Origin: Methylacidiphilum sp. Yel | GTDB taxonomy: Bacteria > Verrucomicrobiota > Verrucomicrobiia > Methylacidiphilales > Methylacidiphilaceae | Direction: 5' to 3' | Length of the DNA stretch: 36,970 bases | Assembly: GCF_004421185.1 (NCBI RefSeq) | Contig: NZ_LXQB01000050.1 | Span: forward strand, 1-36,970 | Shown here: positions 1-36,970 of the stretch, one piece after another | Layout: each line of letters starts with the position of its first letter | Numbering within the stretch: the stretch's first letter is position 1 | Made by a program: the position numbers and the translations under genes | Notes under the pieces: model-generated | Told to the model about the DNA's origin: nothing | Seen by the model: the letters and a program-made list of their open reading frames with translations, nothing else | Databases searched by the model: none

Positions 1-22
1 TGTCATACGTTTTTCTGATTCT

Positions 23-166
23 CTATATACTGATGATGAGACTTTTAAGCCTCTGAGCAATATCGCCAACAAGAACAGGACGCCTGTACTTCGGACACCA
101 TACAATATGGTAATTGCAGGAATATACAATATTTTTATTGGATTTCAATTGTTCTTTTCTGTTCAT
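23..166 (-). pseudogene. tnpA: IS200/IS605-family TnpA, N-terminal fragment with frame break
   Basis: Read on the minus strand from an ATG at 166, this open frame gives 47 residues and stops at a TAG at 23-25. It carries the typical N-terminus of a Y1 (HUH) single-strand transposase, including YHIVWCPKYRRPVLVG and a following helix (DIAQRLKSL). After the stop, a one-base shift reopens a plausible continuation (VYRESEKRMT) up to the window edge, so the gene appears frame-shifted. The HUH motif and the catalytic Tyr would lie beyond the edge and cannot be seen. It is too short to be active as it stands. The family call is confident; whether this is a true decay or a sequencing error cannot be settled here. 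Confidence 0.75.
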
Positions 167-208
167 ACATAATTATACTACACATAGCTATAATTTATCG
201 CCTTATAT

Positions 209-229
209 CCCCATGCCTGAAGGCAGGGG
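209..229. mobile_element. subterminal hairpin of the IS200/IS605 end
   Basis: CCCC-A-TGCC, loop TGAA, GGCA-GGGG forms a stem of eight pairs with one bulged A. It lies 43 bp upstream of the tnpA start, where the left-end imperfect palindrome of IS200/IS605 elements is expected; TnpA binds this hairpin as single-stranded DNA. The element boundary probably lies just to its right (about 230-245), before the lipoprotein gene ending at 266. The exact cleavage site was not determined. Confidence 0.6.
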
Positions 230-265
230 CATTACGGCGATGGATGGTAAAGCTAGAACAACTAC

Positions 266-838
266 CTACCACCATCCTTCTCCCCATCCTGTTGTCCATG
301 GTTCAAATCCAACCGGTTCCCATAAATTTTCTAGAATGGTTTTTGTGGGAACTTTTTGGGCATAAGGAGGGAGCGATTCTTTGGGCCATAGAAAAAACTC
401 TTCCCCTTCGACGATTAAATAATGTGGGGTCTCTATACTAGTTTTAAAGGGAGAGACGATCTTTCCAGCCACTGTAATCGTTTTGCCGGTTGAATAGACT
501 TTGGGATCGACTTTTCCTTTATACCATAAATAAAATTTTCCTTTGGAAGGAGATTGTACTATGGGCTTGTCTGTGGAGGGATCCAGAGGTTTTTGAATAA
601 TCAACATTAAGCTTTCTCCTTCATGGTTCATACATCGTTGGATGACTCCCCCTAAAAGAACGTTTTGACCGATGAATGCGCTAGGACGAGCTGACAGTAA
701 GGAAAATGAGGGCTGTTTGCTGGCTTTATGACGATAGGATCCTGTAATGGGGCTGATCGAACAGCCTCCAAGTAGGAAAAGGCTAAGAAAAAAAAATAAC
801 ATTTTTTTTGAATTGCCAATCAGAATATTCACTTTCAA
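266..838 (-). CDS. Slp-family outer-membrane lipoprotein
   Basis: This 190-residue protein has a lipoprotein signal: a hydrophobic stretch ending in a lipobox (LLGGC, Cys about residue 26), so it is probably lipidated and anchored in the outer membrane. The mature part has the order of conserved blocks of the Slp (starvation-inducible lipoprotein) family: a LGGVI block, a KPLDPSTDKP block, KGKFYLW, then VDPKVYSTGKTITVAGKI and a final LWP. The role of Slp is poorly understood; in Escherichia coli it is linked to stationary phase and acid stress, which would suit an acidophile. The far C-terminus is unusually rich in Trp and Gly. An in-frame ATG 12 codons downstream (802) would give a more typical short signal peptide and may be the real start. 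Divergent from aguB. Confidence 0.7.
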   Translation of the reverse strand: MKVNILIGNSKKMLFFFLSLFLLGGCSISPITGSYRHKASKQPSFSLLSARPSAFIGQNVLLGGVIQRCMNHEGESLMLIIQKPLDPSTDKPIVQSPSKGKFYLWYKGKVDPKVYSTGKTITVAGKIVSPFKTSIETPHYLIVEGEEFFLWPKESLPPYAQKVPTKTILENLWEPVGFEPWTTGWGEGWW

Positions 839-930
839 TAGAATAGAAATGTATGGTTAATGAAAGAGTTCATTGACATTTCATCGTTGGAAAGAAAACT
901 ATCAAAATGTTTTTAAAAAGAAAGATCTAA

Positions 931-1800
931 ATGGTAAGGGTAGCGCTTATTCAAAGCATTGGAGCTGTTGATCCGACTCAAGGACTGGCTCATCATTTGG
1001 AACTAATTAGCCAAGCTAAAGAACTTGGCGCAGAGATTATTTGTACTCAGGAACTTTTTAAAACTCGTTATTTTTGTAATCGAATTGATCCTGAATTTTT
1101 TAGTTGGGCTGAAGAAATCAATGGTCCTACCCTTCGATGCTTCATGGAAATTGCTAAAAAATTTAATGTTGTATTGATTGGATCGATCTTTGAAAAGCGG
1201 GCTGCTGGATTATATCACAATACGGCCATTGTAGTGGATGCGGATGGAAGCTATTTGGGCTGTTATAGAAAAGCGCATATTCCGGATGATCCAGGTTATT
1301 TTGAAAAGTACTATTTTGCAGCTGGAGAAAATGATTTTCCTGTTTTCCAGACCCGTTATGCAAGAATTGGGGTCTTAATTTGTTGGGATCAATGGTTCCC
1401 AGAAGCAGCCAGAATCGCTGCCTTAAAGGGGGCTCAGATCATTTTTTATCCTACAGCTATCGGTTGGCTTGTAGAAGAAAAAATGGCCTTTGGCCAAGAT
1501 CAGTTGACCGCTTGGCTAACTATTCAGCGAGCCCATGCCATTGCCAACGGAATTTTCGTAGCTTCCATTAATCGAACTGGGGTGGAAGGAGACGATAAAA
1601 GTCGCTGGATTGAGTTTTGGGGGAGAAGTTTTTTGATTGATCCCTTTGGTAGAATCATCAACCAAGCTGGAGAAAAAGAAGAAATTGTGGTTGGAGAACT
1701 GGATTTTAGCCTCATAGAGAAGACAAGAATAAATTGGCCCTTTTTACGTGATCGGAGGATCGACCTTTATGAACAGATCACTCGAAGATATTTTCCTTAA
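931..1800 (+). CDS. aguB: N-carbamoylputrescine amidase
   Basis: A 289-residue nitrilase-superfamily amidohydrolase. The catalytic triad is visible as Glu41 (CTQELF), Lys114 (YRKAHIPDDPGY) and Cys151 (GVLICWDQWFPE). The HIPDDPGYFEKYYF block and the length are typical of AguB, which hydrolyses N-carbamoylputrescine to putrescine, CO2 and ammonia. The next gene encodes agmatine deiminase, which makes its substrate, so the assignment is strong; beta-ureidopropionase is the main alternative by fold. A purine-rich stretch (AAAGAAAG) precedes the ATG. A TTGACA box at 873-878 could be its -35 element, but no good -10 follows. Cytoplasmic. Confidence 0.9.
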   Translation: MVRVALIQSIGAVDPTQGLAHHLELISQAKELGAEIICTQELFKTRYFCNRIDPEFFSWAEEINGPTLRCFMEIAKKFNVVLIGSIFEKRAAGLYHNTAIVVDADGSYLGCYRKAHIPDDPGYFEKYYFAAGENDFPVFQTRYARIGVLICWDQWFPEAARIAALKGAQIIFYPTAIGWLVEEKMAFGQDQLTAWLTIQRAHAIANGIFVASINRTGVEGDDKSRWIEFWGRSFLIDPFGRIINQAGEKEEIVVGELDFSLIEKTRINWPFLRDRRIDLYEQITRRYFP

Positions 1801-1823
1801 TTCTGTAGCTATTTGCTAGACCC

Positions 1824-2891
1824 ATGCAAACGACCTCTTTCAGAAATAAAAATTCTCCAACAGCTTCATTATTGCGCTTTATGTTCCCAGCCGAATGGGA
1901 AAGGCATAGAGCAACTTGGCTTACTTGGCCTAGAAAAGAAAGTATTAGCTTTCCAGGACTTTTCCAAGCAGCTGAAGAAATCTGGATTCAATTGGCATTG
2001 GCTATCTCTCAAGATGAGTTGGTGAGAATAAACGTGTTTGATAAAACGCAGTTTGTTGAGTTAGAAAATCTACTCAAAGAGCGGGGGGGAGAAATCAACA
2101 GAAAAATTTTTTTATACGAAAATCCCGCCTATGAACCATGGTGTCGGGATCATGGGCCGATTTTTGTACGCAACGAAGAGGAAATAGCGATTGTGGACTT
2201 TATTTATAATGCCTGGGGTGGAAAATATCCCCCCTATGATCTGGATGATCATGTTCCTGAAAGAATTGGGAAATACTTAGGTATGCGGGTTTTTTCCCCT
2301 GGGATTGTTGTAGAAGGAGGGGCTATTGATTCCAACGGCAATGGTGTGCTTCTTGCTTCTAGAAAAAGTATTGATAATCCCAATAGGAATCCTGGAGTTG
2401 GCCTAAAAGAAATCGAAAAGATATTTTATGAATTTCTTGGAATAGAGAAAGTTATTTGGCTAGAGGCCGAAATCATGGGGGATGATACCGATGGCCATGT
2501 AGATCAGTACAGCAGGTTTGTGAGTGTAAATACCATAGCTTGCGCATTTGAAAGAAATGCTTCGGATGGCAATTATCTCAGTCTTCGAAAGAATATCGAA
2601 CAATTAGCTAAAGAGTGTGATTACCACGGGAAGCTTTTTGAAATAGTCGAAGTGCCAATGCCCAACCCTGTCATAAGAAGTGGGATGAGATTGCCCGCTT
2701 CGTATTTAAATTTTTACCTGACAAATCATTCCCTCTTTGTTCCTACTTTTGAAGATCCAATGGATGAGATAGCCGAAGAAATTTTACAAGGTCTTTTTCC
2801 CGAAAGAAAAATTTGTCCTTTTTTTGCCAAAGATTTAGTTTGGGGTTTGGGAGCCATTCACTGTATAACTCAACAAGAACCTGGTTGGTAA
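1824..2891 (+). CDS. aguA: agmatine deiminase
   Basis: A porphyromonas-type peptidylarginine-deiminase-fold enzyme (up to 355 residues) that converts agmatine to N-carbamoylputrescine and ammonia. Visible hallmarks are PAEWERHRATWLTWP near the N-terminus, EPWCRDHGPIF, EGGAID, GDDTDGHVDQYSRFV and the C-terminal AIHCITQQEP with the catalytic Cys (Cys347 in this numbering). The first ATG gives an 18-residue extension over the usual family start; the ATG at 1881, just before PAEW, may be the true start. It begins 23 bp after aguB, so the two form an operon for putrescine synthesis from arginine via agmatine. No arginine decarboxylase lies in the window. Confidence 0.9.
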   Translation: MQTTSFRNKNSPTASLLRFMFPAEWERHRATWLTWPRKESISFPGLFQAAEEIWIQLALAISQDELVRINVFDKTQFVELENLLKERGGEINRKIFLYENPAYEPWCRDHGPIFVRNEEEIAIVDFIYNAWGGKYPPYDLDDHVPERIGKYLGMRVFSPGIVVEGGAIDSNGNGVLLASRKSIDNPNRNPGVGLKEIEKIFYEFLGIEKVIWLEAEIMGDDTDGHVDQYSRFVSVNTIACAFERNASDGNYLSLRKNIEQLAKECDYHGKLFEIVEVPMPNPVIRSGMRLPASYLNFYLTNHSLFVPTFEDPMDEIAEEILQGLFPERKICPFFAKDLVWGLGAIHCITQQEPGW

Positions 2892-2915
2892 GAAAGGATA
2901 GAAGAGAACCATAAC

Positions 2916-3467
2916 ATGATTTATCATCTTTCTTTGAAAGCTGTGGCCTTTGGCACCGGGTTCCTACATCTGCTTCTAGGGGCGATCGCTTTTTTATATC
3001 CCTCCTCTTTTTGTCGATTCCTTAAAAATTTTCCTAGAAATGATTTTCTAGGCAAGCTGCTAATGGGTACTTCGGTACTATGGGTCATAATCTTATTGGC
3101 GATTATGGATCTAGGTGAATATACCCAATATAGGATTTGGTTTATTCTTTTTGCTTTTATATTTGGGATACTGGTGATAGTGGCTATAGAGGACTTCATT
3201 TCCCTAAGGGCCTTGGCGCTTTTGCTTCTGTTAGGAGCAAATGTCATTTTAGATGGCACATTTTTAAGTATGCGAAGCTGGCGGATTCTACTTGTGCTCT
3301 TAGCTTACGGCTGGATAATTGTAGGAGTTTTATTCGTTGGTATGCCTTATCTGGCTAGGGATAAGATACTCTACTTCTGTTCTTCAGAAAGAAAGATCAA
3401 ATTGACTGCTCTTTTGATTCTCATGTTTGGCCTGGTATTATCTTTGCTTGGTTTTATCGATGCGTAA
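2916..3467 (+). CDS. six-helix integral membrane protein, function unknown
   Basis: A 183-residue, very hydrophobic protein with about five or six transmembrane segments (roughly residues 8-30, 45-65, 72-92, 96-112, 122-145 and 162-180). I do not recognise a named family. A purine-rich ribosome-binding region (AGGATAGAAGAG) precedes the ATG. Its stop codon overlaps the start of the next gene, a GT9 glycosyltransferase, so the two are likely translated together and may act together in envelope glycan assembly. That link is inference from position only. Confidence 0.6.
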   Translation: MIYHLSLKAVAFGTGFLHLLLGAIAFLYPSSFCRFLKNFPRNDFLGKLLMGTSVLWVIILLAIMDLGEYTQYRIWFILFAFIFGILVIVAIEDFISLRALALLLLLGANVILDGTFLSMRSWRILLVLLAYGWIIVGVLFVGMPYLARDKILYFCSSERKIKLTALLILMFGLVLSLLGFIDA

Positions 3468-4416
3468 ATTCTTTTCTAAAGACAGAATGCTGATCATCAG
3501 GGGTGGAGGCTTGGGGGATTTTATACAGACTTTACCGGCAATTTATATTTTAAAGAATCAGGTGCAACCTTCCAAGCTGGAGCTACTTGGTACTCCTAGA
3601 TTTGGAATTCTAGGAGAAAATCGATACTATTTTGATAAGGTTTATGATATAGGAGCTGCTTTTTTTACCCCTCTTTTTTCTCAAGATCTCATCCCCAGAT
3701 TAGCCCTTAGAGACTATTTTGCATCAGTTGACATTGTCCTCTGTTATACCCCTGATGAACAAGGGATTTTGAGAAAAAATCTCTATGCTTTAGGAGTTAA
3801 AAAAGTAATTTACTGCCCCCCTTTTAGGGGCGTAGGAAATGTTGTGGAATGGCTTGCTAAGCCCATTATGGAATTAGGCATCATAAATTCTTTAGACTGT
3901 CTGCCTCCACCAAGGATTTTTCTCTCTAAAGAGGATGTAGAAAAGGCATTAGGCTTATTATGTGGTATAGAAAAGGAGAAAGTAAAAATAGCTATTCATC
4001 CTGGAAGTGGAAACCAGAAAAAATGTTGGCCAGTAGAAAATTGGGTCTCTTTTTGTCAGCGCATACAAAAAATGGGCTATCGTCTTATCCTGATCATGGG
4101 GCCAGCTGAAATGGAAAGAAAAGAGTTAAATGAGATTCCAGCCGATCTAAGAATAATAAATCAAGATCTTCCTTCTGTGGGTGCGATCCTCAAATTGTCT
4201 AACTTGTTCTGTGGGCATGATAGTGGTATAACGCAGTTGGCTATGGCTGTTGGGTGTCCTTCGATTGTTTTATTTGGTCCTACTGACCCTACTATTTGGA
4301 TGTACCCAAGATTAGACAAAAGATTCAAAATATTGTGGAATAAGGACAAAAGACTAACATTTAGCGTAGATGAAGTTTTTAGTTGTTTTTTGAAATGTTT
4401 AAAAGAAGGTATTTAA
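3460..4416 (+). CDS. glycosyltransferase family 9 (heptosyltransferase-like)
   Basis: A 318-residue GT9 (ADP-heptose:LPS heptosyltransferase-like) enzyme. The N-terminal domain starts with a glycine-rich loop (RGGGLGDFIQTLPA); the C-terminal domain holds the nucleotide-sugar block IHPGSGNQKKCWP and later CGHDSGITQLAMAVGCPSIVLFGPTDP. These are the standard positions of the acceptor loop and the donor-binding segments. The ATG at 3460 overlaps the stop of the preceding membrane-protein gene and is preferred over an upstream TTG at 3427, which would extend into that gene. It ends one base before the cysteine desulfurase start. It probably adds a sugar to lipopolysaccharide core or a related glycan; the acceptor is unknown. 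Confidence 0.8.
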   Translation: MRKFFSKDRMLIIRGGGLGDFIQTLPAIYILKNQVQPSKLELLGTPRFGILGENRYYFDKVYDIGAAFFTPLFSQDLIPRLALRDYFASVDIVLCYTPDEQGILRKNLYALGVKKVIYCPPFRGVGNVVEWLAKPIMELGIINSLDCLPPPRIFLSKEDVEKALGLLCGIEKEKVKIAIHPGSGNQKKCWPVENWVSFCQRIQKMGYRLILIMGPAEMERKELNEIPADLRIINQDLPSVGAILKLSNLFCGHDSGITQLAMAVGCPSIVLFGPTDPTIWMYPRLDKRFKILWNKDKRLTFSVDEVFSCFLKCLKEGI

Positions 4417-4417
4417 C

Positions 4418-5572
4418 ATGACCCGATTCATATACTTGGATAACAATGCGACTACACCTGTTGATCCTGAAGTCCTTAAGGAAATGGTTCCCTTTTTTTC
4501 TGTCTACTATGGGAATCCTTCCAGTCCTTATCGACTTGGTCAGGAAGCCAAGCAGTATGTAAAAAAATCAAGGATTGCTCTTGCCCGGTTTTTAGGTTGC
4601 GAAGAAGAAGAAATTGTTTTCACTAGCTGTGGGACTGAATCAAATAATGCTGCGATTTTGTCTGCGCTTCGAACAACAGGGAAAAAAAGAGTCATTACGA
4701 CGGCCACCGAACATTCTGCCATTTATGAGTTATGCGTTGACTTGGAGAAAAGAGGGTTTGAAGTTCTGAGAATCGGTGTGAATGCATCTGGTTTATTAAA
4801 GCTGGAAGAGATAGAAAAACATCTGACTGCGGATACAGCTATTGTCTCTGTTATGTGGGCCAATAACGAGACCGGTGTGGTTTTTCCTATCGAGCAAATC
4901 GCAGCAATGTGTCAAGAAAAAGGGGTGTTATTTCATACCGATGCGGTGCAGGCGATTGGGAAAATTCCGATTGATCTATCCCAGATCCCCGTTGATTTTC
5001 TTTCTTTGACTGGTCATAAGTTTTATGCACCAAAAGGGATTGGTGCCTTGTTCATTCGTAAAGGAAAACAGTTTGAACCTTTTATGCGAGGCGGATCTCA
5101 AGAGATGCATCGTCGTGCTGGAACAGAAAATGTCCCGGCTATTATTGGAATGGGCAAAGCTATAGAGATCCTCTCTCAGAACATGGAAGAAGATAATAAG
5201 CGAATTTTACAGCTAAGGAATCTTTTAGAGTCGAGGATCTTAGAAGAAATTCCTTTTACAAAAGTCAATGGTGATAAAGAGCATAGAATTGTTAATACGA
5301 CAAATATCTTTTTTGAGGGCGTAGATTCAGAAACTCTTCTTTTTGATCTTGACCAAAAAGGCATATATGCCTCTGGTGGATCGGCTTGCACAACAGGTTC
5401 ATTGAAGCCATCTAGGGTATTGACGGCCATGGGTCTAAATCCTATAGAAGCCAAATCAAGTATTCGTTTTTCCTTAGGAAGGTATAATACTGAAGAAGAG
5501 ATTCATAGAGCTGTTGACGAGATTAAAAAGTCTGTGGAAAAAATAAGAAAAAAATTACCGAAGTCTTCGTAG
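4418..5572 (+). CDS. nifS: cysteine desulfurase, NifS/IscS type
   Basis: A 384-residue PLP enzyme that takes sulfur from L-cysteine and hands it on as a protein persulfide. The N-terminus (YLDNNATTPVDPEVL) and GNPSS are diagnostic. His99 (TEHS), the PLP lysine Lys201 (TGHKFYAPKG) and the sulfur-carrying Cys324 (GGSACTTGSLKPSRV) are all present. The loop around Cys324 is of the long, group I type. No iscU or iscA neighbour is present; instead it sits upstream of mobA, mobB and moeA, and fdhD lies 10 kb away. In E. coli IscS supplies sulfur to FdhD, so a role in molybdenum cofactor sulfuration is plausible, but a general Fe-S role cannot be excluded. Confidence 0.9.
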   Translation: MTRFIYLDNNATTPVDPEVLKEMVPFFSVYYGNPSSPYRLGQEAKQYVKKSRIALARFLGCEEEEIVFTSCGTESNNAAILSALRTTGKKRVITTATEHSAIYELCVDLEKRGFEVLRIGVNASGLLKLEEIEKHLTADTAIVSVMWANNETGVVFPIEQIAAMCQEKGVLFHTDAVQAIGKIPIDLSQIPVDFLSLTGHKFYAPKGIGALFIRKGKQFEPFMRGGSQEMHRRAGTENVPAIIGMGKAIEILSQNMEEDNKRILQLRNLLESRILEEIPFTKVNGDKEHRIVNTTNIFFEGVDSETLLFDLDQKGIYASGGSACTTGSLKPSRVLTAMGLNPIEAKSSIRFSLGRYNTEEEIHRAVDEIKKSVEKIRKKLPKSS

Positions 5573-5747
5573 TTCATCTTTTTTTCTTAAGCAATGGCTT
5601 TTTTAATCATTGGAAACATCCTTTCAAACCATTGTGAGAGGTTGCTAGAATGCCTGTGTCTTTTGGGGATGGGGGAGTATGCCCCAGCTATCAAAAAAGT
5701 TGGATGATAATGTAAAATATTTATATAAACTTATTTAGTAGGATTTC

Positions 5748-6920
5748 ATGCTAAAATGTTCGATAGAAGATATTCTTTCCATAGAAAATTTAAGAAACAC
5801 GCTTTTTCCGGTAACTCGCAATAGAGTTTTCATGGCTCATGCGGCCGTTTCGCCTTTGCCCGCTCCTTCGGCAGAAAAGATATCGGCAGCCGCATTTGAT
5901 GCTTCGGATTGGAGCCAAGAAACAGAATCATTTTTTGAAACCATTACAAAAGCCAGAGAAACCGCTGCTAAATTGATCAATGCTAAGCCCTCCGAAATAG
6001 CTTTACTAGGCCCTACCGCTCTTGGACTTAATTTGGTAGCCAATGGTATCCCATGGAAACCAGGGGATGAAGTTGTCTATTATCCAGATGATTATCCGAC
6101 CAATGTCTATCCATGGAAAAATCTTGAAAAATTTGGGGTTAAAACCGTTCCTTTATGTCCTGAAGAACCAGGCAAAATAACCTTGTCTCTGCTTTTGAGT
6201 GTCCTTAGCTCCAAAACAAAGCTTGTGGCCCTTGCTAGTTGTCATTATCTTTCAGGTTATCTTTTGGATTACAAAGAAATTGGCAAAGCACTTCATGAGA
6301 GAGGCATTTTATTTAGTTTAGATGGGATACAGTCCTTAGGCATTTCAACTATGGACTCTGAATATTTTGATTTTCTCAGTGCTGATTCTCATAAGTGGCT
6401 TCTAGGTCCTCTGGGAGCAGGGATATTCTATTGCAAAGAATCCTTACAGGATTACCTAGCTCCTTCTTTGCTTGGTGCATGGAATGTCAAGTCCCCCCAT
6501 TTTATTGCCCAGGAAACTATGGAATTAGAAAAAGGAGCTCGACGCTATGAAAGTGGGGCTCTCTATGCTTTAGGCATTATTGGAATGGAGGCTTCGATGG
6601 ATCTGTTGCTTGCAGTTGGTATAGATAAAATCAGAGAAAGGATTCTTTTTCTGCATCAGTATCTTAGAGAAAGTCTAAATCGAATTGGTTGGAAATGCTT
6701 GTCAGACGATTTTCCCCTTGAGCGATGTTCTGGAATAGTTTCTGCAACTGCAGCTGGAGTTGATCCTACAGAACTGCTTGCCAAATTAAAATCCCAAGGA
6801 ATAATAATTTCTTTTCGGATGGATAGGAATAAAAATTGGTATATTCGGTTTTCTCCACACTTTTATAACACCGAAGAGGAGATTAATAGAGCCATTGAAA
6901 TCTTATCCCATAAGGACTGA
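5748..6920 (+). CDS. class V aminotransferase-fold PLP enzyme lacking the desulfurase Cys
   Basis: A 390-residue fold-type I PLP protein related to SufS, isopenicillin-N epimerase and kynureninase-like enzymes. The PLP lysine is Lys216 in SADSHKWLLGPLG, preceded by the cofactor-binding Asp in FSLDGIQSLG. The Cys-containing loop that SufS uses as sulfur carrier is not seen; the C-terminal end reads straight into the IRFSPHFYNTEEEI block. It is therefore more likely an epimerase, lyase or aminotransferase than a desulfurase. The substrate is unknown. A 175-bp gap with its own promoter space separates it from nifS; the PHP gene follows after 27 bp, suggesting a shared transcript. Confidence 0.75.
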   Translation: MLKCSIEDILSIENLRNTLFPVTRNRVFMAHAAVSPLPAPSAEKISAAAFDASDWSQETESFFETITKARETAAKLINAKPSEIALLGPTALGLNLVANGIPWKPGDEVVYYPDDYPTNVYPWKNLEKFGVKTVPLCPEEPGKITLSLLLSVLSSKTKLVALASCHYLSGYLLDYKEIGKALHERGILFSLDGIQSLGISTMDSEYFDFLSADSHKWLLGPLGAGIFYCKESLQDYLAPSLLGAWNVKSPHFIAQETMELEKGARRYESGALYALGIIGMEASMDLLLAVGIDKIRERILFLHQYLRESLNRIGWKCLSDDFPLERCSGIVSATAAGVDPTELLAKLKSQGIIISFRMDRNKNWYIRFSPHFYNTEEEINRAIEILSHKD

Positions 6921-6947
6921 GATTTCCTTTTGTATTGGAAAAAGATT

Positions 6948-7739
6948 ATGCTTTTTGACTATCATCTTCATACTCCACTGTGTGGCCATGCTGTTGGAGA
7001 ACCGTCGGAGTATGTTAAAGTGGCGATAGAAAAGGGACTAATCGAAGTGGGATTTGCTGATCATAATCCTATGCCACATTATTTCGATGACTGGAGAATG
7101 TCTCTTGACCAGCTCGATGAATATTTCCAACTGATTGAAGAAACAAGAAAAAAATTTCCAAATTATCCTATTAGACTTGGATTAGAGTGTGATTTTCTTT
7201 TGGGTTATGAAAAGCATATTCAGTTTTTATCGACTTTAGCTCCCTGGGACTATCTTATAGGCTCCATCCACTACATTTCCAAGGATTGGGACATTGATAA
7301 TCCCTCAAAATTAAATAAATGGGATGAATATTCAGTGGAAGCCGTCTGGACCGAATATTTTTCTTTGTATACAAAGATGGCTTGTTCAGGGCTTTTCGAT
7401 TTTTTAGCACATCCTGACTTGGTAAAAAAATTTAACCGGAAACCCCAACAAGATCTTTCTTCTTTTTACAAAGAAGCGCTTAATGCGATGGCTGATCATC
7501 ATCTTGCTTTTGAAATTAATACGGCAGGTCTCAGAAAGCCAGTTCAAGAAATCTATCCAGAAAAACGCTTTCTAGAAATGGCTTATGAAAAAAAAATTCC
7601 TATTTTAATTAGTTCTGATGCCCATAGTCCTGCCGAAGTCGGCAGTGACTTTGATAAAGCTCTTTGCCTAGTCAAAGAGGTCGGTTATAGGGAGCTAACG
7701 CGATTCAATTCAAGGAAAAAAGTCCTTTATCCTTTGTAA
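6948..7739 (+). CDS. PHP-domain phosphatase, histidinol-phosphatase-like (HisJ/HisK family)
   Basis: A 263-residue PHP protein. The metal-binding signature DYHLHTPLCGHA opens the protein, followed by FADHNP, GLECDFL, GSIHYI, FLAHPDLVKKF, FEINTAG and the final ISSDAHSP. All metal-ligand blocks of the polymerase-and-histidinol-phosphatase fold are intact, and the spacing matches stand-alone histidinol-phosphate phosphatases (histidine pathway, L-histidinol phosphate to L-histidinol). The ATG at 6948 is chosen over an upstream TTG at 6930 because the family starts just before DYHLH. No other his genes are nearby, so a different phosphoester substrate remains possible. Confidence 0.8.
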   Translation: MLFDYHLHTPLCGHAVGEPSEYVKVAIEKGLIEVGFADHNPMPHYFDDWRMSLDQLDEYFQLIEETRKKFPNYPIRLGLECDFLLGYEKHIQFLSTLAPWDYLIGSIHYISKDWDIDNPSKLNKWDEYSVEAVWTEYFSLYTKMACSGLFDFLAHPDLVKKFNRKPQQDLSSFYKEALNAMADHHLAFEINTAGLRKPVQEIYPEKRFLEMAYEKKIPILISSDAHSPAEVGSDFDKALCLVKEVGYRELTRFNSRKKVLYPL

Positions 7740-7746
7740 AAAAAAG

Positions 7747-8394
7747 ATGCAAATTGACAGGATGCGTCCGCCACAAGCCACTGGCTTTAGTCATGGGGAG
7801 GTTCAGATCGATGGTGTCATTCTTTGCGGAGGGCAAGGCAAACGGATGGGGGGAAAACAAAAGGGGCTTTTCCTGCTTAAAGGAAAACCGTTATTTGTCT
7901 ATGCTGCTGAAAAACTCGCACCACGGGTAAAAACTCTTTGGATCAGTGCCAATCGTTTTCTCGATGAATATGCTAAATATGGATGGCCTGTTATAAAAGA
8001 CTGTGTAGAAAATCTGGGACCGCTAGGAGGGATCTATTCAGTTCTTTTGAATATACAAAGTTCTTTGTTGTTAGTTCTCCCCTGTGATTGTCCTTTTTTT
8101 GAAATTGGATGGGAAAGAGTCCTTCTGGAAAAACTCCTTTCTTCTTCTGCTTCGGTTGCCTATATTTCGGATGGACAAAAAGAACAGTTTCTTTTTGCTC
8201 TTTTTAAAAAATCCGCATTGTCACAGCTAGAAGAATATCTGCTTTCAGGACAGCGACAAGTTGAAGGTTTTTATCGAAAGGTCGCAGCACTTAAAGTGGA
8301 TTGGGCTGATGCATCGCAAAGATTTTTTAACATTAATACTCTTGAAGCATTTGAGGAAGCCAATAAGATGTTTGATTGGATAGATAAAAGCTAA
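7747..8394 (+). CDS. mobA: molybdenum cofactor guanylyltransferase
   Basis: A 215-residue nucleotidyltransferase that joins GMP to molybdopterin to give the MGD form of the cofactor. The GTP-binding signature LCGGQGKRMGGKQKG lies at residues 27-40, followed by ISANR, a GPLGGIYSVL block and LPCDCPFF with the Mg-binding Asp. The protein has about 22 extra residues before the core, and a start inside this stretch is possible. It begins 7 bp after the PHP gene and is 4 bp from mobB; with moeA it forms a late-stage cofactor cluster. MGD is the form needed by DMSO-reductase-family enzymes such as formate dehydrogenase. Confidence 0.9.
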   Translation: MQIDRMRPPQATGFSHGEVQIDGVILCGGQGKRMGGKQKGLFLLKGKPLFVYAAEKLAPRVKTLWISANRFLDEYAKYGWPVIKDCVENLGPLGGIYSVLLNIQSSLLLVLPCDCPFFEIGWERVLLEKLLSSSASVAYISDGQKEQFLFALFKKSALSQLEEYLLSGQRQVEGFYRKVAALKVDWADASQRFFNINTLEAFEEANKMFDWIDKS

Positions 8395-8398
8395 GTGA

Positions 8399-8932
8399 AT
8401 GCAAAAACAAGCTATAGCTATTGTTGGCTTTATAGGGAGAAGCGGTTGTGGGAAAACAACACTAATATGTAAACTTATTGCATTGCTTACTTCTAAAGGC
8501 TATAAAGTTGGGGCTTTAAAGCATACCCATAAAGGATTTCAAATGGATTGTCCTGGAAAAGATAGTTTTAAGTTTAAAGAGTCTGGAGCTTCAAGCGTCT
8601 GCATCATTTCGGAAAAGCAAGCGGCAATGATTGTGGATTGTGAGTGTTCTCAACAAATGGTTCTCAATGCATTTTTTGATCTGATGCGATCTTTTAGCTA
8701 TCATTTTATCTTGATCGAAGGTTTTAAGAAGGATCCATTCCCGAAGTTTTGTTTTATCGATAGGATTGAACAAGGGGAAGAAGTGTTGCAAGAAACAGAT
8801 AATTGCCTTGGATTCATTACAGGACAAAGAGCACCGGTAAGTTCTTACAAAAACTTACCCGTTTTTTTTAGAGACGATGCAACGGCTATAAGTTCTTTTT
8901 TGTTAGATACCAGACTTCCTTTAGGTAGTTGA
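8399..8932 (+). CDS. mobB: molybdopterin-guanine dinucleotide biosynthesis adaptor protein
   Basis: A 177-residue P-loop GTPase-like protein. The Walker A motif GRSGCGKT (residues 13-20) is complete and is followed by the MobB-typical [16 protein letters not shown] block and a later [12 protein letters not shown] block. MobB binds GTP and MobA and helps, but is not essential for, MGD formation. It sits between mobA and moeA with short gaps, all on the same strand. Confidence 0.9.
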
Positions 8933-8948
8933 AAGAAAACAAAAATTA

Positions 8949-10172
8949 ATGATGACTCAGCAACCTCTAACTTATATTTCCATTGCTCTTGCCTTAGAGA
9001 TAATAGAGAAAACTATTAATGAAATCAAAGGGGATAAACTCCTTCCCTTAGAAGAATCATTCAACTCCATCACTGCTGAGGATATTTTTTCCCCTACTGC
9101 CTTTCCCCCTTTTGATATCTCTATGATGGATGGATATGCTTTTTGTTCAGAAGCTCTTTTAGAAAATAAAGAAAAAGAGTTTTTAGTGGCGGCTGAAGTG
9201 TATGCAGGTATGCCCATTTTGGAAGATTTCCACCCCAATCAATGCGTTAAAGTAGCCACAGGGGCGGTTATTCCTAAACCCTTTGATCTGGTTGTCGTCC
9301 AAGAAGAGGTTCATCCTGAGAATGGCCGCATCAAAATAAAAGGTGCCTATAAAAAGGGTGAAAATATCCGAAAAGCCGGAGATGAAATCAAAAAAGGGGA
9401 ATTGCTTTTTCATAAAGGGATAAAAGTAGATTCCAGGACGATCAATCTTTTAGCAACTTTAGGCATTACGCAGCTAAGAGTGAAACCCAAACCGGTTGTG
9501 TACTTGTTAAGCACGGGGACTGAACTTAAAACAGTCGGGGCAACTCTTGAGATGGGCCAGCTTTATGATAGCAATAGGATTTTTCTGTCCAATGCGTTAA
9601 AAGAGCTTGGAGTGGAGGTGATTGGTGGAAATATAATAGCTGACGATATGGAGGCACTAGAAAAGGAAATGGATAAGGCCAAGAGGTGCAATGCCAATCT
9701 TATATTATCTACTGGGGGATTGTCTGTTGGAGAAAAAGATTTTGTTGCTAAATTTATTGATACACAATGTAAAATTTATTTTAAAAAAATTGCTATTAAG
9801 CCAGGCCGTCCCTTCTCCTTTGCTTCTTTTGATGGGATTCCATTTATAGCTCTTCCTGGGAATCCTGCCGCTGTTGTGGTCTGTTTTTATGAACTGCTAA
9901 GAAAGGCTGTTACCAAACTTATGGGATGGTCTAGGAATCCGTTTATAAAATTTCAGGCGCATCTAGCGATGGATGTAGCAAAAAAACCGGGGAGAACAGA
10001 ATACTATTTTGCAAAAGAAGAGGATTGCCGTGGCAAAATACTAGTTCATCCGGTGTCGTTGGCAGATCCTTCAGGGGTTTTTTCAGCGACAAAAGCAGAT
10101 GTTCTTATTAGTTTGGCTCAAGAGTTGAGCCTCGTTCCCAAAAATACACTTATAGAGTGTATTCGACTTTGA
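8949..10172 (+). CDS. moeA: molybdopterin molybdenumtransferase
   Basis: A 407-residue MoeA that inserts molybdate into adenylylated molybdopterin. Domain III signatures are clear: [11 protein letters not shown] (about residue 55), [39 protein letters not shown], the [11 protein letters not shown] block and [13 protein letters not shown]. Domain IV follows to the C-terminus. The start is ATGATG at 8949, 16 bp after mobB. It ends the plus-strand run; a nested inverted repeat lies between it and the convergent hydrolase gene. No moaA, moaC, moaD or moaE is in the window, so early steps must be encoded elsewhere. Confidence 0.92.
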
Positions 10173-10194
10173 TTGGCGCTAAGCTATTATTCTG

Positions 10195-10243
10195 GCCAAA
10201 TCACCTTTCTTTTATAGCTCTCTTCATTGAGAGGTCATTTGGC
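10195..10243. terminator. nested hairpin between convergent moeA and hydrolase genes
   Basis: An outer inverted repeat GCCAAAT/ATTTGGC (10195-10201 and 10237-10243) encloses an inner stem CTCTC-TTCATT-GAGAG (10218-10233). A weak T-rich run (ATTCTTTATT) follows on the plus side. The position between two convergent stop codons suits a bidirectional terminator, but the stems are short and the outer one overlaps the last codons of the minus-strand gene. Confidence 0.4.
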
Positions 10244-11143
10244 ATTCTTTATTGATGTTCTATACAAAAATTTTGTAATGACTTCTTTAAAATCATCATT
10301 GAATAGTCTTAATTCGTGATTGGCATTAGGAATGATCCACCAAAATTTAGGATTTTTTGCCGCATCAAAGACTCTTTGAACCATATTAATTGGCATTCTG
10401 ACATCCTGCTCGGCAGCAAGAATGAGGAGGGGACAACCGATGTTCTTTGCCGCCTCTACACAATCAATTTTATGAGCATCAATGCCATAACTTCTTTTGA
10501 GATGCCATGAAACGATTGGAACCATTGGGAACTCGTTCAATCTAAATAGTACCTTAGCATGGGTGATTAAAGCATTATAAAGAGTGTCAAATGGAGCATC
10601 GGCTATTATTGCACTGATTTTTCCATTAAGCTTTGATCCAGAAAGAAGAGCGGTGACGGCCCCAAGAGAAGTTCCCCAAAGAATAGGGGAAGTATATCCT
10701 TTTTTTTCTAGTTCTTCTATCCAACTTTCTATATCCAAGCTTTCTTTCAACCCTAAGGTGACTACAGTAGGATCACTTTCACCGTGTCCTCGTAAATCAA
10801 TGGCAAGAACAGGAAATTCTAGAGTATGCCCTAGTTGGATATAACTCATCATAAATTCCTTATTGGCCCCTAATCCATGAATAACAATGATTGGGGGTTT
10901 CTTAGAGGAAGAGCTTGGTGGAGGAATAAACCAAGCTGCTAGTCCTATATTGTCTTTTGATAGGATTTTCCAATTTTGATATTTTAAACCAATCAATTCA
11001 GGATTTAGATTCGGGCTTGCTGCGGGCGGTACAGTCACAGCGAGATTCGCCAAAACTTTCCCAAAGAAATACAAGCCTAAAACAAGAATAGAAATAGAAA
11101 GAATTACAAGGCCAAGGAAAAAAAGAAGAAGAGAAAATAACAT
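10235..11143 (-). CDS. membrane-anchored alpha/beta hydrolase
   Basis: A 302-residue serine hydrolase with one N-terminal transmembrane helix (about residues 5-30), so the catalytic domain is probably held at the outer face of the inner membrane. The oxyanion region IHGLGANKEF (residues 88-97), RGHGES, the nucleophile elbow GTSLGA with Ser159, Asp247 (AEQDVRMP) and His276 (NANHE) make a complete triad. It resembles YqkD/BAAT-type anchored hydrolases, whose substrates are mostly unknown. It is convergent with moeA and does not appear to belong to the molybdenum cluster. Confidence 0.75.
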   Translation of the reverse strand: MLFSLLLFFLGLVILSISILVLGLYFFGKVLANLAVTVPPAASPNLNPELIGLKYQNWKILSKDNIGLAAWFIPPPSSSSKKPPIIVIHGLGANKEFMMSYIQLGHTLEFPVLAIDLRGHGESDPTVVTLGLKESLDIESWIEELEKKGYTSPILWGTSLGAVTALLSGSKLNGKISAIIADAPFDTLYNALITHAKVLFRLNEFPMVPIVSWHLKRSYGIDAHKIDCVEAAKNIGCPLLILAAEQDVRMPINMVQRVFDAAKNPKFWWIIPNANHELRLFNDDFKEVITKFLYRTSIKNAK

Positions 11144-11272
11144 AGGAAGTATTTAAACCAATCTATTACCATTGGGAAAAAGTCATTAATCTTTGCTTTT
11201 TTGTTCATACTATAGAGAGGCTACAGACTAACCACAAGAAAGAATAGGCCTTGGAAGCCCTTGGCTTTACAT

Positions 11273-11923
11273 TCAGTCTCCTTCAGATAAACTGACCTCT
11301 ACGGTAATTAATCCTCTAAAATCACCAAGTTTATATCCAGTTGCTTCATCTAAGGGATATCTTTTCTGCAATTCTTCTTTAAGAGATGGACTCATCTGGC
11401 TTAGAGATCCGTGGCAGTTTAAACAAATATTGCCGATAAAAAGTGGTTTATAATACCGGTATTTAGTAGTCCAATTTTGTTCTACTTTCTGGACATAACT
11501 AGAAGGAAAAGGTTCATGTCTTCTCTGAGCCTCTAAAAAAATTTCGAGGGCCTCTTTTTCTGCATAATCAGGTTTGTTTAGAGGATTTCTTATCTTATCA
11601 GAGGTCCTTTTTAAAAGGGTGATTCTTGCACCATGCTTTTCTTTTACTTGATCTGTCAAAGCTAAGGCTTGTAAATTGCAAAATTTGAGGGTCTCTATAG
11701 GCCCGATTTCCTTAAGTTTTGTTGTTAAGATATTTTTAAGAGATTCTTGAAGTTCTTGTGCTATAGGAGCAGCAATTTTTTCGATTGCTTGACTTTTTTC
11801 CATCGAAGCAATGCTTGTTACCGGTTCCTGTTGAGATTGGCAAATGAATACAAAAGAAAAATAAAGAAAAAAAAAGCAAGACAATCTCAAGGTTCTCTTA
11901 CAAATAACTAGATTCCATTTCAT
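11273..11923 (-). CDS. mono-haem c-type protein with Tll0287-like (DUF3365) domain
   Basis: A 216-residue secreted protein. The N-terminus has a signal sequence (hydrophobic residues about 13-29). One haem c motif, CLNCH, is at residues 167-171 near the C-terminus, and the surrounding layout (FCNLQALALT, RTSDKIRNPLNKPD, YYKPLFIGNICLNCHG, GDFRGLITVEV) matches the Tll0287-like/DUF3365 domain. Such domains occur as single-haem redox or sensor modules in the periplasm. The start codon overlaps the stop of the upstream membrane protein gene (ATGA), so the two are translationally coupled. Electron donor and acceptor are unknown; the low-complexity FFFLYFSF signal is typical of this genome. Confidence 0.75.
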   Translation of the reverse strand: MKWNLVICKRTLRLSCFFFLYFSFVFICQSQQEPVTSIASMEKSQAIEKIAAPIAQELQESLKNILTTKLKEIGPIETLKFCNLQALALTDQVKEKHGARITLLKRTSDKIRNPLNKPDYAEKEALEIFLEAQRRHEPFPSSYVQKVEQNWTTKYRYYKPLFIGNICLNCHGSLSQMSPSLKEELQKRYPLDEATGYKLGDFRGLITVEVSLSEGD

Positions 11924-12345
11924 ATCATAAATCTTCCTTTATGTTGCAGAAAAAGGCTTAAGAGAGCGCCTATACCGTTAACTATCAAATATGATCCAAT
12001 GAGATAGGCAATGGCATTAGGAAAAAGAAAAAGAAGAATAGCTATAGCCATAGGGAAAAAGCTGAAAAAGGAAGGTCCTATTGTTAGAAATGTCAAAAGT
12101 CCAAACAAAACAAAATGCAAAGCCACTAGATAGGCTATCAAGTTTGGAAAGAGGAAAATCAGTAGACCGCATAAAGCTGTCCAAAGACAAAACAGGAGAG
12201 GAAGATGGAAAAAGAAACCAAAAACAGAAAAAAGAAGCAAATAAGAAGCAATTAAGAAATAGAGGAAATGGGGCTTAGCAAAAAGAATGAATCCAAATAA
12301 CAAAGAGAGGATAGCCTGAATCCAGAATTTTAATGTATTATGCAT
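11920..12345 (-). CDS. small membrane protein with DUF3096/HdeD-like repeats
   Basis: A 141-residue hydrophobic protein with about six short membrane segments built from an internal repeat. The units around LIFLFPNLIAYLV and LLFLFPNAIAYLI are near-copies, and a weaker first copy surrounds LFAKPHFLYFLIASYLL. Each unit follows the glycine/LFP/AYLI pattern of DUF3096 and HdeD-like (DUF308) proteins. HdeD in E. coli helps acid resistance, which would fit an acidophile, but this is only suggestive. Its stop overlaps the start of the haem protein by four bases. Confidence 0.6.
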   Translation of the reverse strand: MHNTLKFWIQAILSLLFGFILFAKPHFLYFLIASYLLLFSVFGFFFHLPLLFCLWTALCGLLIFLFPNLIAYLVALHFVLFGLLTFLTIGPSFFSFFPMAIAILLFLFPNAIAYLIGSYLIVNGIGALLSLFLQHKGRFMI

Positions 12346-12401
12346 TTATAAAAAATTATTTTGTCATAGGGGGGAAGGCGTTTTTGAAATTTTAACGTTA
12401 G

Positions 12402-12881
12402 TTAAGATGACTCTGGTGATTTGTTGAGTTTTTTGACCTCTTCAAGGATTTCTTGTGCATGCGTCTCAGGTTTGACCTTTAGATTACGCCATACAATTTT
12501 TCCGTTTCTAACCAAGAATGACTGCCTTGAAGCATGGCCGTTTTTTTTGCTAACCCCAAATTTTTCCACGAGTTTTCCTTCAGGATCAGCCAAAAGAGGA
12601 AAGGGAAGATGGTATTTTTCTTTGAATTTTTTTTGAGCCTCTTTTGTATCCATACTAATGCCGAAAACTTTAATTCCATGATCTATCAACATCTTATAAT
12701 TATCTCTTAAATTACAGGCTTCTTTAATGCAACCAGGGGTATCCGCCTTGGGATAAAAATAAAATAAGAAGGTTCCTTCTTTAGCAATAGATTGTAAAGA
12801 AATGCTATTGCCATCTTGGTCAATAGCAATGACATCAGGAACATCGGCCCCAATTTCCAATGGTAACGTAGTCTGATTCAT
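12402..12881 (-). CDS. bcp: thioredoxin-dependent peroxiredoxin, Bcp/PrxQ type
   Basis: A 159-residue peroxiredoxin that reduces H2O2 and organic hydroperoxides. The peroxidatic Cys51 lies in YPKADTPGCIKEAC and the resolving Cys56 is five residues later, the arrangement of atypical two-Cys PrxQ proteins. KVFGISMD, FPLLADPEGKLVEKFGV and SFLVRNGKIVWR are all in place. No signal peptide, so cytoplasmic. It ends 57 bp upstream of the small membrane protein gene and could be co-transcribed with it and the haem protein. Confidence 0.9.
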   Translation of the reverse strand: MNQTTLPLEIGADVPDVIAIDQDGNSISLQSIAKEGTFLFYFYPKADTPGCIKEACNLRDNYKMLIDHGIKVFGISMDTKEAQKKFKEKYHLPFPLLADPEGKLVEKFGVSKKNGHASRQSFLVRNGKIVWRNLKVKPETHAQEILEEVKKLNKSPESS

Positions 12882-12983
12882 ATCAATAACTTATAAAAGA
12901 AAGAAAAAAAAGAAAACGAAAAAGACCACTGTTAGATCAATTGCCATTGTATTTTTTATTTTTTCTCTCTTTAATTGTTACAT

Positions 12984-13406
12984 ATGAAAATCTTTATCTT
13001 TTCTTTATTTCTTTTACTTTTTAGCTCCCTCTGTTTTGAAACTTTCGGCAAAAATCCGACTGACCCTCTTCAAAACCGACAACATGAAAAGGCCAATCCT
13101 AACACTAATGCATCTACTTTTAATACATCAACAAATAGAAAGGTTGCGGATTTAAAGAAAAAACACAGTCGGATAGAAAAAATATTCAATGATTGGCAAC
13201 AAGCAGTTGCAAGGCAAAACCAGAAAGCAGCTGCAGCCCTTCATCAAGAGTATCTTCGAGAACAACAGGATTTTTTAAAACAATGGAACCAATGGGAAAA
13301 GGAAGCTCAAGAGCAGCTGAAAAAAGCTGAAAAGGCTATCGGAAAGGAAGCAGGAAAAATTCAAAAAGATATGGAAGAAGTATCCCAAGACACAAAGACC
13401 AAATAG
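12984..13406 (+). CDS. small secreted coiled-coil protein, function unknown
   Basis: A 140-residue protein with a clear signal peptide (hydrophobic residues about 3-19, ending near CFETFGK). After an Asn/Thr-rich linker, residues 50-138 are highly charged and mostly Lys, Glu, Gln and Ala, predicting one long helix or coiled coil. No cysteine remains in the mature part. I recognise no family. The ATG at 12984 is chosen over a TTG three codons earlier. It converges with the Gly/Trp/His-rich gene, with only 4 bp between the stop codons. Confidence 0.55.
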   Translation: MKIFIFSLFLLLFSSLCFETFGKNPTDPLQNRQHEKANPNTNASTFNTSTNRKVADLKKKHSRIEKIFNDWQQAVARQNQKAAAALHQEYLREQQDFLKQWNQWEKEAQEQLKKAEKAIGKEAGKIQKDMEEVSQDTKTK

Positions 13407-13410
13407 AACA

Positions 13411-14964
13411 TTAGCGGTGGAAGCCTCCCATTCCTCCATGAAAACCGCCCATCCCGCCGTGGAATCCACCCATTCCTCCATGAAAGCCCCCCATTCCTCC
13501 ATGGAATCCACCCATCCCTCCATGAAACATACCTGGATGACCAATAAAGCCTTGGTGCCCTATAAAGCCTTGATGGCCATAAAATCCTCCATGGCCTAGG
13601 CCACTGGCCCCATGGAATATGAATCCATGGGGGATTCCAGTACTTCCGTGAAAGCTGCTTATTCCTGAAAAAGAATGAAGGTGTGCATTGCCTAATTGAC
13701 CTGCAAAATGAGAAGATGCATTTCCGCCTCTAAAATGAGAAGCCAGATGACCAAAAGAAGGCGTATTTAGTGTATGGCCTGTGATATCATGAAGACCATG
13801 ATAGGTTAGATGTTGCGGATGGACAGGGGAAAGCGAATTGTTAAGTTGCCCATGTGCCCAGTTCCCATGATGTAAGCCAATAAGGTTTTGATGATCCTGG
13901 TGAAGAAGCTGATGAAAATCTGAATGAAGAGAGTTTTGAGTTGAAGCATGGGAGAGTGCATGAGCCGTATCGCGGATCCCATTGGCATGGACCAATTGGT
14001 GTTGGGTAGCATGAAAAGATCCAGGATGGTTAAAAGGATGGCCTGCAGAAGGAATAGTATGGGTGGGACCGATTCCCATATGTTGATGCATGGTGCCAGG
14101 ATGTTGTTGGGTAGGTGTTTTTGTAACAAAGACATTTTTTTCAATTACAACTGGAAAAAATCCAAAGGGACCCCATAGGAAAGGCCACCACAATCCCCAA
14201 CCAAACCCAAAGCCAAAGCCCCAACCCCACCACCACCAGGGCCATCCCCATCCCCATCCATATCCATAGCCTCCCCATGGGTTTCCCGAATAGGTTAATT
14301 GGGTATTGTTTTCTTCGTTTCCAACATAGAGTTGAGAGGAGGGAGTAGAGGCGTTGGCAAGAGCAGGAGCCGTAGTTGTAGAATAAGCGGCAGCTTTAGA
14401 AGCGGCCAGAGCTTCTTGTCGTTTTAATGATTCTTTTTGCTGGGCGATGGCAGCTAAAAGTTCGTTTCTTCTCTGATAAGCAAGTTGGATATCTGTTTGA
14501 AGCAAGTGGAGATCTGAAGAATAACTGTCTATTTTTGCATTGATGGCTGTCCATCGGTGCAAAAGAACAGGATCGAATAAATCTGACTGGGAAGATAAAT
14601 TCCACTTTGCTACAAGGGAGGAAATTTCGGTGTTGATTTTGGCAATTTTTGTAGAAAGCTCATCCAAAAGGGTTTGATATCTAAAAAGGGAAGTTTCCAT
14701 CAAGGATATTGGAATCTGTTCAGGCAAAGAGGATCTCAAGGTATTTTCATAGAGAGTGTCAAATTGTTTTTTTTCTGTTTCAATTTGCTGCATTAAAGGG
14801 GATAAGTTATCCAGTTCCTTACCCAGTTCATATCTGAACTTTCTAATTTCAGTTTGTTCTTGGGTACTTTGTCTTTGCCAAATACTCATCCCCAAGAGGA
14901 TAGAAAGAGATAAAAAAATGCCAGTTAAGGTTAACAAAATACGCTTATAATGAGAAGGCATCAC
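13411..14964 (-). CDS. anchored coiled-coil protein with Trp/Gly core and His/Gly-rich repeat tail
   Basis: A 517-residue protein of unknown function. Residues 9-28 form one transmembrane or signal-anchor helix. Residues 35-190 are charged and helical, probably coiled coil. Residues 230-270 are almost only Gly, Trp, Phe, Tyr and Pro, with four consecutive Trp residues. From about 285 to the end the protein is rich in His and Gly, and finishes with five FHGGMGG heptads. The His density suggests metal binding (Cu, Ni, Zn or similar) or pH-dependent assembly outside the cell, but no binding motif of a known family is visible. The ORF is uninterrupted despite biased composition, so it is probably real. 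Its stop is 4 bp from that of the convergent small secreted protein. Confidence 0.65.
   Translation of the reverse strand: MMPSHYKRILLTLTGIFLSLSILLGMSIWQRQSTQEQTEIRKFRYELGKELDNLSPLMQQIETEKKQFDTLYENTLRSSLPEQIPISLMETSLFRYQTLLDELSTKIAKINTEISSLVAKWNLSSQSDLFDPVLLHRWTAINAKIDSYSSDLHLLQTDIQLAYQRRNELLAAIAQQKESLKRQEALAASKAAAYSTTTAPALANASTPSSQLYVGNEENNTQLTYSGNPWGGYGYGWGWGWPWWWWGWGFGFGFGWGLWWPFLWGPFGFFPVVIEKNVFVTKTPTQQHPGTMHQHMGIGPTHTIPSAGHPFNHPGSFHATQHQLVHANGIRDTAHALSHASTQNSLHSDFHQLLHQDHQNLIGLHHGNWAHGQLNNSLSPVHPQHLTYHGLHDITGHTLNTPSFGHLASHFRGGNASSHFAGQLGNAHLHSFSGISSFHGSTGIPHGFIFHGASGLGHGGFYGHQGFIGHQGFIGHPGMFHGGMGGFHGGMGGFHGGMGGFHGGMGGFHGGMGGFHR
13423..13527 (-). repeat. five tandem 21-bp units encoding FHGGMGG
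   Basis: Five in-frame 21-bp units sit at the 3' end of the Gly/Trp/His-rich gene. On the plus strand each contains CCCATYCCTCCATG or a close variant. Units differ by synonymous changes, so the heptad is under protein-level constraint rather than being a fresh expansion. Just upstream a shorter repeat (GHQGFI twice) is present. Copy number probably varies between strains. Confidence 0.85.
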
Positions 14965-15035
14965 TTAAAATCTATTCGGAAAACCATTCTTGGCAATAGT
15001 ACAACAAAGGTTAGGAGCAGAAAAAAGAAAAATGC

Positions 15036-15887
15036 CTAGCTTATCCTATCAATCCCGCTATAAACATTAAATCTTTTTTTACGGAGGAATCCTACAAGGG
15101 TCATAGAAAATTTATTAGCAATAAGGACTGCCAGACTGCTGGGAGCAGAGACAGAACAGAAAAATTTAAGCCCTGCCATGTAAGCTTTTTGAACTAGCTC
15201 ATAGCTTGCCCTACCACTAACCATAACAATGTGTTTATTCATTGGAATTAGACCTTCTCGAAGGGCATGTCCAATTAATTTATCCATCGCGTTGTGCCTT
15301 CCAACATCCTCTTTGATTTGGATCAAGTTCCCTTCAATATCGAATAAAGCGGCAGCATGCAATCCTCCTGTCGTCTTAAAAAGGTTTTGTCGTGTTTGAA
15401 ATTCTTCAGGCAGCTTATAAAGAATCTCTACTGGGATTTTCCAATTGTTTTGGGAGCTTGCTGAAACGTTTTCTTTTTTGTCTAATAGCTCAACAACAGT
15501 TCTCCCGCAAATCCCACAAGCACTGGAAGTCATAAAATGTCTTTCGAACTGTCCCATTGCTGGGAGATGGGGTTGATTCAGGGTAACCAAAAGCGTGTTG
15601 TATCTCTGTGCTTCTGCAATTTCTTTTCTTATGCAATAGGAAATGGAATGCACGGACTCTAGTCCAGGCACAATGCCTTCAGAAAAAATAAATCCAAGGG
15701 ACAAATCAAAATCAGCGCCTGGTGTTCTCATAGTAACAGCAAGCGTTTTTTCTTCACTGCCTGCTCTAAGTCGAATTTCTAAGGGTTCTTCAGTAATCAC
15801 ATAGTCCAACCTGTTCCTTTTGTTCGAATCAGAAAATTCCCATATTCGAACTGGTACTTTCGATCCTGGCCTTTGTTCTTCCATCAT
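15036..15887 (-). CDS. fdhD: formate dehydrogenase sulfurtransferase FdhD
   Basis: A 283-residue FdhD. It takes sulfur from a cysteine desulfurase and delivers it to the bis-MGD cofactor of formate dehydrogenase. The redox-active CGIC pair (Cys124, Cys127) within TSSACGICGR is present, as are the N-terminal EEPLEIRL, the FSEGIV block, the GGLHAAALF block, the KEDVGRHNAMDKLIG motif and VSGRASYELVQKA. It is divergent from modABC, with 141 bp between the two starts, which groups molybdate uptake with cofactor maturation. A molybdenum formate dehydrogenase must be encoded elsewhere. Confidence 0.93.
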   Translation of the reverse strand: MMEEQRPGSKVPVRIWEFSDSNKRNRLDYVITEEPLEIRLRAGSEEKTLAVTMRTPGADFDLSLGFIFSEGIVPGLESVHSISYCIRKEIAEAQRYNTLLVTLNQPHLPAMGQFERHFMTSSACGICGRTVVELLDKKENVSASSQNNWKIPVEILYKLPEEFQTRQNLFKTTGGLHAAALFDIEGNLIQIKEDVGRHNAMDKLIGHALREGLIPMNKHIVMVSGRASYELVQKAYMAGLKFFCSVSAPSSLAVLIANKFSMTLVGFLRKKRFNVYSGIDRIS

Positions 15888-15994
15888 GCTTCAAAACCTT
15901 ACTAATCTTAAAAACATTCTCTAAAGAAGGAAAGATGAAAAGCAAATAATGGCTTTAAAAGAATTACAACATTTTGTCCCTTATTTCTCTCTCA

Positions 15995-16023
15995 TTGACA
16001 TTTCCCTTAAGGTTATTTAAAAA
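15995..16023 (+). promoter_or_regulatory. candidate sigma-70 promoter of modABC
   Basis: TTGACA (15995-16000), 17 bp, then TAAAAA (16018-16023, four of six matches). A start of transcription about seven bases later would fall on or just after the modA ATG at 16029, which implies a leaderless message or a different promoter. No ModE-like palindrome was recognised. Confidence 0.3.
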
Positions 16024-16028
16024 TAGCT

Positions 16029-16814
16029 ATGTGTTTTCTATATTTTACATCTCTCTTCAGCTTTTTCTTAATACCCCCTTTTTCGGTTTGTTTTGCTCAA
16101 AGCCAAAAGCCGTTGCAGACTTCTACATTAACGGTCGCGGCTGCAGCGGATTTGAGGTTTGTTCTTCCTGAGATTATTAGTCCTTTTCAGACTCTCAATC
16201 CAGATGTAAAAGTAGAAGTTATCTATGGAGCCTCTGGAAAATTTTATGAACAGATCCTAAGAGGGGCGCCTTTTGATATTTTTCTTTCTGCAGATAAAGA
16301 ATATCCTTTTTTACTATATACCAAAGGTTACGTAGCTGAAGAACCGTTCCAATATGCTGTAGGTAGGCTAGTTCTTTGGATGCGAAAAGGTTTGTTTGGA
16401 GAGGGAAAAGATTGGAAAGAGTTGCTCACTAACAAGAAAGTATCGAAAATAGCCCTTGCTAATCCACTGCATGCTCCTTATGGAAAAGCAGCTAAAACTG
16501 CTTTAGAGAATGCAGGACTGTGGGAGAAATTAGATTCTAAATTTGTCTATGGAGAAAACGTCATTCAAGCCTTTCAGTTTGCTGAAGAAAAAGACGCAGA
16601 ACTTGCCTTTATTCCCCTGGCAATCGCTTTGTCGCCTAAAGCTAGCAAGGAGGGGAATTATGTAGAAATTCCTCTTTCGTTTTACCCAAAAATCCTTCAA
16701 TATGGCATTATTATAAAAAAAACAGCGAATCTTTCTATTGCTAAAAAATTTAAAGATTATCTTTTAAGCGAAGAAAGTCAGAAGACCTTAAAAAAATATG
16801 GGTTTGGTCCATAA
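16029..16814 (+). CDS. modA: molybdate ABC transporter, substrate-binding protein
   Basis: A 261-residue periplasmic binding protein with a signal peptide (hydrophobic to about residue 22, FAQ). The mature part starts with LTVAAAADLRFVLPEI and includes VIYGASGKFYEQILRGAPFDIFLSAD, the oxyanion-binding blocks of ModA, then ANPLHAPYGKAAKTAL and AFIPLAIALSP. It captures molybdate or tungstate and hands it to ModB. First gene of a tight modABC operon. No alternative start fits the signal peptide. Confidence 0.9.
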   Translation: MCFLYFTSLFSFFLIPPFSVCFAQSQKPLQTSTLTVAAAADLRFVLPEIISPFQTLNPDVKVEVIYGASGKFYEQILRGAPFDIFLSADKEYPFLLYTKGYVAEEPFQYAVGRLVLWMRKGLFGEGKDWKELLTNKKVSKIALANPLHAPYGKAAKTALENAGLWEKLDSKFVYGENVIQAFQFAEEKDAELAFIPLAIALSPKASKEGNYVEIPLSFYPKILQYGIIIKKTANLSIAKKFKDYLLSEESQKTLKKYGFGP

Positions 16815-16829
16815 AACCTGATTGGAAAC

Positions 16830-17507
16830 GTGGATTGGATAGCACTTTGGTTAAGTTTAAAATTATCCTTTTGGACAACCATCTGCCTCTACCTCTTGGG
16901 TATACCTCTTGCCTATTGGTTGAGTTTTGGCAAAAAAAGAAAGTGGAAAATACTTGTGGATTCCATAGTTAGTTTGCCCTTAGTTTTACCTCCAACTGTT
17001 CTTGGTTTTTATCTACTTATTCTTTTTGGTAATTCAGGTATTGGCACTGTCTATTCCAAATTGTTTGGAAAATCTCTAGTGTTTTCTTTCGAAGGCTTAC
17101 TCATTGCCTCTATAATTTATAGTTTGCCTTTTATGGTTCAGAATTTAGCAGGAGCTTTCAGTCTGGTTGATAGCAAGCTCATTGAAGCTTCTTTATGTTG
17201 TGGAGAAAGCCAGTGGAATACTTTTTTTAAGGTCATCTTTCCTCTTTCTTTACAAGGATTTCTGCGGGGGACAGTTTTAAGTTTTACTCATACCTTAGGA
17301 GAGTTTGGTATCGTGCTGATGGTGGGAGGGGATATACCAGGTAAAACTCGAACTATTTCTATAGCTTTATACGACCAAGTCGAAGGACTCAATTACCAAG
17401 GGGCAAATACGACGGCGCTCGTACTTCTCTTATTTTCATTCTTCGTCCTTTTTCTTGTATATTCCACTTCAAATAGCCAATGGAAAAGAAAAAATCTTTT
17501 TATTTAA
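16830..17507 (+). CDS. modB: molybdate ABC transporter, permease
   Basis: A 225-residue permease with about five membrane helices. PLVLPPTVLGFYLL and the cytoplasmic coupling (EAA) loop (LIEASLCCGESQWNTFFKVI, then a PLSLQGFLRG turn) are typical of ModB. It starts at GTG 15 bp after modA, with no ATG nearby in frame. Its last 28 bp overlap modC, so expression of the two is coupled. Confidence 0.9.
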   Translation: MDWIALWLSLKLSFWTTICLYLLGIPLAYWLSFGKKRKWKILVDSIVSLPLVLPPTVLGFYLLILFGNSGIGTVYSKLFGKSLVFSFEGLLIASIIYSLPFMVQNLAGAFSLVDSKLIEASLCCGESQWNTFFKVIFPLSLQGFLRGTVLSFTHTLGEFGIVLMVGGDIPGKTRTISIALYDQVEGLNYQGANTTALVLLLFSFFVLFLVYSTSNSQWKRKNLFI

Positions 17508-18625
17508 AAATAGAAAAGGATCTTTCCCAAGATTTTCGAGTTGAAGTAGAATTAACTCTTCCTCTATTTCCATCTTCTTTAATAGCGATATTTGGTCCAT
17601 CAGGGAGCGGAAAATCGACTCTTTTACGTTGTATCGCTGGACTAGATATTCCAGATCGCGGAATTATTAGAGTTGGCGAAGAACTCTGGCTGGATACAGA
17701 AAAAAAGATAAATGTTCCTCCCTATAAAAGAAGTATAGGCTATGTTGTTCAAGAAGAGGCTCTTTTCCCTCATTTAAAAGTTCAAGACAATGTGAGTTAT
17801 GGACTTAAAAACCAACTTAAACTCACTCAAGCAGAAGCTAGGGATAAAGCAAGGCAAGCCTTGAGAAAAGTGGGGATTGAACATTTGGCCTCGCGGTGGC
17901 CGCAAACCCTTTCTGGCGGGGAAAGAAGAAGAGTGGCTTTGGCCAGGGCAATAGCCAGAGAGCCAAAGTTGCTTTTACTCGATGAACCTTTAAATGGGCT
18001 TGATTTTAAATCAAAAGAATATCTAAGACAGCTTATTGAAGAAATTGCCTCTGAAAACGGAAGGCTGACAGTATTGATTAGCCATGAAAAAACTGAAATT
18101 ATCCAAATGGCTCGATTTGTCGGAATAATTGATCGTGGAAAACTCCTCCAACTTGGAGAGCTGCGGGAAGTGTTTCTGCAACCTGAAACGGTTGAGGTCG
18201 CTAAAATCATCGGTATAGAAAACATCATTCCAGGGGAAATTCTTGACATAATCAATGGGAATGTGAGGATGAAGACACCCATTGGGCTTGTGGAAGCTGT
18301 TTTAAAAGAAAATATGGGAAAAATTATCAGCGGGAAAAAAGTCTTTTGTGTTTTCCGTGCAGAAGATCTTTCTCTTTGTAAGCCAGACGGTGTATCAGCT
18401 CCAGCAGGTGGACTACAAGGGTTCAGCGTAAGAAATCGTTTTATTGGAATCATTAAAAAAATAAAAGTCAACGAAGGTTTTGCACAGGTTTTTATAGATT
18501 GTGGGATGGTCTTAACTGCACTTATAAGCCACAACGCTCTTTTTGAAATGAAAATAAAAGAAGGGGATAGCGTTTGTTCTTTACTTAAGGCGGGGGGAAT
18601 ACACCTGATAGAAAGAGATTTTTAA
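17480..18625 (+). CDS. modC: molybdate ABC transporter, ATP-binding protein
   Basis: A 381-residue ATPase. Walker A is GPSGSGKST (residues 39-47), the Q-loop is VVQEEALFPH, the signature LSGGE is at 144-148 and Walker B LLLLDEP at about 164-170, with the H-loop His in LISHEK. The C-terminal third (about 225-378) includes a TOBE domain that binds oxyanion and controls the transporter. It powers molybdate import together with ModB. Last gene of the operon; no terminator hairpin was seen right after it. Confidence 0.92.
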   Translation: MEKKKSFYLKIEKDLSQDFRVEVELTLPLFPSSLIAIFGPSGSGKSTLLRCIAGLDIPDRGIIRVGEELWLDTEKKINVPPYKRSIGYVVQEEALFPHLKVQDNVSYGLKNQLKLTQAEARDKARQALRKVGIEHLASRWPQTLSGGERRRVALARAIAREPKLLLLDEPLNGLDFKSKEYLRQLIEEIASENGRLTVLISHEKTEIIQMARFVGIIDRGKLLQLGELREVFLQPETVEVAKIIGIENIIPGEILDIINGNVRMKTPIGLVEAVLKENMGKIISGKKVFCVFRAEDLSLCKPDGVSAPAGGLQGFSVRNRFIGIIKKIKVNEGFAQVFIDCGMVLTALISHNALFEMKIKEGDSVCSLLKAGGIHLIERDF

Positions 18626-19085
18626 GTAGAAAGACTATAGATTGATTTTAATAAACGGCTCCAGCAAGCCTTTCCGATGGGAGAGCCGTATGGTGCATAC
18701 AGTAGGAGCAATCGACTACTTGATTGGTAAACCGGTTTTTTTTTCTTGTATGCATTGGCTGGTCTCTGAAACCAAAGCTGTCTTTCTATTCCGTGAAGCC
18801 TAAGCCTTGGTCTCATTATAGCTAGGTAAAGAAGATGGGACACAAAAGAGCCAGCTGATTTATCCCCCCTCTGCTATGGTAGCTTCTTTGTGATGCTTAA
18901 TCGATGGATCAATTGTTTTACCCTCTATAGCTTCTAGCCCTTCAAAACAGTGGAGGGGGGGGTGAACCGCAGCAAAGAACAAAGTGTTTAGCCCTTTTGA
19001 CTTACCTACCCAAAGCAAGTTGCAATGCCGAATTGCAGAGAGGATTTTAGATAGAATACTTCTTTAAAGCAAAAATAAGAGAAAA
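18626..19085. other. 460-bp gap without recognisable gene; two hairpins
   Basis: Between modC and the RNase P RNA 3' end no convincing coding frame was found. ACGGCTC (18655-18661) pairs perfectly with GAGCCGT (18683-18689), and a second palindrome GTATG-GTG-CATAC overlaps its end (18688-18700). Further on, a CCCCCCTC run (near 18870) and a GAGGGGGGGG run (near 18953) are roughly complementary. The region may hold a decayed mobile element or an uncharacterised RNA, but no family signature is visible. Confidence 0.35.
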
Positions 19086-19495
19086 GATACCGAGGGGAAT
19101 AAGCCGGATTCTGTAATCCAGTCTCCTGGATTTGTCGCCATCTGTCTATCCCTGAGGGATCCGCTCAATCAAGGAGCGGTGCGGTCTACCTGGGACATCT
19201 CAAATCTAACTTTGAGATTTGAGAATGGCAAGGCTACCATTGTCCCTGCTTGACCTTGCTCCACAATGGGTTTGTCCTGCCATGGATGTTACCATCCATG
19301 CGGTGGGCTCTTACCCCGCCTTTTCACCCTTACCCAAAGTTCTCTTTGGGCGGTATTTTTTCTGTGACACTCTCCGTCTTGAATGGCTTTCGCCAATTCA
19401 AGCCCATTGTTTCCAATGGATTGTTGCCTTGAAGAGTCCGGACTTTCCTCTCGGTGCTTATAGCCCCGAGCGGCGACATCCCCTTGGTATCTGTT
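19086..19495 (-). ncRNA. rnpB: RNase P RNA (bacterial, about 410 nt)
   Basis: The catalytic RNA of RNase P, which matures tRNA 5' ends. Read on the minus strand it opens with GATACCAAGGGGAT, and the 3' end ATTCCCCTCGGTATC pairs with it as helix P1. The universally conserved GAGGAAAGTCCGGACTC (CR-I), a central GGTAAGAGCCCACCGC block, AGGTAGACCGC and the 3' CGGCTTATTCCCC are all present in order. An internal hairpin CTCAAATCT/AGATTTGAG extends one helix. Open frames over this interval (for example 19219-19506) are spurious. End points are estimated from P1 and could be off by several bases. Confidence 0.95.
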
Positions 19496-19606
19496 TAATA
19501 GAATAGCCAATCTTTTTGTTCCTTGCAAATAGAACAAGACCTTTATAGAGCTTAACCTTCATGAAAAGGCTTAATAGTCTCTAAAAAAATACCCATTGAT
19601 AGCAAC

Positions 19607-20224
19607 TCAAGAAACAAGCCCAAAAGAAGCTAATGCCGCTTTTGTTTTTTCAAAGCATTCATGTCTAATAGCCTCAATACCAAGGCTGCGGGCAATGTCG
19701 ACGAACATTGGTCGATCTTCTATATAAAGCACAGATTGTGGAGGAGACTGAGATACATCAAGGGCCAATTGAAAAATATCCACGTCAGGTTTTCTAAGGT
19801 GCACAAAAGAAGAAACGATGAAATAATCGATAAGGTTATAAAGTCCAAATTTTTGAATCCTATAAATTTGCAGCTCTCTACCTTCATTGCTTAAAACCGC
19901 TAACCTTAAGTTATATTTATTTTTCAGATTCTTGATTAGTTCTATCATTTCTGGATAAGGACGGGAGAGGCTAAACATAAATTGCCTGAAATCCTCCATG
20001 CTAAACGGGCGATTTTGATAGAAAACCGTTCTTTTTAAATACTCATGCAAAGTTAGCTTTCCTTGTTCATACGTGTCGAAAGTTAAATGATGCCTTTCTT
20101 CAAATTCTACAGGATCTAGCCCAAAAACCTCAGCTGCCTTTTTTCTTCCAGTAGTATCCCATCCATTCGTTAAGAGTACCCCTCCGACATCCAAAAAAAG
20201 GGTGTTAATTGGAGAGAAAGGCAT
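19607..20224 (-). CDS. HAD-superfamily hydrolase
   Basis: A 205-residue haloacid-dehalogenase-like phosphatase. Motif I is FLDVGGVLL, in which the usual second Asp is replaced by Gly, as in the YihX/epoxide-hydrolase-N-domain group. Motif II is VLSNEGRE, motif III the Lys in LRKPDVDIF and motif IV IEDRPMFVDIA. A helical cap lies between residues 18 and 85. The ATG at 20224 directly before this core is preferred to one at 20362, which would overlap the MFS gene and add 46 unrelated hydrophobic residues. It lies 82 bp downstream of the MFS gene on the same strand. The substrate, perhaps a sugar or nucleotide phosphate, is unknown. Confidence 0.75.
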   Translation of the reverse strand: MPFSPINTLFLDVGGVLLTNGWDTTGRKKAAEVFGLDPVEFEERHHLTFDTYEQGKLTLHEYLKRTVFYQNRPFSMEDFRQFMFSLSRPYPEMIELIKNLKNKYNLRLAVLSNEGRELQIYRIQKFGLYNLIDYFIVSSFVHLRKPDVDIFQLALDVSQSPPQSVLYIEDRPMFVDIARSLGIEAIRHECFEKTKAALASFGLVS

Positions 20225-20306
20225 AAAAGGATTTTTTTTAGAAAAAAAATAGAAAGTAAAAAAAGTTGCTCTAAAAAATATAGGCTCAATGAGGAATACT
20301 TCCTCA

Positions 20307-21497
20307 TTATTCAGAACGGATGCGCAGAGAAAAAAACGCCGTAAAACAAATGACTGACCCAATCATTAGACTCAATTTTGTACCAAGGAATTGAGCCAAA
20401 GACCCCATTAAGAGATTTCCGATGGCAAAGAAACCTTGGAAAAAAAAAGTAGTAAGTCCGAAAGTCATTCCCCGCATGGAATCGGAGATTCTTTCTTGAA
20501 GGAACATTGTGGTCGCTGAGACAAAAAGGGAAAGACTAAAACCCAGAAATGAAACAATTAGAATGGAAAAGAAAAATGGGGGAAAAAAGGAGAAAAGAAA
20601 AAGAGAAAAAGAAAATAGGATCATAGAGAGACTTTGCAAGGTTGATGAACTGAAGCGGTTAGGGAAAAAAGATATCAAGAGAGCTGCGCTAATAGCTCCA
20701 AAGCCATTAGAACTGTAGAAGAGAGCCAATCCTTTAGATCCCTGATGATATATCTGCGAAGAGATATAAGGGAGAAGCACTGAATAGGACCAACCAAAAA
20801 GAGTAACAATGCCTAGGAGGATAGAGGGATAAAAAACTGCAGGGTTAGAAATAAGGACAAAAAAGTTCTTCTTTGTTGAATGACCGGAAGGCTGGTCTTT
20901 GCTCCGTTCATTTTTTGCTGAAGCCCAAATAAAAGAACCAATAGAAAGGATATAGGAAATTCCATTTATAAAAAAGCAAATAGAAGGTCCATACAGTGGG
21001 AGGATAATGCCAGCTACCGCTGGCCCTATAAGCCGTGCTGAATTGAAAAGAAAAGCGTTCATGGCAATGGCTCTTTTAATCTCATTATTTGGAAGATAAG
21101 AAAGGAGGAGGGTTTGCCTGGAGGGAAGCTCTAGATTATTGAAAACACCCATTGCAAAGGAAAGCAGAAGGAGTTCGTAGAAGTTTATCATTTTTAGATA
21201 ACTTAATAGCCCTAGAAGGAAAGACAGACAGCAGTTGGAAAATTGACTCAATATAAGAATTTTTAATTTTGAAAACCTATCGGCGGTCATTCCAGATAAA
21301 ATGGAAAAAAGAAGAGATGGGATGGTCGATCCAAAACCAATCATTCCAAGCCCTATTGGCGAATGAGTCAACTGGTAGGCAAGCCAACTCTGGCCGATAA
21401 AATGGATCCAGCTGCCGATAAAAGAGACCGACTGACCGATAAAGGCAATTCTATAGGATTTATAACTAAATAAACCTTCTCGAAAAAAAAGCTTCAT
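20307..21497 (-). CDS. MFS transporter, EntS-like exporter group
   Basis: A 396-residue protein with about twelve membrane helices. Features of the MFS_3 (enterobactin exporter-like) group are visible: an IGSWIHFIGQSWLAYQLT first-helix region, LSGMTADRFSKLKIL as the loop 2-3 motif, and ELPSRQTLLLSYLPNNEIKRAIAMN after helix 4. It is likely a proton-driven efflux pump in the inner membrane; the cargo (drug, siderophore or metabolite) cannot be told from sequence. It is divergent from xoxF, sharing a 180-bp intergenic region. Confidence 0.8.
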   Translation of the reverse strand: MKLFFREGLFSYKSYRIAFIGQSVSFIGSWIHFIGQSWLAYQLTHSPIGLGMIGFGSTIPSLLFSILSGMTADRFSKLKILILSQFSNCCLSFLLGLLSYLKMINFYELLLLSFAMGVFNNLELPSRQTLLLSYLPNNEIKRAIAMNAFLFNSARLIGPAVAGIILPLYGPSICFFINGISYILSIGSFIWASAKNERSKDQPSGHSTKKNFFVLISNPAVFYPSILLGIVTLFGWSYSVLLPYISSQIYHQGSKGLALFYSSNGFGAISAALLISFFPNRFSSSTLQSLSMILFSFSLFLFSFFPPFFFSILIVSFLGFSLSLFVSATTMFLQERISDSMRGMTFGLTTFFFQGFFAIGNLLMGSLAQFLGTKLSLMIGSVICFTAFFSLRIRSE

Positions 21498-21677
21498 TTT
21501 GTGAAAAAAATTATATAAGTGATAATGCTAGCAAAAACACTCAAGTGAATAAGATCTGATGAAACCGAAAGACAGCTTTTTTTGTTGTCTGTCAATGAAA
21601 ACATTACATTTGTTATTGACTTAACTCACTAGAGTGGTAAATGGAAGGCACCATAGAATTAATAATAGGAGGAAGCG

Positions 21678-23513
21678 ATGACAGTGAAAATAAAAAAGCC
21701 TAAAAAGTATGCTGTGGCTAAGAATGCGGCATTGTTGGCAGCTTTTGGCTTGATTGGTTCTTTATCGCTTGCAAAAGCGAATGACGAGTTGATTAAACTT
21801 GAAAAAGAACCCGGCCAATGGGTCATGCAAAACAAAAATTACGCAAATACGCGGTATAGTGAACTGAATCAAATCAATACCAAAAATGTGTCCCGTCTCC
21901 GACTTGCCTGGAGTTTTTCAACCGGGGCTTTGCGTGGACACGAAGGTGGACCATTGGTAGTAGGCACGACAATGTATGTCCATTCGGCCTATCCTAACCA
22001 TGTCTACGCCCTTGATTTGACTCAAAAACCCTACGCGATCAAATGGCAATATACCCCTGTACAGAATAGTCAAGCGGTGGCAGTTGCTTGCTGTGACGTG
22101 GTGAACAGAGGTCTTGCCTATGCGAATGGAAAAATATTCATGGTAACTTTGGACGGTCAAATTATTGCCCTTGATGCGAATACCGGAAAAGAACTCTGGA
22201 AAACGAAGCATGCAGATGTGACTAAGGGAGAGACCCTTACAGGAGCACCCTTGGTCGTTAAAGATAAGATTCTGGTTGGGGTATCTGGAGGAGAATTCGG
22301 GGTCAGAGGCAGGGTAGGAGCCTATGATATCAATACAGGCAATAGGGTATGGTTAGCTTACAGCCAAGGCCCGGATGAAGAGGTTCTGTTAGATTCTGAC
22401 TTCAATAAAGAGTTTCCAAAGCATGGTGGTCCAGGGGATGGAACTAAAACCTGGCCAGGGGAACAATGGAAACTGGGTGGAGGGACTACATGGGGATGGT
22501 ACAGTTATGATCCTGCCCTTGATTTATTTTACTATGGGACAGGCAATCCTGGTACCTGGAATGCGGAACAAAGAAAAGGAGGAGACAACAAGTGGTCCTG
22601 CACTATTTTTGCTAGAAGGCCTGATACTGGAAAAGCTAGGTGGGCTTATCAGATGACTCCTTGGGATGCTTGGGATTATGACGGGATCAACGAAATGATT
22701 CTTCCTGATTTAACTGTAAAAGGGAAGAAAACACCCTGTCTTGTTCATTTCGATAGAAATGGGTTTGGGTATGTCTTGGATAGAAGGACAGGTCAGTTAA
22801 TAGAAGCACAACCCTTTGTTTATGTTAATTGGGCTAAAGAAATAAGCAAAGAAAACGATAGACCTGTTGAAATCCCAGAAAAAAGGACGAAACAGGGAGT
22901 TGATACCAAAGGGATTTGTCCAAATTCTATGGGAGGCAAGGATCAACAGCCTGCGGCCTTTTCTCCTCAAACAGGGTTATTTTATGTGCCAACCAACAAT
23001 ATGTGTATGAATTATGAAGGGGTTGAGGCGACCTATACGGCTGGGGCTCCTTATGTGGGTGCGAATGTGCTCATGTATTCTGGGCATGAAGGTAAGGATG
23101 ATTATTATGGAGCTTTTATCTGCTATGATGCTCTTAAAGGGAAGAGAGTTTGGGAGATTCATGAGCATTTCCCTGTATGGAGTGGGCCGGTGGTTACAGC
23201 CGGTGGGCTTGCGTTCTATGGAACGATGGATGGATGGTTTAAGGCGGTAGATATCAAGACTGGTAAGGTTCTTTGGCAACAGAAATTGGGCTCTGGAATT
23301 ATCGGGAATCCAATTACCTATTTGGGTCCTGATAAAAAGCAATACGTCGCTGTCTATTCTGGAGTTGGAGGATGGTTTGGGATTGCAGTGGCTCAAAATC
23401 TTCCTCCCGATGATCCTTATGCGGGTCTTGGGGCTGTTGGAGTTGCTTATCAAGCCGGCCTTCCGAAAGCTACTACGATTGGTGGAGAGCTCTACGTGTT
23501 TTCGTTAGAATAA
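21678..23513 (+). CDS. xoxF: lanthanide-dependent methanol dehydrogenase, PQQ type
   Basis: A 611-residue periplasmic quinoprotein that oxidises methanol using PQQ and a lanthanide. The signal peptide ends about residue 34 (SLSLAKA). The disulfide pair of adjacent Cys138-Cys139 (VAVACCDVVNRG) that stacks on PQQ is present. The metal ligands Glu206 (GGEFG), Asn290 (GTGNPGTWN), Asp333 and Asp335 (DAWDYDG) match XoxF numbering E172, N256, D299, D301 after subtracting 34; Asp335 is the extra acid that marks Ln enzymes and is missing in calcium MxaF. WGWYSYDP and YGTMDGWFKAVD are beta-propeller blade motifs. An ideal AGGAGG sits five bases before the ATG, unlike most genes here, in keeping with very high expression. 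It is followed by a strong hairpin, xoxJ and xoxGJ. Confidence 0.97.
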   Translation: MTVKIKKPKKYAVAKNAALLAAFGLIGSLSLAKANDELIKLEKEPGQWVMQNKNYANTRYSELNQINTKNVSRLRLAWSFSTGALRGHEGGPLVVGTTMYVHSAYPNHVYALDLTQKPYAIKWQYTPVQNSQAVAVACCDVVNRGLAYANGKIFMVTLDGQIIALDANTGKELWKTKHADVTKGETLTGAPLVVKDKILVGVSGGEFGVRGRVGAYDINTGNRVWLAYSQGPDEEVLLDSDFNKEFPKHGGPGDGTKTWPGEQWKLGGGTTWGWYSYDPALDLFYYGTGNPGTWNAEQRKGGDNKWSCTIFARRPDTGKARWAYQMTPWDAWDYDGINEMILPDLTVKGKKTPCLVHFDRNGFGYVLDRRTGQLIEAQPFVYVNWAKEISKENDRPVEIPEKRTKQGVDTKGICPNSMGGKDQQPAAFSPQTGLFYVPTNNMCMNYEGVEATYTAGAPYVGANVLMYSGHEGKDDYYGAFICYDALKGKRVWEIHEHFPVWSGPVVTAGGLAFYGTMDGWFKAVDIKTGKVLWQQKLGSGIIGNPITYLGPDKKQYVAVYSGVGGWFGIAVAQNLPPDDPYAGLGAVGVAYQAGLPKATTIGGELYVFSLE

Positions 23514-23539
23514 TCTTCCATTGAAAATTGACTTTATCT

Positions 23540-23580
23540 AGCCGCTGCCTAGAAACTCGTTTGTTTGTAAGGCAGCGGCT
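23540..23580 (+). terminator. perfect 11-bp inverted repeat after xoxF
   Basis: AGCCGCTGCCT (23540-23550) and AGGCAGCGGCT (23570-23580) pair perfectly around a 19-nt loop, starting 27 bp after the xoxF stop. No T-tract follows, so it is not a standard intrinsic terminator. It could stop RNA decay at the 3' end of xoxF mRNA or partly reduce read-through into xoxJ and xoxGJ. Confidence 0.6.
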
Positions 23581-23766
23581 GGATAGCCTTGAACAAAGCG
23601 ATTTGTTGCTTTGCGAAAAAGGCAGAAGCACGTTACAAATCAAAACTTTTTTAGAAGAATCGGATTGGCTTTTTTTAATCAGTCTAAGCCTCTAGGGAAA
23701 AGCGGATATAATCCTTGAAGAGATAGAGGATAGGGGATAGGTTCTAGAAAAGGAAAAGGAGCAAAA

Positions 23767-24639
23767 ATGGGTGGGTTAAGGTTTCATTTTTTACATAGGC
23801 TAAAGATATTATCATTTAGCCTGCTCTTTGTGTTTTTTATAGGGTTCGTATGCAAGGCAGAGGAAATCTGTTCCTGTGCTGATCCAGGAAATCTTCCTTT
23901 TTCGAATCAAAAATTGGAAGGATTTGAGAATAAAATCGCTCAGATCGTAGCCGATTCACTGCATGTTCCTCTATCTTATTATTGGTTTGCTCATCAACGT
24001 GGTCTTGTTCGAAATACGTTGAAAATAGGAAAATGCAATGTGATTATTGGAGTGCCGTCAACTTGGGGGCAAGTGCTAACTACAAAACCTTATTATAGGA
24101 CTTCCTATGTAATGGTTTATAAGAAAGATAAGGGCTTAAATATTCAATCCTTGGATGATCCCGCTTTGAAGCATTTAAAAATAGGAGTGTTGATAAACAG
24201 TCCGCCCCATCAACTTCTTGCTGAAAAAGGGATTATAGAAAATGTTGTTGGATATTCTCCATTCTTTGATCCTGTGTTCCATCCTGAAGATTCCCCTGGG
24301 AAAATCGTTGAAGAGGTTTTAAGTGATAAAATTGATATTGGTCTTGTCTGGGGACCAGTGGCAGGTTTTTACATCAAAAAGAAGGGTTCTGCCTTAATCA
24401 TGGTTCCTTTGACAAGTAATAATCCGAGAATTCCAATGGCCTTTGACATTTCCATGGGGGTCAAAAAGGGGGATCAAGAGCTTAAAAACAAACTTGATCA
24501 GGTTATCGATTCGAAACATGGAGAAATTTTACAGGTTCTTGAAGAATATGGTGTTCCATTGCTAAAAACTACAGCTGATATCGAACAAAACACGAATATC
24601 GGAAAAGGCCACGAAGTTTCAGCAAAAAACATCAACTAA
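23767..24639 (+). CDS. xoxJ: XoxJ, quinoprotein-associated periplasmic binding protein
   Basis: A 290-residue protein of the solute-binding-like family that accompanies PQQ alcohol dehydrogenases. After a signal sequence (hydrophobic about residues 14-29, then KAEE) come CADPGNLPFSN, the LKIGKCNVIIGVPSTW block and TKPYYRTSYVMVYKK, the standard J-protein motifs. The second lobe contains KIGVLINSPPHQLL and DIGLVWGPVAGFYI. XoxJ is thought to bind the dehydrogenase and help its activation or maturation rather than transport a solute. It lies 253 bp after xoxF, beyond the hairpin, and 31 bp before xoxGJ. It may be transcribed from xoxF or from its own promoter. Confidence 0.88.
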   Translation: MGGLRFHFLHRLKILSFSLLFVFFIGFVCKAEEICSCADPGNLPFSNQKLEGFENKIAQIVADSLHVPLSYYWFAHQRGLVRNTLKIGKCNVIIGVPSTWGQVLTTKPYYRTSYVMVYKKDKGLNIQSLDDPALKHLKIGVLINSPPHQLLAEKGIIENVVGYSPFFDPVFHPEDSPGKIVEEVLSDKIDIGLVWGPVAGFYIKKKGSALIMVPLTSNNPRIPMAFDISMGVKKGDQELKNKLDQVIDSKHGEILQVLEEYGVPLLKTTADIEQNTNIGKGHEVSAKNIN

Positions 24640-24670
24640 CAATATTAACTTTTATTTATCAGAGCTAAGA

Positions 24671-25549
24671 ATGAAAAAAATTAGCATTGTTTATTTAATG
24701 TTGTCTTTGTTGCCATTGAGTAGTCTTTTTGCCCAAGCAAAAAATCCTTATACTCCATCAGATAAAACGGTCGTTTCTCAGGGTAAAGAATTATACTTTA
24801 AGATGGGATGTAACGGTTGTCATGGAGCAGGGGGTGGCGGTGGGATGTGCCCTTCTTTTATAGATGATACGTGGGTTTTTGGTAGCGACGATCAGACCCT
24901 ATTTAAACTCATTAAAGGACAGATTCCTCAACAAACGATGCCAAGAATGTTTGGTGGAGTGCTGACCGATGACGAAATATGGAAGATTATTACCTTTGTA
25001 AGGTATTGTAAAGTTGCTGCTTCCGAACAGGCCGGAGGCACCTCTGGTCAGATAAATATAGATAAGAAATCATGTGCTATAGTGGAAGCTGACCCTCATT
25101 GGCTCAGAGCCGTTCTTCCTAAATTGACGGGATATCAAAGCCAATATGTTTTAGTTTTTGATGGTACTTCAAAGAATTACTCATCTGCAGAAGACAGTAA
25201 ACTTGCTGGCTCTACACTTGCTGTTCTCGATAATAGTTCTGGAAAAGAAATAGCTAGCTTGCTTCATGCCAAACCTAAAGTATATCCTGACAAAGAAAGA
25301 GAACTAGGAAAACCAGTGGAAGATCTTTTAGCAGGAAAAGTAGATGGGGCTATATTATGGGCTCCTCTGGCCGCTTTTTATACGATGGAATTGGATTCAT
25401 CGAGGAAACTTAAAATGATAGCATTTTCCAAAGCATATCCCGCCCCTAAAGGATTTGAAGGTCAAGAACAAAGCTCTATGGTATATGTAACAAAATGCGC
25501 TGACGCCTTGCTCAATGTACTAAAAGTATATAATGTAGCTCCAAAATAA
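24671..25549 (+). CDS. xoxGJ: XoxGJ: cytochrome c fused to a shortened XoxJ-like domain
   Basis: A 292-residue periplasmic fusion protein. A signal peptide ends near residue 22 (SLFAQA). Residues 35-115 form a class I cytochrome c with haem motif CNGCH (residues 47-51) and a likely axial Met in QTMPRMFGG (Met90 or Met93). Residues about 125-292 resemble the second lobe of XoxJ: VEDLLAGKVDGAILWAPLAAFYTM aligns with the IVEEVLSDKIDIGLVWGP region of the separate XoxJ upstream. The first-lobe J motifs (GVPSTW, YYRTSYV) are absent. From the family, the cytochrome accepts electrons from XoxF; a cytochrome cGJ of this kind is known in Methylacidiphilum. Confidence 0.9.
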   Translation: MKKISIVYLMLSLLPLSSLFAQAKNPYTPSDKTVVSQGKELYFKMGCNGCHGAGGGGGMCPSFIDDTWVFGSDDQTLFKLIKGQIPQQTMPRMFGGVLTDDEIWKIITFVRYCKVAASEQAGGTSGQINIDKKSCAIVEADPHWLRAVLPKLTGYQSQYVLVFDGTSKNYSSAEDSKLAGSTLAVLDNSSGKEIASLLHAKPKVYPDKERELGKPVEDLLAGKVDGAILWAPLAAFYTMELDSSRKLKMIAFSKAYPAPKGFEGQEQSSMVYVTKCADALLNVLKVYNVAPK

Positions 25550-25644
25550 CCGAAAGAGAGGTTCTTAAGGTTTTCAAACTTAGTTGAGTTTGTATTGTTC
25601 AAGGCTATTGCTTAGTTTTAGACATTGGATACAATGTAAGTATT

Positions 25645-26013
25645 ATGGGAGAGAATCTTTCTGAAGAAAAATGTGTTGCGTGCCGTGGAGATGCCCCCAA
25701 AGTGACACCAGAAGAGAAGGAAATACTAAGTAGGCAAATTCCAGAATGGAAAATTGTCGAAAAAAATGGGGTAGAAATGTTGGAAAGAAAATATGAGTTC
25801 CCTGATTTTGCATCGGCTTTGATCTTTACCGAAAGAGTTGGAAAACTTGCTGAGAATGAAAAGCATCATCCTTCTATTTTGACGGAATGGGGAAAAGTTA
25901 CAGTGTGGTGGTGGACCCACAAGATCAACGGATTACATCGCAACGATTTTATTATGGCAGCAAAAACAGATAGCCTCTACCAACCACTTTTAAAAGATTA
26001 TATTGAATCGTGA
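25645..26013 (+). CDS. pterin-4a-carbinolamine dehydratase-like protein
   Basis: A 122-residue protein of the PCD/DCoH family. The active-site block ENEKHHPSIL (His74, His75, Pro76) and the later WWTHKINGLHRND (His92) are present, so the catalytic set looks complete. An N-terminal CVAC (Cys10, Cys13) and TPEE segment matches the common bacterial form. The classic role is recycling of tetrahydrobiopterin for phenylalanine hydroxylase, but no such enzyme is in view; some bacterial members are linked to molybdopterin metabolism, and this window has many Moco genes. It lies 95 bp after xoxGJ and may be read from the same promoter. Confidence 0.85.
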   Translation: MGENLSEEKCVACRGDAPKVTPEEKEILSRQIPEWKIVEKNGVEMLERKYEFPDFASALIFTERVGKLAENEKHHPSILTEWGKVTVWWWTHKINGLHRNDFIMAAKTDSLYQPLLKDYIES

Positions 26014-26438
26014 CATTTTTCCTATCTTTTGAAGAAAAAAAGCTTTTAATTATAACTTAGAGGCTGCTGGTCGTTTCTATGTGGAGAATCCAAGTTGGTT
26101 CTCTACTTGAGGGGGAGTGATGATTCCTTCTTTCTTATTTTAGCTGCCAAAGCAAGCAATAGATAGGGGAGGCTTTTACCTCCCCTATGAGTTTGTAAGG
26201 CATCTTTTATGGGCTTCTGTTTGAGCTACTCCATCAATCCCATTTCCTCTGCAATGGATATTTCCCCTCAAAGGCGTTGGGTTCTAGTACCGTTTCACAA
26301 GCTGTGAACTTTTCTAGGTGGAAACCAAGCCCTTTCCAAGTGGTGGTTGAAGCCAGAAAATGAATTAATGGTTCTAATCCCTCTTTTTCGTTTACTCCTT
26401 GTCTAGAATGAAGGTTTTAGACAAAGAGTAATTTAGAT
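26014..26438. other. 425-bp gap: one perfect hairpin and a start-less open frame
   Basis: ATAGGGGAGG (26163-26172) pairs perfectly with CCTCCCCTAT (26179-26188) around a 6-nt loop. No T-tract follows on either strand, but the position between the convergent pterin dehydratase and beta-hydroxyacid dehydrogenase genes suits a terminator. On the minus strand, 26416 to 26234 is an open frame of 60 codons plus TGA with protein-like composition (for example HFLASTTTWKGLGFH) but no ATG or GTG. It may be a gene remnant or chance; I recognise no family. Confidence 0.4.
26163..26188. terminator. perfect 10-bp GC-rich hairpin between convergent genes
   Basis: The arms ATAGGGGAGG and CCTCCCCTAT flank the loop CTTTTA. 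It lies 150 bp downstream of the pterin dehydratase gene on one side and 250 bp downstream of the dehydrogenase gene on the other. The missing U-tract lowers confidence in simple intrinsic termination. Confidence 0.45.
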
Positions 26439-27335
26439 TTAGTCTTTATCTAATCCGTGACGGTCTGGAAATGTCAACTCGGATATGGCGGATTTATCGT
26501 ATTGACCAAATCCTTTTTTAACCAGTCTTTGATATTGGTTATAAGTGGCTTGGGCAAGTGGTAGGTTCAATCCAGCTTCTTTGGCTAAATTAAGAGCAAT
26601 GCCGCTGTCTTTCAAGGCATGTTCAGCAGAGAAGAAACAAGCATGTTCTCTATTTTGCATATCTTCTCCATCTGTCTCCAACACTCTGGAGTTGGCTCCT
26701 GTTTGCGAAAAGACTTCTCTAATCATATTTAAATCGAGGTTGAGAGCTTTTGCTAGTCCTAGGCCTTCAGCTAGAGCGGCAGTATTGATGTTCATCACCA
26801 TGTTCACAAGGGCTTTGACTTTTGCTGCTGAACCTAATTCACCACAATAACGCCTCGAGGACGACATGTCTTTGAGTATAGGTTCGACTTCATCAACAAC
26901 CTGTTTTTTGCCACCAAGCATAAAATATAACGTACCACTTCTTGCTTGAGGGATACTTGAAGCCATGCATGCTTCTATAGCTTCGGCTCCTACTTCTTCA
27001 CAAAGTTTGCCAATTTCTATATGAGTTTTTGGGGAAATAGTGGCGGTATTGATAAATATTTTTCCTTTGGCTCCAATCAAAAGACTGTCCCCATTTTTAG
27101 CAAAAATTTTATACATCGCAGCGTCATCGGAAACCACTGTGAAAATCACATCAGCCAGCTCTGTAACTCTAGCAAGTTTGTTTGTTGCTTCTGCTCCTAT
27201 TTCTTTTGCTAGTTCTTCTGCGGCTTTTTGATTAATGTCGTAGACAACAGTAACAGGATATTTTAAATCATGAAGGCGTCTGGCCATATTGGCTCCCATT
27301 CTTCCTACGCCTACAAAACCAATTCTTTTACTCAT
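26439..27335 (-). CDS. NAD(P)-dependent beta-hydroxyacid dehydrogenase (HIBADH/GLYR type)
   Basis: A 298-residue oxidoreductase. The N-terminal Rossmann motif is GFVGVGRMGANMARRL (residues 6-21). The catalytic Lys is probably Lys174 in GSAAKVKALVNMVMN, with Asn178 four residues on. Relatives reduce succinic semialdehyde, glyoxylate or tartronate semialdehyde, or oxidise 3-hydroxyisobutyrate. The usual substrate loop (PVSGG or PVSGS) reads ACMASSIPQARSG here, so the substrate may differ. It is 137 bp downstream of lpdA on the same strand. In a methylotroph a role in glyoxylate or C3-C4 overflow metabolism is possible, but not shown. Confidence 0.8.
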   Translation of the reverse strand: MSKRIGFVGVGRMGANMARRLHDLKYPVTVVYDINQKAAEELAKEIGAEATNKLARVTELADVIFTVVSDDAAMYKIFAKNGDSLLIGAKGKIFINTATISPKTHIEIGKLCEEVGAEAIEACMASSIPQARSGTLYFMLGGKKQVVDEVEPILKDMSSSRRYCGELGSAAKVKALVNMVMNINTAALAEGLGLAKALNLDLNMIREVFSQTGANSRVLETDGEDMQNREHACFFSAEHALKDSGIALNLAKEAGLNLPLAQATYNQYQRLVKKGFGQYDKSAISELTFPDRHGLDKD

Positions 27336-27472
27336 ACTTCTCTCCTTTTTTAATCCTATTCGATTAATTATTATACTAATTTTCTTTCACCAAGAATAGT
27401 CTTCTATCCAGTTAAAAATTTTTTCTGTTTTAAGTCAAGTGCAATTAGCTGGCATTTCTAGTAACATCCAAA

Positions 27473-28858
27473 CTAAAGATGGAGTCCCTTACCTTCTGCA
27501 AGAAGTGCAACTTCTCCAATCATTTCTGATAAAGTTGGATGTGGATGAATGGCTAGGAATAGCTCTTCGGCTGTGCTCTCTAAGGTTTTTGCTAGAGAAA
27601 ATTCACCAATCAGTTCGCTTGCATCCTCCCCTATAATGTGTGCTCCTAGAATTTCTCTTTCAGGGTCGCTAATGAGCAATTTGACAAATCCTTCTATTTC
27701 ACCAGAGGCAACAGCCTTTCCATTAGCACTGTATGGGTATTTAGCAACCTTATATGGAATGTTTGCTTTTTTGACTTCCTCTTCAGTCATCCCAACAGTA
27801 GCAACTTGAGGTTGGCAATAAACGCAGGAAGGAACAAAGTGAGGTCTTGTGGAGGTTTTTCCAAGAAAGATGCACTCAATTGCTTCCCATCCTTCTCTAA
27901 AGGCAGCATGAGCCAGTAACGGTGGGCCAATAATATCTCCAGCTGCGAAGATGCCATCTACTGAGGTTTGATATTTTTCGTCAACAGCAATAAATCCATT
28001 TTGGGTTTGAAGTTCAAAATCGGGTTCCAAAATATCTTCTAGATGAGCTGAAACTCCAATAGCAAGAAGCATAGCTTCAGACTCGATTGTTTCGTTAACC
28101 GCCCCTTTCAATCTTACATGAATTTTCTCTTTAATATTCCAACATTTTTCTACAACCGTTGAACAATAGATGGTGATGCCCTTTTTTGAGAAACTTTTTT
28201 GCAAGGCTTTAGAAATTTCACTGTCTGTTCCAGGGAGTATGTCCGAAGCCATTTCAACAATAATGACTTCAGATCCCATACACTTATAAAAATAGGCAAA
28301 TTCTACCCCTATGGCGCCTCCTCCAACAATGATAATTTTTTTGGGAAGTCTGGTAGTTTCTAAAGCCTCTCGGCTTGTAAGGATCATTTTGCCATCGACT
28401 TTGATAAAAGGTAAAGTTTTTGCTTTACATCCTGTGGAAAGAAGAATATAAGGGGCAGAAAGTTCTTCAGTTTTCCCATCAGCAAAAGTCATTCTTATTT
28501 TTTTATCTTTGTTAATTTTGCCTTTGGCTTTAATCCATTGAATTCCTCTTGATTTAAACAAATATTCTACACCAGAAGACATGCGATTTGCAGATTGCCT
28601 GCTTCGGGCAATCACTTTACTATAATCGAATTTTAGTCCTGAAATTTCCAGTCCAAAGGCATCAGCTTTTCGGCATCTTTCCATAAACTCAGCTGTTTTA
28701 AGTAAGGTTTTTGAAGGGATGCATCCCCAATTGGAACACACGCCTCCTAATTTATCTGCTTCGACAACAGCCACTTTTTTACCTAACTGAGAGGCTCTTA
28801 AGGCAGCGACATAGCCAGCAGGACCTCCACCAAGAATAATCAAATCCAGTGTATTCAT
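27473..28858 (-). CDS. lpdA: dihydrolipoyl dehydrogenase (E3)
   Basis: A 461-residue FAD enzyme that reoxidises dihydrolipoyl groups with NAD+. The FAD motif is ILGGGPAGYVAAL, the redox disulfide is Cys41-Cys46 (GGVCSNWGCIPSK), the NAD motif IIVGGGAIGVEFAYFY, the second FAD motif GIFAAGDI, and the C-terminal active-site pair lies in HPHPTLSEMIGE (His and Glu). It starts 12 bp after the E2 gene and closes the PDH block. It may also serve other lipoyl complexes in the cell. Confidence 0.94.
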   Translation of the reverse strand: MNTLDLIILGGGPAGYVAALRASQLGKKVAVVEADKLGGVCSNWGCIPSKTLLKTAEFMERCRKADAFGLEISGLKFDYSKVIARSRQSANRMSSGVEYLFKSRGIQWIKAKGKINKDKKIRMTFADGKTEELSAPYILLSTGCKAKTLPFIKVDGKMILTSREALETTRLPKKIIIVGGGAIGVEFAYFYKCMGSEVIIVEMASDILPGTDSEISKALQKSFSKKGITIYCSTVVEKCWNIKEKIHVRLKGAVNETIESEAMLLAIGVSAHLEDILEPDFELQTQNGFIAVDEKYQTSVDGIFAAGDIIGPPLLAHAAFREGWEAIECIFLGKTSTRPHFVPSCVYCQPQVATVGMTEEEVKKANIPYKVAKYPYSANGKAVASGEIEGFVKLLISDPEREILGAHIIGEDASELIGEFSLAKTLESTAEELFLAIHPHPTLSEMIGEVALLAEGKGLHL

Positions 28859-28870
28859 AGATGGGTTTTT

Positions 28871-30121
28871 TTAGACTAGCATGGAGAGCGGATTTTCCAA
28901 TAATGACTTAAATTCCTTTAAAAATTTTGCTCCTGTTGCTCCATCAATTACCCTGTGGTCACATGAGGCAGTGACTCTTACAACTTCCCCTACAATAATA
29001 TTGTTCTGAGAATCGATTAGGGGCTTTTTTACAACTGCACCTATTGCCAGTATCATTGCTTGAGGAGGGTCAATAATGGCAAAAAAGTTATCAATGCCAT
29101 ACATTCCTAAATTCGATACGGTAATGGTCCCCCCCATGTACTCTTCTGGGGAGAGTTTTCTTTCTTGGGCTTTTTGTATAAGCTCCTTTGCTTCTTTCGA
29201 TAGGGTCATGAGAGACTTATCTTGGGCATTTTTGATGACAGGGGTGATAAGTCCATCCTCTAATGCAACGGCCAGAGCAATATTGATAATGTTATGTTTT
29301 AAAATAGAATCAATGTTCCAGGAAGCATTGACGGACGGTACTTTTTTTACAGCTTCAACGGTAGCCTTTAAGAAGAAGTCGTTGTAAGTAAATTTCCATG
29401 GTTGCTCATGTTGAGAATAATAAAGATTAAGCTCATTTCTCAATCGCGAAAGAGAGCTAACGAAGATTTCTGTTTCTAGATAAAAATGGGGAATGGTAGT
29501 CTTGCTCTCTAAAAGACGTTTTGCGATTTTTTCCCTCATCATTGAAAGAGGAATTTTGGTCTCGGACAAACCAGGTTGTGGAGCAGCAGAAATACCAGGA
29601 GGCTTTTGAATAGGGAGCTTTTCTTTCTGTTCTAGAGCTTTTTGTTCTAAAGAACTCAAAACATCCCTTTTTAGAATTCTGCCACCAGGACCCGTTCCTT
29701 GAATTGAGGAAAGTTCAACACCTTCCTCTTGGGCAATTTTCCTAGCTAAAGGAGAAGATTTTATTCTTTGGGAAGGCTCTTTTTTGGTAACTTCTCTGAG
29801 TTGGCCCACTGGTTTTGTCAAAGAACTAGTTTCTCTCCCCTCCATTGCTTCTTTTTGAACTTGCGGAGCCGAAATGGCTTCTTCCGCTTCCGGTTCTATT
29901 AAGGCAATAGGAGCGTTGACTGGAGCTCTTCCCCCCTCTGGAAGAAGAATTTTTTTAAGGACACCAGATTCGAAAGCTTCTAAATCCATGATTGCTTTAT
30001 CAGTTTCAATTTCCGCAATCACTTCTCCTTCTTGGATAGGGTCTCCTTCTTTTTTTAACCATCTAACAATCTGCCCTTCGGACATCGAAGGGCTCAACAA
30101 AGGCATGGTGATTTCTTTCAT
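28871..30121 (-). CDS. pdhC: pyruvate dehydrogenase E2, dihydrolipoyl acetyltransferase
   Basis: A 416-residue E2 subunit with three parts. One lipoyl domain occupies residues 1-78 with the lipoyl Lys42 in [13 protein letters not shown]. After a flexible linker, the peripheral subunit-binding domain is at about 123-160 ([31 protein letters not shown]). The catalytic domain covers about 185-416 and ends with [15 protein letters not shown], giving the active-site His389 and Asp393. It moves the acetyl group to CoA and forms the complex core. Downstream of a 290-bp AT-rich stretch that also contains the start region of the divergent TPR gene, so it has its own promoter rather than sharing one with pdhAB. 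Confidence 0.93.
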
Positions 30122-30410
30122 TGAGGATTAGTTACTGTTTTTAAATGATCTTATATTTTCTGTAAAGAATGCTTTTTTTTTATTAACCCATTAAAAATCA
30201 TAATGTAGTTCTCTCTCTATTATCAATGTGAAATTATTGAATATTGTTTACTTAAAAGAAACAAAATTAACTCAAAGTTGTTTTTTATCACAACCAAAAA
30301 ACAACCAATGGAAAAAAGAGGCTACTCTCTCTGACTCTTGGAGAAAGAGCTTGAAGCTTCTTTTTTTCCAAAGATATTGTATTGCTTAGACAATTTTCAA
30401 TAAGCAAAAA

Positions 30411-32111
30411 ATGCCAGACATTAAAAATAAAGAAAAAATAGGGCTTATTCTGAATAAGATTCTTAAAAAGACTGTTTTTTTGATTGTTTTTTCTTTCTTT
30501 CTTTTTTTCTTTCAACCTCTAGAAAGTCATGGCAGAATACAAAAGTCAGCTCCTACTCCAAAAACAGATGGGGTGTCAACACCTCAGGATTGGTTTCTGG
30601 AAGCTTATTTTATCACAAGAGAAGCTGATGGTCTTCTTTCTTCAAAAAATTACATAGAAGCTGAAAAAAAATATCGAATCGCCTACAGTTTACTTGGTTC
30701 ATTAAGAGCTACTTATCCAGAATGGGAAACGGCTATTGTCCGCTATCGAACCAAATACGTCAAGGAAAAGCTCGAGCATCTCTCTCGTTTAAATGCTCAG
30801 AATACTACTGAAAAAAAAAAGTTTCTGGAAGACTTCGAACAAAACAACAACCTAAGTCTGTTGGTCAATCCACAACCATCCGTAAGCCTGGAAGAACTGC
30901 AAGCTCTCAAAAACAAGATAGCCAACCTCTCCAAGCAACTAGAATTATTGAGAAAAGAAAAGGAAGCTCTTCTGGAGAATCTCCCTTACAATCAGCCAAA
31001 GTCAAGAACGGAAACGTTCAAAACGGAATCGACAACAAACCAAGCCTTTCAAGGAATGACATTACAAGAACTCTCCCATCTTCCTCAAATAAAAGATCAA
31101 CAAAGGAATCGAAAAAGTCTTACCTACCAATTGGAAAAAGCTCTGGAGGAGGCAAAAAAAACCGCTCAACAGCTAAAGGAAGAAAATAGCCTATTGAAAA
31201 AGGAGCTTCAGGATGTCCAATCTAGTTTACATAATCAAAAAGAAATATCTCAAAAGCCTAACGAAACCGGTCAGCTAGCTATTCTTCAGAGGGAAAATAT
31301 GGTTCTTAAAAAAACCCTTGGCCAACTTTTGGACAAACAAAAGCGGATTGAGGAGGAAAAAGAAGCCTTGGCTTTGGAATTAGAAAAAGCAAATAAATTA
31401 TTGGCTTTTATAGGAGAAAAAGAAGAGGTTTTGGCAGAGAGATTGCCTCCTAGAGTTACTAAAGAATCCATGACTGCCTTGAAACAAAAGAGACAATTGG
31501 AGCCAGCTGCGCAAAGCTTGGCTTTCAGAAAGGAATCGGTTGTGGAAGAGATGCGAAATCTTTTTGATCAAGGAGCAAGGCTTTACAGTGAGAAAAGATA
31601 TAAGGAAGCCTATGAGCTATATCATAAAGTTCTTAGTCTTGATCCATCCAACGGCATTGGATGGTTGAATTTAGGCCTTGTAGCTCTAGCAATGGAAAAA
31701 AATTCTGAGGCCTCTCTGTTTTTGAAAAAAGCAGTTGAATTCCTTCCTAGAGATCCTATGCCATATGCTTTGTTGGGACAGCTTTATTTTCAGAATGGTT
31801 CTTTAGCAGCTGCGACTGAAACGGTCGAAAAAGCCGTAAAATTGGATCCTCAAAATGCTAAACTTAGAAGGGAGCTTGGAGAAATTTACAAAGCAAGGGG
31901 ATTAGAATTATTGGCTGCCAAAGAGCTGAATAAAGCTATTGAATTGAACCCATATGATGGAATGGCTCATTTCGATTTAGCTTTAGTCTATATCTCTTAT
32001 AATCCTCCGTTGATAGCTCAAGCTAAACGGCACTATAGAGACGCACTTTTATTGGGAGTTCCTAAAGATGAACGTCTAGAACAAAAAATTGGATACTCAA
32101 CCCAACGATAA
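30411..32111 (+). CDS. anchored coiled-coil and TPR protein, function unknown
   Basis: A 566-residue protein. One hydrophobic helix at about residues 20-38 is a signal or membrane anchor. Residues 55-130 form a helical repeat-like region. Residues about 155-205 and 235-350 are strongly heptad-like coiled coil, rich in Lys, Glu, Gln and Leu. Residues about 390-550 hold four or so tetratricopeptide repeats, such as YKEAYELYHKVLSLDPSNGIG and DPQNAKLRRELGEIYKARG. TPRs mediate protein contacts, so it may be a periplasmic scaffold. It lies opposite to and between pdhB and pdhC, with only 12 bp to the pdhB stop. A role connected with PDH is unlikely if it is exported. Confidence 0.7.
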   Translation: MPDIKNKEKIGLILNKILKKTVFLIVFSFFLFFFQPLESHGRIQKSAPTPKTDGVSTPQDWFLEAYFITREADGLLSSKNYIEAEKKYRIAYSLLGSLRATYPEWETAIVRYRTKYVKEKLEHLSRLNAQNTTEKKKFLEDFEQNNNLSLLVNPQPSVSLEELQALKNKIANLSKQLELLRKEKEALLENLPYNQPKSRTETFKTESTTNQAFQGMTLQELSHLPQIKDQQRNRKSLTYQLEKALEEAKKTAQQLKEENSLLKKELQDVQSSLHNQKEISQKPNETGQLAILQRENMVLKKTLGQLLDKQKRIEEEKEALALELEKANKLLAFIGEKEEVLAERLPPRVTKESMTALKQKRQLEPAAQSLAFRKESVVEEMRNLFDQGARLYSEKRYKEAYELYHKVLSLDPSNGIGWLNLGLVALAMEKNSEASLFLKKAVEFLPRDPMPYALLGQLYFQNGSLAAATETVEKAVKLDPQNAKLRRELGEIYKARGLELLAAKELNKAIELNPYDGMAHFDLALVYISYNPPLIAQAKRHYRDALLLGVPKDERLEQKIGYSTQR

Positions 32112-32123
32112 TTATTTGTTTTT

Positions 32124-33101
32124 CTATCTTAAAACATTGTGCACGGCCTGTATAACTCTTAAGGGATTGGGTAGGATCTCTTGTTCTAGTTTTCCATTGT
32201 ATGGATTGGGAATGTCTAAATTTGAAACTCGATAAATGGGAGCATCGAGTTCATCAAACAAAAGGTGTTGAACATCATAAGCAATTTGAGCTCCCCAGCC
32301 AGCGAAAGGTTTCCCTTCCTCGACAATGACAAGTCTGTTGGTTTTTTGTAGGGAAGAAGCAACTAGATCGAAATCGTAAGGTTTGATGGTTCTTAGATCG
32401 ATCATTTCAACGGAAATATTCTCCTTGGATAGTGTTTCTAAGGCTTGAAGCACGACGTGTGTTGAAAAACCGCTAGACAGTACCGTTACATCTTTCCCTT
32501 CGGTAACAATCTGTGCCTTTCCAATTGGTACAAGAAAATCTTTTTCTTCGGGTACATCGCCTTGAATTCCATAAAGTCTTTCTCCTTCGAAAAAACAAAC
32601 AGGGTTGTTTGACCGAATGGCACTTTTCAATAGTCCTTTGGCGTCAGCAGGAAAAGCTGGATTGATGACAGTAAAGGTTGGAACATTAGCAAGCCAATTT
32701 TCCAGGGCATGAGAATGGGTGGCTCCTATTTGAGTTCCACCACCGGAAGGACCGCGAAAGACTATAGGAAAATTAAATTGACCTCCAGACATAAATCTGA
32801 TGGAACCAGCATTGTTTATAATTTGATCAAAAGCAACCAATGCAAAGCTCCAGTTCATGAACTCAACGATTGGCCTTAAACCATACATTGCCGCGCCAAC
32901 GGCTAAGCCTGTGAAAGCTGCTTCTGAAATTGGCGTATCAATGATCCGTTCAGGTCCAAACTTCTTTAAGAGTCCTTGAGAAACTTTAAAAGCTCCTCCG
33001 TATTCTCCAACCTCTTCGCCAATAAGAAATACAGTGTTATCTCTTTCAAGTTCTTCGCTCAATGCTTCATTGAGCGCCTGTCGATAAGTAAGAGTAGCCA
33101 T
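32124..33101 (-). CDS. pdhB: pyruvate dehydrogenase E1 component, beta subunit
   Basis: A 325-residue transketolase-family beta subunit. It includes LTYRQALNEALSEELERD, FLIGEEVGEYGGAFKVSQGL, RIIDTPISEAAFTGLAVGAA and MSGGQFNFPIVFRGPSG, all typical of bacterial E1beta. The C-terminal domain contains VLSSGFSTHVVLQAL and IDLRTIKPYD. Together with E1alpha it decarboxylates pyruvate and acetylates the E2 lipoyl group with thiamine diphosphate. It starts 47 bp after pdhA. The convergent TPR gene ends 12 bp beyond its stop, separating it from the E2-E3 genes. Confidence 0.93.
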   Translation of the reverse strand: MATLTYRQALNEALSEELERDNTVFLIGEEVGEYGGAFKVSQGLLKKFGPERIIDTPISEAAFTGLAVGAAMYGLRPIVEFMNWSFALVAFDQIINNAGSIRFMSGGQFNFPIVFRGPSGGGTQIGATHSHALENWLANVPTFTVINPAFPADAKGLLKSAIRSNNPVCFFEGERLYGIQGDVPEEKDFLVPIGKAQIVTEGKDVTVLSSGFSTHVVLQALETLSKENISVEMIDLRTIKPYDFDLVASSLQKTNRLVIVEEGKPFAGWGAQIAYDVQHLLFDELDAPIYRVSNLDIPNPYNGKLEQEILPNPLRVIQAVHNVLR

Positions 33102-33148
33102 GATTCTTCCTTCTTATTAAATAGTTTAAGCTGTTTGTGCTTAAAATC

Positions 33149-34222
33149 CTAGTCGACGATAAGTCCATACAAGGGCCTTTGAGGCGGCTCGATCGAATCT
33201 TCTTCCGCAAAACAAATTTTCCTTGCCAATTCGAGATCAGGTTCAGGACTTGATTCAGCATATTGCACAGCTTCTTGAATCACTTTTTTGATTTCTTTAT
33301 CAATCTGAGCAATAAGATCTCTTGTCAAAACTCCCTGATCTAAGAGTAGTTGGCTATAAAGGGCTATTGGATCTCTTTTCTTAGCTTCAGCAATTTCTTC
33401 TTTTGTTCGATACGTATCAGGATCCGACATCGAATGACCCCTAAATCTATAAGTCCTTGCTTCAATTAAAACAGGGCAGTTTTCGTTTCTAGCAAGATTG
33501 GCTGCTTCTAATACTTTTTTCCTTACTTCTTCCACATTCATCCCATCAATAACCATGCCCGCCATGTCATAGGCAACAGATTTTTTTACAAGAGGTAAAC
33601 CAGCAGTCGATCTGTGAATTTCGGTACCCATTGCATATTGATTATTCTCGATAATATACACGACAGGGAGTTTCCATAAGGAAACAAGATTGAGAGTTTC
33701 ATGAAATACCCCTTGATTAACGGCTCCATCACCCAAAAGACACACCGTAACAGTGTTCTCTTTAAGATATCTTTGAGCAAAGGCAACACCTGCAGCTATG
33801 GGACATTGGGCAGCTACAATAGCATGACCACCGAAGAATTTCTTGTTCTTATCAAAAAAATGCATCGAACCACCCATCCCTTTGGATGTGCCTGTTGATT
33901 TTCCATAAAGTTCAGCCATGCAGGCTTTAGGGGAGATCCCTCGAGCTAGGGCTATGCCATGATCTCTATAGGCAGTGATAACAACATCTTCAGGCCCTAT
34001 GGCTGCACAAACGCCTACCGCTATGGCTTCTTGTCCAATGGAAAGATGACAAAAGCCTTTAATTTTTGCCTGCATAAAAGATTGAGAAGATTTTTCTTCA
34101 AATCTTCGTATCAAAACCATCGTCTTGTACAGCTCAAGTCTCATTTCCTTTGGCAATTCTGCTAGAGCACTACTTTTAAAGTCTTCATGTACCTGTTCAG
34201 AGAAGGATATATTGTCAACCAT
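33149..34222 (-). CDS. pdhA: pyruvate dehydrogenase E1 component, alpha subunit
   Basis: A 357-residue E1alpha. The thiamine-diphosphate motif runs from GDGAVNQG (164-171) to ENN (192-194), and the regulatory-loop block YRFRGHSMSDPDTYR is intact. SIGQEAIAVGVCAAIGPEDVV and KGMGGSMHFF are further family markers. The alpha/beta split form of E1, rather than a single-chain AceE, is the one used here. It is the first gene of pdhAB; a 119-bp intergenic region separates it from a divergent aminotransferase gene. Branched-chain oxo-acid dehydrogenase is the main alternative, but motif spacing favours pyruvate. Confidence 0.92.
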   Translation of the reverse strand: MVDNISFSEQVHEDFKSSALAELPKEMRLELYKTMVLIRRFEEKSSQSFMQAKIKGFCHLSIGQEAIAVGVCAAIGPEDVVITAYRDHGIALARGISPKACMAELYGKSTGTSKGMGGSMHFFDKNKKFFGGHAIVAAQCPIAAGVAFAQRYLKENTVTVCLLGDGAVNQGVFHETLNLVSLWKLPVVYIIENNQYAMGTEIHRSTAGLPLVKKSVAYDMAGMVIDGMNVEEVRKKVLEAANLARNENCPVLIEARTYRFRGHSMSDPDTYRTKEEIAEAKKRDPIALYSQLLLDQGVLTRDLIAQIDKEIKKVIQEAVQYAESSPEPDLELARKICFAEEDSIEPPQRPLYGLIVD

Positions 34223-34341
34223 AATGTTTCCTTTTTTATGGATTCACTCTATATTTTACTTCAACTACAAAAAGAAGATAGTTCAATATGCATCTCTAAT
34301 AAGCAGCAAATATACCACTGAGTTTTGAAAAATTAAATCTG

Positions 34342-35700
34342 ATGGGAAAAGAAAAAAATATTCCTGGAAAAAAATCAAGGATATTATCTGAAGAGCTTTC
34401 TAGTTATGAGTGCCATAACATCACTGCTATTTCCTCTAATGGTCCTATTTTCTGGCAGCAAGCAAAAGGGGTTCACGTATGGGATGTCGACGGGAATAAA
34501 TATTTAGACCTCAGTGGAGGATTTGGTGTTGCCGCTTTAGGCTATCGCCACCCAAAAATCTATCGTTCTGTTATAAAGCAATTAGACACACTTTGGCATG
34601 TGATGGGTGATGTCTATCCTTCAAAAGAAAAAGTGGAGCTCTGTCGATTGCTCTCTCAAATAACTTTTGAAAAGTGGGAAAATCAAAGAGGGAAAGTCAT
34701 CTTAGGCTGTACTGGGAGCGATGCTATAGAAGCTGCATTAAAAACAGCATTTTTCCATACAAAAAAAAACAAATTTATTACTTTTTACGGTGGATATCAT
34801 GGTCTTTCTTTAGGGGCGTTAGCAGTCAATGGACTAGAGGATTTTCGAAAACCTTTGGAAGGATTATATGCTCCAATTGCTTCTTTTCTTCCCTATCCAA
34901 GTTGTTTTTATTGTATTGATAAATCTCAAAGTTTGACTCAAAAGGATTGTCTTTGTGAGCCACTTTTCGAAGAAAAATTGGAAAAAATGATTCACGAGGG
35001 TTATGGAGCTATTCTTTTCGAACCGCTTCAAGGAAGGGGAGGTGTTGTTGAGCCACCGGATTGGTTTCTCCCTCTTTTGCGTAGGGTGAGCACCAAACAC
35101 AATATTTTGCTCATAGCCGATGAGATTTTTACTGGCCTTTATCGGACAGGAAAAAGATTTGGTTGTGATGTAGCTGGGATTATACCAGATATCATATGTC
35201 TTGGGAAATCCATGGCTGGTGCCTTTCCTATTTCAGCGTGTATTGGAAGAGGAAATGTGATGGATAGCTGGCCTAAAAATGACGGAGAAGCGATCCATAC
35301 TTCCACATTTCTTGGCAATCCAATTGGTTGTCGTATGGCTATCGAACAGATCAAGGAATTAGAAAAAAAACATGAACAACTTTCCATCGAAGAAAAAGGG
35401 GAATATTTCTTATCGCTGCTTAACAACTTATCGAAACGTTATAGCTGTTTAAAAAATCCTCGAGGCAGAGGTTTGTTTTTAGGGGTCGATATCGTTGATG
35501 AAAAAGGATGTCCTGCCCCAGAGATTGCCGCAAAAATTGTTATAAAGATGCTTCAAAAAGGAATTATTGTTCTCACGGAAGGACCTTGTAGGAATGTTCT
35601 CAGTTTTACCCCTCCATTGATTATCAGCTTTAAACAAATAGCCTCTGTGGTACGAATTTTGGAACAAATCATTAAAATAGTTCTCAAAGAAACCAAATGA
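34342..35700 (+). CDS. class III aminotransferase (4-aminobutyrate/ornithine-like)
   Basis: A 452-residue PLP enzyme. VWDVDGNKYLDLSGGFGVAALGYRHP opens the core (two blocks), GCTGSDAIEAALK binds the phosphate, FYGGYHGLSLGAL follows, Asp260 (LIADEIFTG) contacts the pyridine nitrogen and Lys289 (CLGKSMAGAFP) carries PLP. The segment PYPSCFYC ... CLC (Cys188, Cys191, Cys203, Cys205) resembles a Cys-containing insertion found in some 4-aminobutyrate-like members. Substrate cannot be fixed from sequence; a diamine, 4-aminobutyrate or acetylornithine is possible, and putrescine is made by aguAB in this window. Divergent from pdhA. Confidence 0.8.
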   Translation: MGKEKNIPGKKSRILSEELSSYECHNITAISSNGPIFWQQAKGVHVWDVDGNKYLDLSGGFGVAALGYRHPKIYRSVIKQLDTLWHVMGDVYPSKEKVELCRLLSQITFEKWENQRGKVILGCTGSDAIEAALKTAFFHTKKNKFITFYGGYHGLSLGALAVNGLEDFRKPLEGLYAPIASFLPYPSCFYCIDKSQSLTQKDCLCEPLFEEKLEKMIHEGYGAILFEPLQGRGGVVEPPDWFLPLLRRVSTKHNILLIADEIFTGLYRTGKRFGCDVAGIIPDIICLGKSMAGAFPISACIGRGNVMDSWPKNDGEAIHTSTFLGNPIGCRMAIEQIKELEKKHEQLSIEEKGEYFLSLLNNLSKRYSCLKNPRGRGLFLGVDIVDEKGCPAPEIAAKIVIKMLQKGIIVLTEGPCRNVLSFTPPLIISFKQIASVVRILEQIIKIVLKETK

Positions 35701-35890
35701 AGCTAAGTTGCAAGTGGTCCTAGCAATAGAATTATTAGAGCTTGCACCCAATTGGAAAAGCAGTTCAGACTGCTCAGATTCTCAATTCTTTCAATATATT
35801 TTGGATTTCGCTCTATTTTTTCTATAGAACGATCCTTTTGTGGATATAGGTCGAAAGCGCCTATTTACCTTGGCGCTTTTATAGGTATCG
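35701..35890. other. non-coding stretch after the aminotransferase
   Basis: No gene is seen. A small stem AGCAGT-TCAG-ACTGCT lies at 35759-35774, and a terminator-like hairpin ends the stretch. Base composition changes from AT-rich to GC-rich to the right of about 35900, marking the insertion-element remnant. Confidence 0.4.
35854..35879 (+). terminator. intrinsic terminator-like hairpin
   Basis: AAAGCGCC (35854-35861) and GGCGCTTT (35872-35879) pair perfectly around a 10-nt loop, with further T and A residues after the right arm (TTTTAT). It lies 154 bp downstream of the aminotransferase stop and could end that transcript. Confidence 0.6.
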
Positions 35891-35899
35891 TTGGTCGGA

Positions 35900-36216
35900 T
35901 AACCTCTTTTGGCATTTTTTCTGCCGTTTTCTCATGGTATGCCTGTATTCAAAGCTGCTTTCCTTCTGCCTATCTTTTTGAGCCAGGGAAACTGCCCAGG
36001 CAACTTCCTCGACGTATCTCCTTTCAACAGGCACACGTGGTGTGTAGGCACCCATCGAGGCAGTGCGGATACAAAACAATGTGCGGTCGATGTCCCTTTC
36101 CATGCCAGAAGAGTTAATCCTTCTTGAGCCTAACACCGTTCCGTCAGACTTACTCGTTCCTGCTCACAGAGGAACAAAGCTAACTTCCTGCTTCACAGAG
36201 GACAGTTTTACCATCG
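35900..36216 (-). other. probable 3' flank of the tnpB element, structured RNA candidate
   Basis: This stretch lies downstream of the tnpB remnant, where TnpB-associated omega RNA and the right end of IS200/IS605 elements are expected. CCTCGA (36007-36012) pairs with TCGAGG (36055-36060), extendable with one mismatch to ten pairs, and encloses CACAC-GTG-GTGTG (36032-36044). In one frame, after a further shift, an extension of the TnpB tail (VKLSSVKQE) can be read near 36190. No hallmark sequence proves an omega RNA, and the element end was not located. Confidence 0.35.
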
Positions 36217-36970
36217 TCATGCGACAGCGGCCAGAGCTTTTTCTCCACCGGCTTCACATTTGGCGCAACTCGCCATAGGGCCGTTTAGGACGGCCAAACC
36301 ATGCGTCAGGATATTCTTGGCCCCATTCACCTCCCGGTCGTGGATGCTTCCACACTCCGGGCACACCCACTGGCGAATGGCCAGCGGCAGTGTTTCCTGG
36401 ACCCTCCCCCATGCCGAACAGCTCCAGTTGTCGCCGAAACTTTAAGAAAACCATGTCGGATAGGGAGCAGGCAAGATTACCGGTTCTTCTCCATGCCGCC
36501 CACTTTCAGCTCTTTGACAAGCACGCGGTGAAATCGTCGCCTGAGCCGTGAGATGAGCTTGTGTAAGCCCTCCTGCCGGATATTGGCAATCCTGGCATGC
36601 AGCCTTGCAAATCCAAGCCTTGGCTTTGGTCCGATTGGCCGACCCCTTTTTCTTGCGCAAGAGATTTCTAGAGAGTCTCCGCAATCGCTTGAGCAAGGCC
36701 CTGTGCGGCTTGGGACCGATTACCTTTTCTCCTTGTGGAGAGTGTTGCCATGGCCGATACCCCCAAATCCACCCCGGTCGCGCCTTGGTTTTCAGCGGGA
36801 CGCAGGGGGATAGCGTCGGCAGCGACGGTGATGCTGATAAACCACCGGTCCGCCACCCGGGAGACGGTAGCGGAGATGAGCTTGCCCCTAAAACACAACG
36901 CTTCCCGCATCCGTACCCACCCCAGATGGGGGATGCGGATGCGGCGGCCGTCGAGGGAAAACTGGTCATT
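36217..36970 (-). pseudogene. tnpB: IS200/IS605-family TnpB, frame-shifted and cut by the window edge
   Basis: An RNA-guided-nuclease-like TnpB gene in decay, read from the window edge to a TGA at 36217-36219. Coding blocks lie in different frames: FSLDGRRIRIPHLGWVRM to the RuvC-I Asp in GVDLGVSAMATLS; a shift near 36735; GPKPHRALLKRL to ANRTKAKA; a shift near 36603; LHARIANIRQEGLHKLISRL with the RuvC-II Glu in VKELKVGGM, ending in TAA at 36477; a shift; SDMVFLKFRRQLE; then about twenty codons missing; then the zinc-ribbon remnant CSAWG ... CPECG and the RuvC-III Asp in HDREVNGAKNIL. One zinc Cys is Trp. GC content is clearly higher than the host genes, pointing to acquisition from a GC-rich source. 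It cannot make an active protein. Confidence 0.88.

Follow-up and report, generated by a model that had tools for sequence, protein, structure and literature searches.

Organization of the locus

The stretch of DNA analyzed here, called the window below, is 36,970 nucleotides long and belongs to a genome of 2.25 Mb in 88 contigs. It carries xoxF, xoxJ, xoxGJ, and a pterin dehydratase gene in this order, all on the + strand, with 31 bases between xoxJ and xoxGJ (Table 1). In xoxGJ, a cytochrome c is followed by a shortened XoxJ part, designated here as the half-J, and the gene adjoins xoxF and a complete xoxJ, as in the definition of cytochrome cGJ. The phmmer alignment of XoxF with 4mae_A, a methanol dehydrogenase entry, namely, the enzyme of M. 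fumariolicum SolV, covers all 577 residues with 11 mismatches as counted from the alignment; because of this match, the organism is taken to be a Methylacidiphilum. Upstream of these genes, the window holds an ORF with tandem repeats and an RNase P RNA, and the two ORFs overlapping the latter are probably spurious.

Table 1. Features of the window with their positions, strands, and supporting evidence.
Feature	Position	Strand	Evidence or remark
ORF of 517 aa	13411-14964	-	His/Gly/Trp-rich; C-terminal tandem GGFHGGM-like repeats
RNase P RNA class A	19084-19489	-	RF00010, 227 bits; overlaps ORFs 19219-19506 and 19289-19537
xoxF, lanthanide-dependent methanol dehydrogenase, 611 aa	21678..23513	+	phmmer to 4mae_A
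Hairpin between xoxF and xoxJ; stem of 14 bp, with arms at 23536-23549 and 23571-23584	23536..23584	+	Folding, alignment
xoxJ, 290 aa, periplasmic binding protein with both lobes complete	23767..24639	+	TIGR03871 2-232/232; 6onp
XoxJ residues 37-89, N part of the first lobe, motifs CADPGN-PFSN and GFENKIA	23875..24033	+	Shuffle control; profile alignment
XoxJ residues 110-232, hinge strands and lobe 2, common to XoxGJ (W195 at 24349-24351)	24094..24462	+	Model elements, alignment
xoxGJ, cytochrome c and half-J fusion, 292 aa	24671..25549	+	ORF, Pfam, TIGR03871, model
Cytochrome c domain, XoxGJ residues 25-112, CNGCH at 47-51	24743..25006	+	Pfam Cytochrome_CBB3 E 1.7e-10; TIGR03872 E 7.1e-13
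Half-J, XoxGJ residues 129-290	25055..25540	+	hhalign 98.3% to XoxJ 84-264; model, fold search
Cys135 of XoxGJ, aligned with XoxJ Cys90, 6/6 fusions	25073..25075	+	Alignments
Lobe-2 core of the half-J, XoxGJ residues 155-256	25133-25438	+	Model, fold search
W230 of XoxGJ, in the half-J	25358-25360	+
Cys276 of XoxGJ, new in the fusion, 6/6	25496..25498	+	Alignment
Pterin dehydratase gene	25645-26013	+	Pfam Pterin_4a

The 253-nt gap between xoxF and xoxJ has a predicted folding energy of -77.1 kcal/mol (z -3.79), and none of 200 shuffled sequences is as low. Its hairpin starts 22 bases past the xoxF stop codon, and the stem can be aligned in all five genomes of the window's genus (g1) with 95.6% of 68 cells paired, while sliding the hairpin partner drops the pairing to 51.5% or less. 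Two pairs are changed on both sides, which is a modest control, as 98 of 500 shuffles also reach two. As a guess, the hairpin might set the difference in transcript level between xoxF and xoxJ-xoxGJ.

A complete XoxJ beside the fusion

XoxJ (P0001) is matched by TIGR03871 (XoxJ/MoxJ-2) over positions 2-232 of 232 (E 2.6e-93), and its 311.9 bits lie above the cut-off of 212.15 bits. By sequence, it also matches the XoxJ structure 6onp (E 9.5e-55). The model predicted from a 13-row alignment, with a mean pLDDT of only 68.1 and a pTM of 0.63, contains strands and helices of both lobes; it aligns with 6onp over 207 of 211 residues (Z 20.7), and also with 5sv6 and 9ism_B (“Cryo-EM structure of MxaF/MxaJ complex”). 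The lobe borders in Table 1 are our own reading of the secondary-structure elements of this model. From the full-length profile match and the two-lobe model, the neighboring XoxJ is intact, just as the first-pass annotation had described it. J proteins bind the partly folded apo-dehydrogenase and aid insertion of PQQ and metal, according to the accessible text of a review (PMC12997753), and in M. extorquens AM1 growing on methanol with La, loss of xoxJ or xoxG is reported to equal loss of both xoxF genes (PMC7391723, accessible part). The maturation role would presumably be retained by the two-lobe XoxJ in the present organism.

The half of J retained in XoxGJ

In XoxGJ (P0002), the Cys and His residues of the heme motif (C47-H51) and M90 are invariant in all six fusions found in this study, and M90 is likely the axial ligand. 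With 48.8 bits against TIGR03872 (cytochrome cL/MoxG), the protein stays below the equivalog cut-off of 147.8 bits, the CxxCH motif and the Met being present. TIGR03871 matches XoxGJ over positions 53-183 of 232 only (E 1.2e-9), and 38.1 bits fall short of 212.15. BLASTP pairs XoxJ 75-227 with XoxGJ 118-263 at 27% (E 3e-9), and profile-profile alignment by hhalign pairs XoxJ 84-264 with XoxGJ 129-290 at a probability of 98.3%. In a shuffle control against the post-cytochrome part of XoxGJ, XoxJ 89-266 scored 100, a value reached by none of 500 shuffles, and the N part of the first lobe (XoxJ 32-88) scored 26, which was reached by 149 of 500 shuffles; this N part is therefore undetectable there. 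For XoxJ 37-89, a counterpart is found at the extreme end only, where the profile alignment starts. Other pieces of lobe 1 have counterparts, namely, the pre-hinge segment in the Cys90 region and the last helix (VLKVYNV paired with VLEEYGV), the latter match being weak when taken alone (XoxGJ 262-292 vs. XoxJ 222-270; 27 of 500 shuffles as high). Accordingly, the earlier statement that the J part aligns only with the second lobe holds for the lobe 2 match itself and is slightly too narrow with respect to these two segments.

The XoxGJ model, predicted from a 21-row alignment (mean pLDDT 75.7, pTM 0.69), has block means of 89-97 over residues 151-260 and values below 50 in parts of the cytochrome. 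It consists of the cytochrome, a linker, helices at 130-140 and 142-151, strands and helices of lobe 2 at 159-251, and a final helix at 271-286. Fold matches cover about residues 140-282; the best Foldseek match has an E-value of 6.4e-4, and 6gpm, an isolated lobe 2, is matched over 88 of 92 residues with Z 9.7 and an rmsd of 1.8. XoxJ and MxaJ structures are missing from the 50 matches listed for this model by each of the two fold searches, which excludes nothing, and by sequence 5sv6 (MxaJ) matches the half-J only at E 0.45. Residues 130-140 are modeled as a helix though they are profile-aligned with the XoxJ strand around Cys90, so that the lobe-1 stub is either rearranged or poorly predicted. 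A full two-lobe fold, the outcome against which the first-pass annotation had set its proposal, was looked for in the model and by fold searches and was not seen; one lobe only is predicted. By sequence and model, what the half-J retains of an XoxJ-family protein is one lobe, lobe 2, with a small lobe-1 stub.

Conserved positions and exchange of cysteines

Conservation was counted at a threshold of at least 85% in 14 less redundant J sequences out of the 22 in alignment A6, and the GJ side was represented by four sequences standing for six, with two near copies omitted. Between XoxJ residues 34 and 266, 45 positions are conserved on this basis. Thirteen of them (C37 to R82) precede the aligned part and are without counterpart in XoxGJ; together with the shuffle control, this agrees with the earlier claim that the first-lobe motifs are gone. 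Among the 32 in aligned columns, 13 are kept in at least three of the four GJ sequences and 19 are lost. Poorly conserved positions are kept in 6 of 73 cases (Fisher p 1.8e-4 vs. the conserved ones) and those of intermediate conservation in 18 of 50. W195 of XoxJ is Trp in 20 of the 22 J rows, Phe in the two MxaJ rows, and Trp in all six fusions; two generic binding proteins (L091, L092) have D-x-P where the J motif has W-x-P.

The cysteines have been exchanged. Among J proteins, C37 is found in 21 of 22 rows and C90 in all 22, and this pair is broken in the fusion: C37 is lost, and the equivalent of C90 (C135) is retained. Cys135 and the new Cys276 may form a replacement disulfide, which would staple the lobe-1 stub.

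Selection and origin of the half-J

Nei-Gojobori dN/dS is 0.076-0.102 for the half-J lobe (four computable comparisons), 0.036-0.067 for XoxJ lobe 2 (four), and 0.014-0.05 for the XoxGJ cytochrome (three), where several comparisons with G024 and G026 are saturated and give no value and some of the values obtained depend on dS above 1. When the window is compared with G028, a genome of another genus (g3), identity is 67% in the cytochrome, 36% in the half-J, and 50% in XoxJ lobe 2. On these codon and protein comparisons, the half-J is under purifying selection, yet it changes faster than the cytochrome and XoxJ lobe 2. It has scarcely any likelihood of being the functionless remains of another xoxJ copy that read-through had joined to the cytochrome gene: the long stem branch in the tree below and the weak similarity would suit such decay, but dN/dS lies well below 1, which argues against a decaying relic, no gaps occur within the genus except for one signal-peptide residue, and the half-J is retained across two genera despite 36% identity.

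A tree of the shared J part, built from 28 rows and 135 columns, brings the six GJ rows together (100/99) on a stem branch of 1.87. The tree leaves the backbone of the XoxJ rows open, and placing GJ with the XoxJ of this family costs 0.97 log units (AU p 0.256). The duplication proposed in the first-pass annotation, if placed inside this family, is thus compatible with the tree as one possible source of the half-J.

Distribution and counterpart loci

Among the 62 genomes of the order searched with XoxGJ, 21 gave any match and six a nearly full-length one: all five genomes of g1, including the window's own, and G028 (2.5 Mb, 70 contigs), the single genome of g3. In G028, the gene runs open for 332 codons, the half-J included, with 44% identity over 6-291. 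The fusion is thus present, by its predicted product, in a second genus, on which no statement was found in the accessible literature on XoxGJ; in the accessible text of the Ca. Methylacidithermus pantelleriae paper, the fusion is attributed to SolV and Kam1, and the xoxG of that organism is listed with no mention of a fusion. In all six fusion genomes of the two genera, xoxGJ adjoins xoxF and a complete xoxJ. XoxJ itself is present in all 13 genomes of the family, and TIGR03871 at 1e-10 was met in 7 of 387 genomes sampled from the window's phylum.

In seven genomes of a further genus (g2, presumably Methylacidimicrobium) and eight others, the XoxGJ match is confined to the cytochrome (query to 112), and the frame of the stand-alone XoxG of g2 stops 11 residues past this match in all seven. 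The g2 genomes have an XoxF 65-68% identical to that of the window (7/7) and a second XoxF at 56% (6/7; twice in G018). The 65-68% xoxF (L118, L119, L120, L104-L110) has the same MFS neighbor as that of the window in all seven genomes, and a pterin dehydratase gene follows directly in four; in the other three, no dehydratase match occurs in the 546 to 1497 bases examined after xoxF. No xoxJ or xoxGJ match was found in the examined flanks of this xoxF in the seven genomes. The xoxJ-xoxGJ pair is therefore absent at the g2 place equivalent to the window locus, either by gain in g1 and g3 or by loss in g2. Downstream of the 56% xoxF, xoxJ and xoxG follow in the three loci examined, and the second copy of G018 has neither match within 10 kb.

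The g2 XoxJ carries a C-terminal ankyrin-repeat domain in all seven genomes (L049-L055), assigned by similarity to one Pfam-confirmed case (L073:3499-5133). An ankyrin-repeat match was lacking in the g1 and g3 XoxJ loci searched (L043-L048, L072), and no publication on an XoxJ with an ankyrin domain was found in the accessible literature. Another extension is seen in Azospirillum brasilense, where a rhodanese-like domain, which narrowly misses the cut-off of Pfam (E 4.7e-4), follows within the xoxJ gene (L085:3402-4712); this extension resembles the CXXCW proteins that have their own annotated genes next to xoxJ in L086 and L090. On plasmid pTs485 of Ca. Thiodictyon syntrophicum (L082:3728-6786), an annotated IS66 transposase gene lies between the two parts of a divided xoxJ match.

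Farther afield, 395 genomes from the phylum of G446 yielded a single match to alignment A3, by its sequence an ordinary binding protein (L091), and five further genomes yielded one at E 0.29. Among 148 genomes from the phylum of G442, TIGR03871 had two matches, both below the cut-off. Plasmid tblastn with the half-J of the window returned seven records, none covering 80% of the query, and that of G028 returned none. Three of the seven are xoxJ genes also found by XoxJ itself, and one is a Bosea ORF belonging to a small conserved plasmid protein (L079:4067-4285, L094-L097), whose faint likeness to the half-J is taken as chance. The latter protein is matched in 19 plasmid records from alphaproteobacteria, in some cases beside an acyl-homoserine-lactone synthase gene. 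None of the 15 loci from a scan of a contig collection had a J match by phmmer, and viral contigs yielded no relative. For Proteobacteria, these half-J searches covered plasmids and the phylum of G446; half-J fusions may exist in NC10 and in the rest of Proteobacteria.

Possible roles of the half-J

XoxGJ is described as the redox partner of XoxF, has been purified, and is regarded as a carrier to the terminal oxidase (oxidase role, PMC10205796, accessible text); electron acceptance from XoxF is reported, in the accessible literature, for cGJ of SolV. The xoxGJ gene of the window encodes cytochrome cGJ, which would accept electrons from XoxF and which ends in a tail made of lobe 2 of an XoxJ-family protein and a lobe-1 stub. 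We tentatively favor, at somewhat less than an even chance, the idea that the half-J works as a recognition tail in a short-lived contact with XoxF. Having kept some lobe-2 features of the J family, it would touch XoxF briefly and orient the heme domain for electron transfer, and cGJ would then release XoxF and pass the electrons on to the oxidase. The single J-type lobe, the conserved J positions kept in it, W195 among them, the low dN/dS, and the locus common to all six fusion genomes argue indirectly for this idea. On the other hand, the half-J evolves faster, 19 of 32 conserved J positions are lost, and the g2 acceptor lacks a tail in all seven genomes: the g2 XoxG ends so soon after the cytochrome that an acceptor therefore works without one. 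J proteins are reported to act on the partially folded apo-enzyme (PMC12997753, accessible text), so mature XoxF is not necessarily what a J lobe binds. Docking of the half-J on XoxF is nevertheless plausible.

The faster evolution of the half-J relative to the cytochrome and XoxJ lobe 2 would also suit a structural appendage that binds no partner and serves to stabilize the small cytochrome, or to keep it soluble, under the heat and acidity of the periplasm. A new Cys pair that may have replaced the lost one and the compact lobe, predicted with confidence, point in the same direction, but XoxJ-conserved positions, including W195, are kept more often than others, and the related g2 genomes manage with a stand-alone XoxG (7/7). 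We consider this explanation rather improbable, if worth keeping in view.

Transcript levels, a mere proxy for protein, bear on two further explanations. In the accessible text on SolV (PMC12235487), xoxF and xoxGJ stand at 5500 and 440 TPM on methane, about 12-fold apart, and at 2500 and 700 TPM, 3.6-fold apart, on C3 substrates, where the two respond in opposite directions. With 2-propanol/acetone as substrate, transcripts of xoxGJ go up and those of xoxF go down; the existence of a second electron donor is suggested by the authors. The half-J might thus serve a partner other than mature XoxF, such as a pMMO-associated complex, the terminal oxidase, another dehydrogenase, or an XoxJ-apoXoxF assembly; XoxJ itself has been speculated to bind MDH to pMMO (PMC6688271, accessible part). 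This appears unlikely, as the rise is just 1.5-fold and absent in strain IT6 (PMC12235487), and xoxGJ adjoins xoxF in all six genomes that have it.

The first-pass annotation suggested that the half-J may be a docking module by which the cytochrome stays bound to XoxF; in its strong form, this means a permanent, stable complex. An acceptor fused to a piece of a dehydrogenase-binding protein and encoded next to the dehydrogenase would fit this, as would the relatively large amounts of XoxGJ reported in comparison with another carrier (PMC10205796, accessible text). However, the 12-fold lower transcript level and the opposite responses on C3 substrates in SolV, the conserved hairpin between xoxF and xoxJ-xoxGJ, the description of XoxGJ as a carrier to the oxidase (PMC10205796), and its purification make permanent binding very improbable.

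A further idea has a low probability and should be taken as speculation: the acceptor might have captured one lobe of a dehydrogenase maturation chaperone, so that cGJ and XoxJ would compete for the same XoxF surface and cGJ would displace XoxJ once XoxF is finished. If this were true, enzyme maturation would be coupled to electron transfer.

Comparison with known systems

The fusion, the truncated J part, and the docking idea are already known: the accessible text of the Kam1 genome paper describes XoxG:J as a fusion with a truncated XoxJ part, speculated to bind XoxG:J to MDH (PMC6688271). According to the accessible part of a review, Methylacidiphilum has the fusion and a separate xoxJ, while in Methylacidimicrobium xoxG and xoxJ are individual genes and xoxF is of two kinds (PMC8498564). 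Neither the retained lobe nor the Cys exchange is named in the accessible literature found on XoxGJ, a search outside which the original 2019 description lies. To this, the present analysis adds the identity of the retained parts, the occurrence of the fusion in another genus, a counterpart locus that lacks the xoxJ-xoxGJ pair, the finding that the half-J is under purifying selection, and doubt on permanent binding.

With regard to the encounter of XoxF with its cytochrome and to the function of J proteins, a natural half-J on an active cytochrome amounts to a ready-made deletion experiment on which half of J an acceptor can use, and a comparison of cGJ with a tail-less form would bear on whether J lobe 2 is the dehydrogenase-facing half. 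The g2 genomes, with an equivalent xoxF and neither xoxJ nor xoxGJ beside it, offer a natural comparison.

Cytochrome cGJ of SolV, Kam1, and V4 has the same order xoxF-xoxJ-xoxG:J and the same truncated J part as the window, with no difference seen in the accessible text (PMC6688271, PMC8498564); this likeness, between close relatives, was judged from citing papers, the original 2019 description being outside the comparison. Stand-alone XoxG or cytochrome cL (TIGR03872) is, like XoxGJ, a cytochrome c with CxxCH and a conserved Met, whereas XoxGJ falls below the cut-off of that family and bears a C-terminal half-J. The single-lobe fold is shared with 6gpm, domain 2 of the arginine-binding protein of T. 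maritima, but the latter is a lobe of an ordinary amino-acid-binding protein studied alone and is not fused to a cytochrome. With XoxJ and MxaJ (TIGR03871, TIGR03870; 6onp, 5sv6, 9ism), the half-J has lobe 2, the hinge segments, and the J-type Trp in common; unlike them, it is devoid of the N part of the first lobe, has lost Cys37 and gained Cys276, and is fused behind a cytochrome.
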